A stretch of DNA of 64,000 nt from the NCBI RefSeq assembly GCF_018736105.1, contig NZ_CP076135.1, forward strand, positions 1,114,001-1,178,000, given 5' to 3'. This stretch comes from Bradyrhizobium sediminis (GTDB taxonomy: Bacteria > Pseudomonadota > Alphaproteobacteria > Rhizobiales > Xanthobacteraceae). Within the stretch, counting starts at the first letter, position 1. Every line of letters begins with the position of its first letter. Position numbers and translations under genes: made by a program. This document shows positions 1 through 64,000 of this stretch, piece after piece. Under the pieces are notes generated by a model that did no database searches, was not told the DNA's origin, and was given only the letters and a program-made list of their open reading frames with translations.

Positions 1-295
1 TCGAATTGCGGCAGCGAGTAATGCAGGTCGGCCACGACAAGGCAGCGCATATCGACTTGTCCAAATGCTCAGGGAATAGCTCGTACCGGAGCGACTGTAT
101 TCAAACGACGAAAGACAGAGCAAAATTTATGCCGTTCCGCGTCCGTTGGACGCGGCAGATCCCCGCACCGGCCGCGATATCTCCCTGCCCAGCCGATTTC
201 CTCGTCGCGCTGCGCGAACCAAAGTACGGACTGATCACGGGGTCGTTAGCCTCGCCAGGCTGTCAATCCGCGCCATTTCGTGCGATTTTGAGAGC
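1..295. other. Non-coding start of window with one inverted repeat
   Basis: I see no convincing gene here; open frames that cross it lack a ribosome site and recognisable domains. The clearest structure is a perfect inverted repeat at 137-155 (8-bp arms CCGCGTCC/GGACGCGG around GTT), which could be an operator or hairpin for the metal-efflux genes that follow. Its role is inferred from position only. Confidence 0.4.
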
Positions 296-676
296 ATGAA
301 CTGCCATATCGCCATACACCGGCTGCTCGCGGTCCTGATGATCGCGGGTCTTGTATTGGCTCCGGTCTCCCGGCCGGTCATGGCGGCTCTGGCTCTCGAC
401 GCCTCGATGGAAGCGATAGCGGCCGAAATGTCGCCGCCGGCCATGTCCGGCGAGATGGCAAGTGACATGCCGTGCTGCCCATCGAAGGCGCCGGTGGACT
501 GCAGCAAATGCCTGTTGATGGCCACCTGCATGACGAAATGCTTCACCGGCATGACGGCCACCTTCGTACATCCGTTCCTCGTCGTTTCCGCCAGCATGGC
601 GCTCCAGCGAAACGACTTCCGGCCCGATGGCCTCGGCCACCCGCCTCCCGAACATCCGCCTCGAATTCTGGTCTGA
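296..676 (+). CDS. Small Cys/Met-rich membrane protein at head of metal-efflux operon
   Basis: A protein of 126 aa starting at the ATG at 296. The open frame runs further upstream, but the hydrophobic signal/anchor (LLAVLMIAGLVLAP, about residues 10-23) sits naturally behind this start. The middle is rich in Met and Cys (MSGEMASDMPCCPS, DCSKC, CMTKC), followed by a second hydrophobic stretch. Metal binding is a reasonable inference, because the next genes encode an RND heavy-metal efflux system on the same strand. I do not recognise a named family. The ribosome site is weak (GAGAGC). Confidence 0.6.
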   Translation: MNCHIAIHRLLAVLMIAGLVLAPVSRPVMAALALDASMEAIAAEMSPPAMSGEMASDMPCCPSKAPVDCSKCLLMATCMTKCFTGMTATFVHPFLVVSASMALQRNDFRPDGLGHPPPEHPPRILV

Positions 677-773
677 ACGGCGTCACGGCGCCGTTTGTTG
701 CCGCGCGGCTTGAACGCCGCGGGATCGTCGCATGCCGCCTGGCGGCAGGATCATGATTTCAGAGGATTTCGAA

Positions 774-1181
774 ATGAACAGGCTCAACAGCTCGCGCGCC
801 GTCCGGGCCGCGCTCGTCGGTCTTGCCGTGAGCGGCGCCGCCGGTATCGCCCGCGCCGACATCAAGGATTACGAATTCAAGCTGGCCGAGCCGACGGTGA
901 CCGCCGGCAAGGACAGGATCGTCACGGTCCAGCTCGTCAACAAGAAGACCGGCAAGCCGGTGCCCGACGCCGTCATCTTTGCCACCCGTCTCGACATGGC
1001 GCCGGACGGCATGGCGGAGATGTCCACCAAGGTCGTGCGCGAACCCGGCGGGGAGCCCGGCAGCTACCGCTTCAAGGCCGCCTTCGGGATGGAAGGAAGG
1101 TGGTTGCTCTCGATCGGCGCGAAGGTCCAGGGCGAGACAGGCACGGTCGAAGGCAAGCTCGTCATCACGGCGCAAAAGTGA
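774..1181 (+). CDS. FixH/YtkA-like periplasmic protein
   Basis: A 135-aa protein. The start at 774 has a good AGAGGA site 7 nt upstream. An N-terminal signal (ALVGLAVSGAAGIARA, cleavage probably after ARA) precedes a beta-rich domain with the pattern VTAGKDRIVTVQLVNKKTGK, PVPDAVIFATRLDM and PGSYRFKAAFGMEGRW. This pattern is typical of FixH/YtkA-like domains found beside copper or heavy-metal efflux genes. It probably acts in the periplasm as an accessory to the Cus-like pump. Its stop overlaps the GTG start of the adaptor gene (GTGA), so the two are probably translationally coupled. Confidence 0.75.
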   Translation: MNRLNSSRAVRAALVGLAVSGAAGIARADIKDYEFKLAEPTVTAGKDRIVTVQLVNKKTGKPVPDAVIFATRLDMAPDGMAEMSTKVVREPGGEPGSYRFKAAFGMEGRWLLSIGAKVQGETGTVEGKLVITAQK

Positions 1182-2581
1182 AACGCGCCGTCCTCGCGGG
1201 CGTCGCTGTCGCTGCTGTGTTGGCGGCAGGCGCCGGACTGATCGGTGCGCGCGGGCACCTTCATTCGACGAAAACATCGCTGGTTGCGCCGGCGTCGGCG
1301 CAGGCGGGCGGCGAACCGATCTATTACCAGGATCCGGACGGGCGTCCGCTCTACTCGCTGACGCCGAAGCAGACGCCTGACGGACGCAACTACCGCGCCG
1401 TGCCGGCCGGCGCCGATCTGAGCTTCGAGGACGAACCGGCGGTGGCTCCCGCGGCCGCCGCATCCGCCGATCGCAAGGTCAAATACTACCGCAATCCGAT
1501 GGGGCTGGCGGATACCTCGCCGGCTCCGAAAAAGGATTCGATGGGGATGGATTACATCCCCGTTTACGAAGGCGAGGACAGCGACGACGGATCGGTGAAG
1601 CTGTCGCCCGGAAAAATCCAGCGCACCGGCGTCAAATCCGAGGCCGCGGCGTTGCGGATCATCCGTACCGCGATCCGCGCGCCCGGCACCATCCAGCTCG
1701 ACCAACGCCGCATCTCGGTGATCTCGATGCGATCGGAAAGCTGGGTTCAGAAGATCGCCAACGTCACCACCGGCTCCAGGGTCGCCAGGGGCCAGCCGCT
1801 GATGGAGATTTACAGCCCGCTGATTTCGTCGGCCGCGGCCGAATACGTCGCCACCCTCAATTTGAAAACCACTGGCGGCACCGCCGTCTACGGCCGCGGT
1901 TCGCGGCAACGGCTGATGAACCTCGACGTTCCCGACGCGGTGATCGTCGCCATGGAGAAGAGCGGCACCGTTCCGATCACGATCGACTGGTCGGCGCCGC
2001 GCGACGGCATCGTGCTCGAACGCAACGCGATCGAGGGAATGCGCGCGCAGCCCGGCGACGTGCTGTTCCGGGTCGCGGATACGTCCCTGGTCTGGGCCAT
2101 GATCGACGTCGCCGAGCGCGATCTCGGCGCGCTGAAGGCAGGCCAGCCCGTCATGATCAGGGCGCGCGGCCTGGCCGGCCGCGAGTTCGCCGGGAAGATC
2201 GACGTGATCTATCCGCAGGTCAATCGCGAAACCCGCACCGTCCGCGTCAGGGCCGAACTGGAAAATCCAGATGCGGCGCTGCTGCCGGATATGTATGTCG
2301 ATGCCGAGATCGACACCGGCAGCCCGCAGGCCGTGCTGAGCGTCGCGGAAAGCGCCGTGCTCGATACCGGCAGCCGGCAGGCGGTGTTCGTCGAGAAAGG
2401 CCAGGGCCGGTTCGAGCCGCGCGACGTCAAGCTCGGCCATCGCGGCGGCGGCTATGTCGAGATCCGCGAGGGCGTCGCCGAAGGCGAGCCGGTCGTCGTC
2501 TCCGCCAACTTCCTGATCGATGCCGAAAGCAATCTGAAGGCGGCGTTGAAGGGCTTCTCGGACGCGGGAGAAAAGCCATGA
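1178..2581 (+). CDS. cusB: CusB-like RND periplasmic adaptor (membrane fusion protein)
   Basis: A 467-aa protein with a GTG start at 1178 that overlaps the upstream stop. An N-terminal membrane anchor (AVLAGVAVAAVLAAGAGLIG) is followed by two small heavy-metal-binding-type modules, one with YYQDPDGRPLYSLTPKQTPDG and one with KYYRNPMGLADTSPAPKKDS followed by MGMDYIPVY. Then comes the HlyD/MFP core: barrel-sandwich, short helical hairpin (PLMEIYSPLISSAAAEYV) and beta-barrel (VIYPQVNRETRTVRVRAEL). It should link the inner-membrane pump to an outer-membrane channel. No channel gene (cusC/tolC) lies in the window. Its ATGA overlaps the pump gene. Confidence 0.9.
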   Translation: MKRAVLAGVAVAAVLAAGAGLIGARGHLHSTKTSLVAPASAQAGGEPIYYQDPDGRPLYSLTPKQTPDGRNYRAVPAGADLSFEDEPAVAPAAAASADRKVKYYRNPMGLADTSPAPKKDSMGMDYIPVYEGEDSDDGSVKLSPGKIQRTGVKSEAAALRIIRTAIRAPGTIQLDQRRISVISMRSESWVQKIANVTTGSRVARGQPLMEIYSPLISSAAAEYVATLNLKTTGGTAVYGRGSRQRLMNLDVPDAVIVAMEKSGTVPITIDWSAPRDGIVLERNAIEGMRAQPGDVLFRVADTSLVWAMIDVAERDLGALKAGQPVMIRARGLAGREFAGKIDVIYPQVNRETRTVRVRAELENPDAALLPDMYVDAEIDTGSPQAVLSVAESAVLDTGSRQAVFVEKGQGRFEPRDVKLGHRGGGYVEIREGVAEGEPVVVSANFLIDAESNLKAALKGFSDAGEKP

Positions 2582-5500
2582 TCGCCCGCCTGATCGCCTG
2601 GTCGGCGCGCAACCTGCTCCTGGTATTCTTCGGCGCGGGCTTTGCCGCCGCCGCCGGAATCTATGCGCTCGCGCATTTGCCGCTCGACGCCATCCCGGAT
2701 CTCTCCGATACCCAGGTCATCGTCTATACCGAATATCCGGGGCAGGCCCCGCAGGTGATCGAGGATCAGGTCACCTATCCCCTGACTACCGCGATGCTGA
2801 CCGTGCCGCGATCGAAAGTGGTGCGGGGATTTTCGTTCTTCGGCGTCTCGTTCGTCTACGTGATCTTCGAGGACGGCACCGACATCTACTGGGCGCGCTC
2901 GCGGGTGCTGGAATTCCTCAACGGCGCCGCCTCCCGGTTGCCGGCCGGCGTGGCTCCGACCATGGGGCCGGACGCCACCGGCGTCGGCTGGGTCTATCAA
3001 TACGCGGTGATGTCGAAAGAGTTGAATCTGGCGGACACGCGGACGATCCAGGACTGGAACCTGAAATTCGCGCTGGCGAAGGCGGAAGGCGTTGCCGAAA
3101 TTGCCAGCGTCGGCGGCTTCGTCCGCCAGTACAACGTCATCCTCGATCCGCAGCGGATGCGCGATCTCGGCATCACCATGCAGAAGATGCGCGAAGCGAT
3201 CCGCGCCAGCAATGCCGATGTCGGCGGCCGCACCGTCGAACTCTCCGAGTTCGAATACGTCATCCGAGGCAAGGGCTACCTCAAGGGCATCAACGATCTC
3301 GGCAACATCGTGCTGAAGACCAGCAACGGCACGCCGGTGTTGTTGCGCGACGTCGCCCGGGTCGAACTCGGTCCCGACGAGCGGCGCGGCATCACTGAAC
3401 TCAACGGCGAGGGCGAGGTCGCCAGCGGCATCGTGCTGCAGCGCGTCGGCGTCAACGCGCTCGACGTGATCGGGAACGTCAAGAAGCGCTTCAAGGAGAT
3501 CGCCAGCAGCCTGCCGGGCTCGGCCGAAATCGTCGCGGTCTACGACCGCTCCAACCTGATCAATGCGGCGATCGAGACTCTCAAGCACACGCTGATCGAG
3601 GAAAGCGTGGTGGTGGCGCTGGTCTGTTTCGTGTTTCTGCTGCATTTCCGCAGCGCGCTGGTCGCGATCGTCATGCTGCCGGTCGGCATCCTGATGGCGT
3701 TCGGCGCCATGAAGCTGTTGGGAATCGGAGCCAATATCATGAGCCTCGGCGGCATCGCGATCGCGATCGGCGCCATGATCGACGCCGCCATCGTGATGAT
3801 CGAAAACGCCCACAAGCATCTGGAGCGGGCCGAACCGGGGCGCTCGCGGGTCGATGTGCTGATCGAGGCGGCCTCCGAGGTCGGGCCGGCGCTGTTTTTC
3901 AGCCTGCTGATCATCACGGTATCATTCATGCCGATCTTCACGCTGGAATCGCAGGAGGGGCGGCTGTTCAGCCCGCTGGCGTTCACCAAGACCTTTGCGA
4001 TGGCGGCGGCGGCGCTGCTGTCGATTACGCTGGTGCCGGCGCTGATGATCGTCTGCGTCCGCGGCCGGATCGTCGCCGAGCACAGGAATCCGATCAATCG
4101 CTTCCTGATCTGGATCTACCGGCCCGTGATCGCGGGCGTGATGCGCGCCAAGGTGCCGGTGATCGTGGCATCACTGGCCATTCTCGCGGTCACGATCTGG
4201 CCTGCGCGGCAATTGGGCAGCGAGTTCATGCCGAGCCTGAACGAAGGCACGCTGCTCTACATGCCGACGACACTGCCAGGAATTTCCGTCACCAAGGCCG
4301 GCGAATTGATGCAGACCCAGGACCGCATCATCCGGTCGTTTCCGGAAGTGGCCTCGGTCTACGGCAAGGCCGGGCGTGCGGCGACCGCGACCGATCCGGC
4401 GCCGTCCGAGATGTTCGAAACCATCGTCAACCTGAAGCCGAAGCAAGAGTGGCGGCCGGGCGTCACGGTCGAGAGCCTGACCGCCGAGATGGACCGCGCG
4501 CTGCAATTCCCGGGCGTTTCCAACGCCTGGACCATGCCGATCCGGGCCCGCATCGACATGCTGTCGACGGGAATCCGTACCCCGGTCGGGGTCAAGGTGA
4601 TCGGCACCGACCTGGTCGAGATCGACAGGCTGGCAAAACAGATCGAGCAGGTCCTGAAGACCGTGCCCGGAACGTCATCGGCATACGCCGAGCGCGGCAT
4701 CGGCGGCTACTATCTCGACGTGACGCCCGACCGTGCGGCGCTGGCGCGCTACGGCATCATGGTGCAGGACGTTCAGGACGTGATCGGCACGGCGCTCGGC
4801 GGTCAGACGGTGACTACGACGGTGGAAGGCCGGCAGCGCTTCAGCGTCAACATGCGCTACCCGCGGGATCTGCGGGAAAATCCGCAAGCCATCGCCAACG
4901 ACGTGCTGGTGCCGATGCCGGCCGGCGGCGCGGTGCCGCTCGGCGAGGTCGCGAAAGTCTCGCCCGCGCGAGGGCCGACCTCGATCCGCACCGAGAATGG
5001 CCAATTGGCGACCTACATCTATGTCGACATCCGCGACCGCGATCTCGGCGGCTATGTCGCCGACGCGCAGGCGGCGGTGAAGGCCAGCATTCAATTTCCG
5101 CCTGGCTACTATGTGATGTGGAGCGGCCAGTTCGAATATCTCGAACGCGCGGCGGCGCGGCTGAGGATCGTGGTGCCGGTGACGCTCGCGATCATCTTCC
5201 TGCTGCTGTATCTCAACTTCCGCGCCTTCACCGACACGATGATCGTGATGCTGTCGCTGCCCTTCGCGCTGGTCGGCGGCATCTGGCTGATGTGGTGGCT
5301 CGGCTTCAATCTTTCGGTGGCCGTCGTGGTCGGCTTCATCGCGCTCGCCGGCGTCGCCGCCGAAACCGGCGTGGTGATGCTGATCTACCTCAACCATGCC
5401 CTGGCGGAGACCAAGGCGCGATGCGAGGCGCAAGGCCGCCAGCTGACCCGGCGCGATCTCTATGACGCCATCATGGTCGGCGCGGTGGAACGGGTGCGCC

Positions 5501-5721
5501 CGAAGATGATGACGGTGGTCGCCATCATGGCGGGCTTGTTGCCGATCATGTGGAGCACCGGCACCGGTTCCGAAATCATGCAGCGGATCGCGGTGCCGAT
5601 GATCGGCGGCATGATCTCGTCGACGCTGCTGACCTTGATCGTGATCCCCGCCATTTACGGCTTGGTCAAGCAGGCAGGTCTCGGCACCGCAAGTCAGGAA
5701 ATGCAGTCGGTCGCGGCCTGA
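2578..5721 (+). CDS. cusA: CusA/CzcA-type heavy-metal RND efflux pump
   Basis: A 1047-aa inner-membrane transporter of full family length. It has the HME-RND layout: a TM helix at the N-terminus, a large periplasmic loop (DAIPDLSDTQVIVYTEYPG), TM helices 2-6 with GGIAIAIGAMIDAAIVMIEN (the conserved acidic proton-relay helix), a second periplasmic loop and TM helices 8-12. It exports metal ions by proton antiport; copper/silver versus zinc/cobalt/cadmium cannot be settled by eye. The start overlaps the adaptor stop by 4 bp (ATGA), so adaptor and pump are one operon. Confidence 0.93.
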   Translation: MIARLIAWSARNLLLVFFGAGFAAAAGIYALAHLPLDAIPDLSDTQVIVYTEYPGQAPQVIEDQVTYPLTTAMLTVPRSKVVRGFSFFGVSFVYVIFEDGTDIYWARSRVLEFLNGAASRLPAGVAPTMGPDATGVGWVYQYAVMSKELNLADTRTIQDWNLKFALAKAEGVAEIASVGGFVRQYNVILDPQRMRDLGITMQKMREAIRASNADVGGRTVELSEFEYVIRGKGYLKGINDLGNIVLKTSNGTPVLLRDVARVELGPDERRGITELNGEGEVASGIVLQRVGVNALDVIGNVKKRFKEIASSLPGSAEIVAVYDRSNLINAAIETLKHTLIEESVVVALVCFVFLLHFRSALVAIVMLPVGILMAFGAMKLLGIGANIMSLGGIAIAIGAMIDAAIVMIENAHKHLERAEPGRSRVDVLIEAASEVGPALFFSLLIITVSFMPIFTLESQEGRLFSPLAFTKTFAMAAAALLSITLVPALMIVCVRGRIVAEHRNPINRFLIWIYRPVIAGVMRAKVPVIVASLAILAVTIWPARQLGSEFMPSLNEGTLLYMPTTLPGISVTKAGELMQTQDRIIRSFPEVASVYGKAGRAATATDPAPSEMFETIVNLKPKQEWRPGVTVESLTAEMDRALQFPGVSNAWTMPIRARIDMLSTGIRTPVGVKVIGTDLVEIDRLAKQIEQVLKTVPGTSSAYAERGIGGYYLDVTPDRAALARYGIMVQDVQDVIGTALGGQTVTTTVEGRQRFSVNMRYPRDLRENPQAIANDVLVPMPAGGAVPLGEVAKVSPARGPTSIRTENGQLATYIYVDIRDRDLGGYVADAQAAVKASIQFPPGYYVMWSGQFEYLERAAARLRIVVPVTLAIIFLLLYLNFRAFTDTMIVMLSLPFALVGGIWLMWWLGFNLSVAVVVGFIALAGVAAETGVVMLIYLNHALAETKARCEAQGRQLTRRDLYDAIMVGAVERVRPKMMTVVAIMAGLLPIMWSTGTGSEIMQRIAVPMIGGMISSTLLTLIVIPAIYGLVKQAGLGTASQEMQSVAA

Positions 5722-5733
5722 CGCCGGTGGCGC

Positions 5734-6061
5734 TTACGCCTTCGCCATATCGTGCGAGAACACCACTTCGATCAGGGTGCCCGAATGCGCGCCCGGCTTG
5801 ATGTGGAATTGCGCGCGGTTGGCCTCGACCAGCGCCTTGGTCAGCGACAGGCTGACGCCGCTGTCGGAAGTCCGATCCGATGGCGCGTGGTTGCGGAACG
5901 GCTCCATCGCGGCGGCGACTTCGTTGTCGTTGAGCCCGTGTCCGGTATCGCGGACCCGCAACACCACCTCGCCGAAATCCGACAGCGCGGTGGAAACGAT
6001 GACCTGGCCGCCGGCATTGGCGAGATGGATCGAATTGCCGATCAGGTTCAGCGTGATCTGG
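5734..6061 (-). pseudogene. Detached 3' fragment of the large sensor kinase gene
   Basis: On the minus strand this encodes the last ~108 residues of the kinase at 10263-13991 (from QITLNLIGNSIHLANAGG to the terminal HDMAKA). It contains the N and G1 boxes of the ATPase domain but no upstream kinase sequence. At the DNA level it matches 10264-10590 with one silent change (5881 T versus 10410 C). Beyond 6062 the frame continues into unrelated sequence, so no functional kinase can be made. The stop here is TAA; the intact gene uses TAG because the identity ends inside the stop codon. Confidence 0.92.
5735..6061. repeat. Left copy of 327-bp direct repeat
   Basis: This copy is directly repeated at 10264-10590 with 326 of 327 bases identical by eye. 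The pair flanks about 4.2 kb carrying the P-type ATPase, transglutaminase-like and CBS-BON genes. Confidence 0.93.
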
Positions 6062-6257
6062 GAGAATTCGCTGCCGGGCGAGGCAAAAGTTGCTATTGTC
6101 CTAACTGAGCGGCCATCACGAGCACCCTGAAAATTGTTGAAGGTCAGTCCGGCCACGCAAAATACAAGAGGGTGGGTCGTGAAGTATTGGGGTGGAGTCC
6201 GGTCCTCGTTGCTTCGCTCGATCATCGTTCGCGGATAGCATTCACAGGACCGGCACC

Positions 6258-8489
6258 ATGGGTACGGAAGTCAAGCCCACCAAGCCCGAATCGGCTCGGC
6301 GGTACTCCTTCAAGGTCCAGGGATTGGACTGCGCCGAGGAAGTGGCCGTGCTTCGCCGCGAGGTAGGTCCCCTCGTCGGCGGTGAGAGCAACCTTGCTTT
6401 CGACGTGCTCAACGGCCGGATGACCATCCTCGATTCCGCAATTCCGGTGTCGGCAGGCCAAATACGGGCGGTCGTGGCACGAACCGGCCTAACCGCCGTC
6501 GAATGGCAATCGCAGGATAACGAGGCGCGCGACGCGGCTGCAGCCCACTATCGCCACCAAGTCTGGCTCACCACGCTCAGCGGGTTCTGCGTTGTCGTCG
6601 GCCTGATGATTCACGTCTGGTTTGCCGGCGGATTGGCGGATGCGTTGCGCCTGCTTGGAACGCACGCCGGACAGGCAATGCCCTGGCCGGAAATTGCCGC
6701 CTATTCGGCTGCGATCGTCTGCGGTGGACGCTTCGTGATCGTCAAGGCTTGGTACTCGGCGAAATCGCTGCGTCCCGATATGAACCTTCTGATGACGGTG
6801 GCCGTCATTGGCGCAATTGCCATCGGAGAGTGGTTCGAGGCGGCGACGGTAAGCTTTCTCTTCGCGCTGTCGCTCATGCTCGAAAGCTGGAGCGTGGGGC
6901 GAGCCAGGCGCGCGATTGCGGCGTTGCTCGATCTGACGCCACCCGTCGTGCGGGTCATTCGCGCGGATGGATCGGAAGCAGAGATCGCGGCGGCCGACGC
7001 CAGGCTTGGCGACCATTTTTTCGTGCAAGCGGGTCAACGCATTCCCCTTGACGGACGTGTCGTCGCCGGCGCCAGCGCGGTGAACCAGGCGCCGATCACC
7101 GGCGAGAGCGTGCCGGTCGAGAAAGGGCCCGATGCGGAGGTCTACGCCGGCACGATCAACGGCGATGGTGTGCTCACGGTCGAAGCGACGAAGACAGTCG
7201 AGGATACCACGCTCGCCCGCATCATCCATATGGTGGAAGAGGCCCATGCGCGTCGTGCGCCCTCGGAGCAGTGGGTAGAACGATTCGCCCGTGTCTATAC
7301 CCCCGCGGTGATGATGTTGGCCTTGCTCGTTTTCGTCTTGCCGCCGGCTTTTATCGACGGCGATTGGCATGCCTGGTTCTATCGCGCGCTGGTATTGCTC
7401 GTGATCGCCTGCCCCTGTGCCCTCGTCATCTCCACGCCGGTATCGATTGTCGCATCGCTTGCCGCGTCGGCGCGAGCCGGCGTACTGGTCAAGGGCGGCG
7501 CCTACGTCGAGCTTCCCGCGCGCCTGAGGGCAATCGCCGTTGACAAGACCGGAACCATCACGCGCGGCGAGCCGGAGGTTGTGCGCGTGGTGCCGTTTGG
7601 CGATCATACGGAAGTCGAGTTGCTCGCCCGCGCCGCCGCCCTTGAGGCACGCTCGACCCATCCCCTCGCGCGCGCCGTGCTCAGCTACGTCGAAAGCAAG
7701 GGCATCGCCCTCGCGCCGGCGTCGGACGTTCGGGTCCTGACGGGCAAGGGGTTGATCGGCACCTTCGATGGAAAGCCATTCTGGCTCGGCTCGCACCGTT
7801 ATGTCATCGAACGGGGCCAGGATACGCTTGAGGTCGCGCAACAGGCGGAGATGCTGGAGGCCGACGGCAAGACCGTCCTGGTCATTGGAAATGCGCGGCA
7901 TGTCTGTGGCGTCATCGCAGTTGCAGATACCATTCGCCCGGAGGCTCGCAACGTCATCGAGCAACTGCACGCCGCCGGCATCGCGCATGTGGCGATGCTG
8001 ACGGGCGATAACCGTGTCACGGCCGAAGCGATCGCCCGGGAGGTCGGTATCGACGAAGTGCATGCGGAGCTCTTGCCGGAGGAGAAGGTCAGGAAGGTCG
8101 ACGAACTCGTTGCGCGGTACGGCACGGTGGCGATGGTCGGCGATGGGGTAAACGATGCGCCGGCGTTGGCGCGCTCGACATTGGGCATTGCCATGGGCGC
8201 GATTGGCTCGGACGCGGCGATCGAAACCGCCGACGTCGCGCTCATGACCGACGACATCTCGAAGCTCCCCTGGCTTGTACGTCATTCCAGGCGAACCCTC
8301 CGTATCATCCGACAGAACATCGCGTTCTCGCTCGGTATAAAGGCCGTGTTCGTGGTTTTGACCTTCGCCGGCCTGGCCAGCCTATGGGCGGCGATTGCCG
8401 CCGACATGGGGGCTTCGCTTCTCGTCGTCGCCAATGCGCTGCGCCTGCTGAGGGCTAACCCATGGACCTTCACTGGGCACGCGCGCTGA
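6258..8489 (+). CDS. Zn2+/Cd2+-type P1B ATPase
   Basis: A 743-aa metal-exporting ATPase. ATG 6258 is chosen because the HMA domain follows directly; longer frames add unrelated residues. The HMA domain carries GLDCAEE (one Cys at residue 25, not CxxC). Next are TM helices, the actuator loop (PITGESVPVEKG), the CPC metal site (ACPCALVISTPVS, Cys385/Cys387), the phosphorylation loop DKTGT (Asp429), the nucleotide-domain HP (STHPLARAV) and the hinge GDGVNDAPAL. The last helix has ADMGAS, and with the preceding Lys (GIKAVF) this fits the P1B-2 Zn/Cd/Pb group. No MerR/ArsR regulator is adjacent. It is the first gene inside the repeat-flanked segment. Confidence 0.92.
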   Translation: MGTEVKPTKPESARRYSFKVQGLDCAEEVAVLRREVGPLVGGESNLAFDVLNGRMTILDSAIPVSAGQIRAVVARTGLTAVEWQSQDNEARDAAAAHYRHQVWLTTLSGFCVVVGLMIHVWFAGGLADALRLLGTHAGQAMPWPEIAAYSAAIVCGGRFVIVKAWYSAKSLRPDMNLLMTVAVIGAIAIGEWFEAATVSFLFALSLMLESWSVGRARRAIAALLDLTPPVVRVIRADGSEAEIAAADARLGDHFFVQAGQRIPLDGRVVAGASAVNQAPITGESVPVEKGPDAEVYAGTINGDGVLTVEATKTVEDTTLARIIHMVEEAHARRAPSEQWVERFARVYTPAVMMLALLVFVLPPAFIDGDWHAWFYRALVLLVIACPCALVISTPVSIVASLAASARAGVLVKGGAYVELPARLRAIAVDKTGTITRGEPEVVRVVPFGDHTEVELLARAAALEARSTHPLARAVLSYVESKGIALAPASDVRVLTGKGLIGTFDGKPFWLGSHRYVIERGQDTLEVAQQAEMLEADGKTVLVIGNARHVCGVIAVADTIRPEARNVIEQLHAAGIAHVAMLTGDNRVTAEAIAREVGIDEVHAELLPEEKVRKVDELVARYGTVAMVGDGVNDAPALARSTLGIAMGAIGSDAAIETADVALMTDDISKLPWLVRHSRRTLRIIRQNIAFSLGIKAVFVVLTFAGLASLWAAIAADMGASLLVVANALRLLRANPWTFTGHAR

Positions 8490-8547
8490 ACCCAGGCGTT
8501 GAGTGCGCTATTTTGGAAATTCGTGTGGATCGGCCATGACCATTGGT

Positions 8548-8561
8548 TTGATATCGATCAA
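8548..8561. promoter_or_regulatory. FixK/FNR-type box upstream of transglutaminase-like gene
   Basis: The sequence TTGATATCGATCAA matches the TTGAT-N4-ATCAA consensus exactly. Its centre is about 41 nt before 8596, the usual class II activator position if transcription starts just before the ATG at 8604. It sits in the gap after the ATPase stop at 8489. Oxygen-limited activation by FixK2 or an FNR homologue is inferred. Confidence 0.65.
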
Positions 8562-8603
8562 CACATTAGGTCGAGTGCCGCATTACCAAAGCAAATGGTT
8601 GCG

Positions 8604-9377
8604 ATGGAGATATACCTCAACCCGACACGGCTTCTCGATTTTGACGGGCCCGCCATTCGCAACCTGGTCCAGGCTCAAGCCTGGATGCGGCTTCCGGAGC
8701 GGGAACGAATCGGCGCGATTTATGATTTCGTCCGCGATCGAATCGCCTTCGGCTACAACGAATCCGATGTTCTGCCGGCGTCACATGTCCTGTCGGATGG
8801 CTACGGCCAATGCAACACCAAGACCACCTTGTTGATGGCGCTGTTGCGCGCGTGTGGAATTCCATGTCGTTTCCACGGCGCCACCATTCACAAGCGGTTG
8901 CAGAAGGGAATCGTCGGCAGACTGTTCTATGGTCTGGCCCCGTCCAATATTATCCACAGCTGGGCCGAGGTGCTTCACCAGGGCCGGTGGATCGGTCTGG
9001 AGGGGGTGATTCTCGATCTTGCCTATCTCAAGGGCTTGCGGGCCACACTGCCTCCCGAGACCCGCGAATTCATCGGATTCGGCGTCGGGATCGACGACCT
9101 GATGAATCCGCCCGTTGCGTGGAAGGGCACCGACACGTTCATCCAGATCAAGGGCGTGAACAACGACTTCGGCATCTATGACGATCCCGACAGCTTTTAC
9201 GCCAAACAAGGACCTAATTTTAGCGGCGTTCGACGTCTGCTCTTCAAATACATCGTCAGGCACGTGATGAACGCCAAGGTCCGCTCGATCCGTGCCTATT
9301 CGGGTCCGGGCGTCGCCGCGGCGTCGGCAGGCAATGGTGAGGCGAGGGCCAGTCGCGGCGGATCGCCTCGGTTGTAA
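8604..9377 (+). CDS. Transglutaminase-like cysteine-protease-fold protein
   Basis: A protein of about 257 aa with a transglutaminase-core domain. The catalytic Cys lies in GYGQCNTKTTLLMALLRACG, followed by His in IIHSWAEV and Asp in LEGVILDLAYL. It could be a peptidase or amide-modifying enzyme; the substrate is unknown. The start is uncertain: ATGs at 8595 and 8604 both lack a clear ribosome site, and a TTG at 8499 would place the FixK-type box inside the gene, so 8604 is preferred. The C-terminus is Ala/Gly/Ser-rich and low in complexity. It is probably cotranscribed with the CBS-BON gene 80 bp downstream. Confidence 0.75.
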   Translation: MEIYLNPTRLLDFDGPAIRNLVQAQAWMRLPERERIGAIYDFVRDRIAFGYNESDVLPASHVLSDGYGQCNTKTTLLMALLRACGIPCRFHGATIHKRLQKGIVGRLFYGLAPSNIIHSWAEVLHQGRWIGLEGVILDLAYLKGLRATLPPETREFIGFGVGIDDLMNPPVAWKGTDTFIQIKGVNNDFGIYDDPDSFYAKQGPNFSGVRRLLFKYIVRHVMNAKVRSIRAYSGPGVAAASAGNGEARASRGGSPRL

Positions 9378-9457
9378 ACGTGGTCGAGTTGTTGAATGCT
9401 CTGCTGCAATCGTCGGACGGAAGTCCTGGAATGTTGGTCTCTCGGGAGGGGCTTCAA

Positions 9458-10186
9458 ATGCGCGCACATCAAATCATGACACGCAGGGTGATTACCGTCA
9501 GACCTGAGACGCCGATACTCGAAGCTGCAAACTTGATGCTGCGAGAGCACATTGGTGGTCTTCCCGTGACGAGCGAAACGGGCAAGCTGATCGGGATCAT
9601 TTCGGAAGGTGATTTTATACGCCGCAAGGAGATCGGGACGCAGCGAAAGCGAGGCCGGTGGCTTGGGATCTTATTGGGTCCTGGCGAATCTGCGCTCGAC
9701 TTCGTGCATGAACAGGGTCGGAAGGTCGGGGAGATCATGACGTCGGATATCCACACGGCGACGGAGGACATGCCCCTTGAGGATATTGTGCAATTGATAG
9801 AGCGTCAGAACGTCAAGCGTTTGCCGGTCGTGCGGGGAGATGTGCTTGTCGGGATCGTGACCCGTTCTGATTTGCTTCGCGCCGTCGCCAGTCTCGCTCG
9901 GGATGTGCCGGATCCGACGGCGGACGACGATCACATTCGGGAACGGGTGATTGCAGCGATCGAGACGAAAGAGTGGCGCCCGCTCCGTCTCGGAGTGACG
10001 GTGCGCGATGGAATTGTGCACCTCAATGGCTTCATCATGGATGAACGCTTCCGGCAGGCGATCATTGTGGCGGCCGAGAATGTGTCTGGCGTGAAGCTGG
10101 TTCGCGATCACATCGATATGTTCGATGCCATGTCGGGGCTTTCCTTCAGATCACCAGAAGATGAGGGATCGGCGAAAGCCCCGTAG
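9458..10186 (+). CDS. CBS-domain pair plus BON domain protein
   Basis: A 242-aa protein. ATG 9458 has GGGAGGGG about 7 nt upstream; the longer frame from 9380 adds no domain. Two CBS motifs (IMTRRVITVRPETPILEAA..., then IMTSDIHTATEDMPLEDI with LVGIVTRSDLL) form a nucleotide-sensing Bateman module. A C-terminal BON domain (GVTVRDGIVHLNGFI) may bind membrane lipid or ligand. CBS-BON proteins are common in rhizobia and often respond to stress or low oxygen, which fits the FixK-type box before the upstream gene. The ligand is unknown. Confidence 0.85.
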   Translation: MRAHQIMTRRVITVRPETPILEAANLMLREHIGGLPVTSETGKLIGIISEGDFIRRKEIGTQRKRGRWLGILLGPGESALDFVHEQGRKVGEIMTSDIHTATEDMPLEDIVQLIERQNVKRLPVVRGDVLVGIVTRSDLLRAVASLARDVPDPTADDDHIRERVIAAIETKEWRPLRLGVTVRDGIVHLNGFIMDERFRQAIIVAAENVSGVKLVRDHIDMFDAMSGLSFRSPEDEGSAKAP

Positions 10187-10262
10187 CGCGTTGCTGCGCA
10201 AGACCCCTACGACGTGAAGGCCTACTTCATAACGAAGTTCAAAGTCGGCTTCCGCAAGCGTC

Positions 10263-13200
10263 CTACGCCTTCGCCATATCGTGCGAGAACACCACTTCGA
10301 TCAGGGTGCCCGAATGCGCGCCCGGCTTGATGTGGAATTGCGCGCGGTTGGCCTCGACCAGCGCCTTGGTCAGCGACAGGCTGACGCCGCTGTCGGAAGT
10401 CCGATCCGACGGCGCGTGGTTGCGGAACGGCTCCATCGCGGCGGCGACTTCGTTGTCGTTGAGCCCGTGTCCGGTATCGCGGACCCGCAACACCACCTCG
10501 CCGAAATCCGACAGCGCGGTGGAAACGATGACCTGGCCGCCGGCATTGGCGAGATGGATCGAATTGCCGATCAGGTTCAGCGTGATCTGGCGCAGCGCGC
10601 GGGCATCGGCGACGACGGGCGGCAGCGCATGCGCCAGCGAGGTGCGGATGATGATGCGCTCGCGGTTGGCCTGCGGCTGCATCACCGCGACGCAGCTCTC
10701 GACCAGCTCGTTGAGGTTCTGGTTGGTGAAAGCAAGATCGAGCTTGCCAGTCTCGATCCTCGAGAGGTCGAGCAGGTCGTTGATGATCGCGATCACGCGC
10801 TCGCCGGAAGCGCGGATGTCCTTCATGTATTCGACGTAGCGCTCGTTGCCGAGGCTGCCGAAGCGTTCGCCGATCATCACCTCGGCAAAGCCGATGATGG
10901 CGTTCAGCGGGGTGCGGACCTCATGGCTGATCCGGGCCAGCATGTCGGCCCTGGCGTTGGCCGCGCGATCGGCCAGCCGCCGCGCCTGCTGCAGCTCGCT
11001 CTCGCTCTTTTTGGTCTGCGACAGGTCGCGAAACACCGCGAAGAAATTCGGGCCCTCGGGCCGGGTCCGGCCCATGGTCATCGACACCGGGATGATGCCG
11101 CCGCCGCGCACCCGCGCCAGCGCATCGCGGCCGTGGTCGAGCAGGCTGGCGACGCCGGCGCCCTTGATGCTCTCGAGGTAATCCTGCACCACGCGCTGGC
11201 TTTCCGGCGCGAACAGCTCGGCGAGATTGCGCTGCACGAGGGCTTCGCCGTCATAGCCGAACAGCGCCTCGGCGCTGCGGTTGCACGAATTGAGGTTGCC
11301 CTCGGCGTCGAACATCACGATGCCTTCGGCGGTGGTATCGAGGATGGCGCCGAGCTCCTCGGCATTGGCGTGGCCGACGGCGGAGGGTTCACTCGACGCA
11401 ACGGCGGGCGCGATCGCCGCGGCGACGGCTGCGGCTTCGGCCGGCGCGCCCGAGCAGATCAGCGCCAGCGCCGAATCGTCGTCCCATGAAATCGTATAGA
11501 GCCTGGCGTCGGTCGCAGCCATCGGCGCGCGTCCGGACGAATCCTCGCTTGCGGAAATCGTCACCGGCGTGCCGGTATCGGAGGTGCTGGAGGCGGAGGA
11601 GACGCCGGGTTCGACATAGAGCGCGTCGAGACCGCCGGCCTCTTCGAGCGCATGCAGGCTGTCGTAGCCGATCCGCTCGAGGAAGGCGCGGTTGGCATAC
11701 AGCAGCCGGTCGAGCCGGTAGATCAGGACCCCGACGGGCAGAAGATCGAGCAGCGCCCGGTCGCGCCGGGTCTCGCCGCGCGCGGGCGGCTCGGGCTGCG
11801 CCAGCCATTCCGGCGCTTCGCCGGGCGGCACGCGTGTTTCGGTTGCAGCCGGCGGCTCGACAACATCGTCGCTCGCGCCGGATACGCCGGGCGCCGCAGC
11901 AGCGCCATGCTCGCTTTCGAGCCGCGCCGACAATTGCCGGGCGAGTTCGTTGAAGGCGCTGTTTTCCACCGGGGTCAGGACAGGCGATTTCGAATCGCTG
12001 ATCGGGCGAAACGGCAGAACGTTCTTGAGCGTTTCGATTGGCGTTTCCACGGGCGTTTCCAGATCGGTTCGTTGTGAAGTCTCATCGGCCATCGGCTCGT
12101 GCGATTCGGGCCTATCTTTGGCGCGATCGGGCTCGACGATATCGGCCGACAGCGCCTGCGGCGCAGCCGGAGCACTGAAGAACTCGTAGCGGCGCAGCGC
12201 GGCGAGCCGCGTCAGGCCGTCGAGATCGCGGCACACCCCGAAGCCGCGATAGCCTGCGAGCTTTCCGTTGTGATCGTAGATCGGCAGTCCCGACAGCTCC
12301 ACCGGCAACCGGCCGCCGCCGTCGACCGGCCAGTTCAGGGTGATGCTGCTCCAGGTGCTGCCGGTGGCGACCGCCTTGGCGACGCGGCCGTCGGGATCGA
12401 GCCCGAACGTCTCGGCGATCTCGCTCCACAGCCGTCCGAAGCCTGCGGCGGTGCGCGCCCCGATCAGGCGGCTGAATTCGTCCGAGCCGAGCACGAAGCG
12501 GCCTTCGGCATCCATATGCCACATGAAGCGCAACGGATGGCGGCGGGTACCCGGCGTCGGCTCATCCAGCCATGACGGCGGCTTGACCGGCTCCGGCGTG
12601 ACGGTCGGCGCAGCCGGTTCGTCGGCAACGGCCTCGATATAGGGTGACGGTTCTTGCCCTCGAATTTCGAGATCGGGCGTTGCGGTTTCTGCCGGCGGCT
12701 CGGCGTGCGAGGCTTCGACGAAGGGCATGTCGAGCTGCAGTACCGACTGCAGGTCGGGCTCGGAGGGCTCGCCGGGAGGTGTGGGCTCGGCGTCGGTCTC
12801 TGCTGACGGGCCCTCGAATTCGTCGAGCAATGTGAACTCGGCCGGGGCTTCGCCCGATATCGCCGGTTGCTCGTAGTCGGGCGTCGGCAGGTCGCCAGGC
12901 GGCGCGACCGTCTGCGGCGCGGTTTCGGCAGCTGCTGCTTCCGGCCGCTCGTCGGGCGCCGACGGGCCGAACTCGCCGATCAGTGCGAATTCAGCCGGGG
13001 CCTCGCCTGAAGCCGCCGGCTGCTCGTAGCCAGGTGTGGTCCATTCCGCCGGCGGCGCGATCGGTCGCTGCACAGGTTCGGCCGGCGCAGTCGCAACGAG
13101 TTCAGCCGGTGGCTCCATCGCGAACTCGTCGATCAGCGCGAACTCGGCCGGGGCCTCGCCTGAAATCGCCGGTCGTTCGTAGTCGGGCAGCGGCACCTCG

Positions 13201-13991
13201 CCCGGCGGTGCGACCGGCTGCTCGGCGTCGGGCGCGGGCTCGACAGATGCTGCTTCCGGCGCGGCCGGCGTGACTGTGGGCGCGATCAGCGCCACCAGCC
13301 CGATGTCGGCGCCGCTGCCGACCCGCTGCAGCACCATGTGGCCGATGCCGACCGGCGTCTCGACGCGGCCCTGCTTCAGCGCGTCGCTGCGCGCCTCATC
13401 GAGACCGGCCTCGGAGAGATTGCGAAAGCCCAGCAGCGGCCGCGCGGCGTCGCTGGCGCCGACGAACATGCCGTCGCGCGCGAAGGCGGCGATCGGCGAA
13501 TCGATGCCTTCGACCAGGCGCTGCAACCGTTCGACCAGCGGCATCGCGCGGCCGACCGGCTCGGCGGCGGCCACCAGGATGCCGTGATTGCCGTCGGCAA
13601 ATTCGAGCCGCGCGCAGCCGCAGGTCACCAGCGCGCCGAGCGGCGCGCCAAAGCCGCGCAGCCGCTCCAGCCGGATCGCGCCGTCCGCCGGCAGCCGGCC
13701 GGCGAGTTGGGCCACCTGCCGGCGGTGCTGATCCGCCGGACCGAAAAGCTTCCTGGCCAGGATCGCGCCATTGGCGGCGCCGAACAATCTTGCGCCGACC
13801 GGATTGGCCCACAGAATCCGGGTGCCGTCGGTCGACCACAGCCAGGCGGGCAGCGCGCTCGTCGCATGCACCGCCAGTCGCGGATCGCCGATGCCTCGCA
13901 ACTGGAATTCCGCGTTGTTCATCGTGGTGACATGACCGGCTGGTTGAATGCTTGCATCGGCGACGGCGTCGGATTTCGGCGGCCAAACCAT
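10263..13991 (-). CDS. Large multi-PAS sensor histidine kinase (PdhS/PleC/DivJ-like)
   Basis: A 1242-aa soluble kinase. ATG 13991 has AAGG 8 nt upstream on its strand. Order: PAS-like region (about 40-140), a long Pro/Glu-rich linker with three 51-residue repeats (about 280-400), PAS-like domains near 490-600, 760-810 and 890-1000, then HisKA with ISHEVRTPLNAIIGFAEV (His near residue 1024) and the ATPase domain. The ATPase domain is unusual: the N box reads NLIGNSIHLANAGG and the G2 box reads SDSGVSLSLTKALV instead of the usual Gly-rich GLGL. The architecture resembles alphaproteobacterial cell-cycle kinases of the DivK network; that assignment is inference. Its 3' end is duplicated at 5735-6061. 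Confidence 0.85.
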   Translation of the reverse strand: MVWPPKSDAVADASIQPAGHVTTMNNAEFQLRGIGDPRLAVHATSALPAWLWSTDGTRILWANPVGARLFGAANGAILARKLFGPADQHRRQVAQLAGRLPADGAIRLERLRGFGAPLGALVTCGCARLEFADGNHGILVAAAEPVGRAMPLVERLQRLVEGIDSPIAAFARDGMFVGASDAARPLLGFRNLSEAGLDEARSDALKQGRVETPVGIGHMVLQRVGSGADIGLVALIAPTVTPAAPEAASVEPAPDAEQPVAPPGEVPLPDYERPAISGEAPAEFALIDEFAMEPPAELVATAPAEPVQRPIAPPAEWTTPGYEQPAASGEAPAEFALIGEFGPSAPDERPEAAAAETAPQTVAPPGDLPTPDYEQPAISGEAPAEFTLLDEFEGPSAETDAEPTPPGEPSEPDLQSVLQLDMPFVEASHAEPPAETATPDLEIRGQEPSPYIEAVADEPAAPTVTPEPVKPPSWLDEPTPGTRRHPLRFMWHMDAEGRFVLGSDEFSRLIGARTAAGFGRLWSEIAETFGLDPDGRVAKAVATGSTWSSITLNWPVDGGGRLPVELSGLPIYDHNGKLAGYRGFGVCRDLDGLTRLAALRRYEFFSAPAAPQALSADIVEPDRAKDRPESHEPMADETSQRTDLETPVETPIETLKNVLPFRPISDSKSPVLTPVENSAFNELARQLSARLESEHGAAAAPGVSGASDDVVEPPAATETRVPPGEAPEWLAQPEPPARGETRRDRALLDLLPVGVLIYRLDRLLYANRAFLERIGYDSLHALEEAGGLDALYVEPGVSSASSTSDTGTPVTISASEDSSGRAPMAATDARLYTISWDDDSALALICSGAPAEAAAVAAAIAPAVASSEPSAVGHANAEELGAILDTTAEGIVMFDAEGNLNSCNRSAEALFGYDGEALVQRNLAELFAPESQRVVQDYLESIKGAGVASLLDHGRDALARVRGGGIIPVSMTMGRTRPEGPNFFAVFRDLSQTKKSESELQQARRLADRAANARADMLARISHEVRTPLNAIIGFAEVMIGERFGSLGNERYVEYMKDIRASGERVIAIINDLLDLSRIETGKLDLAFTNQNLNELVESCVAVMQPQANRERIIIRTSLAHALPPVVADARALRQITLNLIGNSIHLANAGGQVIVSTALSDFGEVVLRVRDTGHGLNDNEVAAAMEPFRNHAPSDRTSDSGVSLSLTKALVEANRAQFHIKPGAHSGTLIEVVFSHDMAKA
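10264..10590. repeat. Right copy of 327-bp direct repeat (inside intact kinase gene)
   Basis: This is the 3'-terminal 327 bp of the sensor kinase gene and matches 5735-6061 at an offset of 4529 bp. The identity breaks at the last base of the stop codon on one side and at 10591 on the other. Confidence 0.93.
12819..13215. repeat. Three tandem 153-bp (51-residue) repeats inside the kinase gene
   Basis: The translated motif PAEFALIDEF recurs as PAEFALIGEF and PAEFTLLDEF, each preceded by a variant of PDYEQPAISGEA. The spacing is 51 residues, and the equivalent DNA points (13131, 12978, 12825) are 153 bp apart. The sequence between is Pro/Ala/Glu-rich, consistent with a flexible acidic linker. 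Confidence 0.85.
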
Positions 13992-14167
13992 GACAGCCTT
14001 AACGAACCCTTAGTATCGCCCGCGGGCGATGGCAGGTCCACGGCCTGGCGGACGCAGTCATATCCAAAGCCGCGATAACCTTAATCCGGTGCAACCCTGC
14101 ACCCGGCCGCCGCGTTGGACGGAACCGGGGCCGTGGATGGCCCCGAATACCAAAGCAGGAGTAGAGC

Positions 14168-14572
14168 ATGAGCGAACAAGGGCGTGACCGTTTCGAGATT
14201 CCGAAGGAAATGCGATCGATGGCCGAGGCGAGCTTCGAGCAGGCCCGCAAGGCCTTCGAGAAGTTCGTTTCCAGCGCGCAGGCGACCGCCGGAACGATCG
14301 AGGAGAAGGGGGAGGCGGTTCGGGCCGGCGCCAGGGAAATCAGCGCCAAGGCGATCTCCTACGCCGAAAAGAACGTCCAGGCGTCGCTGGACCATGCGCA
14401 GTCGCTGCTGCACGCCAAGGGTCTGACCGAGGTGATGCGGCTGCACAGCGAATATGTGCAGAGCCAGATGCGGTCGCTGGCAGAACAGGCCAGCGAAATG
14501 GGCCAGGCCGTGAGCCGGGCGGCGATGGATGCCGGCCGGGCGGCAATGGACGCCGCCAAGCCGAAAGACTGA
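14168..14572 (+). CDS. Phasin family protein
   Basis: A 134-aa, almost wholly helical protein with the phasin pattern: MAEASFEQARKAFEKFVSSA near the start, then long amphipathic helices (EKNVQASLDHAQSLLHAKGL, YVQSQMRSLAEQASEMGQAV). Phasins coat polyhydroxybutyrate granules and control their size and number. The ribosome site AGGAG lies at 14158-14162. It is divergent from the sensor kinase and followed 260 bp later by a second phasin. Confidence 0.9.
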   Translation: MSEQGRDRFEIPKEMRSMAEASFEQARKAFEKFVSSAQATAGTIEEKGEAVRAGAREISAKAISYAEKNVQASLDHAQSLLHAKGLTEVMRLHSEYVQSQMRSLAEQASEMGQAVSRAAMDAGRAAMDAAKPKD

Positions 14573-14835
14573 GCCCATGGCCTGCAGGGGTGGATTTCGT
14601 GGCTATCCTCAGCCGGAACGTGCGTCCAGCTGGGGCCTGTTATGCGGCAGCGCAAACTAAATTTCGTTGCGCTGCACAAATTTGACATGATATGAGTGTA
14701 GTTCTGCGTTGCCCGCTAAACGGGTACCCCCGTGAGGTAGCTTGCGTGATCCAAGTCGACGTTTCCGGCCGATGGGCTGCCGGGGCCGTTCGCCAGGGTC
14801 ACATCGTTTTCACCCGATTGCGAAGGATGCATGAA

Positions 14836-15267
14836 ATGGCCAATTCCGATCCCTTCTCTGCCTCGATCATCCCGTTCGAGGTCCCCGAGCAGGTCCGCGC
14901 GTTCGCCGAGAAGGGCGTTTCGCAGGCCCGCGACAGCTACGCCAAGTTCAAGGATGCCGCCGAGACCCACAACAGCGCCATCGAGGCGATGTTCTCCAGC
15001 GCCAGCAAGGGCGCCAGCGAATATTCGGCGAAGCTGATGGAAATCATGAAGACCAACACCTCGGCGACGCTCGACTTCGCGCAGGAGCTGATCGGCGTGA
15101 AAACGCCCACCGAGGCGATGGAGCTGTGGACCTCGCACGCCAAGAAGCAGTTCGAGGCTTTCACCGCCAACACCAAGGAACTCGCCGAGCTCGGCCAGAA
15201 GGTTGCGACCGAAACCGTCGAGCCGATCAAGGCCAGCGCGTCGAAGCTGTTCAAGCCGGCCGCCTGA
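14836..15267 (+). CDS. Phasin family protein (second copy)
   Basis: A 143-aa phasin starting MANSDPFSASIIPFEVPEQV. ATG 14836 is preferred over ATG 14827 because AAGG at 14823-14826 gives a 9-nt spacing. The helical core contains GVSQARDSYAKFKDAAETHN and FAQELIGVKTPTEAMELWTS, typical of phasin_2 proteins on PHB granules. It ends in a Lys/Ala tail (ASKLFKPAA) and is followed by a strong terminator. It is only distantly similar to the phasin upstream. Confidence 0.92.
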   Translation: MANSDPFSASIIPFEVPEQVRAFAEKGVSQARDSYAKFKDAAETHNSAIEAMFSSASKGASEYSAKLMEIMKTNTSATLDFAQELIGVKTPTEAMELWTSHAKKQFEAFTANTKELAELGQKVATETVEPIKASASKLFKPAA

Positions 15268-15288
15268 TCGATACGGCTATTCGTTACC

Positions 15289-15321
15289 AAAGCCCGGGCG
15301 GCCAGCCCGGGCTTTTTGTTT
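15289..15321 (+). terminator. Rho-independent terminator after phasin gene
   Basis: A perfect 11-bp stem (AAAGCCCGGGC, loop of 5, GCCCGGGCTTT) is followed by TTGTTTT. It lies 21 bp after the phasin stop. Confidence 0.9.
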
Positions 15322-15496
15322 TCGCCGGGGATCGCCGAGGCGGCCGGCGGATTTTCCGCCGGCGGCGCCGGCAGGCGTGAACTTCGGGCGCCTGCGGACC
15401 GACCACAACAGGGCATCTCCCGGCCTTGCCAAAGGGCGGCGTTGCACCTAGTTTCCGGCCCGTTCGGCACCCCCTTTTCGGGGGTGGCCCAAGGAT

Positions 15497-15573
15497 GCAG
15501 TTGTAGCTCAGTTGGTTAGAGCGCCTGTCTGTGGAACAGGAGGTCGGTGGTTCGAGCCCACCCAACTGTACCA
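15497..15573 (+). tRNA. tRNA-His (anticodon GTG), alphaproteobacterial type
   Basis: A 77-nt cloverleaf with encoded CCA. The acceptor stem is GCAGTTG/CAACTGT (first pair G-U). The anticodon stem CCTGT/ACAGG encloses CTGTGGA, anticodon GTG. The T arm is GGTGG-TTCGAGC-CCACC. The base before the 5' end is T, not G, and the discriminator is A. The usual G-1:C73 pair of bacterial tRNA-His is therefore absent, as known for a clade of Alphaproteobacteria. Confidence 0.95.
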
Positions 15574-15608
15574 GATCTCCTGTATCGAAGATTCGGAAGC
15601 CCGCGCGC

Positions 15609-16394
15609 TCACTCGCCGGGGCTCTGTGCTCCCCCCTTGACGCGATCGCCGATCCTCATGAAGAGCCGCGCTGAGACGATCATGAACGCGGTCACCACCA
15701 GAAACCCGAGTGCGCCGAAGAACGCGCTTGCTGCCGGGTTCACTCTGCCGGAACGTCCGAGAATCTCGCTCGCCCCGGCGAGCCATGCGAGCAGCGCGGC
15801 CGACAGGACGATCAGGACGAACGGCGCCACAATGGCGAGGTATGCCTTCACGATGAACCAGGCGTGACCCCGCGTGTCCGCAAGGACGTTTGCGACCGAT
15901 GCGCCGGGCGCGTCCACGGCAATGGCAGGCAACAAGATCGACAATCGCACCATCACCGCGATGCCTATGACGATCAAGGCGATGCTGCTGACGGCCGCCG
16001 CGCCTTCGGACGGTATGACGGCGTCCGGCAGATAAATCGGGATGTTGGCCAGAGCCCACAGGACGACGGTCCAGCCGAGCATGCGCTGAAAGCGGACGGT
16101 CGATACTTCGAAGCGGTACCCGGCCGTCGCTTCGTCGAGGATCAGCAGGCGGTAGATCGCAATTTCGAATGGCAGTAGCGCAATCGTGCTCATCAGGCCG
16201 AAGGCCTCGGAGAGCAGCCGATTGCCCGATACCGCCGGAACCGAACCGATGATCTCGAAAACAACGACGACCGAGAGTCCGATGATGGATTGGCTGCGCA
16301 GCCGGACCGACAACTCGCCGAGGTCTTCCCATACCGTGCGAAGAATGGTGCTGAGCGGCGTGGGGGATACGGTGGCCAATGCGTGCTGCCTCAT
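15609..16394 (-). CDS. Integral membrane protein of unknown function
   Basis: A 261-aa protein starting MRQHALATVSPTPLSTILRT. I count about six hydrophobic segments, including IIGLSVVVVFEIIGSVPAV, LMSTIALLPFEIAIYRLLIL, VSSIALIVIGIAVMVRLSIL, FVLIVLSAALLAWLAG and ASAFFGALGFLVVTAFMIV. No enzyme motif is visible. It is convergent with the tRNA-His gene. The layout resembles uncharacterised bacterial membrane proteins related to the YciC or glycerophosphoryl diester phosphodiesterase membrane-domain type, but I cannot confirm this. Confidence 0.7.
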   Translation of the reverse strand: MRQHALATVSPTPLSTILRTVWEDLGELSVRLRSQSIIGLSVVVVFEIIGSVPAVSGNRLLSEAFGLMSTIALLPFEIAIYRLLILDEATAGYRFEVSTVRFQRMLGWTVVLWALANIPIYLPDAVIPSEGAAAVSSIALIVIGIAVMVRLSILLPAIAVDAPGASVANVLADTRGHAWFIVKAYLAIVAPFVLIVLSAALLAWLAGASEILGRSGRVNPAASAFFGALGFLVVTAFMIVSARLFMRIGDRVKGGAQSPGE

Positions 16395-16551
16395 CTTTGG
16401 GTGCGTGAACTGAGGTCCACTATGAAGGCTGTCGCGTTCCTGGCAAAAGGCTGGTGCTCGCTGTGCTTGCTAATTTGCCAACGTTCACTCACAATTCCAT
16501 CGGAATCGGGCGCGGGCAGCAATAGGCCCGATCTTTCCGTTGGGGGGATTC

Positions 16552-16881
16552 ATGTTGGCTGTCAGGTCCACGAAGTTCCAGCTTGGTTTGATGCTCGCCA
16601 CGGTGCTGTCGGTTTCGCTGTGGCCGGCCGCGGGCAGGGCCTATACGCCCGAGCAGCAGCAAGCCTGCACCGATGATGCGATGCGCCTGTGCAGCGCCTA
16701 CATCCCGGATGTGGACCGCATCACAGTATGCATGAGCCAAAACAAGTCTCAGCTCTCGCCCGGCTGCCGGGCGCATTTCCGGCCCGAGCCGTCGTCGGAA
16801 GTCACGTCGATCAACGCCGGCAAGCCGCTCAACATCAAGCCGGCCTCCCCGCGAAAGCCGGTTAGCGCCAAGCCGAATTAG
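16552..16881 (+). CDS. Small secreted Cys-containing protein, unknown function
   Basis: A 109-aa protein. ATG 16552 has GGGGGGA at 16542-16548. A signal peptide (LGLMLATVLSVSLWPAAGRA) precedes a short domain with three conserved-looking Cys motifs (QQQACTDDAMRLCSAYI, VCMSQNKSQL, GCRAHF) and a basic Pro/Lys tail. It is probably periplasmic with disulphides. This kind of small protein recurs in Bradyrhizobium-type genomes, but no function is known to me. Confidence 0.7.
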   Translation: MLAVRSTKFQLGLMLATVLSVSLWPAAGRAYTPEQQQACTDDAMRLCSAYIPDVDRITVCMSQNKSQLSPGCRAHFRPEPSSEVTSINAGKPLNIKPASPRKPVSAKPN

Positions 16882-17065
16882 CCGAAGAAGCCCGCGAAGC
16901 CGGATGCAACCTGACCGCGGCAGCCGGGCGGTCGGAGGGATTGAAGCCGCTGCCCCCTGATCTCGGGGGCGCGGCATGTGTTCCCCTCGCTTGCGGCGCG
17001 ACAGACTGACGCCTTGCGGCGCGGCGGCCGATCCACATCTTTCCCCTGGTCAGGAGATAGATGCA

Positions 17066-17377
17066 GTGAGCGATCATCATAAGAGGGAGCTGGACCGGCA
17101 CTTTGCCTGGTTCGAAGGCAAACTGCCGCGGCGGCCGGCCCAATTCGTCGTTTGGCTGCGCAAGCCATCGTCGCGACTGGTCCGGATTCCGGTGGCCGGT
17201 CTGCTGGTGGTCGGCGGAACTTTGAGCTTTCTGCCGGTGCTCGGGCTGTGGATGCTGCCGCTCGGACTCGTTTTGTTCGCGCAGGACGTGCCGGTGCTGC
17301 AAAAGCCGACGGCCAGGACACTCGGCTGGGTTGAGCGCAAATGGATCGAGCGTCAGCGCGCAAAAACCCCGCAATGA
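17066..17377 (+). CDS. Small membrane protein with hydrophobic hairpin
   Basis: A 103-aa protein with a GTG start at 17066 and AGGAG at 17052-17056. The N-terminus is charged (HHKRELDRHFAWFEGKLPRR). It is followed by a hydrophobic hairpin (LVRIPVAGLLVVGGTLSFLP, then LGLWMLPLGLVLFAQDVPVL) and a basic tail. The fold resembles PGPGW-type small transmembrane proteins, but that motif is not intact, so the match is tentative. No role is known. Confidence 0.65.
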   Translation: MSDHHKRELDRHFAWFEGKLPRRPAQFVVWLRKPSSRLVRIPVAGLLVVGGTLSFLPVLGLWMLPLGLVLFAQDVPVLQKPTARTLGWVERKWIERQRAKTPQ

Positions 17378-17518
17378 CTCTTTTTCAGGCGCTCCACGAT
17401 TCGATCTTTTGACTCTGTTGCAGCGCAGGTGTGACTCAAAAGCCCACTCCGCTGATTAATCAGGGGCTTGTCCACGCTGGCCGGTAAATTTTTCTTTCGC
17501 GAATCAGCGCGCTGATTC
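17376..17518. promoter_or_regulatory. GANTC cluster and palindromes upstream of ParA-like gene
   Basis: Six GANTC sites lie within 143 bp (17376, 17398, 17411, 17433, 17501 and 17514); base composition alone predicts well under one. Two palindromes are present: CTGATTAATCAG at 17452-17463 and GAATCAGCGCGCTGATTC at 17501-17518, whose ends are themselves GANTC sites. GANTC is methylated by CcrM in Alphaproteobacteria, so cell-cycle-dependent expression of the ParA-like gene is a reasonable inference. Confidence 0.6.
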
Positions 17519-17554
17519 ATTTTCACCTCCTGGGGTCAATCTGGAGGCCAAGGT

Positions 17555-18235
17555 ATGAACGTCATTGTTTTCGCATCGCGTAAAGGTGGCTCGGGGAAAA
17601 GTACCCTGGCCGCCCACATCGCGGCGCACGTGCATAAGGCAACGAAACCGTGCCTGATGATCGATGCCGATCCGCAGGGGTCGTTGACCCTGTGGCACAA
17701 GCTGCGCGGGACCAACGAACCGCCGATCAAGACCGCCGTCAATTCCGTCAGCGGCATCATCGCCGCCGCCAAGCGTGACGGCATCGAATGGGTTTTCATC
17801 GACACGCCGCCGAACCTGTCGGCCGTCGTCGACGATGCCATCAAGAACGCCACCATGGTGATCATTCCGGCGCGTCCGGGGGTCTTCGACGTCAACGCCG
17901 TGCAGGAAACGATTCAGACCTGCCGTGCCGCGCGCAAGCCCTATGCGGTCGTGATCAACGGCGCACCTGCGCGCCGCGACGAAGCGGAAAGCCCGATCGT
18001 CGCCATCGCGCGGGAAGCTCTCGCCAAGTTCCGTGCACCGGTGTGGGGCGGCCAGATCACCAACCGCGCCGATCTCCTGATGGCGCTCAGCCATGGCGAA
18101 GGCGCGCGGGAGTATTATGCCGAAGGCCGCGCGGCGGCGGAAATCAGCCGGCTCTGGGCTGCGATCGAACGCTCGGTGAAGGCGATCCGCGGAAATGCGT
18201 CGGCGGCCGGCGCGATGCACAAGCAGGCGGCATAG
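17555..18235 (+). CDS. Orphan ParA/MinD-family ATPase
   Basis: A 226-aa protein with a deviant Walker A motif (RKGGSGKSTLAAHIAAHV, including the signature Lys before GG), an A' motif (CLMIDADPQGSLTLWHKL) and a Walker B motif (WVFIDTPPNLSAVV). These proteins position DNA or large complexes by forming ATP-dependent dimers on the nucleoid. No ParB or parS is adjacent, so this is an orphan ParA that may place a non-plasmid cargo. The region upstream is rich in GANTC sites and palindromes, and a clear terminator follows. Confidence 0.88.
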   Translation: MNVIVFASRKGGSGKSTLAAHIAAHVHKATKPCLMIDADPQGSLTLWHKLRGTNEPPIKTAVNSVSGIIAAAKRDGIEWVFIDTPPNLSAVVDDAIKNATMVIIPARPGVFDVNAVQETIQTCRAARKPYAVVINGAPARRDEAESPIVAIAREALAKFRAPVWGGQITNRADLLMALSHGEGAREYYAEGRAAAEISRLWAAIERSVKAIRGNASAAGAMHKQAA

Positions 18236-18262
18236 TTCTGCCGCTCTGCAAGGCCTGTAAAG

Positions 18263-18290
18263 ACGCGCGGTCTCCGCGCGTTTTTCTTTT
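18263..18290 (+). terminator. Terminator after ParA-like gene
   Basis: The stem ACGCGCGG/CCGCGCGT has a TCT loop and is followed by TTTTCTTTT. It starts 28 bp after the stop codon. Confidence 0.88.
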
Positions 18291-18319
18291 GCGATGCCCG
18301 GGCCGAAAGGGGTGACTGC

Positions 18320-18454
18320 TCAGGCCACCATCAGCATGTAGAAGATGATCACCGGCGACAGGGTGATGATCACCGACCAGACGCCGAGTGCCCAGAGGAT
18401 GTCCTCGGTGGTAAAGCCCTGCGCTTCAGGAAATGTATTGTCTCGAGTATTCAC
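18320..18454 (-). CDS. 44-aa single-span membrane protein
   Basis: A GTG-started frame encodes VNTRDNTFPEAQGFTTEDIL, then a hydrophobic span WALGVWSVIITLSPVIIFYM and LMVA. A G-rich site (GGGGGC) lies about 7 nt upstream on its strand. The helix-then-span layout is that of a real small membrane protein, and another small membrane ORF lies 150 bp upstream in the same direction. The function is unknown; it could be a subunit of a larger membrane complex. Confidence 0.6.
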   Translation of the reverse strand: MNTRDNTFPEAQGFTTEDILWALGVWSVIITLSPVIIFYMLMVA

Positions 18455-18606
18455 GACGCCCCCGCGTTTTTGATTTTTCGCGTTTCTGATTTTGTTGTGG
18501 GGATGACGCTAGCAGCCGAATTTTAAAAAGCCGGTCGCGATTTCGCTCGCATTTGAACACAGGTGCTACCGCCGGTTAACGACGATGCGCACCTGTAGCG
18601 CTCATT

Positions 18607-18756
18607 TCAGCTTATCAGCAGGCGATAGGCCAGCACCGGCGTCAGGCCGAGAACGGCCGCCCACAAGCCGAACGACGACACCAGCAGAACGTCCTGCATT
18701 CTCTGGGCCCGCTCGCAAGTCGGATATTTGGCATTGGCGATGATTTGAGTGGTCAT
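18607..18756 (-). CDS. 49-aa single-span membrane protein
   Basis: ATG 18756 has a strong GGGGGAG site 5 nt upstream. The peptide begins MTTQIIANAKYPTCERAQRM and continues into a hydrophobic span (VLLVSSFGLWAAVLGLTPVL) and AYRLLIS. The single Cys (residue 14) is in the short cytoplasmic-looking N-terminus. It shares its size, strand and one-span layout with the 44-aa ORF at 18320-18454. Function unknown. Confidence 0.65.
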   Translation of the reverse strand: MTTQIIANAKYPTCERAQRMQDVLLVSSFGLWAAVLGLTPVLAYRLLIS

Positions 18757-18886
18757 TGGTCTCCCCCATATTTTTGTTATGGGGATTCAATAAGCCTCAA
18801 ATTCTAACAACGCCGCCGCGGCGTCATTCGGAGTCGAGCGTTCGAATTCACCGCGCATTAACCAGGCCAGTACGCTTCTCGCGGGG

Positions 18887-18983
18887 CCTCATGGTTCGAG
18901 ACGCGCGAAGACGCGCTCCTCACCATGAGGGACTGAGACCTCATCCTGAGGAGCATCGCGAAGCGATGCGTCTCGAAGGATGG
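18887..18983. repeat. Two-unit palindromic intergenic repeat
   Basis: The first unit (18887-18930) folds as CCTCATGG...CCATGAGG with an inner GACGCGC/CGCGCTC-like arm. The second (18939-18983) folds around GCATCGC-gaa-GCGATGC, with outer arms CCTCATCCTGAGGAG and TCTCGAAGGATGG. This is a familiar type of dispersed palindrome in Bradyrhizobium-like genomes. It lies 22 bp from the stop of the DapA-family gene. Confidence 0.85.
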
Positions 18984-19004
18984 AGCATCTGAAGCGGAAA
19001 ACGT

Positions 19005-19922
19005 CTAGGCCGCTTGCGGCGATGCCTCCCTTCTTCGCGCCATCTCCGCATCAAGCTGCGCCGCCAGCTCGGCGCCGACTTCGACCATCGGCAGGCGGAC
19101 CTCGGCGCGCTCGATCAGCCCGGTCCGCGCCAGCCAGTACTTGGCCGGCGCCGGGCTCGGTTCGGCAAACAACAGTCGGGTGAGTTCGGCAATGCTTTCC
19201 CAGCGCGCCAGAGCGGCGTCGCGGTTGCCTTCCCTCAACAGCGTGCGCACCGAGGCGAACGTCTCGGTCTCGATGTGCGCCGACAGCAGGATGGCGCCGT
19301 CGGCGCCGTCGCTGAGTGCCTCGTAATATTGCGCGTCCTCGCCGGTCAGAACCCGAAAGCCCGCTGGCCGGCGGCGCAGCAGGTCGATGGACTGCGCGCG
19401 GTCGGCGCAGCAATCCTTCAGGCCGACGATGTTCGGATGTCGCGCAAGCTCGAGCAGCGTCTCGTTGGTCAGGTTGACCGCGGTTCGGTAGGGAATGTTG
19501 TAGAGCACGATCGGCCACGAGGCATGATCGGCCAGCGCGCTGAAATGTTGCCGGAGGCCGCGCTGCGACGGCCGCAGGTAATAGGGACTTGCAATCAGGT
19601 AACCGTCGATCGGCCAGGCGGCGGTCTCGTCGAGCGTATCGAGCATCTGGCGCGTGCCGGCGCCCGACAGCCCGAGACAGATCGGCAGGTAGCGTCCGCT
19701 TTCGCCGATCTCGGCGCGCACGAGCGCGACGACCCGCTCCAGTTCGGCGATGCCGAGCGTCATGCCTTCGCCCGACGTCGCCGCCAGGATCAGTCCGTCG
19801 ACCGGTCCATCGGCATAGCGTCGCACCAGCCGGCGCAACGAGGTTTCGTCGAGCTCGCCGTCGCGGAACGGCGTGACCAGCGGCAGCCAGAGGCCCTGCA
19901 ATTGCGATCGAAGGTCAGTCAT
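19005..19922 (-). CDS. DapA/N-acetylneuraminate lyase family aldolase
   Basis: A 305-aa TIM-barrel enzyme. ATG 19922 has AAGGAG 8 nt upstream; the open frame extends to 20078 without domain support. The family residues are present: ATSGEG substrate loop, catalytic Tyr in LYNIPYRTAV (Tyr141) and Schiff-base Lys in IVGLKDCC (Lys169), with the 28-residue spacing seen in DHDPS. It is either 4-hydroxy-tetrahydrodipicolinate synthase (lysine and diaminopimelate pathway) or a related pyruvate aldolase. No lysine-pathway gene adjoins, so a paralogue is likely. A terminator-like hairpin lies in its leader. Confidence 0.85.
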   Translation of the reverse strand: MTDLRSQLQGLWLPLVTPFRDGELDETSLRRLVRRYADGPVDGLILAATSGEGMTLGIAELERVVALVRAEIGESGRYLPICLGLSGAGTRQMLDTLDETAAWPIDGYLIASPYYLRPSQRGLRQHFSALADHASWPIVLYNIPYRTAVNLTNETLLELARHPNIVGLKDCCADRAQSIDLLRRRPAGFRVLTGEDAQYYEALSDGADGAILLSAHIETETFASVRTLLREGNRDAALARWESIAELTRLLFAEPSPAPAKYWLARTGLIERAEVRLPMVEVGAELAAQLDAEMARRREASPQAA

Positions 19923-19960
19923 TGGTCCATCTCCTTGGGGGTAGGCCGGAGACGGGACAA

Positions 19961-19990
19961 TAAAAAACCCCGTCCGTACGGCGGGGTTTT
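19961..19990 (-). terminator. Terminator or attenuator hairpin just upstream of DapA-family gene
   Basis: The stem AAAACCCCG/CGGGGTTTT (19964-19972 with 19982-19990) has a 9-nt loop; on the minus strand the stem runs into TTTTTT. It ends about 40 nt before the start codon at 19922 in the same orientation. It either ends an upstream transcript or attenuates this gene. Confidence 0.75.
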
Positions 19991-20170
19991 GAGGATCGGC
20001 AGTGAGCGAGAAGTCTATCGCGCGCGTCGATCTCCAGTCCCCGGAAGGGGAGCTTTTTTCGACAGCGCCAGTGTGCACGGAATCGTGATCATCAATGAAT
20101 GATGATCGGCAACGGTAAAACTGTCAACGGCCCGCCAAGCTGCAATCCTGTCGCAACAATGTCGTCATTC

Positions 20171-20202
20171 AAAAAAAAGCCGGGCTCGAAAGAGCCCGGC
20201 TT
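20171..20202 (-). terminator. Strong minus-strand terminator
   Basis: A perfect 11-bp stem with a GAAA tetraloop, followed on the minus strand by an eight-base T run. Confidence 0.9.
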
Positions 20203-20419
20203 AAGGTATTGGCCACGTGAGGCCGACACAATCACCTTCCAAGAGGGATTACCTGAGCGTTCGCACCGCTGGAGGAGGGGGACAAATGCGCAGCGCGAAA
20301 TCTCAGCGTACAAACATTATGATCCGCGTTGGTGCCTTGCAGCAACCGCCCAAGTCGCATGTCAGTCATGCGGTGACCGGGGGTTTATGGAAAACCGGAG
20401 CCTTTCCGGTTCTCGCAGG
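20171..20419 (-). ncRNA. Candidate small RNA ending in a strong terminator
   Basis: Between the LysR stop (20420) and 20171 the minus strand has no good gene but ends in a perfect 11-bp hairpin (AAGCCGGGCTC-GAAA-GAGCCCGGCTT, 20177-20202) followed by eight T. A smaller hairpin (GGCC-N6-GGCC, 20210-20223) precedes it. This may be a ~150-200-nt small RNA, or simply the LysR 3' UTR and terminator. I do not recognise an RNA family. On the plus strand, ATG 20286 has GGAGGAGGGGG in front, but its frame runs antisense into LysR and shows no domain. Confidence 0.4.
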
Positions 20420-21343
20420 TCACGACGGCCAGCGCTGCGCCTTGCTCACCACGAAGTCGCGGAACACCTGCACCCGCGCCACCGTCTTCAGCTCTTCGGG
20501 ATAGACGAAATAGGTGTCGAGCTGGATCGAATCCGACTCGCCGAACAGCTGCACCAGGCGGTTGTTTTCCTCGACCAGGTAATCCGGCAAGGCGGCGATG
20601 CCGAGGCCCTGCTGGCACGCGCGCACCAGGCCCAGGATGTTGTTGACCTTGAAATAGGCCTCGCGCGGACCGGAGCCGTTGCGGCCGGCCTCGATCAGCC
20701 AGTTGCGGTTCTGCAGGTGCGGTGCGACCTGTCCGTCGGCGAGCGTGATGATGCGGTGCGCGTCGAGTTCGTCGAGCGTGCGCGGCGTGCCGAAGCGCTT
20801 GATGTATTCCGGCGAGCAATAGGCGTGGAAGCCCATCGCGAACAGCTTGCGCTGGATCAGGTCCGGCTGCGTCGGCTTGCGGGTGCGGATCGCGACATCG
20901 GCCTCGCGCATCGACAGGTCGAGTTCCTCGTCGGTGACGATCAGCGAAATCCGGATCTCCGGATAGAGCGCGGTGAATTCGCCGAGCCGCGGGATCAGCC
21001 AGTTGATGCCGACGCCCGGGGTGGTGGTGATCTTGAGATCGCCGCTCGGCCGCTCGCGGCTGTCGGTGAGCTTGGCGCGCGCCGCCTGCAGCTGCATGAA
21101 CACGTCATGCGCGGTGCGGAACAACAGGTCGCCCTGCTCGGTCAGGATCAGGCCGCGGGCATGGCGGTGGAACAGCGACACCGAGAGCTCCTGCTCCAGC
21201 GCGCTGACCTGGCGTGACACGGCCGATTGCGACAGGCCGAGCTGCTCGCCGGCATGCGTGAAGCTGCCCGCTTCCGCCGCCGCGTGAAACACCTTCAGCT
21301 TGTCCCAATCCATATCGGTAAATCCGTCGCGGGTTCGAGCCAT
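20420..21343 (-). CDS. LysR-family transcriptional regulator
   Basis: A 307-aa regulator. The N-terminal HTH is clear (LKVFHAAAEAGSFTHAGEQL, then GLSQSAVSRQVSALEQEL), followed by a periplasmic-binding-protein-like effector domain (LKITTTPGVGINWLIPRL, ISLIVTDEELDLSMREADVA). ATG 21343 lies 2 nt after the trxB stop (TAA-TC-ATG), so the two genes are translationally linked. Longer frames overlap trxB and are rejected. Thiol or redox control is possible from the context but not shown. Confidence 0.92.
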   Translation of the reverse strand: MARTRDGFTDMDWDKLKVFHAAAEAGSFTHAGEQLGLSQSAVSRQVSALEQELSVSLFHRHARGLILTEQGDLLFRTAHDVFMQLQAARAKLTDSRERPSGDLKITTTPGVGINWLIPRLGEFTALYPEIRISLIVTDEELDLSMREADVAIRTRKPTQPDLIQRKLFAMGFHAYCSPEYIKRFGTPRTLDELDAHRIITLADGQVAPHLQNRNWLIEAGRNGSGPREAYFKVNNILGLVRACQQGLGIAALPDYLVEENNRLVQLFGESDSIQLDTYFVYPEELKTVARVQVFRDFVVSKAQRWPS

Positions 21344-21345
21344 GA

Positions 21346-22311
21346 TTATTCTGCCGCTGCGCGTTCGCTGGCGCGTTGTGCGAGGAAACGTTCGGCCTCG
21401 AGCGCCGCCATGCAGCCGAGGCCGGCGGCGGTGACCGCCTGCCGGTAGGTTTCGTCGGCGACGTCGCCGGCGGCGAACACGCCGGGCACCGAGGTCGCGG
21501 TCGAATTCGGCGCCACCTCGACATAGCCCGACGGTTTCAGCTTGATCTGGCCGAGCACCAGGTCGGTCGCCGGCGCATGTCCGATCGCGATGAAGACGCC
21601 GTCGGCCGGCACTTCCGTCAGCGTGCCGGTCTTGACGTTCTTCAGGCGGACATGGGTGACCTTGCCGGGATTCTCGGTGCCGCAGATCTCGTCGATGGCA
21701 CTGTCCCACACCACCTTGATCTTGGGATGCTTGAACAGGCGATCCTGCAGGATGCGTTCGGCGCGGAAATGATCGCGGCGATGCACGATCGTCACTTGCG
21801 ACGCGAAATTGGTGAGGAACAGCGCTTCCTCGACCGCGGTGTTGCCGCCGCCGACCACGACGACTTCCTTGCCGCGATAGAAGAATCCGTCGCAGGTCGC
21901 GCAGGCCGAGACGCCAAAGCCCTTGAACTTCTCTTCCGAGGGCATGCCGAGCCAGCGCGCCTGCGCGCCGGTGGCGAGGATGACCGATTCCGCCAGATAG
22001 ACCTCGCCGCTGTCGCAGGTCAGCCGGAACGGCCGCTGCGCCAGTTCGAGTTTGGTGACGAGATCGGTGACGATCCTGGTGCCGACATGGGTGGCCTGCT
22101 TTTCCATCTGCTCCATCAGCCAGGGGCCCTGGATGACATCGGCAAAGCCCGGATAGTTCTCGACGTCGGTGGTGATGGTGAGCTGGCCGCCGGGCTGGAT
22201 GCCCTGGATCAGCACCGGTTCAAGCATCGCGCGCGCGGCATAGATCGCGGCGGTGTAGCCAGCCGGGCCGGAACCGATGATGACGACCTTGGCATGGATA
22301 GGGGCAGGCAT
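21346..22311 (-). CDS. trxB: Thioredoxin-disulphide reductase
   Basis: A 321-aa FAD/NADPH enzyme that reduces thioredoxin in the cytoplasm. It shows the FAD site VVIIGSGPAGYTAAIYAARA, the redox-active CATC (VSACATCDGFFY, about residues 136-139), the NADPH site VVVVGGGNTAVEEALFL and the C-terminal FAD motif GVFAAGDVADETYRQAVTAA. Full length. It is followed at once by a LysR gene and is divergent from an Lrp-type regulator. Confidence 0.97.
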   Translation of the reverse strand: MPAPIHAKVVIIGSGPAGYTAAIYAARAMLEPVLIQGIQPGGQLTITTDVENYPGFADVIQGPWLMEQMEKQATHVGTRIVTDLVTKLELAQRPFRLTCDSGEVYLAESVILATGAQARWLGMPSEEKFKGFGVSACATCDGFFYRGKEVVVVGGGNTAVEEALFLTNFASQVTIVHRRDHFRAERILQDRLFKHPKIKVVWDSAIDEICGTENPGKVTHVRLKNVKTGTLTEVPADGVFIAIGHAPATDLVLGQIKLKPSGYVEVAPNSTATSVPGVFAAGDVADETYRQAVTAAGLGCMAALEAERFLAQRASERAAAE

Positions 22312-22486
22312 AGGGCAGATCCCTCTCTTAAGGGAATTTGGTCAGCTTTTCGCGGAATGCACATGGAAAGACGTCGCCGCGGCGCCGAAAGTGTCGAATC
22401 CAAGATAGGGCATCTGGCAAGCTATGCAAGAATTGCATTCCATATCGGCGAATTTTCCCCGCGAGTGGAAAAATTTCGCACCGCAC

Positions 22487-22503
22487 GCGCAATAAAATTG
22501 CGC
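22487..22503. promoter_or_regulatory. Inverted repeat, candidate Lrp operator
   Basis: GCGCAAT-AAA-ATTGCGC is a perfect 7-bp-armed repeat, 75 bp before the Lrp-family start and between divergent trxB and the regulator. A/T-centred palindromes of this kind are common for Lrp/AsnC proteins; autoregulation is inferred. Confidence 0.5.
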
Positions 22504-22577
22504 AAACTCCACGAGCTGCGCTAAGAGTGTGACCGGTATTTTCCCCGCCAGCACCGTCAGCCAGGACCTGGACCCGC

Positions 22578-23057
22578 GTGTCGAAGAATCTTGACGAAAT
22601 CGACCTCAAAATCCTCGCCGAAATCCAGGCCGACGGCCGAATCACCAATGTGGAATTGGCCAAGCGCGTCGGTATCTCACCGCCGCCCTGCCTGCGCCGG
22701 GTCCGGACGCTCGAGGAAGCCGGCTATATCCAGGGCTATCGCGGCTTGCTGGATCCGCGCCGGCTCGGTTTCGACGTCACGGTGTTCGCGTCCGTGCACC
22801 TGTCCAGCCAGGCCGATGCCGATCTACGCGCCTTCGAGGAATTCGTGCGCGCCGAGCCGCTGGTGCGGGAATGCTGGATGCTGTCGGGCGAAGTCGATTT
22901 CATCCTGAAATGCGTCGCGCCCGACATGGCGACGTTCCAGGATTTCGTCACCCATCTGACGGCGGCGCCCCATGTGCGCAACGTCCGGACGTCGCTGGTG
23001 CTGCACAACTCGAAATACGAGGCCGCGGTGCCGCTGGAACTGAAAGTGCCGGGATAA
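22578..23057 (+). CDS. Lrp/AsnC-family transcriptional regulator
   Basis: A 159-aa protein with a GTG start at 22578. The N-terminal HTH (LDEIDLKILAEIQADGRITN, then ELAKRVGISPPPCLRRVRTL) is joined to a RAM/AsnC ligand domain (FDVTVFASVHLSSQADADLR, ECWMLSGEVDFILKCVAPDM). These regulators form octamers and sense amino acids. It is divergent from trxB, and a palindrome at 22487 may be its binding site. Confidence 0.92.
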   Translation: MSKNLDEIDLKILAEIQADGRITNVELAKRVGISPPPCLRRVRTLEEAGYIQGYRGLLDPRRLGFDVTVFASVHLSSQADADLRAFEEFVRAEPLVRECWMLSGEVDFILKCVAPDMATFQDFVTHLTAAPHVRNVRTSLVLHNSKYEAAVPLELKVPG

Positions 23058-23065
23058 GGTTACGA

Positions 23066-23105
23066 GTCATCCCGGGTCTGGTCGTTCGGACCATCCCGGA
23101 ATGAC
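23066..23105. repeat. Short palindromic intergenic repeat
   Basis: The outer arms GTCAT/ATGAC enclose GGTC-gttcg-GACC. It belongs to the same class as the GTCATxCC...ATGAC elements elsewhere in the window. Confidence 0.7.
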
Positions 23106-23127
23106 GATCTGTGTTTGAGAGTGACGC

Positions 23128-23547
23128 TCAGCGCTTGCCGCGCATCATCGCGTCGACGCTGTACGGCCCGCCGCCGGCGGTGGACAGATACAGACACGCA
23201 AAGCAGAACAGGATCGCCGGGGTGCCGGCATTGAAGAGCGGATGCCATACCGGCGCGCCGATGCCGGCCTTGAACATATGGCCGATGAAGTAAGCAAAAG
23301 CCATTTGGCCGGCGAGAATGAACGCCACGATCTGCGTGAACAGGCCGATCAGCAGCAGCGCGCCGAGGACCAGTTCGATGGCGCCTGCGGTCATGATCAA
23401 CGGTGGCGGATTGGCGAAGTAGGGCAGTACCGGAATCTTGAAGATCTTGGCAACGCCATATTGAAGCACAAGCAAGCCGGTGATGAAGCGAAACAGGCTC
23501 AGCGCTGTCGGCTGCCATTTCGCCAGAAGCTTCTCGAATGTGTCCAT
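23128..23547 (-). CDS. DoxX-family membrane protein
   Basis: A 139-aa protein with four TM segments. ATG 23547 has GGGGGA 7 nt upstream; the longer frame to 23700 has no support. The DoxX pattern is clear: LSLFRFITGLLVLQYGVAKI, LIMTAGAIELVLGALLLIGL, IVAFILAGQMAFAYFIGHMF and a C-terminal span near NAGTPAILFCFACLYL. Members are poorly characterised and are linked to redox or quinone functions. It is a separate unit, convergent with the Lrp gene. Confidence 0.85.
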   Translation of the reverse strand: MDTFEKLLAKWQPTALSLFRFITGLLVLQYGVAKIFKIPVLPYFANPPPLIMTAGAIELVLGALLLIGLFTQIVAFILAGQMAFAYFIGHMFKAGIGAPVWHPLFNAGTPAILFCFACLYLSTAGGGPYSVDAMMRGKR

Positions 23548-23740
23548 ATTTGTGTCCCCCAAAGTTAAAGCGCCCAATTCGTAACGTGTCGCAGGCCGGA
23601 TGGAAAGCATGTCGCCATCATGAATTTGCCGTCCTTCGCAAAGCAGCATCGGAATAATACTGTCGGTGCAGTGTTGCTGCGTTGCGTCGCGTGTCATCAC
23701 GCGATTGTCATGGGACGGCGGGCCTGCCGGCCGGACAACG

Positions 23741-23770
23741 AAAAAGGCCGGGAAACATCCCGGCCCTTTT
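23741..23770 (-). terminator. Terminator after greA
   Basis: GGCCGGGA/TCCCGGCC (23746-23753 with 23758-23765); on the minus strand it is followed by TTTTT. It lies 40-70 bp after the greA stop. Confidence 0.88.
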
Positions 23771-23809
23771 CATGCAGAAATTTGAAAGTGCGTTGGCCGC
23801 GTTCCTAGA

Positions 23810-24283
23810 CTAGCGCCACTCGACCTTGGTGATCTCGTAGGCCTTGGCGCCGCCGGGCGCCATCACTTCCACGGACGCGCCCTTCTTCTTGCCGATCAGC
23901 GCACGCGCCAAGGGCGAGGTGATGGAGATACGGCCCTTCTTGGCATCGGCCTCCGGCTCGCCGACGATCTGCCACACCGCCTTCTTCTCGGTGTCCTCGT
24001 CGACCAAAGTGACGGTGGCGCCGAACTTGACGGTGTCGCCGGAGAGCTTCGAGATGTCGATGATGTCGGCGCGCGCCAGCTTGTCCTCCAGCTCGGCGAT
24101 GCGGCCTTCATTGTGGGACTGCTCTTCCTTGGCGGCGTGATATTCCGCGTTCTCCGAAAGGTCGCCATGCGAGCGCGCCTCGGCGATGTGCTCGATGATG
24201 CGCGGACGCTCCACCGACTGGCGCTGCTTCAACTCGACTTCGAGGGCGGCATAGCCGCCCGCGGTCATCGGAACCTTTTCCAT
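23810..24283 (-). CDS. greA: Transcription elongation factor GreA
   Basis: A 157-aa protein, the normal GreA length, starting at ATG 24283 ([20 protein letters not shown]). The N-terminal coiled coil carries the acidic tip ([20 protein letters not shown], Asp and Glu coordinate Mg) and the C-terminal FKBP-like domain has [19 protein letters not shown]. GreA rescues backtracked RNA polymerase by stimulating transcript cleavage. A clear terminator follows, and it lies just downstream of carB on the same strand. Confidence 0.97.
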
Positions 24284-24425
24284 CGTTCTTCGTCCTTCAA
24301 CTTCATGCGGACCAATCCGCGGCACGCACAAACGCCGAAACAGAATACCTTCACGACTGGCGGGTTCCAGTCATGCCTGCCTTCATTGCCAATCCGTTGC
24401 CGGGCGAAGCCGCCCGGCGCGAGGA

Positions 24426-27755
<3,330 letters not shown>

Positions 27756-27783
27756 CAAGTCTCGCGAACTGGGATTTGGGCAC

Positions 27784-27812
27784 AAAAAAAGGGCGCGCCT
27801 GCCGCGCGTCCC
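27784..27812 (-). terminator. Terminator-like hairpin in the carB leader
   Basis: On the minus strand GGGACGCGC-ggca-GGCGCGCCC is followed by seven T. It ends 28 nt before the carB ATG. It may end the transcript of the upstream tRNA-like gene or act as an attenuator for carB. Confidence 0.7.
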
Positions 27813-27994
27813 TTGGGCCTTAGCGCGTATTCCTCGCGCGCGGGTGGTCTTTAGACCAGATTCCGCAGCCGCGAAAGGGTCTTAAAGCCCCAATCAACCG
27901 GCATTTTGCGCCCGCCTTCGCTCTCCGAGCTATGGCGGGGCAAGCCTTCGTTCGGGGCTGGCCAGCCCAGCCGAAGCTGCAAAGCAGCGAAGGC

Positions 27995-28071
27995 TGGAGG
28001 CCCGGCCTGGATTCGAACCAGGATAAAGAGCGATGCACTGCTCTCGCGTCGACGCTTTCCGCCACCGGGCC
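27995..28071 (-). tRNA. tRNA-Cys-like gene with an 8-nt anticodon loop
   Basis: A 77-nt minus-strand cloverleaf. The acceptor stem GGCCCGG/CCGGGCC pairs fully, the discriminator is T (the Cys identity base) and CCA is encoded. The T arm is canonical (CCTGG-TTCGAAT-CCAGG). The anticodon stem AGAGC/GCTCT closes an 8-nt loop AGTGCATC, in which T33 would be followed by GCA, the Cys anticodon; position 37 would then be T rather than a purine. The D stem has only three pairs (GCG/CGC) and the D loop lacks the usual GG. It is either a divergent functional tRNA-Cys or a decaying copy. Confidence 0.7.
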
Positions 28072-28170
28072 GCTTTGATCATTGCCGATCACGCCGCCGT
28101 GAGCCATCCCTGCCGCCTATTAACCTTAACCGGGCGGAGGAAGGCGCGGGGCCAGCTCGGCGGGCGCGCC

Positions 28171-28866
28171 TCAAAAGGCGTGCCGCGCCACAAAAGTCAT
28201 CCGCCATGCATTGTGGCCGATGTTGAAATGGGCGCGCGAGGCGGTGAATCCGGCTGCCGCCAGCTTCGCCACCATTTCGGCTTCGCTGTAGCGCTGCAGC
28301 CCGACCTTGGCTCGCAACTGCCGGTAGTCCGACAGCGCGGTGGAGACCAGCCCGATCAGGGCGTCCTTCAGGAAGCCGTGCTTGAGGGCGAAGCGCAGCA
28401 ATGCGGCGACGTCCCTGGCCATGCCGACCTCGGGACGCAGGATATCGCCCACCACCAGCCGGCCGCCGGGCTTCAACAGCCGCTTGATCGTGAGAAACGC
28501 CGCGTCCAGTTCATCCGGCGTCATGTATTGGGCGACCGAGTTCATGACCGCGAGATCGATGGATTTTTCGTCCATGTTCCGCAAGTCATCGAGCGAGCGC
28601 ACCCGGATTTTGGTGTTGGGGGCGAACCGCGCGATCAGCCGGCCGCGCACGCCCGGCGCCGGCTCCGCCAGATAGAGCTTGCCGCAGGCGTCGGCGACCT
28701 TGGCCGCCGAGAGGGCTTCGCCGCAGGCGTAATCAAGTACCACCGCGTCCGGCGACGAGATGTAGCCGATGATGTCGCGGGCGATGAGCTGGAAATGCAG
28801 GTCGCGATGCAGCTTGCTTGCATAAATCGTATGCGTGGAATCGTAATAGTCGATCCAGTCTTCCAT
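28171..28866 (-). CDS. SAM-dependent class I methyltransferase
   Basis: A 231-aa protein. The SAM site is VVLDYACGEALSAAKVADAC with acidic Glu in LYLAEPAPGV, followed by SIDLAVMNSVAQYMTPDELD and LLKPGGRLVVGDILRPEVGM, a standard Methyltransf_11/25 layout. The C-terminal helical part (KHGFLKDALIGLVSTALSDY) may recognise the substrate, which is unknown. It stands alone between the tRNA-Cys-like gene and the DUF1254 pair. Confidence 0.85.
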   Translation of the reverse strand: MEDWIDYYDSTHTIYASKLHRDLHFQLIARDIIGYISSPDAVVLDYACGEALSAAKVADACGKLYLAEPAPGVRGRLIARFAPNTKIRVRSLDDLRNMDEKSIDLAVMNSVAQYMTPDELDAAFLTIKRLLKPGGRLVVGDILRPEVGMARDVAALLRFALKHGFLKDALIGLVSTALSDYRQLRAKVGLQRYSEAEMVAKLAAAGFTASRAHFNIGHNAWRMTFVARHAF

Positions 28867-29038
28867 GGGTGAAGGCGTCCGGCCAAACGGGGGTTCCTGC
28901 CGGGGAGCCGGCTGGGTACATGACGCGTTAGATGGTCCGGCGACCGGTGTCCAATGCCGTCATGCCGGGTTCCTAACAGGAAGGTCCCCCGCGAGCAAAG
29001 CCGGGCGCGTCCGCTAGCTCAGCGGCACCGCGCTGCAA

Positions 29039-30481
29039 TTACTTCGCCGCCACGATCGCCGGTGGCTTCCAGGTGCCGTCGCCCGGCGGCAGGATCGACG
29101 GCGCCTCGGTCTTCGGCCAGTACAGCCGCATCACGAGGTAGATCTCGCCGTCCGGCGCGGGCAGCCAATTGGACTCCTTGTCGGCGCCCGGGGATTTGTT
29201 CTGGATATAGAGGGTCAGCGACCCGTCGGCATTCTTCTTCATGCCCGGCAGCATCGGCGAGTTGATCAGGTAGCGGTTGATCGGGTTTTCGATCAGCAGC
29301 TGCGTCTTGCCGTCGTACATCGTCACCGACCAAAAAGCCTCTACCGGCGGATATTGTCCGGCCGGAAAAGTGAGCGTGTATTTGGATTTGGAACCATCGA
29401 GCACCTCGCCATTGGCAAGCGCCTTCGTCATTGGATAGACGGCCTCGACCGCGTCGTTGCCATAGATGCCGCCCTTGGCGGCGGCGGCGCGCTTCAGCCA
29501 GTCGCCGCTATAGAATTGCCGGTCTCCGAACAGCGATCCGATTTTCCATCCATTTACGTCTTTCTGTCCGCTAGCAAGATACCTTTCGACTTTCTCTTCG
29601 CCGTCCTTCATCCCCAGCCCGATTTCAATCTTGTGGGTCAGCGGAAGCTCCTTGAAGTCGAAGGTCTTGCCGGCCCCGACGCCGATGCGCGCGAGCTTGG
29701 CGCGGATTTCCTTTTCTTCCGGTCCCGCCGGCGCGAACTGGAGAGCGAAGTCGAGATACTCAAAGAAGTTCTTCTTCACCATCTCCTTGTCGATTCTGGG
29801 AAAGTCCACTGCGGTCGCGGCGACCGTGGCCGGTTGCTTCAAATAGGCCGACAGTGGCTGCACCTTGTAGCCGGCCTGTATCTTCTCAACGTTCGGCATG
29901 TCTGCAGAATTGAAAAGTTGCGTGCGGTAGGCAACGGCAGAAAACTGGGTCGAGGACTGGAAGACCTTCTTGATACCGGGCGGGGTGGCCCCCTTCCAAT
30001 CGGGGCCAACCACCATATAGTCGCCGGCCTCGCTGCCGGTCGCGCGGCTGCCGACATATCCGTAGTTGAACGTGTTGCCGTCGCACAGCATCACCGAATA
30101 ATAGCGAGTTTTCTCGACAGCCGGCACCGAAAGAACGATCGGTTCGGCGCGCAGATCGAGCCACAAGAGCGAATACGGCGTGTCGCTGTTGGGGGTTATG
30201 ACGGCCGTGTCCTTGTAGGTATAGACACGCGCCTCGTTCTTGATCTGATTGAACGGCGCCTTGAATTGCCCCGAGTTCCTGTCGACGGCATACTCGTACA
30301 TGACCGCGTAGTTCATCACGATGGGCAGCCCGTAGATGAAGCCTTCCTCGGCGATGGCCTTGGCCTCGCGGATGTCAGGCCATTCGGTTTTTGCCTGCGC
30401 GTTCGCCGGGAAGGGCGTCATCGTTGTAACGGTCATCGCAGCCAGCGCTGCGGAACGAAGCAGATCGCGTTTTGTCAGCAT
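29039..30481 (-). CDS. Secreted DUF1254/DUF1214 protein (first of two paralogues)
   Basis: A 480-aa protein with a Sec-type signal (LLRSAALAAMTVTTMTPFPANAQA). DUF1254 follows (EGFIYGLPIVMNYAVMYEYA, ITPNSDTPYSLLWLDLRAEP), then the C-terminal DUF1214 (EAFWSVTMYDGKTQLLIENP, NRYLINSPMLPG, ADKESNWLPAPDGEIYLVMR). Such proteins are periplasmic and of unknown role. It is a clear paralogue of the protein encoded 55 bp upstream; the two form one unit. Confidence 0.85.
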   Translation of the reverse strand: MLTKRDLLRSAALAAMTVTTMTPFPANAQAKTEWPDIREAKAIAEEGFIYGLPIVMNYAVMYEYAVDRNSGQFKAPFNQIKNEARVYTYKDTAVITPNSDTPYSLLWLDLRAEPIVLSVPAVEKTRYYSVMLCDGNTFNYGYVGSRATGSEAGDYMVVGPDWKGATPPGIKKVFQSSTQFSAVAYRTQLFNSADMPNVEKIQAGYKVQPLSAYLKQPATVAATAVDFPRIDKEMVKKNFFEYLDFALQFAPAGPEEKEIRAKLARIGVGAGKTFDFKELPLTHKIEIGLGMKDGEEKVERYLASGQKDVNGWKIGSLFGDRQFYSGDWLKRAAAAKGGIYGNDAVEAVYPMTKALANGEVLDGSKSKYTLTFPAGQYPPVEAFWSVTMYDGKTQLLIENPINRYLINSPMLPGMKKNADGSLTLYIQNKSPGADKESNWLPAPDGEIYLVMRLYWPKTEAPSILPPGDGTWKPPAIVAAK

Positions 30482-30535
30482 GTACCCGCTCCTCTTTCAG
30501 GGATGTCTATGTTTGCACAGCGCCTTCGGTTCGTC

Positions 30536-31966
30536 TCACGCGACTTTCTTCACCGCCGGAATCTTCCACGATCCATCGATGAGCGAGGGCCTCTTCTCGC
30601 TCGGCCAGTAAAGCCGCATCATCAGCACGAAATCGCCCGATGGAGACGGAAGCCAGTTGGATTCCCTGTCCTTGCCCGGCGAATCTTTCTGGATGTAGAG
30701 ATCGGTCGAACCGTCGGGATTGGATTTCAGGTTCTGTCGTGCGCTGATCGAATAGCGGTTGATCGGATTGTTCACGAAGAAATAATTGGCGTCGTACATG
30801 GTGACCGACCAGAAGCCGAGCGCCGGCGGCAATTGCCCCTTGGGGAATCGCATCACATATTTGTTCGCGCCGCTGTACTTCTTGCCTTCGGCGTCCTTCT
30901 CCGAGGTCGGATAGATGGCATCCTGCGGCCGGTTGGCGCCGAGCCCAATGGCGGTGACCAGCGCCCGCATCAGATAGTCGGTGCCGTAGATGCCGGTCCT
31001 GGTCGTGAAGCCCCAGCCGTTCTCATCCTTCATGTCCTTGTTGATCTTGAACTGGAGCATGATCCGGTCGAAGCCGATTTGCGGGACACGCTTGACGAAA
31101 TCCGCTTTGAGTTTGCTGGCGTCGAAATCCTGTCCCGGCACGATGCCGATCCTGGCGAACTTGGCGAGCTGCGGCGCATCCGCGGCCGCCGGCGGATTGT
31201 CCTTCATGAGCTTGCATAGCAGCGTGAAATAGGCCGCCGCATCCATCCGGTTGACCTGCTCGCGCACCGCCGTCTTCATGTCGAGCGACGAATCGACCGT
31301 GCCTGCCGGCGGCGTGTAGGGCTTGCCGTAGGCGCTGAGCGGCACCAGCTTGAATTCGTCCTGCAGCTTGTGGACCGCGGCGTAGTCTTCAGGCGTGCCG
31401 GTGCAATAGATCCGGCCGAGCAGCCAGACGATGCTGGTCGGCGACTTGTACTCCTTGACGCCGGCCGGCAGCGTGCCTTTCCAGCCCGGGCCCGTGATCG
31501 CGTAGGTCTGCGCGGCGGTGCCGGTGGTCCGCTTGCCCGGCACCTGAAACACCGTGGTCCAGCCGTCGAGCATCGGAAACAGCGCGTAGCGTCCCTTCAT
31601 GTCGGGAATGCTGAGCACCCACGGCTCCTTGCCGACGTCGAGGAACGCGCTGGTGTAGAGCGTGTCGGCATTCGGCGCCGTCACGTCGCGGAAGGAAGCG
31701 TCGGGATACTGACGCAGCTTGATGATCTGACCCATCGGCGCCCGCGTGCCGACCGGCGCGGCGACGTTGGTGATGACCCTGCGCGTCATCTCCATCGTCA
31801 CCAGCGGATAGCCGAAAATATAGGCGTCGGTAGCGAGCGCGAACTCCTCGAGTCCTTCGCCGATGCCGAGAAATTCGCCGAGCTCGGCCCGGCTCAATGT
31901 GCTCATGGAGGCGCCGGCAAGCAGGCTGATGCCGCCGATCGTGAGGTTGCGACGGGTGAAATTCAT
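30536..31966 (-). CDS. Secreted DUF1254/DUF1214 protein (second paralogue, Tat-like signal)
   Basis: A 476-aa protein. The N-terminus MNFTRRNLTIGGISLLAGAS has a twin-arginine-like motif, unlike its paralogue. DUF1254 (DAYIFGYPLVTMEMTRRVIT, TAPNADTLYTSAFLDVGKEP) and DUF1214 (LGFWSVTMYDANYFFVNNPI, KDRESNWLPSPSGDFVLMMR) are both complete. It lies upstream of and in the same direction as the other copy, so it is probably transcribed first. If the Tat motif works, it would be exported folded; function unknown. Confidence 0.85.
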   Translation of the reverse strand: MNFTRRNLTIGGISLLAGASMSTLSRAELGEFLGIGEGLEEFALATDAYIFGYPLVTMEMTRRVITNVAAPVGTRAPMGQIIKLRQYPDASFRDVTAPNADTLYTSAFLDVGKEPWVLSIPDMKGRYALFPMLDGWTTVFQVPGKRTTGTAAQTYAITGPGWKGTLPAGVKEYKSPTSIVWLLGRIYCTGTPEDYAAVHKLQDEFKLVPLSAYGKPYTPPAGTVDSSLDMKTAVREQVNRMDAAAYFTLLCKLMKDNPPAAADAPQLAKFARIGIVPGQDFDASKLKADFVKRVPQIGFDRIMLQFKINKDMKDENGWGFTTRTGIYGTDYLMRALVTAIGLGANRPQDAIYPTSEKDAEGKKYSGANKYVMRFPKGQLPPALGFWSVTMYDANYFFVNNPINRYSISARQNLKSNPDGSTDLYIQKDSPGKDRESNWLPSPSGDFVLMMRLYWPSEKRPSLIDGSWKIPAVKKVA

Positions 31967-32092
31967 GGGATGAAACTCCGCTATTGCTTGTGGAAGCAGT
32001 GCTGATCTCGAGAATTCAATTCGCCTTGAGTGGTATCGATGTCGCGCGCGCGATCGTGAGGTGCCGCGCGCACCTCAGTTCTTTCGTTGCTC

Positions 32093-32770
32093 TCAATAGC
32101 AGGGCGGATAGGGATAATAGCCGCACGCCGGGCGCGCATACGGATAAGGCGCCGCGTAAGCAGCCGCTCCATATGCGGCGGCGCCAGCGGCGCCGGCATA
32201 CATCGCGCCACGGAATGCGCTGCGGCGGGCAACGCCGGCGAATGACATCGGCGTGAACGGCCGGCCGATGATATCGATGAAGAGTGCGGCCCCACCATCG
32301 GCGCCGGCAATGTCTCCCTCGAGGGTCTGAACGTTGAACGTCAGCTTGTCGCCTTCGAGCTTCGGATTTTTCAGCACGACGACGGCGTCCTTGACCGAGC
32401 CGTCCTTGCCGAACACGGACAAGGTTGCGTTCGGCGGGTTCTTGGTGAAGCTGTCGTCGCCCGATCCCCATTCCGCGATCACGTCGGCGGTGGGCTGGTG
32501 GCCCGCGGACCGCACCGGACGATCGGCGAATATGATCGAAGAGGGCGTTACGCCGGTCAAGGTGAGTGTGTCGCCCTGCAGCGTCGCGCCGCGGGAGTTG
32601 AGCACGAACAGCGAAGGCACGATCTCGGGTTTGGCTGGCGCAGATGGCGTGCCGATTGTCTTCATGGAATGCGGGGCTGCCGCGTGCTGGGCCATCGCTG
32701 TTTCGGTGCCGCACAATGTCGCGGCCACGGCGAGCATTCCGAAAATCTGATTCAGTTTTGTGACGTGCAT
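32093..32770 (-). CDS. Secreted protein of unknown function with Tyr/Pro/Ala-rich tail
   Basis: A 225-aa protein. ATG 32770 has AAGGA 9 nt upstream; the ATG at 32779 has no space for a ribosome site. A signal peptide (IFGMLAVAATLCGTETAMAQ) is followed by a beta-rich domain (TLQGDTLTLTGVTPSSIIFA, DDSFTKNPPNATLSVFGKDG), then a Gly/Ala stretch (GAMYAGAAGAAAYGAAAYAA) and a Tyr/Pro/Cys end (ACGYYPYPPCY). It is probably periplasmic or surface-associated. It sits 126 bp upstream of the DUF1254 pair on the same strand. Confidence 0.7.
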   Translation of the reverse strand: MHVTKLNQIFGMLAVAATLCGTETAMAQHAAAPHSMKTIGTPSAPAKPEIVPSLFVLNSRGATLQGDTLTLTGVTPSSIIFADRPVRSAGHQPTADVIAEWGSGDDSFTKNPPNATLSVFGKDGSVKDAVVVLKNPKLEGDKLTFNVQTLEGDIAGADGGAALFIDIIGRPFTPMSFAGVARRSAFRGAMYAGAAGAAAYGAAAYAAPYPYARPACGYYPYPPCY

Positions 32771-33009
32771 GACATCCATTCCTTTATCTTTTTGCAAAAG
32801 TTCGATCGATCGACTTGGAAGCGCTCGCGCGCAAGGCACGAGAGCTCGCGTTCAAGAAGAACGTGCAATATCGGCTGCAAGAAAAGCCGGGGTGTATCGG
32901 AATCGAAGCAGGATCGCTGAAATTAGATGCTAAAAAAGCCAGGCGTTGAAGGGCGAGTTCGGGCTACCTCCAGAGTAAGATTAGCACGACCGAGGAATGA
33001 GGGCCAGCC

Positions 33010-33201
33010 ATGATCATTATTTTGTGACTCTGTCTCGTCGCGCTATGGGCCGTGTGTTCGAAATTCGTGGTGCGGTGGGGCTCGCTGTCCGGGACCATCG
33101 CGCCGTTCGCCGGCGGATTTATCTTCGCGACATTTCCAGTGCTTTTTAATTATCTCAGCCCGTCGGGCCGCGTCACAGCGACTGGCCGCGTGGCGGAGTG
33201 A
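33010..33201 (+). pseudogene. Small membrane ORF with an in-frame TGA at codon 6
   Basis: From ATG 33010 (with GAGGG 7 nt upstream) the frame reads MIIIL-stop-LCLVALWAVCSKFVVRWG and continues through a hydrophobic stretch (TIAPFAGGFIFATFPVLFNY) to a stop at 33199. The sixth codon is TGA at 33025. The sequence around it reads as a natural membrane protein if TGA were TGG, so a nonsense mutation is likeliest. Restart at GTG 33052 is possible. Confidence 0.5.
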
Positions 33202-33254
33202 CGCCGGTCAAAGCCAACGACGTGCTGTTTCAGATTGAACGGCGATGGCCTTCC

Positions 33255-33764
33255 CTAACTGCCGACCGGCAAGGTGGCCGGAAGCTCGAACACCAGGCAG
33301 GTCGTGGTGGCATGCGCGAGCAGGCGGCCACTGGCGTCGGTGATGCGCGCTTCCGCGGTTGCGGCGCGGCGGCCGACGCTCAGGGTGCGGCCTTCGGTGC
33401 GCACCGCTCCGGTATCCCTGGTCATGCCCTTGATGAAGGAGACCTTGAATTCCAGCGTGGTGTAGCCGATGCCCGGCGGCAGCATCGAATGGACCGCGAG
33501 ACCCATCGCGGAATCCAGCAAGGTGGCGGCATAGCCGCCGTGCACCGAGCCGATCGGGTTGTAATGCCGGAAGCCCGGGATGCTGTGGAACGCGACGACG
33601 CCCGGCTCGGCGGTCTGGTCGAACGGTTCGATGGTCTGCATGATCGGCGGCGGAGGCAGTTTGCCGGCGAACATGGCGCGGACGAAATCGAGGCCCGCCA
33701 TCGACGCCATGACCTCGAGCGGCGTGACGCCGTATTCGATCTTGGGGGCGGTTCGGTCGTCCAT
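33255..33764 (-). CDS. PaaI-family hotdog thioesterase
   Basis: A 169-aa protein with the hotdog thioesterase signature HYNPIGSVHGGYAATLLDSA, followed by VHSMLPPGIGYTTLEFKVSF and a C-terminal strand LLAHATTTCLVFELP. It probably hydrolyses an acyl- or aryl-CoA thioester; the substrate is not evident. AGGAAAAC precedes the start. It is a single gene downstream of carA on the same strand, separated by a palindromic repeat. Confidence 0.88.
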   Translation of the reverse strand: MDDRTAPKIEYGVTPLEVMASMAGLDFVRAMFAGKLPPPPIMQTIEPFDQTAEPGVVAFHSIPGFRHYNPIGSVHGGYAATLLDSAMGLAVHSMLPPGIGYTTLEFKVSFIKGMTRDTGAVRTEGRTLSVGRRAATAEARITDASGRLLAHATTTCLVFELPATLPVGS

Positions 33765-33839
33765 GGGGGTTTTCCTGCGGCGCTGGTTATGATGATGGTC
33801 ATCATACTATGGATTTGGCTGGTACGCCAGTCGCGCCTT

Positions 33840-33914
33840 GTCACGCCCGGATTTGATCCGGGCATCCATCATTCTTCGAAAGAGATGGATTGCCGGGTCA
33901 AGCCCGGCAATGAC
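33840..33914. repeat. Palindromic intergenic repeat
   Basis: Two hairpins (GCCCGGATttgATCCGGGC and TGCCGGGTcaaGCCCGGCA) lie within outer arms TCACG...AATGAC. It is the same class as the elements at 36543 and 38293. Confidence 0.85.
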
Positions 33915-33924
33915 GGGGTGAGCC

Positions 33925-35115
33925 TTAGGCCCGCTTGTTCGCCCGCATCAAATCGGCGAACCGCTTGAACAGGTAATGCGAGTCGCGCGGGCCGGGGGAG
34001 GCTTCCGGGTGATACTGCACCGAGAACACCGGCTTGCCCTCGAGCTGGATGCCGCAATTGGAGCCGTCGAACAGCGAGATGTGGGTTTGCGTGGCGCCTT
34101 TCGGCAGGGTCGCCTGGTCCACCGCAAAACCGTGGTTCATCGAGGTGATCTCCACCTTGCCGGTGGTCTCGTCCTTGACCGGATGATTGGCGCCGTGGTG
34201 GCCCTGATGCATCTTCTTGGTCCTGGCGCCGACGGCGAGGCCGAGCATCTGGTGGCCGAGGCAGATGCCGAAGGTCGGCGTGCCCGAAGAGATCAGCTTC
34301 TGGATCACCGGCACCGCGTATTTGCCGGTCTCGGCGGGATCGCCGGGGCCGTTCGACAGGAACACGCCGTCGGGCTTCATCGCCAGGATGTCTTCGGCCG
34401 ACGTGGTCGCCGGCACCACCGTGACCTTGCAGCCTTCGCCGGCGAGTAGCCGCAGGATGTTGCGCTTGATGCCGTAGTCGATCGCCACCACGTTGAACTC
34501 GGGCGCGGTCTGCCGGCCGAAGCCTTTATCCCAGGCCCACGGCGTTTCGTCCCAGGTGAAGCGCTGGCCTGACGTGACCATCGGCACCAGGTCCATGCCT
34601 TCGAGGCCGGGCCATTCGCGCGCTTCTTCCTTCAGGCCGTGCAGGTCGAACTGGCCGTCTCTGGCGTGCGCGATCACGGCGTTGGGCATGCCGTGCTTGC
34701 GGATCAGCGCGGTCAGCGCGCGGGTATCGATGCCGGAAATGCCGATGATGCCGCGCGCCTTCAGCCACTGGTCGAGATGGTTGGTGGCGCGGTAGTTCGA
34801 GGGATCGGTGATGGCGCTGCGCAGGATCACGCCGCGCGCGCCCGGCGTCGCCGCCATGTTCACCGTCTCGATGTCCTCGTCATTGGTGCCGACGTTGCCG
34901 ATATGCGGGAAGGTGAAGGTGATGAGCTGGCCGGCATAGGAGGGATCGGTGAGGATCTCCTCATAGCCCGTCATCGCGGTGTTGAAGCAGACTTCGCCAA
35001 CCGCCTGGCCTTCCGCGCCGAGGCCGAAACCCTCCAGCACGGTGCCATCGGCAAGCACGAGAAGCGCGGTCGGTTTGTGGTCCGGCCAGGCTGGGTTGTT
35101 TTCTGTTGATGTCAT
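33925..35115 (-). CDS. carA: Carbamoyl-phosphate synthase small subunit (glutaminase)
   Basis: A 396-aa protein. The N-terminal CPSase small-chain domain ([40 protein letters not shown]) is joined to a class I glutamine amidotransferase with nucleophile Cys in [16 protein letters not shown] (about residue 283) and His-Glu in [18 protein letters not shown]. It supplies ammonia to CarB. carB is 6.2 kb downstream on the same strand with six genes between, so the subunits are not in one tight operon. Confidence 0.97.
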
Positions 35116-35191
35116 GAGCGCATTACATAGTCGTCGCGTCCCGGTGCGTCAAAGCCGGAAAACGCGGATTCACATGCGGTTTTACGCATAT

Positions 35192-35219
35192 TTGACAGAA
35201 GGTGCGGGCATCCTAATCT
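35192..35219 (+). promoter_or_regulatory. Sigma-70-type promoter for alpha/beta hydrolase
   Basis: TTGACA (35192-35197), 16-nt spacer, TAATCT (35214-35219). It lies 57 nt before the ATG of the hydrolase gene. Confidence 0.6.
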
Positions 35220-35275
35220 GCGGTTCCCCGCTGAGGGACGAATTGCCCCGAAAAACGCCCAATCCGGAGCCGAGC

Positions 35276-35977
35276 ATGGACAATACGATGCCGATTCTGC
35301 TCGTTCCCGGGCTGGTGTCGTCGCCGCGGATTTATGCGCCTGTGGTCCCGGCCTTGTGGCGGTTCGGGCCGGTGACGGTCGCCAACCACATCCGCGACGA
35401 CAATATGGGCGCCATCGCGCGCCGGATCCTGGCCGAGGCGCCGCCGCGTTTCGCGCTCGCCGGGCACTCGATGGGCGGCTACATCGCCTTCGAGATCATG
35501 CGGCAGGCGCCGGACCGGGTGGCGAAGCTGGCGCTGATCAACACCCAGGCGCGGCCGGATACGCCGGAGGCGACCGCGCGCCGCCGCGGCCAGATCGCCC
35601 GCGCGCAAAAAGGCGAATTCCGCGCCATCCTCGATGAACTGTTTCCCGGCTTCGTGCACCCGTCGCGGCGCGGCGACACCTCCTTGCGCCAATTGGTCTA
35701 CGACATGGGCGACGACGTCGGGGCGGAGGCCTTTGTCCGGCAGCAGACCGCCGTCATGACCCGGCCGGACTCCCGGCCGATGATGGCGTGGATCAAGTGT
35801 CCGGCGCTGGTGCTGACCGGCGATGAGGACAACACCATTCCGAATTCGCTGTCGGTCGAGATGGCGAACGGCATTCCCGGCGCAAAACTCGTGATCCTGC
35901 CGAATTGCGGCCACCTCCCGCAGCCGGAGCAGCCGCAGGCGACCGCCGAGGCGCTGGCCGAATGGCTGCAGAACTAG
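35276..35977 (+). CDS. Alpha/beta-hydrolase
   Basis: A 233-aa enzyme. ATG 35276 has GGAG 6 nt upstream; the open frame extends to 34979 but crosses carA. The nucleophile elbow is GHSMGGY, the Asp/Glu region is LVLTGDEDNTIP and the catalytic His is in LPNCGHLPQPEQP. Cofactor-free ester or amide hydrolysis is expected, with unknown substrate. It is divergent from carA and followed 59 bp later by a YqeY-type gene. Confidence 0.88.
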   Translation: MDNTMPILLVPGLVSSPRIYAPVVPALWRFGPVTVANHIRDDNMGAIARRILAEAPPRFALAGHSMGGYIAFEIMRQAPDRVAKLALINTQARPDTPEATARRRGQIARAQKGEFRAILDELFPGFVHPSRRGDTSLRQLVYDMGDDVGAEAFVRQQTAVMTRPDSRPMMAWIKCPALVLTGDEDNTIPNSLSVEMANGIPGAKLVILPNCGHLPQPEQPQATAEALAEWLQN

Positions 35978-36036
35978 TTGTTCTGACGCTGCGAACGGCC
36001 TAGATCAGTGCCCTGAAGGTTACAGAGGACATGACG

Positions 36037-36492
36037 ATGCTGCGCGATGACATCAACAACGCGGTCAAGGACGCGATGCGGGCCAAGGACGAGCGCAAGC
36101 TCTCCACGCTGCGCATGGTCAATTCGACCATCAAGAACGCCGATATCGCCGCGCGCGGCGAAGGCAAGCCGCCGCTGTCGGACGCGGATCTGCTCGGCGT
36201 GTTCCAGAAGATGATCAAGCAGCGCCAGGAATCGGTCGAGCTCTACGACAAGGGCGGCCGCGCCGAACTCGCCGCGCAGGAACGCGAGGAGATCGCGATC
36301 ATTTCCGCCTACCTGCCGAAGCAGATGTCGGACGACGACGTCAAGGCCGCGATCGCCGCCGCGGTCGCCGAGACCAATGCGGCCGGCATGAAGGACATGG
36401 GCAAGGTGATATCAGTGCTGAAGGCGAAATACGCCGGGCAGATGGATTTCGGCAAGGCCAGCGGCATGGTCAAGGCGGCGCTGTCTTCTTAA
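36037..36492 (+). CDS. GatB/YqeY-domain protein
   Basis: A 151-aa helical protein of the YqeY family (MLRDDINNAVKDAMRAKDER, RMVNSTIKNADIAARGEGKP, IISAYLPKQMSDDDVKAAIA, AKYAGQMDFGKASGMVKAAL). ATG 36037 is preferred over 36031 because AGAGG then has an 8-nt spacing. It resembles the C-terminal tail domain of GatB that contacts tRNA; the free-standing role is unclear. In many Alphaproteobacteria this gene lies near carA and dnaG, as here. Confidence 0.9.
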   Translation: MLRDDINNAVKDAMRAKDERKLSTLRMVNSTIKNADIAARGEGKPPLSDADLLGVFQKMIKQRQESVELYDKGGRAELAAQEREEIAIISAYLPKQMSDDDVKAAIAAAVAETNAAGMKDMGKVISVLKAKYAGQMDFGKASGMVKAALSS

Positions 36493-36542
36493 CCTCGCCC
36501 CGCTTGCGGGTTCGAGTGAGCGGTCGCAAAATCTCTCATCCT

Positions 36543-36635
36543 CGTCATGCCCGGCCTTGTGCCGGGCATCCACGTCTTTCACACTGACGGCAAGCAATAG
36601 AGACGTGGATGGCCGGGACAAGCCCGGCCATGACG
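36543..36635. repeat. Palindromic intergenic repeat (93 bp)
   Basis: The arms CGTCATGCCCGGCC.../...GGCCATGACG enclose CATCCACGTCT and its complement AGACGTGGATG. The whole element can fold into one long hairpin. Confidence 0.88.
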
Positions 36636-36669
36636 AAAAACGTTTTGGGACGACCAAGGGCGCGCTTGC

Positions 36670-38280
36670 ATGCTCACCGAAGCCTCCAGTTACGACGAAC
36701 TGTACCGCAACTTCCGCTGGGATATCCCGGATCGCTTCAATATCGCCACCGCCTGCTGCGACCGCCATGCCGATGGCACCAATCGGCTGGCGCTGATCTA
36801 TGTCGATGAGGATGGTGCTGCGACGCGCACCTCGTTCGACCAGGTCGCCGAATTCTCTCGCCGCTTCGCCAATGTGTTGAGGGCCGACGGTCTCGTTCGC
36901 GGCGACCGCGTCGCGGTGTTCCTGTCGCAGTCGCTGGAATTGCCGGTCGCGCATCTGGCGGCGTTTCGTTCCGGCATGGTGTCGATCCCGCTGTTCACTT
37001 TGTTCGGCGAGGACGCGCTGGAATTTCGCCTCGCGAATTCCGGCGCCAAAGCCATCGTCACCGACGAGGCCGGCTACGAGAAGCTGGCGAAAATACGCGG
37101 CCGCTTGCCGGATCTGAAGAACATCTACGTTATCGGCGCTTCCGCGCCGGCCGGAACAACATCGTTCTGGCCGGTGCTGCAGGCGGCATCCCCCGATTTT
37201 ACGACCGTCGATACCGCCGCCGACCATCCCGCCGTGATCATCTACACCTCCGGCACCACGGGAAATCCCAAGGGCGCGCTGCATGCCCACCGCGTCGTGC
37301 TCGGCCATCTGCCCAATATCGAGATGTGCCACGACTTCCTGCCCAAGCCCGGCGACCTGATGTGGACGCCGGCCGACTGGGCCTGGATCGGCGGGCTGAT
37401 CAACGCCCTGTTCGCCGCCTGGTATCACGCCGTGCCGATCGTCGGGCATCGGGCGCGAAAATTCGATCCGCAGGCGGCGATGCAGATGATGGCCGATTAC
37501 GGCATCCGCAACGTGTTCCTGCCGCCGACCGCGCTGAAGCTGATGCGGCAGGCCGGCGTCAAACATGAAGGCGTCAGGCTGCGCTCCATCTTCACCGGCG
37601 GCGAGTCGCTCGGCGGCGAACTGCTGGACTGGGTCCGCGCCACCTTCGGCATCGACGCCCACGAAGTATTCGGCCAGACCGAATGCAATCTCGTGATCGG
37701 CAGCAACTCGAAACTGTTTCCGATCCGGCCGGGCTCGATGGGCAAGGCGACGCCCGGCTTCGACGTCCGCATCGTCAACGACAAGGGCGAGGAACTGCCG
37801 AGGGGACAGCGCGGCATCATCGGCGTGCGCCAGCCCGTTCCCTGCACCATGCTCGAATACTGGCGCAACCCGGAAGCGACCGCGAAGAAATATGCCGGCG
37901 GGTTCCTGCTGACCGGCGACCTCGGCATCCAGGATGAGGACGGTTACTTCTGGTATGTCAGCCGCGAGGACGACGTGATCACGACCGCCGGCTACCGCGT
38001 CGGTCCCTCGGAGATCGAGCACACGCTGATGAAGCATCCGGCGGTGGCGATGTCCGCGGTGGTCGGCATTCCCGATCCGATCCGCACCGAATCGATCAAG
38101 GCCTGGGTCGTGCTGCGGCCGGGCTTCGCACCGAGCGAGGCGCTGGCGCGCGAGATCCAGGATTTCGTCAAGGTGCAGCTCGCCGCCCACGAATATCCGC
38201 GCTTCGTGCAATTCACCGACACCCTGCCGATGACCGCGACCGGCAAGGTGTTGCGCCGGGAATTGCGGACGCTGGGGTAG
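36670..38280 (+). CDS. AMP-dependent acyl-CoA synthetase/ligase
   Basis: A 536-aa ANL-family enzyme that activates a carboxylate with ATP and joins it to CoA. Motifs: P-loop YTSGTTGNPKGALHAHR (from about residue 192), A5-type FGQTECN, LLTGDLGIQDEDGYFWYVSR and the C-terminal catalytic Lys in TATGKVLRRELR. The architecture is closest to acetyl/propionyl or medium-chain acyl-CoA synthetases (WTPADWAWIGGL region). It stands alone between two palindromic repeats. Confidence 0.9.
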   Translation: MLTEASSYDELYRNFRWDIPDRFNIATACCDRHADGTNRLALIYVDEDGAATRTSFDQVAEFSRRFANVLRADGLVRGDRVAVFLSQSLELPVAHLAAFRSGMVSIPLFTLFGEDALEFRLANSGAKAIVTDEAGYEKLAKIRGRLPDLKNIYVIGASAPAGTTSFWPVLQAASPDFTTVDTAADHPAVIIYTSGTTGNPKGALHAHRVVLGHLPNIEMCHDFLPKPGDLMWTPADWAWIGGLINALFAAWYHAVPIVGHRARKFDPQAAMQMMADYGIRNVFLPPTALKLMRQAGVKHEGVRLRSIFTGGESLGGELLDWVRATFGIDAHEVFGQTECNLVIGSNSKLFPIRPGSMGKATPGFDVRIVNDKGEELPRGQRGIIGVRQPVPCTMLEYWRNPEATAKKYAGGFLLTGDLGIQDEDGYFWYVSREDDVITTAGYRVGPSEIEHTLMKHPAVAMSAVVGIPDPIRTESIKAWVVLRPGFAPSEALAREIQDFVKVQLAAHEYPRFVQFTDTLPMTATGKVLRRELRTLG

Positions 38281-38292
38281 GCGGCACACGGC

Positions 38293-38384
38293 CGTCATTG
38301 CCGGGCTTGACCCGGCAATCCATCCCGCTTCGCAAGACTCTCGTGAAGATTGATGGATACGCGGGTCAAGCCCGCGTACGACGA
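38293..38384. repeat. Palindromic intergenic repeat
   Basis: Hairpins TTGCCGGGcttgaCCCGGCAA and CGCGGGTcaaGCCCGCG lie within CGTCAT...GACG-type ends. Same class as the element at 33840. Confidence 0.85.
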
Positions 38385-38501
38385 CCGACCAGGCTGGACC
38401 GCTGCCGCGCTCATCGAGAACCACCGCCTGATTTGACCCAGATCAATACGCGGCAAGCTGCCGGCTGCCCCAATGCAAAAAATTAGGGAGGGGGAAAACC
38501 G

Positions 38502-39281
38502 ATGGCGTCGATTTCCGGCAAGGTCGATCCGGTGGTGCGGCAGATTACGGCGGCCGATATTGCCGAGGCGCTGGGGCAGGGGTTGCGCGATTTCCAGGCT
38601 CTGCCGCTGTTTGGGCTGGCCTTCGGCGCGCTCTATGCCGGAGGCGGCATTATCATCCTGCTTTGCCTGACCGCGTTCGGCATGGTCTATCTGGCCTATC
38701 CGCTCGCCGCCGGTTTTGCGCTGCTCGGTCCGTTCGTCGCGATCGGCCTCTACGAAGTCAGCCGCCGGCGCGAAGCCGGTCAAACCGTCTCGATATCGGG
38801 CATCTGGTCCACGGTGAAGTCGCGCAGCGAAATCGGCTGGATGGCGTTCGTCACCTTGTTCATCTTCGTGATCTGGATGTATCAGGTCCGCCTGCTGATC
38901 GCGCTCCTGATCGGGCTCAACGCCTCGTTCTCGAGCCTGAAGGAATTCATCACCGTGGTGCTCACCACCAATGAGGGATTGTGGTTCCTCGCCATCGGCA
39001 ACGCGGTCGGCGCGGCGCTGTCGCTGGTCCTGTTCTCGCTGACGGTGGTGTCGTTCCCGCTTCTGCTCGACCGCGACGTCGATTTCATCACCGCGATGAT
39101 CACCAGCGTGCGCTCGGTGGTGGCGAGTCCGGTGCCGATGATCGGATGGGCCGCCGTCATCGTCGTGCTGCTGGTGGTCTCGGCGCTGCCGTATTTCCTC
39201 GGCCTCGTGGTGACGCTGCCGGTGCTCGGCCACACCACCTGGCACCTTTACCGGCGGATTGTTGCGCCGGTGCCGGGCTAA
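38502..39281 (+). CDS. DUF2189-family membrane protein
   Basis: A 259-aa protein with about six hydrophobic segments. The N-terminal ITAADIAEALGQGLRDFQAL followed by FGLAFGALYAGGGIIILLCL and YPLAAGFALLGPFVAIGLYE matches the DUF2189 pattern, as does LLLDRDVDFITAMITSVRSV. A strong AGGGAGGGGG site precedes the ATG. Function unknown; some relatives lie near cytochrome c oxidase genes, but not here. Confidence 0.85.
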   Translation: MASISGKVDPVVRQITAADIAEALGQGLRDFQALPLFGLAFGALYAGGGIIILLCLTAFGMVYLAYPLAAGFALLGPFVAIGLYEVSRRREAGQTVSISGIWSTVKSRSEIGWMAFVTLFIFVIWMYQVRLLIALLIGLNASFSSLKEFITVVLTTNEGLWFLAIGNAVGAALSLVLFSLTVVSFPLLLDRDVDFITAMITSVRSVVASPVPMIGWAAVIVVLLVVSALPYFLGLVVTLPVLGHTTWHLYRRIVAPVPG

Positions 39282-39305
39282 TTGCTCTCGCGGGGACGAC
39301 ACGTT

Positions 39306-39818
39306 TTACGGCGTCGCAATCCCCATCTTCTTCAGCGCCTCCAGCATCCGTTGCGGCGGCTCCATCTTGACGACCAGCGGTTCGCCGGTCTCCAGGAGGC
39401 TCTTCAGGCTGGACAGGATCGCGGGCCAGCCGGCCCGTCCGCCGGACAGGATGTCGTCGCTGAGTTGCCGCTCATGGGCCTCGGTCATGGTGAGACGGAC
39501 GGCATCGCCGGCGCGTTCGATCTCGTAAGTGACGATTTCCATGCCGAGCTGTTCGGCGAGACCGTCCCAGTTGACGTTGAACGTCGTCGTCAGCTTCCGC
39601 GGCGGATCGCATTCGATCACCTCGCCGCTGATGTGAACCGAGCCGTCCGGCGCGCGCAGGACATACGCGCCGCCGACCTTCAGATCGATCTCGACGGCGA
39701 ATCCGTGAAAGTACTTCCTGGTGAACTCCGCCGATATCAGTGCCTCCCAGACCTTTTCGGGGGTGGATGCGATGTAGATCGTGTAGACGATGGCGGGCTT
39801 GAACTGATCGATGTTCAT
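39306..39818 (-). CDS. SRPBCC (AHSA1-type) protein
   Basis: A 170-aa START-like fold protein: IVYTIYIASTPEKVWEALIS at the N-terminus, KVGGAYVLRAPDGSVHISGE and AGWPAILSSLKSLLETGEPL at the C-terminus. It probably binds a hydrophobic ligand. It is last in a three-gene operon: its ATG overlaps the stop of the preceding SRPBCC gene (ATGA). Confidence 0.9.
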   Translation of the reverse strand: MNIDQFKPAIVYTIYIASTPEKVWEALISAEFTRKYFHGFAVEIDLKVGGAYVLRAPDGSVHISGEVIECDPPRKLTTTFNVNWDGLAEQLGMEIVTYEIERAGDAVRLTMTEAHERQLSDDILSGGRAGWPAILSSLKSLLETGEPLVVKMEPPQRMLEALKKMGIATP

Positions 39819-40294
39819 GACTGCTGAACCTCGGACTGACTCTCCATGCAGGAGAGAGGAATCGCCAGCGCCGTACCTTGCTCCAGCATGCTCTTCAGGC
39901 TCGACAGGATCGCCGGCCAGCCCCTGGAGATGCCGTCGAGCACGACGCTGTCCGGAGCGAAACCTTGATGCGTCAGTGTCAGCTTCACGAGCTTGCCGTG
40001 CGGCTCGAGCACGAAGGTGACGCGCGACGGCTTTTCCTGTTTCGCCCGCTCGTTGAGCAGATGATGGAACGTGTAGGACAGTCGCCGCGGCGGATCCGCC
40101 TCCAGAACCTCACCGTCGTCGGTGGCGATGCCGTTCATCACCAGCTTGAACGGCGATCCGACCTTCCAGTCGGAGACGACGCTGGTGCCCCACCAGTACT
40201 GTTTGGTGAATTCGCTCGATGTCAGCGCCTGCCACAGCTTTTCGGGTGTGGTCTCGATGTAGGTGACGTAGACGAATTCCGGTTTACTCATCAC
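39815..40294 (-). CDS. SRPBCC (AHSA1-type) protein
   Basis: A 159-aa paralogue of the next gene, with the same landmarks (FVYVTYIETTPEKLWQALTS, RLSYTFHHLL, SRGWPAILSSLKSMLEQGTA). Its start overlaps the end of the ArsR-type gene by 11 bp and its stop overlaps the next start, so the three are one translationally coupled operon. Ligand-sensing plus repressor operons of this type are common in soil bacteria; the ligand is unknown. Confidence 0.9.
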   Translation of the reverse strand: MMSKPEFVYVTYIETTPEKLWQALTSSEFTKQYWWGTSVVSDWKVGSPFKLVMNGIATDDGEVLEADPPRRLSYTFHHLLNERAKQEKPSRVTFVLEPHGKLVKLTLTHQGFAPDSVVLDGISRGWPAILSSLKSMLEQGTALAIPLSCMESQSEVQQS

Positions 40295-40598
40295 GCTTCT
40301 CCAGTTGCCGTTTCAATTCGCCGAGTGCGGCGAGCCTGCCGCGCTCGAATTTCCTGATCCACCGCTCGCCGATCTGATGGATCGGCACCGGATTGAGATA
40401 GTGCAGCTTCTCGCGGCCGTGCCTGACGGTGGTGACGAGGTTGGCCTGTTCGAGAATCCCAAGGTGTTTGGTGACGGCCTGCCGCGTCATGGCGAGGCCG
40501 TCGCAGAGTTCGTTCAGCGTCTGCCCGTTCCTGGCGTGAAGCCGGTCCAGCAGCGACCGCCGCGAAGCGTCGGCCAGCGCTTTGAAGACCTCATCCAT
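40284..40598 (-). CDS. ArsR-family winged-helix regulator
   Basis: A 104-aa protein starting MDEVFKALADASRRSLLDRL. The recognition helix region is CDGLAMTRQAVTKHLGILEQ and the wing TVRHGREKLHYLNPVPI. It has no metal-binding ELCVCDL motif, so it is probably not a metal sensor. It leads the operon with two SRPBCC genes and probably represses it. Confidence 0.9.
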   Translation of the reverse strand: MDEVFKALADASRRSLLDRLHARNGQTLNELCDGLAMTRQAVTKHLGILEQANLVTTVRHGREKLHYLNPVPIHQIGERWIRKFERGRLAALGELKRQLEKRDE

Positions 40599-40645
40599 GG
40601 CAGCAATAATAGGCAACCAAATGGTTGCATGTCAAGGAGCGCTTT

Positions 40646-40812
40646 TCTTCCCTTCTCCCCTTGTGGGAGAAGGTGGCGTGGACGAAGTCCGCGCCGGATG
40701 AGGGGTCTCTATCCACGGAGACAGACCCCTCACCCGCCCACGATACTTCGTATCGTGTGCACCCAAGAGCGAGCTTCGCTCGTCTCGGCTCCCACAAGGG
40801 GAGAGGGGAAGA
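40646..40812. repeat. Large palindromic intergenic element (~167 bp)
   Basis: The left end TTCTTCCCTTCTCCCCTTGT is matched by the right end ACAAGGGGAGAGGGGAAGAG in inverted orientation. Inside are paired GATGAGGGGTCTctatcc/gacagACCCCTC-type arms and ACGATACttcGTATCGT. It occupies most of the gap between the ArsR and LysE genes; no gene is seen in it. Confidence 0.85.
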
Positions 40813-40883
40813 GGGCGGCTTCTCCCGTGCAATGTGGTAGTGCATAATCGACCGGCAGTCCGATTGAATCACGAGTCCCGCCC

Positions 40884-41501
40884 ATGTCGCTAAACCTCTA
40901 TCTCGCCTTCGTTGCCGCCTGCATCGCGCTGGCGCTGCTGCCGGGGCCGGTGGTTACGCTGGTGATCGCCAACGGGCTCCGCTACGGCACCCGCGCGGCC
41001 CTGACCAACATTGCCGGCGTCCAGGCCGGGCTGGCGATCGTGATAGGCATCGTGGCGGTAGGGTTGACCTCGCTGATGGCGACGATGGGCTACTGGTTCG
41101 ACTGGGTGCGCTTTGCCGGCGCGGCCTATCTGGTCTGGCTCGGCATCAAGCTGATCTGGTCGCCGGTGGAAGGCGTTGACGCCGATGCGCCGCCGCCCCC
41201 GCCGCGCGGCGGCTTCTTCCTGCAGGGCTTTCTGGTGCTGCTCAGTAACCCCAAGGTGCTGGTGTTCTTCGGCGCATTCATTCCGCAGTTCGTGGACATG
41301 AACAGAGATCATTTCCCGCAGGTGGCGCTGCTCGGCGCCACCTTCATGATCACGGGCGCGATCTCCGATTCGATCTATGCGCTGCTGGCCGGCCGTGCCC
41401 GGTTGTTCTTCTCGGCGCGCCGGACGCGGCTGGTATCGCGGATCTCCGGCGGCTTCATGATCGGCGGCGGCATCTGGCTGGCGCTGACGCGGGCGCGATA
41501 A
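40884..41501 (+). CDS. LysE/RhtB-family amino-acid exporter
   Basis: A 205-aa protein with six TM segments: LYLAFVAACIALALLPGPVV at the start (the family's PGP motif), GTRAALTNIAGVQAGLAIVI, FDWVRFAGAAYLVWLGIKLI, GGFFLQGFLVLLSNPKVLVF and a C-terminal GGFMIGGGIWLALTRAR. It exports amino acids or related compounds by proton motive force; the substrate is unknown. Confidence 0.92.
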   Translation: MSLNLYLAFVAACIALALLPGPVVTLVIANGLRYGTRAALTNIAGVQAGLAIVIGIVAVGLTSLMATMGYWFDWVRFAGAAYLVWLGIKLIWSPVEGVDADAPPPPPRGGFFLQGFLVLLSNPKVLVFFGAFIPQFVDMNRDHFPQVALLGATFMITGAISDSIYALLAGRARLFFSARRTRLVSRISGGFMIGGGIWLALTRAR

Positions 41502-41613
41502 GACCCTCTCGCGCCATTGTATTGAACCTTCCATGCATTGAACCTTCCATCGCCACGACGCGTCTGAGGGACGGGCGGCTCCCGCCGTCCTTTTTCCATT
41601 GGGGGGAAATCTG

Positions 41614-42588
41614 GTGCCCGATCTGCCATGGTTCGTCTATGCGATGCTGCTTGCGCCGCTCGGGTTGATCCTCGTCGCCGCCGCCTACAAGACGCTGCAG
41701 GTGCGCGCCGCCCGCGAATGGCCGTCGACGCCGGGCAGGGTGGTGATCTCGAATTCCGAAGTGCGCGACGTCAAGGTGCTCGATAGCGAGCGGGAGGGCG
41801 GGCGCAAGCTCGAGCAGCGCAACTTCGCCAATGTCGTCTACGAATATGCCGTCGCCGGCAAGAAGCTGCGCAACAACCGCGTCAGCATCGGCGAGGACCG
41901 CGGCGATTTCCAGGTTGCCGAGACGATCGCGAAGTATCCGGCCGGCGCCATCGTGATGGTCTACTACAATCCGCTGCATCCCAACGAAGCGGTGCTGGAG
42001 CGCGACCTGCCGAAGGGGCTGTGGGGTTGCCTCGGCATCGGAACGGCGATCGCGGTTGCGGTGGTGTTCGGCTCGGTCGTCGGCATCAAGCGCATCTCGG
42101 AATTCGTCGGCTCGCGATTGACCAATCCGCAAATGTCGGTGCCGGTGATGGCGCTGATGGGCTTCGGCCTGGTCGCGGCACTGTTCGCGCTGGTGCTGCG
42201 CCGGCAATCGGCGCTGGCGAAAACCTGGCCGGTGGTGCCGGGGACCATCAAACTGTCCGGCCTCGACGAATACCGCGCCGCGCCTGATAAAAGCGGCCGC
42301 CGCGGCCAGGTCATGTATGAGCGGAAGGTGTCCTACAGCTACCGATTCAAGGACATCGCCTATACCGGCGTGCATGCGAGCTTCAGCAGCAATTCCAAGA
42401 CGACGTCGCCTTGGGTGCTGCGGCTGTGGGGGATGAATTTTCAAGACGGCGCCAGCGTCAAGGTCTGGGTCAATCCGGTCAATCCGTCGGAGGCGACGCT
42501 CAATCCGAACGTGCCATTCGGCTGGCTGTTGTGGCTGATCGCATTGGGATTGTGGACGGGCGCCTGTCTGATCGCGACGGCGGGCTAA
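41614..42588 (+). CDS. DUF3592-type membrane protein
   Basis: A 324-aa protein with a GTG start at 41614 behind GGGGGGAAAT. An N-terminal TM span (WFVYAMLLAPLGLILVAAAY) precedes a soluble domain with EWPSTPGRVVISNSEVRDVK, YAVAGKKLRNNRV and VMVYYNPLHPNEAVLE. Two central TM helices follow, then a second copy of the soluble domain (TWPVVPGTIKLSGLDEYRAA, VKVWVNPVNPSEATLN) and a last TM span. The doubled DUF3592-like layout is clear; the function is unknown. Confidence 0.8.
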   Translation: MPDLPWFVYAMLLAPLGLILVAAAYKTLQVRAAREWPSTPGRVVISNSEVRDVKVLDSEREGGRKLEQRNFANVVYEYAVAGKKLRNNRVSIGEDRGDFQVAETIAKYPAGAIVMVYYNPLHPNEAVLERDLPKGLWGCLGIGTAIAVAVVFGSVVGIKRISEFVGSRLTNPQMSVPVMALMGFGLVAALFALVLRRQSALAKTWPVVPGTIKLSGLDEYRAAPDKSGRRGQVMYERKVSYSYRFKDIAYTGVHASFSSNSKTTSPWVLRLWGMNFQDGASVKVWVNPVNPSEATLNPNVPFGWLLWLIALGLWTGACLIATAG

Positions 42589-42640
42589 ACCAGCCGCTGC
42601 GCGTGCAACGCCGTTTCGATCCCGCTGAACGGAGCGCGGC

Positions 42641-43579
42641 TCATCCGCGGGCGGCCCCCTCGCCCGGAGGCGCAGTGCCCGGCGCCAGCACCAGCTCCGC
42701 GTCGTCGATGACGTAGCGGACATATTTGTAGTCGCGAATGAAGCTGATCCGGCCGTCCGTCCACTCCAGCCACATCAGGTAGCTGGGCTTCACCGCCTCA
42801 GGCTCCTCCCAGACCGCGATCACCTCGCGGCCCTCGAGCCAGGCGGGAGCGACGCGCACCGGGGCACTGCGCGAATAGATGCCGAAGAACATGCTGACGT
42901 CGGCGGCGCCGGCACGCAGCGGGTATGTCGACTGGATCAGCCGCACGTCATCGGCCAGCATCGCGCGCAGCCCGTCCCAGTCGCGCCGGTTGAACAGGGC
43001 GACATAGCGGGCCACGGCGGGTGACGGCGGGCGCGGCGCGGGCTCGGCCGGCGCCTGGGCGTTGATGGCCTTGAGCCGGGTCCGCCCGCGGGCGAGGTGG
43101 GCCTTCACCGCGTTGACCGTGAGATCGAGCGTGGTGGCGATCTCCTCCAGCGACTGGTCGAGCACGTCCTTGAGGATCACCACGCTGCGCTGCACGGTCG
43201 GAAGCTCCGCGAACCGCGACACCGCCGTTTCGACCGCCTCCCGCCGCATCAGCACCTCCACAGGATCGGAACTCTCAGGATCGGCGACCTCGCGGGCCGC
43301 CTCGATCGGCTCGGCCGCGCGGATCGCGCGGCTGCGCAGCAGGTCCAGCGCGCGGTTGTGGGCGATCCGGAACAGCCAGGCGCGGAGCGGCGTGTCTTCC
43401 GGCAGTTCATCCAGCGCGACGAAGGCGCGCGCAAAGGTGTCCTGCACCACGTCCTCGCCCTCGATCACCGAGCCCATCAGGCGCGCGCAGTAGCGATGAA
43501 GCTCCGGCCGCAGCTCGCCGGCGAGCGCCAAGAGCTGCGCGTGGCGCGCCGTGGGCGGCGAGGATGGGCCTTCGCTCAA
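42641..43579 (-). CDS. ECF sigma factor with C-terminal NTF2/SnoaL-like domain
   Basis: A 312-aa protein. TTG 43579 is chosen because GGGAG lies 8 nt upstream and TTGA overlaps the SDR stop; the longer frame runs antiframe through the SDR gene. Region 2 is seen in GEDVVQDTFARAFVALDELP and LRAWLFRIAHNRALDLLR, region 4 in VILKDVLDQSLEEIATTLDL and TVNAVKAHLARGRTRL. The C-terminal part (YVALFNRRDWDGLRAMLADD) is a SnoaL-like domain that in some ECF groups regulates the sigma factor itself. No anti-sigma gene adjoins. Confidence 0.88.
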   Translation of the reverse strand: MSEGPSSPPTARHAQLLALAGELRPELHRYCARLMGSVIEGEDVVQDTFARAFVALDELPEDTPLRAWLFRIAHNRALDLLRSRAIRAAEPIEAAREVADPESSDPVEVLMRREAVETAVSRFAELPTVQRSVVILKDVLDQSLEEIATTLDLTVNAVKAHLARGRTRLKAINAQAPAEPAPRPPSPAVARYVALFNRRDWDGLRAMLADDVRLIQSTYPLRAGAADVSMFFGIYSRSAPVRVAPAWLEGREVIAVWEEPEAVKPSYLMWLEWTDGRISFIRDYKYVRYVIDDAELVLAPGTAPPGEGAARG

Positions 43580-44334
43580 GCTGCTGCTCCCTCGAGCATT
43601 GTTATTCCCGTGTCGCCCTTGAGCCCGAAGGCGAAGCCCTCGGCATATTTCGGATCGTCCAGCACCGAAACGACTTTCTCGCCGAACTCCCGGGGCGGCA
43701 TCGGCGTGCCAAAGCGGGCCAGGAACGCCTCGCGCTCGATGTCCATCGCGCGCGCATAGGCGGCGGCGCCCGCGTCGCCGACGCCGGTGCCGCCGACCAT
43801 CTGCTGCGGCACGATCGTCTGGAAGCGGATCCCAAGGCCCTTCTGCTCCGAGACCCCGTTGGCGTATCTGGCCATGAACCAGAGCATGCGCTTGGCGCCG
43901 GCATAGCCGCCCGACAGCGGCGATCCGTTCCCGGCCGCGCCGCTCGATCCGACCAGGACACGGCTTCCGGGCCTGAGCGGCAGGTTGAGCGCCGCCTGCA
44001 GCCAATACAGCCCGGCCTTGACGTCGGTGTCCCAGGTCGCGGTGAAATCCGCCCAGCTCAGCTGGTCCAGCCGGCCCATCCGCGGCTTCGCGCCGGCATT
44101 CAGCGCCAGGATGTCCGGGCGGACCTCGGCAAGGATGCGGTGGGCGGCGGTCTCGTCCGTGACGTCGGCGGAGATGGTGGCGACGCCCAGCCGGGCGCGG
44201 ACCGGCTCGAGCGCATCGATGTTGCGGGCGATGACCGTCACCCTGGCGCCGTGCGCGACCAGGGCCTCGACCAGTCCGAGGCCGAGGCCACGGCTTCCGC
44301 CGGTAACGACGACGTTCTTGTCCTTGAGGCTCAT
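43576..44334 (-). CDS. Short-chain dehydrogenase/reductase
   Basis: A 252-aa protein. The NAD(P) site is VVVTGGSRGLGLGLVEALVA with an NAG motif variant (DILALNAGAKPRMG), Ser in VLVGSSGAAGNGSPLS and the YxxxK site in GGYAGAKRMLWFM. The substrate is unknown. It lies upstream of and overlaps the ECF sigma gene by 4 bp, so both are expressed together. Confidence 0.9.
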   Translation of the reverse strand: MSLKDKNVVVTGGSRGLGLGLVEALVAHGARVTVIARNIDALEPVRARLGVATISADVTDETAAHRILAEVRPDILALNAGAKPRMGRLDQLSWADFTATWDTDVKAGLYWLQAALNLPLRPGSRVLVGSSGAAGNGSPLSGGYAGAKRMLWFMARYANGVSEQKGLGIRFQTIVPQQMVGGTGVGDAGAAAYARAMDIEREAFLARFGTPMPPREFGEKVVSVLDDPKYAEGFAFGLKGDTGITMLEGAAA

Positions 44335-44520
44335 CGGTTCAGCTCAGCGACGACGATTTGATTCCGGCCTTGTGTAAAATATCCGCCATACGCGATTTCT
44401 CCCAGGGTTTCACTCCCTGGCGGGAGTGCGGCCAGCGAGGCTCCGCGGCCTTCTGAATCCAGGACGTTTGGAACCGCGGAAAGGAGTCACCCTCCGCGTT
44501 GATTTCCCCGCGCCGCGGAA

Positions 44521-45330
44521 TCAGGCCGGCAGCAGCCGCTGCTCGCGCATCGTCGCTTCGATCCCGATGAATATCCGCGCCAGCCGGTCCGCCCATTGCC
44601 GTTGCCCGGCGGGCGCTGCGATCAGATCCTGGCGGATTTCGATGCCGCTGTTCATCAGCCCGCGCGCCTCGCCATGCACGGGGATGGTGTAGTCGGTCGC
44701 ATCGCTCACCGCATAGGGCTCGTTGTCGCCGACCACCAGACCCGATTCCGCGCGCAACAGCTTCAACAGCAGCGGCGGCAGCCGTGTGTCGCGATGATAG
44801 AGCGTGCCGATGTGCCAGGGCCGCGCGCTCCCCTTATAGACCGGGGTAAAACTGTGCAGCGCCACCAGCACGGTCGGCGTACCCTTGCGCAGGCGGGCGT
44901 CGATCGCCTGCTCGATGCGGCGGTGATAGGGATCGAAGATCTGCCGGCGCCGCGCCTCGGCGGCGTCGGCGGCAAGGTCCTGATTACCGGGAATCGCCGT
45001 CGCCTCGGAGACGTGCGGGATCGAGCTCGGCGCGCTCGGCGGCCGGTTGCAGTCGATCACCAGCCGCGAATAGCGCTGCGCGATCAGATGCGCGTCGAGC
45101 CGTTTCGACAGCGCCTCGGCGACGCCGGCGATGCCGATATCCCAGGCGATGTGGCGCGTCAATTCGCTTTCCGGCAAGCCGAGATCGCCGAGCGCGCGCG
45201 GGATCAGGCGGCCGTAGTGATCGCATGTGAGCAGGAACGGCGAGCGGCCGCCCGCATTTTCCTCGAGTACCGGCGTAACCTCCTGCGGTCCGAGGAGTAG
45301 GGATGTGCCGCCTGCGCTGTCCAACGTCAT
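44521..45330 (-). CDS. N-formylglutamate amidohydrolase family protein
   Basis: A 269-aa enzyme. ATG 45330 has GAGG closely upstream; an ATG at 45360 lacks a site. Landmarks of the family: FLLTCDHYGRLIPRALGDLG, RHIAWDIGIAGVAEALSKRL, YSRLVIDCNRPP, ALHSFTPVYKGSARPWHIGT and VGDNEPYAVSDATDYTIPVH. Related proteins remove formyl groups in histidine degradation; no hut genes are nearby, so the substrate may differ. Confidence 0.88.
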   Translation of the reverse strand: MTLDSAGGTSLLLGPQEVTPVLEENAGGRSPFLLTCDHYGRLIPRALGDLGLPESELTRHIAWDIGIAGVAEALSKRLDAHLIAQRYSRLVIDCNRPPSAPSSIPHVSEATAIPGNQDLAADAAEARRRQIFDPYHRRIEQAIDARLRKGTPTVLVALHSFTPVYKGSARPWHIGTLYHRDTRLPPLLLKLLRAESGLVVGDNEPYAVSDATDYTIPVHGEARGLMNSGIEIRQDLIAAPAGQRQWADRLARIFIGIEATMREQRLLPA

Positions 45331-45565
45331 ATCCTCAATAGTTGCCTGTCGAAGCAGCATGCCGATTTGGAAAATGAGCAGCAATCGGCATGGATCTGCT
45401 TGCACGAAATCACGATGATCGCTGCGACGATGCCGCTCCCGACGATTCGTCACAAGACCGAATATGCGACGAAGCGATCCACCCCTCGCATGCGGCGCCA
45501 TGGATTGCTTCGCGGAGCCTGTCATCGGGCGGCGCGTTGCGCCGACCCGGTGGCTCGCATATGAC

Positions 45566-45970
45566 ATGGCGATGAACTCCGATCGTCTCTTCGTCTACGG
45601 CACCTTGATGCGCGGCTTCGACCATCCGATGGCGCAGCTGTTGTCGCGCAGCGCCGATTTCGTCGGCGAGGCGCGCTGCCGCGGCCGGCTTTACCTCGTA
45701 AAGCATTATCCCGGGCTGGTGCTGTCGGACGATCCCGCGGACGTCGTATTCGGCGAAGTGTACCGGCTGCGCCAGCCGGACGCGCTATTGCGCGAATTCG
45801 ACATGTACGAGGCCTGCGGCGAGGGGTTTGCCGAGCCGACCGAATATCTCAGGCGGATGCTGCCGGTGACGCTTTCGGACGAGACGGCGGGCGAAGCCTG
45901 GACCTATGTCTACAACTGGCCGGTGACCGGCCTGCCGCGCATCGCCTCGGGCCGGTTTCTGGAGAATTGA
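45566..45970 (+). CDS. Gamma-glutamylcyclotransferase-like (AIG2/GGCT fold) protein
   Basis: A 134-aa protein with the GGCT signature FVYGTLMRGFDHPMAQLLSR, RGRLYLVKHYPGLVLSD, VFGEVYRLRQPDALLREFDM and the expected Glu (YEACGEGF). The start could be 45566 or 45572; neither has a good ribosome site. The longer frame from 45464 overlaps the upstream region of the opposite-strand gene. It may cyclise gamma-glutamyl groups. Confidence 0.85.
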   Translation: MAMNSDRLFVYGTLMRGFDHPMAQLLSRSADFVGEARCRGRLYLVKHYPGLVLSDDPADVVFGEVYRLRQPDALLREFDMYEACGEGFAEPTEYLRRMLPVTLSDETAGEAWTYVYNWPVTGLPRIASGRFLEN

Positions 45971-46055
45971 AGCGTTTTCGAGCGAAAGCCTGCCCTGCAC
46001 TTGATGCGGGGTGGGGTCCCGGTTCGCGTGAAGAAAACGCGTCAAACAGGGACCT

Positions 46056-46610
46056 CTAGATTTCCCGCACCAGCCGCACATCGACCTCGCGCTCGACGTA
46101 TGTCCATTCCTCGGTGGCACGCAGCACTTTCACCAGGTCTTCGAAGAACAGCGCATTCTGCGGCGCGTATTCGAACCAGGCGAGAAAATCGAACGGTTCG
46201 CCGAGATCGCGGCAGTGATAGAGTTGCCGAGCGATCATCGGCAGGTATTGCAGGCTGGCGGCTATGTGATGCGACTGCTCCTCGAAGATCCGCCGCCGCT
46301 CTTCCTGGGTCAGCTCCCACCACGCCGCCGATTTCCTGATCGGGATCAGCGCCGCGCAGCTCGCCTCGGGGCGCCCGAGCCCGGCCTGCGCGGCCTCGAG
46401 CTGCGTCTTCTCAGGCCGCTCGACATAGCGCAGATGGCTGGCGACCCCGGCCAGCCGCCACGAGGTCTGCGACGGCAACAGCGGCAGCGCGACGGCCTCA
46501 GAGTGCACCACCGACAGCGACGGCACCGCGCGGAGCGACTCGCCCTTCACCGGCGCGATCGAGACGATCCGCCACGCCCCGCTCTGGCCGCCCCTGAAGG
46601 TCGTGAACAT
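46056..46610 (-). CDS. Chlorite dismutase-family protein
   Basis: A 184-aa protein. The C-terminal half has the family pattern EQSHHIAASLQYLPMIARQL, then YHCRDLGEPFDFLAWFEYA and VLRATEEWTYVEREVDVRLV. The N-terminal half is shortened and lacks an obvious second ferredoxin-like repeat. Whether it binds haem or acts on chlorite is open; most short members are uncharacterised. It is divergent from dnaG. Confidence 0.7.
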   Translation of the reverse strand: MFTTFRGGQSGAWRIVSIAPVKGESLRAVPSLSVVHSEAVALPLLPSQTSWRLAGVASHLRYVERPEKTQLEAAQAGLGRPEASCAALIPIRKSAAWWELTQEERRRIFEEQSHHIAASLQYLPMIARQLYHCRDLGEPFDFLAWFEYAPQNALFFEDLVKVLRATEEWTYVEREVDVRLVREI

Positions 46611-46787
46611 GCGCCATCGAAGCTTGGAACCGGGGGCGGTTCAAGCCGTCGTCTTGCGAAGCATCCCGGAATGGCAGTCTGGCCCTGTGAATAGCGGCTA
46701 GAAGCCCAATAATCTTCGTATTTCGGGCGGGCCGCCCTATATCCATGATCGGTTGGCATGGGCCAACGACTCCGGCACAAATCCCTT

Positions 46788-48818
46788 ATGCGCTTTACGC
46801 CCCAATTCCTCGACGAGCTGCGCGCCCGGCTTCCGGTTTCGGAAGTCGTGGGCCGGCGCGTCAAGTTGAAGAAGGCGGGCAGGGAGTGGAAAGGGCTGTC
46901 GCCGTTCCAGCAGGAGAAGTCGCCGTCGTTCACCGTCAACGACCAGAAGGGTTTTTACCACGACTTCTCCTCCGGCAAGCACGGTGACATCATCAGCTTC
47001 CTGATGGAGACCGAGGGTGTCGGCTTCACCGAGGCGGTGGAGCGGCTGGCATCGATGGCCGGCATGCCGCTGCCGGCGGCGACCCCGGATGCCGCGCGGC
47101 ACGAACAGCGCCGCAAGACGCTGTACGATGTGATGGAGCTCGCCGCGAAATTCTTTGCCGACACTTTGGCCTCGCGCAACGGCGCCAAGGCGCGCGGCTA
47201 CCTCGCCGACCGCGCGATCTCTCCGGCGGTGCAATTGCAGTTCCGGATCGGCTATGCGCCCGGCGAACGCTTCGCGCTGAAGGAATTTTTGGGCTCGCAG
47301 GGCATTCCGGTCGAGGACATGGTCGAGGCCGGGCTCTTGGTCGCCGGCGACGACATCCCGGTGCCCTACGACAAGTTTCGCGACCGCGTGATGTTTCCGA
47401 TCACGGATCTGCGCAATCGCGTCATCGCCTTCGGTGGCCGCGCGCTGGAGAAGGACGTCGCCGCCAAATACATGAACTCGCCGGAAACCCCGCTGTTTCA
47501 CAAGGGCGACAATCTCTACAACCTGGCGCCGGCGCGGCAGGCCACCCATAACGGCGCCACGCTGGTGGTGGTGGAAGGCTATGTCGACGTCATCGCCATG
47601 GTCGGCGCCGGCTTTCCCGCCAGCGTCGCGCCGCTCGGCACCGCGCTGACCGAAAACCAGCTCGCGCTGCTGTGGAAGATGGCGGACGAGCCGGTGCTCT
47701 GCTTCGACGGCGACAAGGCCGGACAGAAGGCGGCCTATCGCGCCGCCGACCTCGCGCTGCCGCATCTCAAGCCCGGCAAGAGCCTGCGTTTCGCGCTGCT
47801 GCCGGAAGGACAGGACCCCGACGATCTCGCGCGCTCCGGCGGCCGCGGCGCGATCGAGGAGGTGATTTCCGCCGCGCGGGGCCTCGCCGACGTGATCTGG
47901 TCGCGCGAGCTCGAAGGCGGCAGCTTTGCCACCCCCGAGCGGCGCGCGGCGCTGGAAGCACGGATCGGCGAACTCACCAACGGCATCCGCGATGAGGTGG
48001 TGCGGCGCTATTATCGCCAGGATCTGGCGGAGCGCCTGCAGCGGACGTTTGCGCCGGAGGGCGGGCGCGGCGGCTATGGCAAAGGCAATTTCCGCGGCGG
48101 GGCGGGGAATTTCGGCGGCGAATCAGGCCGCCGCTTTCAGGCGCGCGGCTCGTTCACTCCCGGTGCTGCGGGCCGATTCGAGGCCCGCGGCGGTCGCGGG
48201 CAGGCCTCGGCCGGCAGCCAGACCATCAATCGCGGGCCCTACCAGGCAGCGAGCCCGCAGCTGGCGCTGAGCCCGATCATGCGCGGCCAGCGCAGCGCGA
48301 TTTCCCGCCGCGAGGCGCTGATTCTGCAATCCCTGATCAACCATCCCTGGCTGCTGCACGACCATCTGGAAGAGGTGGCGGCGCTGGAAATGGCCCATCC
48401 GGAGGCCAACAAGCTGCGCGCCGGCATCATCGCCGCCTTTGCTCATGACCATCACCAGAGCCCGGAGCCGGAAGAACAGGCCGAGAAGATGCGGGCCGAC
48501 CTCGAAGCGCGCGGATTTTCCGAGGTTCTTCAAAGAGTTGAACGGGCGATCACGACCCAGGCGGTGTGGGGCGTCCGCCCCGGGGCGGCCCGCGACGACG
48601 TTCTTGCCACCTGGCATCAGCTCGTCTCCTTGCATCGCCAATGGCACTCATTACTTAGGGAATTGAAGGACGCGGAGCTGGCCTTGGGCAACGAGGGCGG
48701 TGAGGCCAATCTGGCATGGCTGCGCGATATCAAGGCCAGGCTGGAGGAAGTCGACGGTACCGAGGCCCTGATCGAGGGATTTGGCGATTCTTCCGGCAGG
48801 TCCCAGCGGGTCGTCTGA
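46788..48818 (+). CDS. dnaG: DNA primase
   Basis: A 676-aa primase. ATG 46788 (MRFTPQFLDELRARLPVSEV) matches the family start; no ribosome site is visible. The N-terminal CHC2-type domain is present but its zinc ligands are gone: GLSPFQQEKSPSF and GFYHDFSSGKHGD have Ser, Gln, Asp and Ser where Cys and His are usual. The Toprim core is intact (TLVVVEGYVDVIAMVGAGFP, CFDGDKAGQKAAYRAADLAL). A Gly/Arg-rich linker (about 430-500) leads to a helicase-binding C-terminus. It precedes rpoD, the conserved order. Confidence 0.95.
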   Translation: MRFTPQFLDELRARLPVSEVVGRRVKLKKAGREWKGLSPFQQEKSPSFTVNDQKGFYHDFSSGKHGDIISFLMETEGVGFTEAVERLASMAGMPLPAATPDAARHEQRRKTLYDVMELAAKFFADTLASRNGAKARGYLADRAISPAVQLQFRIGYAPGERFALKEFLGSQGIPVEDMVEAGLLVAGDDIPVPYDKFRDRVMFPITDLRNRVIAFGGRALEKDVAAKYMNSPETPLFHKGDNLYNLAPARQATHNGATLVVVEGYVDVIAMVGAGFPASVAPLGTALTENQLALLWKMADEPVLCFDGDKAGQKAAYRAADLALPHLKPGKSLRFALLPEGQDPDDLARSGGRGAIEEVISAARGLADVIWSRELEGGSFATPERRAALEARIGELTNGIRDEVVRRYYRQDLAERLQRTFAPEGGRGGYGKGNFRGGAGNFGGESGRRFQARGSFTPGAAGRFEARGGRGQASAGSQTINRGPYQAASPQLALSPIMRGQRSAISRREALILQSLINHPWLLHDHLEEVAALEMAHPEANKLRAGIIAAFAHDHHQSPEPEEQAEKMRADLEARGFSEVLQRVERAITTQAVWGVRPGAARDDVLATWHQLVSLHRQWHSLLRELKDAELALGNEGGEANLAWLRDIKARLEEVDGTEALIEGFGDSSGRSQRVV

Positions 48819-49165
48819 TCAAAAAATGCTGCGGACGGCGGCCCCGGAACCGCGAAAAGACTCGCCAAATCCATGGTTTGGCGGCAAAAACAGGATCGAC
48901 AGGGTTAATCGAAGCTTAATTGCCTGCGGGCTAGAAGCTCGTAACCGTCGAGAGCAATTTTGAGGGGGGTGGCGAGACGTCTGCGCCGCCCTTTCCGCGT
49001 CAGAGCATGATCCGGAAAAGTGGGTACCGGTTTTCCGAAAGGATCATGCTCGAACAAGGATGAGAGCGGGACGACGTTTCGAAGAAGCGTCGTCATGCGT
49101 TAGCGACAGCAGATTCAAAGCGGGCGCGGCAACGCACCGGCATGAGCGCGTTTGGAGAGCATTGA
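48819..49165. other. dnaG-rpoD intergenic region
   Basis: These 347 bp hold no gene. They contain the inverted repeat at 49003-49051 and the leader of rpoD. I could not identify a convincing -35/-10 pair. Confidence 0.5.
49003..49051. repeat. Dispersed palindromic repeat upstream of rpoD
   Basis: GAGCATGATCC (49003-49013) pairs with GGATCATGCTC (49041-49051), and inside these GGAAAA pairs with TTTTCC. This element type is widespread between genes in Bradyrhizobium-like genomes. Confidence 0.88.
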
Positions 49166-51301
<2,136 letters not shown>

Positions 51302-51332
51302 CTTCGCCGGTCTGAAGCTAATTTGCGCGAAC

Positions 51333-51364
51333 GCGGCGGGCCAAAAGGCTCGCCGCTTGCATTT
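51333..51364 (+). terminator. Hairpin after rpoD
   Basis: A 10-bp stem GCGGCGGGCC/GGCTCGCCGC (one G-U pair) with an AAAA loop, followed by TTGCATTT. The T run is weak but position and stem fit an rpoD terminator. Confidence 0.7.
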
Positions 51365-51426
51365 GCGAACCGAGATGACGTAGGTCCTAACTTACGATCT
51401 ACCCGCTGCTCCGGTTCCACTGTGGG

Positions 51427-51454
51427 TTGACAGGGAACTTTAGTTCCTTATCCT
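51427..51454 (+). promoter_or_regulatory. Sigma-70-type promoter of the wHTH-HNH module
   Basis: TTGACA (51427-51432), 16-nt spacer, TATCCT (51449-51454). The expected transcription start, about 7 nt on, coincides with the ATG at 51461, which also lacks a ribosome site, so the first gene may be translated from a leaderless mRNA. Confidence 0.6.
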
Positions 51455-51460
51455 CACTCT

Positions 51461-51775
51461 ATGTCTGATGATACTGAAATCCTGCGGGAAATTCGCGATC
51501 TGCTGCGACTGATCGCTGAACCCGCACTCGCCAAGAGAGATGAGCGACTTCGAGCATCGCTTCAGGAGCTAGTTGGGAAAAGTAAACAAAAGGCAGAGGC
51601 GGTCGTCCTTATGGACGGCACGCGCTCGCAAGCTGACATTCGAAAAGCTGCTGGCATTGACCAGGGAAACTTAAGTCGCCTCGTCACGGCCTTACGTCAG
51701 ACGGAATTGATTGGTCCTGATGAAAAGCGCCCAGAGCTGGTTTTCCCGCGCCTTCGAACCTCATCGATAATGTAG
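51461..51775 (+). CDS. Small winged-helix-like protein 1 of tandem cluster
   Basis: A 104-aa protein. The N-terminal helix EILREIRDLLRLIAEPALAK is followed by a second helix and then a HTH-like unit (AVVLMDGTRSQADIRKAAGI, DQGNLSRLVTALRQTELIG) and a short wing (KRPELVFPRL). It shares this layout, including the L-DGTRSQAD and NLS-LV patterns, with the next two proteins, so the three are paralogues. DNA binding is inferred. There is no ribosome site; a promoter lies directly upstream. Codon use is richer in A/T than in neighbouring genes. Confidence 0.8.
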   Translation: MSDDTEILREIRDLLRLIAEPALAKRDERLRASLQELVGKSKQKAEAVVLMDGTRSQADIRKAAGIDQGNLSRLVTALRQTELIGPDEKRPELVFPRLRTSSIM

Positions 51776-51788
51776 GCAACGCCAAGAA

Positions 51789-52115
51789 ATGAGCGATCAC
51801 TCTGCACAAATGTTGTCGGTTCTAGCAGAGATGCGCGATCTTCTTCGCTTGATTGCCGAACCCGCAATTGCTCAGCGCGACAAGAAACTTCGTGAGGCGT
51901 TACTCGTCATTGGCGGGAACGCAACAAGCAAGAAAGCAAAGGCTATCCTTCTTTTGGATGGCACAAGGACTCAGGCAGACGTCACCAAGGGCTGTGGCAT
52001 TAGTAAAGGTAATCTCAGCGGCTTGGTGAAGGAGCTGAAGGCTGCAGACTTACTGAAAGGTGATCCCAAACAGCCGCAACTCGCAATTTCGATTCCAGCC
52101 AATTTCTTTGAATAG
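51789..52115 (+). CDS. Small winged-helix-like protein 2 of tandem cluster
   Basis: A 108-aa paralogue of the preceding protein, 13 bp downstream of it. Shared landmarks: MLSVLAEMRDLLRLIAEPAI, AILLLDGTRTQADVTKGCGI, SKGNLSGLVKELKAADLLKG. It ends with IPANFFE, a motif repeated at the end of protein 3 (IPLNFFE). It is probably a DNA-binding subunit; no catalytic residues are visible. The ribosome site is weak. Confidence 0.8.
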   Translation: MSDHSAQMLSVLAEMRDLLRLIAEPAIAQRDKKLREALLVIGGNATSKKAKAILLLDGTRTQADVTKGCGISKGNLSGLVKELKAADLLKGDPKQPQLAISIPANFFE

Positions 52116-52123
52116 GAAATTTA

Positions 52124-52456
52124 ATGAGCGAAAGTTCGGTCGAAATCTTGGAGACGCTGCGTAAGATCTATGGATTATTGGAATTGCTGGCCGAAGACAA
52201 GATTGCTCAGCGCGACGCAAAGCTGCGCGCGGCCCTACGTGAAATCGTCGGCACAAGCTCTGCCAAGCAGAAGTCTGTGTTCTTGATGGACGGAAATCGA
52301 ACGCAGGCTGAGATACATAGGGCAGCATCGGTGAACCAGGGTCACTTAAGCACCATGGTCAGCAAGCTTCACAAGGAGAAATTACTCGTTAGCGACACGA
52401 AGAAGCCGAAACTGAATTTTTCGATACCTCTAAACTTTTTTGAGAGCAATGCATAA
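52124..52456 (+). CDS. Small winged-helix-like protein 3 of tandem cluster
   Basis: A 110-aa paralogue starting 8 bp after protein 2, with AGGA 7 nt before the ATG. Landmarks: ILETLRKIYGLLELLAEDKI, SVFLMDGNRTQAEIHRAASV, NQGHLSTMVSKLHKEKLLVS and IPLNFFESNA at the end. The first two paralogues differ from it at many positions, so the duplications are not recent or are under diversifying change. It overlaps protein 4 by 8 bp. Confidence 0.8.
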   Translation: MSESSVEILETLRKIYGLLELLAEDKIAQRDAKLRAALREIVGTSSAKQKSVFLMDGNRTQAEIHRAASVNQGHLSTMVSKLHKEKLLVSDTKKPKLNFSIPLNFFESNA

Positions 52457-52790
52457 GCAAAGTGAAGAGAAGCTTTTGGAAGCCATTCTTGAGATTCGGA
52501 ATTGGATTCGCGCGGCTGCTCACGGCCCGGTAAAGACGTCGCTCGAAACAGCGCTTCCCGATTCGAAATCGCGTATGGCGTACCAAATGCTCGATGGCAA
52601 CGCGTCGATGGACCAAGTGCGCATCGCTTGCAAAATGAGTCCGAATGCTGTTGTCGCTTTGGCGAACCGCTGCACATCAATGGGGTTGATGGAGGCTAGG
52701 CAGGACAAGAAGCGCATTAGGCTCTTCGACTTGTCTGATTTCGGTCTTATTGATGCTAACAGCTCGACTAAATCGGGGGAGAAGTCGTGA
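52449..52790 (+). CDS. Small winged-helix-like protein 4 of tandem cluster
   Basis: A 113-aa protein starting at ATG 52449 inside the end of protein 3. The layout is the same but more diverged: EEKLLEAILEIRNWIRAAAH, then AYQMLDGNASMDQVRIACKM (LDGN aligning with the MDGT/LDGT of the paralogues) and SPNAVVALANRCTSMGLMEA. It ends with a polar tail. Its stop overlaps the GTG start of protein 5 (GTGA). Confidence 0.75.
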   Translation: MHKQSEEKLLEAILEIRNWIRAAAHGPVKTSLETALPDSKSRMAYQMLDGNASMDQVRIACKMSPNAVVALANRCTSMGLMEARQDKKRIRLFDLSDFGLIDANSSTKSGEKS

Positions 52791-53185
52791 GCGACAAGCG
52801 GCCCAAGAAAGATGCTGTCGAAGTATCATCGCAACCGATTCAAGATGAGCTTGGCGCCATCAAAGATCGTCTGAGCGCGATCGAAACGATCCAGAGCATT
52901 TCAAACGCGCCAGTTGTAAAACAATATGTTCAAGAACATCTCAAGACGAAGGACGCACAAAGGATTATGAAGGAGTGCGAGGAGCCAAAGACCAAGTCGC
53001 ATCTTCAAACGAAATTTGATTACAAGAGCAAGCAGGCGCTAGACCACCACCTTAAGCCGCTGCGCGATGCCGATCTGATCAGGGAGAAGGTCGAAGCCGA
53101 CGGAACAATCGTATTCGAGTGGAGCAACCTCTTTCGCCGCCTTCCAAAATCGACGATTAAGTCGATACTCGGTGATACGAAATAG
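52787..53185 (+). CDS. Small winged-helix-like protein 5 of tandem cluster
   Basis: A 132-aa protein with a GTG start at 52787 behind GGGGGAGA. The N-terminal helix (DELGAIKDRLSAIETIQSIS) may be a coiled coil. The middle has AQRIMKECEEPKTKSHLQTK and the recognition-like stretch SKQALDHHLKPLRDADLIRE with a wing KVEADGTIVFEWSNL, a winged-helix pattern. It is the most diverged of the five and is rich in Lys. It lies 15 bp before the HNH gene. Confidence 0.75.
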   Translation: MSDKRPKKDAVEVSSQPIQDELGAIKDRLSAIETIQSISNAPVVKQYVQEHLKTKDAQRIMKECEEPKTKSHLQTKFDYKSKQALDHHLKPLRDADLIREKVEADGTIVFEWSNLFRRLPKSTIKSILGDTK

Positions 53186-53200
53186 CTGGGGCAATCTCAG

Positions 53201-53812
53201 ATGAGTGAAGCAAAGCCCGGTGAACGCAAAAATCTGCCGCTGAAAACGCAGGTTATCGTTCTGACCGAATCGGGATATCGCTGCGCCGTTCCGACCTGCC
53301 GTAACATCCTAGCACTCGACATGCATCATATCTGGGAAGTCTCCAATGGAGGCAGTAACGACCCTTCCAACTTGATAGCGCTGTGCCCGACGTGTCATGC
53401 ACTCTACCACCGTGGAACTATAAAAGCCGACTCCATTTACGCATACAAGGCGATGTTGGTCGCGATCACGCGCGCCTTCGACGTTGAAGCGATCGACCGA
53501 CTGCTGTTCCTCGAGTCCTGCAAGAAGGATTTCCTCGTGGTTTCCGGTGATGGTCTCCTGCATTTCTCCCGCCTTATCGCTGCCGGACTTGCAACCGTAG
53601 AGCAAAAATCAAACAACAATTGGCAATTTGTCACATATGCCGTGAACATACATGACAAGGGGCGTCAACTGATTGAGGCTTGGAAACAAGGCGATCGCAC
53701 GCGCCTTCGGCAGGTGATGGGGGGTGTCATTCCGCGCGACACGTCCGTCAGCGTTCGCCCCCAATTGAGTAGGAAAGCCCAGGCACGAAAAAGTGCGCAT
53801 CCGAGCGGGTGA
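53201..53812 (+). CDS. HNH nuclease with C-terminal winged-helix-like region
   Basis: A 203-aa protein. The HNH/McrA-type core is complete: zinc Cys pair CAVPTC, HHIWEVSNGGSNDPSNLIAL (His-His and Asn), second Cys pair CPTC and the last His in ALYHRG. The C-terminal half (DFLVVSGDGLLHFSRLIAAG, VNIHDKGRQLIEAWKQG) looks like another winged helix, as in the five preceding proteins. A DNA nicking or cutting enzyme is expected. It is the last gene of the cluster and the only predicted enzyme in it. Confidence 0.88.
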   Translation: MSEAKPGERKNLPLKTQVIVLTESGYRCAVPTCRNILALDMHHIWEVSNGGSNDPSNLIALCPTCHALYHRGTIKADSIYAYKAMLVAITRAFDVEAIDRLLFLESCKKDFLVVSGDGLLHFSRLIAAGLATVEQKSNNNWQFVTYAVNIHDKGRQLIEAWKQGDRTRLRQVMGGVIPRDTSVSVRPQLSRKAQARKSAHPSG

Positions 53813-53849
53813 CGCCGTCCGCGCCGGCCACATTTCATTCCGCGACATC

Positions 53850-53929
53850 GCCCGCCGGGATTGATCGCCAGCAGGCCGCCGACCACGGGCGCCGCCAGCG
53901 TTGTTCCCGCGGCGAGGTGGATCGCGAGC
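53850..53929 (-). pseudogene. Decayed fragment of the membrane protein gene at 54556-54924
   Basis: This 80-bp stretch aligns to 54771-54850 with about 70 identical bases and no gaps; on the minus strand both encode VVGGLLAINPGG. The rest of the gene is missing here. It lies 38 bp after the HNH gene, so it marks the right edge of the wHTH-HNH module. Confidence 0.8.
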
Positions 53930-54017
53930 CCATTCTCACCTTGCGCCCCGGTTAGCACAGCACAAATCCGCGTAACCCTTGGTGCTTCTCGCGGGCTCCC
54001 GGTCGGCCTCCCGACAA

Positions 54018-54449
54018 CTAGATCTCCGCAAACACCTCCAGCAGATTTCCATCGGGATCGCGGAAGAACAGCGTGCGATGTCCGAAGGCCTGGTCGGTGG
54101 GCGGTGAGAGCAGGCTGACACCCTGCCGCACCAGTTCGTCGGCGCATTGATCGACGTCGGAAGCGGAAACCTTGAATGCCAGCTGAAGCGAGGCGCTGCC
54201 GTTGGGTGTTGGAACGTCCTTCGCAGTCAGGCTCGGCCTCGCCAGGGCCAGGGTGTTGCTGCCCAGCCGATATTCGATCCAGCCCGGCGAAAGCTCTCGT
54301 AACAATGGGAGGCCGAGGATGCCTTCATAGAAGCGGCGCATCGCCGCCATGTCGCGCACGAAAATCACCGTATAGTCGATCGCCCGAATGGCCTGAAAAG
54401 CCGACCCGGAATGCGGGCTGCGTTCGTTCGCGACAGCTTCTTCACTCAT
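54018..54449 (-). CDS. VOC-family (glyoxalase-fold) protein
   Basis: A 143-aa protein with the paired betaalphabetabetabeta pattern: IDYTVIFVRDMAAMRRFYEG, ILGLPLLRELSPGWIEYRLG, LQLAFKVSASDVDQCADELV and TLFFRDPDGNLLEVFAEI, the last carrying the metal-ligand Glu. It may be a lyase, dioxygenase or antibiotic-binding protein; the substrate is unknown. Single gene. Confidence 0.9.
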   Translation of the reverse strand: MSEEAVANERSPHSGSAFQAIRAIDYTVIFVRDMAAMRRFYEGILGLPLLRELSPGWIEYRLGSNTLALARPSLTAKDVPTPNGSASLQLAFKVSASDVDQCADELVRQGVSLLSPPTDQAFGHRTLFFRDPDGNLLEVFAEI

Positions 54450-54555
54450 GGATGGGTCCTCACAATTTCCAGCCCGCGCGACGATCGAATGGCCGGCAAC
54501 GGACGGCGCATCGACAGCCGCTTCATGCTACAGGATTTCTATCGGGCTTTTGGCC

Positions 54556-54924
54556 CTAGTGTCGGGCGCCGGCGCGCGCCGCGCCCCGGCCGATCGGCTG
54601 CGTCGCCAGCGTCGGTGTGCCCCGCGGCGGCTTATCGCCATCCGCTTGCGGCTGCCCCATCGCCATGATCGCGGTGCCCATCGCGGTCGAGCCGAAGGTG
54701 ACGATGAAGCCGAACAGCAGCAGTCCGAGCGCCGTGCCGGGCGAGCTATCGGCGAAGATCAGGTCGCGCAGCCCGCCGGGATTGATCGCCAAGAGGCCGC
54801 CGACCACGAGCGCCGCCAGCGCTATTCCAATGCCGAGGTTGATCGCGAGCAGCCGGAACAGCGGCACGCGCCAAAAGCGAAAACGCCGGGACGTTGACTC
54901 TTTTCCTTGCATTTCGTTCGGCAT
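54556..54924 (-). CDS. Small two-span membrane protein
   Basis: A protein of up to 122 aa. A basic N-terminus (KESTSRRFRFWRVPLF) precedes two hydrophobic spans, RLLAINLGIGIALAALVVGG and ALGLLLFGFIVTFGSTAMGT, and a polar tail. An ATG at 54912 is an alternative start to 54924. A decayed partial copy of its first span is at 53850-53929. Function unknown. Confidence 0.7.
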   Translation of the reverse strand: MPNEMQGKESTSRRFRFWRVPLFRLLAINLGIGIALAALVVGGLLAINPGGLRDLIFADSSPGTALGLLLFGFIVTFGSTAMGTAIMAMGQPQADGDKPPRGTPTLATQPIGRGAARAGARH

Positions 54925-55177
54925 GATCGTTTGCCTGCAATAGCCAAAACTTGTCGCGTCAGTTCGCGCCTCGGCCGCGAATTATTATGCATGGCAGATT
55001 ATCAAAATTATGGCCGATTGCGATACGTGCGGCGAGGGGGGCAGTCATGACGGAATCATGGCTGAGCCCCCGTGATCCCGGCTGGATTGGCGCAGCCCTC
55101 GAAGACCGAGGTCGGACGTGGTAAAAGCCAGTGGATTGCATCCCGTGTTCCTTCAGCGCCACTCAGGGAATTTCCTG

Positions 55178-55978
55178 ATGACCAAGAGTAAGTCATTTAC
55201 CACGGCCAAATTCCTGACATTGGCCATGCTCGCATGTTTGAATTCACAAGCCCACGCCGCGCAATGCGGCAGCACCGCCGCCGGCTACGAAGGCTGGAAG
55301 CAGCAATTCGCCGGTGAGGCGCGGGCCAAGGGCATCAGCGCCTCGACTATCTCGGCCCTGATGGCGACGCACTACGCGCAAGCGACCATCAATGCCGACC
55401 GCGGCCAGCGCAGCTTTTCCCTCTCGCTCGACCAATTTCTCGCCAAGCGCGGCGGGGCGGCCATCGTCGCGCGCGGGCGTTCGCTGAAGCAATCGCAGGG
55501 AGCGCTGTTTGCTTCCATTCAGGCGCGCTACGGCGTGCCGCCGGGACCGCTCATCGCTATCTGGGGAATGGAGACGGGTTTCGGCAGCCAGCGCGGAAAT
55601 CAGAACATGCTCGCGTCGATCGCGACGCTCGCCTACGACTGCCGGCGCTCGGCCTATTTCACCGAGCACCTTTACGCGGCGCTGCAACTGATCGATCGCG
55701 GCGCGCTCTCGCCGGCCCAGCGCGGCTCCATGCACGGCGAGGTCGGCCAGACCCAGTTCATGCCCAAAGCCATCCTGGCCTATGGCACCGGCAATCTCGA
55801 GAACGCCGCCAACGCGTTGACCTCGACCGCGAACTTCTTGCGGGCGCACGGCTGGCGCGCGGGCGCCGGATACCAGCCGGGCGAGCCCAACTTCGCGGCC
55901 ATCCAGGCCTGGAATGCCGCCGGCGTCTACCAGAAGGCCATCGCGCTGATGGGCCGCCAGATCGACGGCGGCGAGTGA
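55178..55978 (+). CDS. MltB-type lytic murein transglycosylase
   Basis: A 266-aa protein. ATG 55178 is preferred (signal KFLTLAMLACLNSQAHA follows; GGGAA upstream). The SLT_2 domain has the catalytic Glu in AIWGMETGFGSQRGNQ, then STLAYD-like TLAYDCRRSAYFTEHLYAAL, and GEVGQTQFMPKAILAYGTGN. It cuts peptidoglycan in the periplasm to leave 1,6-anhydro ends. It is a paralogue of the next gene, 281 bp downstream. Confidence 0.92.
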   Translation: MTKSKSFTTAKFLTLAMLACLNSQAHAAQCGSTAAGYEGWKQQFAGEARAKGISASTISALMATHYAQATINADRGQRSFSLSLDQFLAKRGGAAIVARGRSLKQSQGALFASIQARYGVPPGPLIAIWGMETGFGSQRGNQNMLASIATLAYDCRRSAYFTEHLYAALQLIDRGALSPAQRGSMHGEVGQTQFMPKAILAYGTGNLENAANALTSTANFLRAHGWRAGAGYQPGEPNFAAIQAWNAAGVYQKAIALMGRQIDGGE

Positions 55979-55991
55979 GGGCCACCCCGTC

Positions 55992-56030
55992 GTCCCTGCC
56001 TAGTGCGCAATTGCGCACGGGAGCAGGGAC
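55992..56030. repeat. Palindromic repeat with GTGCGCAATTGCGCAC core
   Basis: The outer arms GTCCCTGC/GCAGGGAC enclose the perfect 16-bp palindrome. The same core recurs at 60653-60696. Confidence 0.85.
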
Positions 56031-56107
56031 CCATAACCACCGGCGGCAATTGTTGAAGCGAAGCCGTCAACCATTTCGCTTTGACAACATCGGCCGCGGC
56101 GCCGCGA

Positions 56108-56175
56108 TGAGCGCAATTGCGCTCACGCTGGGGTCCCGGATCGGCGCTCGCGTTGCTCGCTTGTCCGGGACGACG
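56108..56175. repeat. Palindromic intergenic repeat
   Basis: GAGCGCAATTGCGCTC (56108-56123) is followed by GTCCCGGATC...TGTCCGGGAC arms up to about 56173. It is related to the neighbouring AATTGCGC elements. Confidence 0.65.
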
Positions 56176-56259
56176 AGTTTTGATCGAGAGCGCTGAATAC
56201 ATCTGCCGCTCGCCGCTTTCCCATGGCATGATCGGAACAAGCAGTAACAAGGGATTCGC

Positions 56260-57066
56260 ATGCGCAAGCTTCGTTCGGCCGTTTTTTTCGCCGCCCTCCT
56301 CCTTTCCACCCCCTCTTTCGCCGCCCGCTGCGGCGGCGACTTCAACTCCTTTGTGGCGGCGATGTCGGCGGAGGCGCAGGCGGCGGGGATTTCGCCGGCG
56401 GTGATCAGCCAAGCGCTTTCCGGCGTGACGCAGGATCCGGCGGTATTGAATTTCGACCGGCGCCAGCGCGGCACCTTCAACAAGACCTTCGAGCAATATG
56501 TCTCCACCCGGGTCGGTCCCGGCCGCATCAACATCGGCCGGCAGATGCTGCAGCGTCACGCCGCGCTGCTGTCGCGGATCGAGAAGCGCTTCGGGGTGCC
56601 GCCGCAGATCATCGTCGCGATCTGGGGGCTGGAATCCGATTACGGCAAGGGCGACATCGGTAAGATGCCGGTGGTCCGCACGCTCGCCACCATGGCGCAT
56701 GATTGCCGCCGCACCGAATTGTTCCAGGGCGAACTCCTGGCGGCGCTGAAGATCGTGCAGCGCGGCGATCTGCCCCTGCGCGACCTGATCGGGGCGTTTG
56801 CCGGCGAAATCGGCCAGACGCAATTTTTGCCGTCGTCCTACATCAAATACGGCGTCGATTTCGACGGCAACGGCCATGTCGACCTGCGCCACAGCATCCC
56901 CGACGTATTGGCCTCCACCGCCAACCTGCTGCACGTCAGCGGCTTCAAGAACGGCGCGCCCTATGGCGAAGGCACCGCAAATTTCGAAGCCATGCGCGAA
57001 TGGAACCGTGCCACGATCTACCGCAAGACGATTGCGTATTTCGCCGATCGGCTGGTGGGGCAGTAG
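56260..57066 (+). CDS. MltB-type lytic murein transglycosylase
   Basis: A 268-aa protein. The signal AVFFAALLLSTPSFAARC is followed by an SLT_2 domain: catalytic Glu in VAIWGLESDYGKGDIGKMP, then TMAHDCRRTELFQGELLAAL and GEIGQTQFLPSSYIKYGVDF, ending ANLLHVSGFKNGAPYGEG. It is full length, and closer to the standard MltB pattern than the preceding paralogue. Confidence 0.93.
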   Translation: MRKLRSAVFFAALLLSTPSFAARCGGDFNSFVAAMSAEAQAAGISPAVISQALSGVTQDPAVLNFDRRQRGTFNKTFEQYVSTRVGPGRINIGRQMLQRHAALLSRIEKRFGVPPQIIVAIWGLESDYGKGDIGKMPVVRTLATMAHDCRRTELFQGELLAALKIVQRGDLPLRDLIGAFAGEIGQTQFLPSSYIKYGVDFDGNGHVDLRHSIPDVLASTANLLHVSGFKNGAPYGEGTANFEAMREWNRATIYRKTIAYFADRLVGQ

Positions 57067-57093
57067 CGCTTCTCACGCGCCACACTCACAACT

Positions 57094-57192
57094 GTCATCG
57101 CCCGCGAAAGCGGGCGATCCAGTATTCCAGAGACGGCAGTGATGGAATCGATGGGCCGCGGCCTACTGGATCCCCGCATGCGCGGGGATGAC
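57094..57192. repeat. Palindromic intergenic repeat
   Basis: Hairpins CGCCCGCgaaaGCGGGCG and CCCCGCatgCGCGGGG lie between GTCAT and ATGAC ends. Same class as the elements at 36543 and 38293. Confidence 0.85.
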
Positions 57193-57246
57193 AACAGTGG
57201 GCGGAGCGGGCGCCGTGCTTCGCATCGCGCGCGGACTGACAACCAC

Positions 57247-58092
57247 CTACTTCCCCTTCGCCGCCATCTTCTCGATCCGCTTCGCCAGCACCGCCCAGTA
57301 AGTGCCGGGCCGGAACCGTTGCAGCAAATCCATGAAGCGGGCGTCGCCTCCGATCAGGATGCGCGGCTGGTTCTTCTCGATGCCTTCGATGATGCGCAGC
57401 GCTGCTGCTGCCGGCGAGGTCTTGGCCATCGTATCGAAGCGCTCGATCGATTGCGCGCGGCGGGCATTGTCGGTCATGCCGGAGCCGGTGCGGGAGTTGC
57501 GGGCGATGTTGGTGGAAACGCCGCCGGGATGCACCACCGACAGCCGCACCGGGCTGTTCGCCATCTGCAGCTCGTGCCGCAGGCTTTCCGAAAAGCCGCG
57601 CACTGCGAACTTCGCCGCGCAATAGGCGGTCTGGCCGGGCGGCGCGATGATGCCGAAGATCGAGGAGAGGTTGACGATGTGCGCCTCCGGCTTCTGCGAC
57701 AACTGGGGCAGGAACGCGCGGGTGCCGTGCACCACGCCCCAGAAATTGATGTTGAAGAGCCATTCCATCTGGGCCTGGTCGACTTCGTTGAACATGCCCA
57801 TCAGCGCGACGCCGGCATTGTTGATGACGATGTTGAGGCCGGGATGGGCCGCGATGGCTGCTTGCGCGAAGGCCTCGATCTGCTTGGGCACGCCGACGTC
57901 GACCTGGTGCACCGTGACCTTGCGCTGCTGCTGCGCTTGACCGATCTCGGCGGCCAGCGCCTGCAGGCCGGTCTCGTCGCGGTCAGCCAGCGCCAGGTCG
58001 CAGCCGCGCGCGGCAAGCTCGAGCGCCAGCGCCCGGCCGATGCCACTGGCGGCGCCGGTCACGGCTGCCGCTGCTCCATTGATCGCAGTCAT
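57247..58092 (-). CDS. Short-chain dehydrogenase/reductase
   Basis: A 281-aa classical SDR. Cofactor site AAAVTGAASGIGRALALELA with Asp in LALADRDETGL (NAD-type), then VINNAGVALMGMF, Ser in VNLSSIFGIIA and the YxxxK site in TAYCAAKFAVRGFSESLRHE. The C-terminal extension (FMDLLQRFRPGTYWAVLAKR) resembles acyl- or lipid-acting SDRs. Substrate unknown. Confidence 0.9.
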   Translation of the reverse strand: MTAINGAAAAVTGAASGIGRALALELAARGCDLALADRDETGLQALAAEIGQAQQQRKVTVHQVDVGVPKQIEAFAQAAIAAHPGLNIVINNAGVALMGMFNEVDQAQMEWLFNINFWGVVHGTRAFLPQLSQKPEAHIVNLSSIFGIIAPPGQTAYCAAKFAVRGFSESLRHELQMANSPVRLSVVHPGGVSTNIARNSRTGSGMTDNARRAQSIERFDTMAKTSPAAAALRIIEGIEKNQPRILIGGDARFMDLLQRFRPGTYWAVLAKRIEKMAAKGK

Positions 58093-58151
58093 CAGATGTC
58101 ACTCCAGGATGGGAACAGGATTTTGAAGGGCGGCGATGACGAAGAGCCCAA

Positions 58152-58179
58152 AATCAAAAAGGCGGGCACAAGGCCCGCC
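58152..58179 (-). terminator. Terminator of the Lys/Ala peptide gene
   Basis: GGCGGGC/GCCCGCC (58161-58167 with 58173-58179); on the minus strand it is followed by TTTTTGATTTT. It lies 69 bp after the small ORF and before the SDR start. Confidence 0.85.
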
Positions 58180-58247
58180 GCTTTAAAAATCACTTCGCCT
58201 GGCACCGGGTGCCCGGGCGGAGCTGAGGCTCCACCCGGGCTTGAAAG

Positions 58248-58316
58248 TTACTTCTTGGCCTTCTTCTTCGACTTTGCCTTCTTCGCCTTTTTCGCCTTCT
58301 TCGCTTTCTTAGCCAT
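58248..58316 (-). CDS. 22-residue Lys/Ala-rich peptide
   Basis: ATG 58316 has AGAGG 6 nt upstream. The peptide is made of repeats of AKK/KAK plus one Ser, with 13 Lys in 22 residues, like a histone H1 or HU tail. A separate terminator follows downstream, so the unit looks like a real short gene. Binding to nucleic acid is inferred from charge only. Confidence 0.6.
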   Translation of the reverse strand: MAKKAKKAKKAKKAKSKKKAKK

Positions 58317-58753
58317 AGCATCCTCTTTGGGTTTAATGGGTGGAAACGCGACACGAGGCATGCTCGGGGAGGGCCTAGCCTCGCAACAGCCTCAATCGTC
58401 ATCCGAGCAGATTCGCAGGCGACTGCCTCGCGCTGTCACGCCGCTGTCATCACGTTATCCACAGCTGTTATGGGTTTTTGGCCTGCTTTTCGCCGGCGTC
58501 ATGCGCCACGCCGCCGCGTCACGGTTAACGCCGCGCCAACATGGCGGCGCTGGCTGCATCGATCCGGTACAGCGGTGCGGTGGCGCCAAGTGTTCCCGTC
58601 GTATTCATCATTTCAAAACCACGGCAGCGATTGCCGCGCCGCGGTGAGGGTCCGTTAAGTGCCGCGGCTGCACTTTGTTGCCAACAAGGGGATCGTCATG
58701 GGTGGGCTGTTGGATAACAGGGGAGGCAGAGCCATGGGTGTTCTGACTTCGCG
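58317..58753. other. Intergenic region before the GGDEF gene, with leader ORF
   Basis: No full gene is seen. It holds one exact DnaA-box-like TTATCCACA (58455-58463), which may be chance. It also holds a short ORF of 20 codons from ATG 58698 (AAGGGG upstream) with an in-frame second ATG at 58734 (GGGGAGG upstream); its TGA at 58758 overlaps the GGDEF start. Confidence 0.5.
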
Positions 58754-58760
58754 ATGCTGA
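58698..58760 (+). CDS. Possible 20-residue leader peptide of the GGDEF gene
   Basis: The frame encodes MGGLLDNRGGRAMGVLTSRC. Both candidate ATGs (58698, 58734) have good ribosome sites, whereas the GGDEF ATG at 58754 has none of its own. Stop and start overlap by 7 bp, which suggests translational coupling. It may only be a coupling device. Confidence 0.45.
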   Translation: MGGLLDNRGGRAMGVLTSRC

Positions 58761-59980
58761 ATGTTCCGACGCTGTGGACGGCGTTCGTCATCAATTTTCT
58801 CGCGCTCGGCCTGATCTGGGCCTACGTCGCGCGCAGCTACCCGAGCTTCGGGGCCGCACGGTTCTGGACCGCCTCGACGTTCGCCGCGGCCGCCGGCGCA
58901 TCGCTGGCAAGCCTGCGCGTCTTGGTGGATTCGCTGCTGCCGCTGCTGGCCGGCGGCACCGTGCTGATTCTGGCCGCCTGCCTGGCCGCGATGGGCATCC
59001 GGCGGTTCTACGGCCAACCGGTCGGCTGGCGCCAAACCGCGCTGACCACCGGCCTGGGCTGCGCCGGCATGACCTTCTTCATCTTCGGCTACGATAACGT
59101 GCCGATCCGGCTGGCGATCTATTCGGTCGCCCAGGTGCTGCCGATCATCCTGACGCTGAAGCTGTTGCTGTCGCGGCAGAACGGCCGCATCAACCCCGGC
59201 GCGCGGCTGGCGGCCACCGTCGCCATCCTGATCATCGCCATCTATGCCTTCCGGGTCGTGAGCAACCTGTTCAATGCCGGCGTCGAATTCTCGTTCATCC
59301 GTTTCAATCCGGTGCAGTCTGTCCTGATTCTGGTCCTGATGTTCCTGTCGATGGCGTGGAATTTCGGTTTCCTGCTGATGGCGATGGACCGGCTGCGCAA
59401 CGAGGTCGCCGACCTGGCGCTGCTCGACGATCTCACCGGCGTCGGCAACCGCCGGCACCTGTTGCAGCGGCTGACCGAGGAATGCGCGCGGTCGGAGCGC
59501 AGCGGCGAAGCGTTCTCGCTGCTGGTGATCGACCTCGACGGTTTCAAGGCGATCAACGATACCCATGGCCACGCCGCGGGCGACGCCTGCCTGCAGCATT
59601 TCACCCTGATGGCGCAGACCCGGCTGCGGCCCGGCGACATGCTGGCGCGCACCGGCGGCGACGAGTTCTGCGTCGTGCTGCCGTCCTCGACCTTGCGCGA
59701 GGGCGCGATGATCGCCCGCCGCATCCTGGATGTCTGCCGCGAGGATGCCGAGGCCTGCGTCGGCAACGATATCCCGATCTCGCTCTCGATCGGGGTGGCG
59801 CAGTGGACGAGACAGATGGGAAACTTCCCGGACCGGCTGATGGCCGCCGCCGACCACGCGCTCTACGCCGCCAAGAAGGACGGCAAGAACCGCCACGCGG
59901 TTTACGATCCCGCCCCGCCGCTGGCGCCCGGGATCAACCCCGCGGCGATGCCGGAGCGAGCCCTGCGCAAGCATGCGTGA
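58754..59980 (+). CDS. Membrane-bound GGDEF diguanylate cyclase
   Basis: A 408-aa protein. Six or so TM helices (TAFVINFLALGLIWAYVARS, VRVLVDSLLPLLAGG region, LAATVAILIIAIYAF, PVQSVLILVLMFLSMAWNFG) form an N-terminal sensor. The GGDEF domain starts at ALLDDLTGVGNRRHLLQRLT and has an intact active site (RTGGDEFCVVLP). RPGD five residues before GGDEF is an intact inhibitory site, so it should make cyclic di-GMP with product inhibition. Translation may depend on the upstream leader ORF. Confidence 0.92.
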   Translation: MLNVPTLWTAFVINFLALGLIWAYVARSYPSFGAARFWTASTFAAAAGASLASLRVLVDSLLPLLAGGTVLILAACLAAMGIRRFYGQPVGWRQTALTTGLGCAGMTFFIFGYDNVPIRLAIYSVAQVLPIILTLKLLLSRQNGRINPGARLAATVAILIIAIYAFRVVSNLFNAGVEFSFIRFNPVQSVLILVLMFLSMAWNFGFLLMAMDRLRNEVADLALLDDLTGVGNRRHLLQRLTEECARSERSGEAFSLLVIDLDGFKAINDTHGHAAGDACLQHFTLMAQTRLRPGDMLARTGGDEFCVVLPSSTLREGAMIARRILDVCREDAEACVGNDIPISLSIGVAQWTRQMGNFPDRLMAAADHALYAAKKDGKNRHAVYDPAPPLAPGINPAAMPERALRKHA

Positions 59981-60001
59981 AGCGTGCTAGACGCTGGGGC
60001 C

Positions 60002-60625
60002 ATGAACGTTCGCCTGCCAGCGATGGCGCTCGCCGCCATCATGATCGTTGCTCCGGCCGCCGCGCAGACGCCCGACCTCGGGACCATCGCGAAGGCGTCG
60101 GGCACGCCCGACATTCCCGGACTGAAGATGGTCTGGCTGGCGCCCTGGGGCGAGGTCGCAAAGGCCCATCCCTGGCGCAACATCATCGTGCACCAGACCG
60201 AGGGACCGGCCGGCTCGGCGCGCGGCGGCGCGCAGGCGCAGGCCAGGAACCCGACGCGGCGCGGCGTCACCGTCTGGGTCGAAACCGACGGCACGGTGTA
60301 CTGGGCGGTGGCGGAGAATCTGGTGCCGACCCATGGCGACGGCGCCAACCGCAACGACAACAAATACATCGACAACCGCCCGACCTTCCGCCAGGTGGTG
60401 GGCGCCAATTCGATCGGGGTGGAATTCGCCGGCAATTATCCCGATGTCGCGCGCGGCCCGACCGAGGCGCAGATCGAGGCGTGGCGAATTCTGGTGAAGC
60501 TGCTGAGGGCCCGCTACGGCATCCCGCTCGAGCGGGTCTATGCCCATAACTGGATCGACTACAAGGACGCCCGCTATTGCGAAGGCTGCGCGCTGGCGAC
60601 GCTGGCGAGGCAGTGGGGAGAGTAG
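60002..60625 (+). CDS. N-acetylmuramoyl-L-alanine amidase (Amidase_2 type)
   Basis: A 207-aa protein. ATG 60002 is followed by a signal peptide (LPAMALAAIMIVAPAAAQ). The zinc amidase fold is seen in NIIVHQTEGPAGSARGG (first His), VEFAGNYPDVARGPTEAQIE and VYAHNWIDYKDARYCEGC (second His and third ligand). It cleaves the stem peptide from muramic acid in the periplasm. It is 21 bp after the GGDEF gene. Confidence 0.88.
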   Translation: MNVRLPAMALAAIMIVAPAAAQTPDLGTIAKASGTPDIPGLKMVWLAPWGEVAKAHPWRNIIVHQTEGPAGSARGGAQAQARNPTRRGVTVWVETDGTVYWAVAENLVPTHGDGANRNDNKYIDNRPTFRQVVGANSIGVEFAGNYPDVARGPTEAQIEAWRILVKLLRARYGIPLERVYAHNWIDYKDARYCEGCALATLARQWGE

Positions 60626-60652
60626 GCAATGAGGGGGTGAACTCTCAACAAT

Positions 60653-60696
60653 GTCATCCCGGCCTAGTGCGCAATTGCGCACTAGGCCGGGACGAC
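60653..60696. repeat. Palindromic repeat with a 34-bp perfect palindrome
   Basis: The perfect palindrome runs 60658-60691, with core GTGCGCAATTGCGCAC and CCCGGCCTA arms. The flanks GTCAT/GACGAC extend it imperfectly. Confidence 0.9.
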
Positions 60697-60723
60697 GCAG
60701 CATTTGTTGAAGCGTTCACCCGA

Positions 60724-60755
60724 AAACAAAAAAGCCGGCGTTGCCGCCGGCTTCC
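60724..60755 (-). terminator. Terminator after rpoH
   Basis: GCCGGCG/CGCCGGC (60734-60740 with 60745-60751), loop of 4, followed on the minus strand by TTTTTTG. Confidence 0.9.
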
Positions 60756-60779
60756 CTGTCTCGTTTCGATCCGCCTAAC

Positions 60780-61679
60780 TCAGTGCGCGGCTTCCAGCGC
60801 GGCCGCTTCCTGTTTGGCAATGGTGCCCTTGACGGCCGACTGCACCTTCTCGAAGGCGCGGACCTCGATCTGCCGCACGCGTTCGCGCGACACGCCGAAT
60901 TCGGCGGCGAGGTCTTCCAGCGTCATCGGCTCCTCCGCCAGACGCCGCGCTTCGAAGATGCGGCGTTCGCGCGGATTGAGCACGCCGATGGCGCCGTTCA
61001 GCGCCTGCCGGCGATGATCGAACTCCTCGTGCTCGGCCATGATGGCTTCCTGGTTGGGCGAGGTGTCGACCAGCCAGTCCTGCCATTCGCCGGCTTCGCC
61101 GTCGTCGCGGATCGGCGCGTTGAGCGAGGCATCGCCGCCGAGACGGCGGTTCATGTCGATCACGTCCTGGTCCGTGACGCCGAGGCGCTTGGCAATCAGC
61201 TTCACCTGGTCGGGGCGGAGATCACCCTCGTCCAGCGCGGAGATCTTGCTCTTCGCCTTGCGCAGGTTGAAGAACAGCTTCTTCTGGTTCGCGGTGGTGC
61301 CCATTTTCACGAGCGACCAGGAACGCAGGATGTACTCTTGTATCGAGGCCTTGATCCACCACATGGCATAGGTGGCAAGCCGAAAGCCCTTTTCGGGCTC
61401 GAACCGCTTGACCGCCTGCATCAGGCCGACATTGCCTTCCGAGACGACCTCGGAGATCGGCAAGCCGTAGCCGCGATAGCCCATGGCGATCTTGGCCACG
61501 AGCCGGAGATGGCTGGTGACGAGGTGGTGTGCCGCGTCGCGATCGTCATGCTCGCGCCAGCGCTTGGCGAACATGTATTCCTGCTGGGGTTCCAGCATCG
61601 GAAATTTGCGGATCTCGGCGAGGTAGCGGGAGAGGCCGGATTCTCCGTTGAGAACCGGCAGGGTAGCTGTACGGGCCAT
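60780..61679 (-). CDS. rpoH: Heat-shock sigma factor RpoH (sigma-32)
   Basis: A 299-aa sigma factor. Region 2 is seen in LVTSHLRLVAKIAMGYRGYG and GFRLATYAMWWIKASIQEYI. The RpoH box QKKLFFNLRKAKSKI is intact, and region 4 ends SRERVRQIEVRAFEKVQSAV. It directs RNA polymerase to heat-shock promoters. A strong terminator follows, and a near-palindrome lies about 90 bp upstream. Confidence 0.96.
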   Translation of the reverse strand: MARTATLPVLNGESGLSRYLAEIRKFPMLEPQQEYMFAKRWREHDDRDAAHHLVTSHLRLVAKIAMGYRGYGLPISEVVSEGNVGLMQAVKRFEPEKGFRLATYAMWWIKASIQEYILRSWSLVKMGTTANQKKLFFNLRKAKSKISALDEGDLRPDQVKLIAKRLGVTDQDVIDMNRRLGGDASLNAPIRDDGEAGEWQDWLVDTSPNQEAIMAEHEEFDHRRQALNGAIGVLNPRERRIFEARRLAEEPMTLEDLAAEFGVSRERVRQIEVRAFEKVQSAVKGTIAKQEAAALEAAH

Positions 61680-61767
61680 TCGAGCGCCCTCCAGTGGTTC
61701 AGGCCCCCGATAGCGGCGGGCCCGGCAGACGGACGCTGTGTTAAAGCCGCCCGGGCTGCGATGTTCC

Positions 61768-61785
61768 GCGTTGGATATTCAACGC
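61768..61785. promoter_or_regulatory. Inverted repeat upstream of rpoH
   Basis: GCGTTG-GATATT-CAACGC, 6-bp arms, lies 89 bp before the rpoH start. It could be an operator; no protein is known to me for it. Confidence 0.4.
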
Positions 61786-61895
61786 AGGTGCAACATACAC
61801 TAAATCGAGCGGCTTTTGGAAGGATTGTGGGGGTCACGTCCCCGTGTGGCAGGTATAACCTACTGACATAACGCCACTTTTTCAGAAGGCCTGCG

Positions 61896-62909
61896 TCATA
61901 GCGCCGCTCGCAGGGCGCCTTGCAGGAGAAGCAAATCCTCCGGCAGATCGGCTTCCCAGTGCAAAATCTCCCCGGTTTTGGGGTGTTCCAGCGCCAGAAG
62001 ATATGCGTGCAGCGCTTGGCGGCCGAGGCCGGCGAGGGCCGCCTGGGCCTGGGGGCCGAGGTGGCTGGCCTTGGTCTTGAAGTGCGGGCCATAGACGGCG
62101 TCGCCCATCAGGGGGTGGCCGATATGGGCCAGATGCACCCGGATCTGGTGGGTGCGGCCGGTCTCGAGCTGGCAGGCCAACAGGGCGGCGACCGGTTTGC
62201 CGTCGCGCCCGTTGAAGGTCTCCCGGATTTCCCAATGGGTGACGGCCTCGCGGCCGCCCTCGCGCACCGCCATCTTCTCCCGGGCATAGGGGTGGCGGTC
62301 GATCGGCACGTCGACGGTGCCGCGCTGCCGGTTCGGCACGCCCCAGACGAAGGCCAAATAGCCGCGCCGCATCTCGTTGGTGCGGCCATGGTCGGCGAAT
62401 TGCTCGGTCAGCGATTTATGCGCGCGGTCGTTCTTGGCCACCACCATCAGCCCGGTGGTGTCCTTGTCGAGCCGGTGCACGATGCCCGGGCGCTTGACGC
62501 CGCCGATGCCGGAAAGGCTGGCCCCGCAATGGGCGATCAGGGCGTTGACCAGGGTGCCGGTTTCGTGGCCGGCGGCCGGATGCACCACGAGGCCCCTGGG
62601 CTTGTCGATGACGACGATGTCGTCGTCCTCGTAGACGATATCGAGCGCGATATCTTCGCCCGCAGGCTCGGCGGCGACCGCTTCCGGCACGTCGATTGTG
62701 ATCGTATCGCCCGCGGTGACATGATAAGCGGGGTCGCGGATGGGGGCGCCTCCGGCGGTGACGGAACCGGCCAGGATCAGCGCTTTCAGCCGCGAGCGCG
62801 ACAGCTCCGGACGGCGCACCGCCAGCACGCGGTCGAGCCGGGCCGATCCCTCGTCGCCGGCGACGGTGACCCTGAACCTCTGACCGCTATTCGAAGACGA
62901 GCTTTGCAT
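61896..62909 (-). CDS. rluD: RluD-type 23S rRNA pseudouridine synthase
   Basis: A 337-aa protein. ATG 62909 (MQSSSSNSGQRFRVTVAGDE) is preferred; the longer frame crosses the divergent gene. An S4-like domain (RLDRVLAVRRPELSRSRLKA) is followed by the catalytic core with Asp in GIVHRLDKDTTGLMVVAKND, then LETGRTHQIRVHLAHIGHPL. It modifies uridines in helix 69 of 23S rRNA if it is the true RluD orthologue. Its start codon overlaps that of the divergent gene by two bases. Confidence 0.93.
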   Translation of the reverse strand: MQSSSSNSGQRFRVTVAGDEGSARLDRVLAVRRPELSRSRLKALILAGSVTAGGAPIRDPAYHVTAGDTITIDVPEAVAAEPAGEDIALDIVYEDDDIVVIDKPRGLVVHPAAGHETGTLVNALIAHCGASLSGIGGVKRPGIVHRLDKDTTGLMVVAKNDRAHKSLTEQFADHGRTNEMRRGYLAFVWGVPNRQRGTVDVPIDRHPYAREKMAVREGGREAVTHWEIRETFNGRDGKPVAALLACQLETGRTHQIRVHLAHIGHPLMGDAVYGPHFKTKASHLGPQAQAALAGLGRQALHAYLLALEHPKTGEILHWEADLPEDLLLLQGALRAAL

Positions 62910-63246
62910 GACCGAAACCGTTGCGCCCGAACCGACCCCCGAGCAGGCCGCGCTGTTCGCGCGGGTGCGGCGGATGATGCTGATTGCGGGCCTTACCACG
63001 GCGCTGGCGGTAGCGGCCGTTCTGATCGCCATCGGCTACCGCCTTTTCCGATCCGAGGGAAGTGTGACGGCCGCCGCCACCGAAGTCACCGCCAGCCTGC
63101 CGAAGGGCGCCCGCATCGTCGCAACCGGCATCGCCGGCGACCGGCTGCTGCTGACGCTGGATATCGGCGGCGTCACCGAAATCCGCACCTTCGACGCGCG
63201 CACGCTGAAACCGGCCGGAAGGCTGAAATTCGTCAGCGAACCCTGA
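62908..63246 (+). CDS. Small single-span membrane protein (DUF6476-like)
   Basis: A 112-aa protein. The acidic N-terminus (MTETVAPEPTPEQAALFARV) is followed by one TM span (RMMLIAGLTTALAVAAVLIA) and a small beta domain (GARIVATGIAGDRLLLTLDI). It resembles conserved Rhizobiales proteins placed divergently to rluD. The start overlaps the rluD start (CATG), so the ribosome site lies inside rluD (GAAGACGAG). Confidence 0.75.
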   Translation: MTETVAPEPTPEQAALFARVRRMMLIAGLTTALAVAAVLIAIGYRLFRSEGSVTAAATEVTASLPKGARIVATGIAGDRLLLTLDIGGVTEIRTFDARTLKPAGRLKFVSEP

Positions 63247-63384
63247 ACCGGCCGCGGATGGAAATCCTGCTGCTTCGATACAAGAAGCCCGGGACGAGAG
63301 GGTCGCCTCGGTTGAGTCTTGCCAAGCAATACAACGTCTGATTTAGAGATTGTCGGATGGGGTTTTCATCGGCTGAGATTGGGC

Positions 63385-63903
63385 ATGGGGCAACTGTATC
63401 GTATCGTCCTGGTGTTTTGTGCTGTCCTTCAACTGGCCGCATGCGCCGGAACTTCAGCGATTGAATCTCAATCAAAACTGAGGGATTCGCGGCTGGCGAG
63501 AATGTACTTCCTGCGCGAGCAGGGAGTTCTCGGTGCCTTGGGCGGGGCCGTACCAGCGGCTGAAATAAGAGTTGACGGAAAACCCGTAGGATCGGTGACC
63601 AACGGCTCCTACATCTTCGTCGATCGCCCGCCAGGGCTCCTTAAACTGTCTGTCCAGAACGGAATATCACTTGCCTTCGAAACCGAAACCCGGGTCGAGG
63701 CCGGTGGGACGTACTATTTTAACATCGGGGTGCCGAAAACGGGGGCTCCGGGAATGGACCTTTTGAATCAGGCCTATGCGGGAGGCAGCGGGCAACAGAT
63801 GCGTGCTCAATCCCCGCTGAGCGCCGGATTTTCGGGAGCAGTCCTTTACAGTCTCGACCCCTCCGCCGGCGCTGCGGAGATTGCACGCCTAAAGCCGGGC
63901 TGA
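63385..63903 (+). CDS. Lipoprotein with DUF2846-like domain
   Basis: A 172-aa protein. ATG 63385 gives a lipoprotein signal with lipobox LQLAACAG (Cys about 20 residues in). The mature part has ARMYFLREQGVLGALGGAVP, AEIRVDGKPVGSVTNGSYIF, VDRPPGLLKLSVQ and TRVEAGGTYYFNIGVPKTG, the pattern of DUF2846-type lipoproteins. Envelope location is clear, function unknown. Codon use is a little more A/T-rich than that of its neighbours. Confidence 0.8.
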   Translation: MGQLYRIVLVFCAVLQLAACAGTSAIESQSKLRDSRLARMYFLREQGVLGALGGAVPAAEIRVDGKPVGSVTNGSYIFVDRPPGLLKLSVQNGISLAFETETRVEAGGTYYFNIGVPKTGAPGMDLLNQAYAGGSGQQMRAQSPLSAGFSGAVLYSLDPSAGAAEIARLKPG

Positions 63904-64000
63904 AACCGGAATTCCTCGGAATGAAGGCTTTCGGACCCCGATTCCGGCTTGTTGAAGGTCGCCACGGGTCGCCGTTCGTTCGCGGGCCAGGATCCTCGGC
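63904..64000. other. Downstream end of window
   Basis: The last 97 bp hold no recognised gene or repeat. Confidence 0.4.

Follow-up and report, generated by a model that had tools for sequence, protein, structure and literature searches.

Behind rpoD in the window (the whole stretch of 64,000 nucleotides of Bradyrhizobium sediminis DNA that we analyzed), six co-directional open reading frames on the + strand form a cassette of about 2.4 kb (51461-53812). The cassette encodes three paralogous winged-helix (wH) proteins of one family, which we call wH1-3: P1 (51461..51775, 104 aa), P2 (51789..52115, 108 aa) and P3 (52124..52456, 110 aa). These are followed by two further small proteins, P4 (52449..52790, 113 aa) and P5 (52787..53185, 132 aa, with a GTG start), and by a 203-aa HNH nuclease with a C-terminal winged helix (53201..53812). 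The intergenic gaps measure 13, 8, and 15 bp, P4 overlaps P3 by 8 bp and P5 overlaps P4 by 4 bp; the start of P4 was set at the ATG at 52449, and an alternative TTG at 52440 is possible. The GC content of the cassette genes is 0.49-0.54, compared with 0.635 for the whole window. An earlier note on this DNA had described six same-strand genes separated by 8-15 bp or overlapping, in DNA of reduced G+C content, and the coordinates and compositions agree with this description. The same gene order was found in other phyla, which indicates that the cassette did not arise by chance. Upstream lies a promoter-like sequence, TTGACA-16-TATCCT (51427..51454, + strand), with the palindrome GGAACTTTAGTTCC between its hexamers. 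The ATG of P1 follows 6 bases past this site, so a near-leaderless transcript is possible. We consider the site weak, since one such site was found against a mean of 1.7 in shuffled sequences and since the palindrome was absent from the five other loci checked.

The right edge of the inserted cassette is marked by a 12-codon remnant of a DCC1-like oxidoreductase gene, AVRAGHISFRDI (53814..53849, + strand), which starts one base after the stop codon of the HNH gene. This position indicates that the right edge of the cassette is the end of the HNH gene and that the insertion replaced or displaced the front of a DCC1-like gene. In one related genome (G1373, locus L071), a DCC1-like frame with an early stop codon is located directly behind rpoD, and another (G001, locus L072) presents an intact DCC1-like gene about 500 bp past rpoD (PF04134, 4.8e-19). 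The strict DCC1 motif pattern was found in 6 of 29 relatives and a variant in a seventh (L046). In a further genome (G1369, L069), a gene matching LMT1, which we take to be a lytic transglycosylase and which occupies 55118-55978 in the window, lies about 700 bp after rpoD and therefore leaves no room for the cluster. A glyoxalase-type gene is found near the window copy, and its housekeeping neighbors presumably include dnaG. No integrase or transposase was matched by Pfam among the six genes, and we found no flanking repeats around the cassette beyond a 14-base match explicable by chance. Separately, a sequence of L049 matches both 53852-53929 and approximately 54595-54870 of the window, so that 53852-53929 seems to duplicate part of the neighboring small gene region.

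P1, P2, and P3 were proposed to be paralogues, and their pairwise identities of 46-52% bear this out; a search of the genome with P2 returned P1, P2, and P3 as the only matches. The IPxNFFE ending attributed to all three is present in P2 and P3, but P1 ends in RLRTSSIM. First-gene counterparts of P1 carry a PxxFF ending in all four aligned loci. By eye, another frame of the P1 tail (51720-51775) spells a string similar to the missing ending, and the tail may be the product of a frame shift. P4 and P5 had been viewed as diverged versions of P1-P3. This view stands for P4 (hhalign E 1.8e-5, probability 78%, 89 columns, 24% identity) but not for P5, for which a comparison of the same type detected no sequence link to P1-P3 (E 0.21). 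P5 presents a weak match to the ArsR-type HTH_20 (6.2e-4, under the Pfam cut-off) and may, on weak evidence, be winged-helix-like. P2, the sole small protein modeled, is predicted to fold into a 41-residue N-terminal helix and a winged helix (pLDDT 87), in line with the fold expected of these proteins, and the same fold is assigned to P1, P3, and P4 through homology.

Conservation is distributed unevenly along these proteins. Among the 120 relatives of P2 listed of 199, residues 11-30 of the N-terminal helix are conserved (mean entropy 0.35-0.36) and the HTH block 61-70 is variable (1.47), with intermediate values for the remainder of the helix (31-40, 0.85) and for the block containing the recognition helix (71-80, 0.86). 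Among the relatives of P5 listed, conservation is highest at residues 21-40 (0.21-0.31) and 111-120 (0.15) and, considering full blocks, lowest at 71-80 (1.24). This pattern is consistent with helix-mediated assembly and divergent DNA-facing surfaces, and it proves neither.

The nuclease is composed of an HNH domain (residues ~10-93), a C-terminal winged helix (~93-165), and a variable tail. Residues C28/C33/H42/H43/N57/C62/C65/H66 are invariant in 11 aligned members and C65 is nearly invariant in another set of 18; as read from the sequence, the catalytic and zinc residues are intact. The C-terminus models as a MarR-like winged helix with moderate confidence (pLDDT 72.6), and this region (residues 111-150, entropy 0.15-0.64) differs little in conservation from the nuclease part among the relatives listed. 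The motif residues and, at the moderate confidence of the model, the winged helix thus match the complete HNH nuclease with a winged-helix C-terminus that had been proposed. By sequence, the closest solved structures to the HNH domain are those of EcoKMcrA (6ghc, 1.8e-7) and of the McrA of 5zmm (5.5e-7), presumably ScoMcrA.

The HNH alignment, used to scan genome contigs, yielded 10 loci (L012-L021), one of which (L021) is a short and doubtful match. Two wH1-3 genes, P4, P5, and HNH were identified, in this order, in L013 (Phycisphaeraceae), L014 (Planctomycetota), and L016 (Gemmatimonadetes). The locus L012 (Planctomycetota) starts at P4, and two wH1-3 genes are found at the end of another contig of the same genome (L078), while L018 (Opitutia) presents two wH1-3 genes, P5, and HNH without P4. 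The other operons examined thus contain two wH1-3 genes and the window three. The HNH gene is present alone, without small proteins, in the whole genomes of L015, L017, L019, and L020, and a further relative (L083) lacks small proteins within a 13-kb stretch. Stand-alone HNH-wH genes were observed at L015:10001-10552 in a Chloroflexota genome, at L017:3859-4392 in a Moraniibacteriota genome, and at L083:6179-6751 in the phylum of L018, the last followed by a DUF4062 gene. Five of the 10 genomes match the wH1-3 profile, and these are precisely the five that carry the operon, disregarding one extra 20-residue match containing a stop in G794. The small proteins might have been scattered apart from the HNH gene; instead, wherever wH1-3 genes occur among these 10 genomes, they are found with it.

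Outside L018, the P4, P5, and HNH proteins are 65-83% identical to those of the window, whereas fourfold sites of conserved residues agree at 16-52% per gene, which indicates purifying selection (any stop within a compared stretch was rendered as X, and the contig end truncates the second gene of L078). In L018, identity to the window is 44% for P5 and 55% for HNH. The wH1-3 genes are also conserved but faster-changing, with 46-69% identity to the best window match; the highest value is that of P3 with the second gene of the Phycisphaeraceae operon (69%). In a protein database, relatives at E <= 0.001 numbered 199 for P2, 1294 for HNH, and 522 for P5. As a proxy for co-location, we counted distinct contig sizes of at least 2000 common to the match lists, among the 120 matches listed for each protein (73, 77, and 70 distinct sizes for P2, HNH, and P5; rows without a size were left out). 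Among the matches listed, 12 sizes were in common between P2 and HNH, 18 between P5 and HNH, 20 between P2 and P5, and seven among all three; a control in which sizes were shifted by 1-7 gave 0-4 per pair. One of the seven triple-shared contigs is a 5.5 Mb contig of Rhodopseudomonas palustris, for which the HNH record names strain BisB18. We conclude that the cluster is real and that it is a compact unit which has spread horizontally. The earlier note had interpreted the small proteins as a surface that recruits or restrains the nuclease. Conserved order, overlapping genes, and purifying selection give good support to the multi-gene unit behind this interpretation, but the HNH relatives without small proteins indicate that the latter are not obligatory restrainers for this kind of nuclease.

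The distribution of the cassette is very sporadic. Of 391 genomes of the family, only the own genome contained P5, and of 397 genomes of the order, only the own genome matched the P5 profile. At E <= 0.001, the HNH protein had matches in 7 of 60 relatives, and the scores outside the own genome did not exceed 45 bits. With the HNH profile at E <= 1e-15, matches were obtained in 4 of 299 genomes of the phylum, of which three are distant at 69-86 bits, and in 3 of 294 genomes in the phylum of L014; at E <= 1e-20, they were obtained in 1 of 240 genomes in the phylum of L016 and 2 of 230 in that of L018, each of these phylum-wide counts including the center genome. Searches of the plasmid and viral collections with P5 and P2 gave no match.

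Several HNH loci are located near candidate defense genes. Behind the operon of L016 come a type III methyltransferase and restriction subunit, with matches to PDC-M57A/B and PDC-S02 beyond them. Near HNH-only loci, we found a type II methyltransferase (L019), PDC-S45 (L017), an AbiLi-like ATPase (L074), a HamB-like helicase (L077), and a DUF4062 protein (L083). These neighbors were chosen by eye before the control, and the enrichment looked stronger than the control bears out. Open reading frames of at least 120 aa within 6 kb of 14 HNH loci (without the window, the viral loci L022-L025, and L021) were compared with those of 13 stretches from the same genomes; they were picked mechanically and include spurious frames. 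A fourteenth stretch, L090, was left out as a possible contig of L017, although the start of L017 had no match in it. At E <= 1e-50, PADLOC families matched 6 of 123 neighbors versus 1 of 87 control proteins (one-sided p 0.14), counts which assume that the families of one system hit one same protein. By locus, the one-sided p was 0.10 with five identified loci and 0.048 if the sixth protein (PDC-S13) sits in a further locus. At a looser limit of 1e-20, additional control proteins match PADLOC families. Defense neighbors were found at one of six operon copies (L016), neighboring genes vary between operon loci, and the window copy lies outside any evident defense island. The association of the cassette neighborhood with defense is therefore suggestive only.

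We compared the cassette with known systems. Sections of one article (PMC11037411) report wH-HNH fusions as type IV enzymes, most of them without a neighboring methyltransferase, and a passage of a 2026 BREX survey (PMC12839542) mentions both free-standing HNH domains and fusions of HNH with wHTH and SRA domains. The type IV wH-HNH enzymes resemble the cassette protein in uniting HNH and a winged helix in a small nuclease (the winged helix being assigned here by the moderate-confidence model). Their names in those sections of PMC11037411 put wH first, whereas the cassette protein has HNH first, and the cassette adds four or five separate small proteins in an operon; the logic would be similar, with the reader of the cassette proposed to be split among separate subunits. 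EcoKMcrA and the McrA of 5zmm are alike in the HNH domain by sequence, but the cassette HNH is without a Pfam-recognized SRA or other modified-base reader and its attached domain models as a winged helix. Relative to CBASS Cap5 (HNH-SAVED), the cassette HNH has a modeled winged helix in place of SAVED; it matches the SAVED_HNH model with just 11.6 bits (residues 52-71), and Pfam matched no CD-NTase among the six genes. The P2 and HNH C-terminus models share the winged-helix fold with MarR/ArsR regulators, but the cassette proteins instead belong to a conserved multi-gene unit that includes a nuclease, and every listed Pfam/NCBIfam match of P1-P5 falls below the curated MarR/ArsR family cut-offs. 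A type II restriction-modification system was considered and rejected: Pfam finds no methyltransferase, cognate or otherwise, in the six genes, and the operons of L013, L014, L016, and L018 are built from this same set of families. Methyltransferases are present near the L016 and L019 HNH loci. No PADLOC system was matched; the hits to its HNH-type, CARF, and Csa3 models were all weak, reaching 26.5 bits at best. The layout had been thought to correspond to no described system, and likewise we found none with this operon layout in PADLOC, Pfam, NCBIfam, PHROGs, or the literature searched.

Our preferred reading, which we hold to be evenly balanced between right and wrong, is a multi-subunit nuclease whose winged-helix subunits read DNA for the HNH-wH enzyme, probably restricting foreign DNA. 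We infer the formation of a complex of P1-P5 with HNH, its reading of DNA, and its role in defense. P1-P5 would join via their conserved N-terminal helices into a hetero-oligomer displaying several different winged helices. Together with the winged helix of the HNH protein, these would read DNA by its sequence, base modification, or unusual structure, and the bound readers would position the HNH domain, or license it, for nicking or cutting. The most likely purpose would be the restriction of incoming DNA, and an anti-phage role is plausible.

Alternatively, the HNH-wH protein alone might be a modification-dependent (type IV-like) endonuclease, the five small proteins mainly being regulators that limit its expression or activity. 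The relatives without small proteins (L015, L017, L019, L020, L083), the fusions reported as type IV enzymes in sections of PMC11037411, and the palindrome between the promoter hexamers favor this explanation. We nevertheless consider it unlikely: regulators would rarely need to be four or five co-transcribed genes with conserved order over several phyla, the conservation of P4 and P5 nearly equals that of the nuclease, and the palindrome is not shared by the five other loci. It is also conceivable, although quite improbable, that the cassette is a nuclease module which serves DNA repair or recombination, has no defense role, and is shared by transfer. The window copy is indeed beside rpoD and the glyoxalase-type gene, away from known defense genes, and the neighborhood enrichment is not significant by protein, but the distribution is very sporadic, with a single genome of the family and of the order. 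A selfish, self-spreading homing-type HNH cassette is highly improbable: it would fit the low-GC insertion after rpoD, the truncated DCC1-like gene, and the edge at the HNH stop codon, but neighboring genes vary by locus, Pfam matched no integrase or transposase among the six genes, no flanking repeat above chance level was detected, and homing enzymes have no need of conserved winged-helix partners.

The multi-subunit reading can be extended tentatively, to a form that is possible rather than probable. All subunits would form one hetero-oligomer in which up to six different winged helices jointly read an extended target, yielding a combinatorial, protein-only nuclease against foreign DNA that would retain its nuclease core while its specificity evolves in wH1-3 subunits that are exchangeable and evolve faster. 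In the HNH restriction enzymes considered for comparison, the reader domains and the nuclease belong to a single chain. The cassette keeps four or five separate small wH-type proteins beside its HNH-wH nuclease, and does so in several bacterial phyla; if the complex is real, the nuclease would be multi-subunit and protein-guided, with reader subunits free to diverge independently. As for IscB, the cassette nuclease differs in being 203 aa long and HNH only by Pfam, and Rfam listed no RNA in the window at gathering scores except a tRNA. A further feature at 27995-28071, unlisted by Rfam at gathering scores, was predicted by ARAGORN as a tRNA-like gene with a four-base anticodon (tgca).
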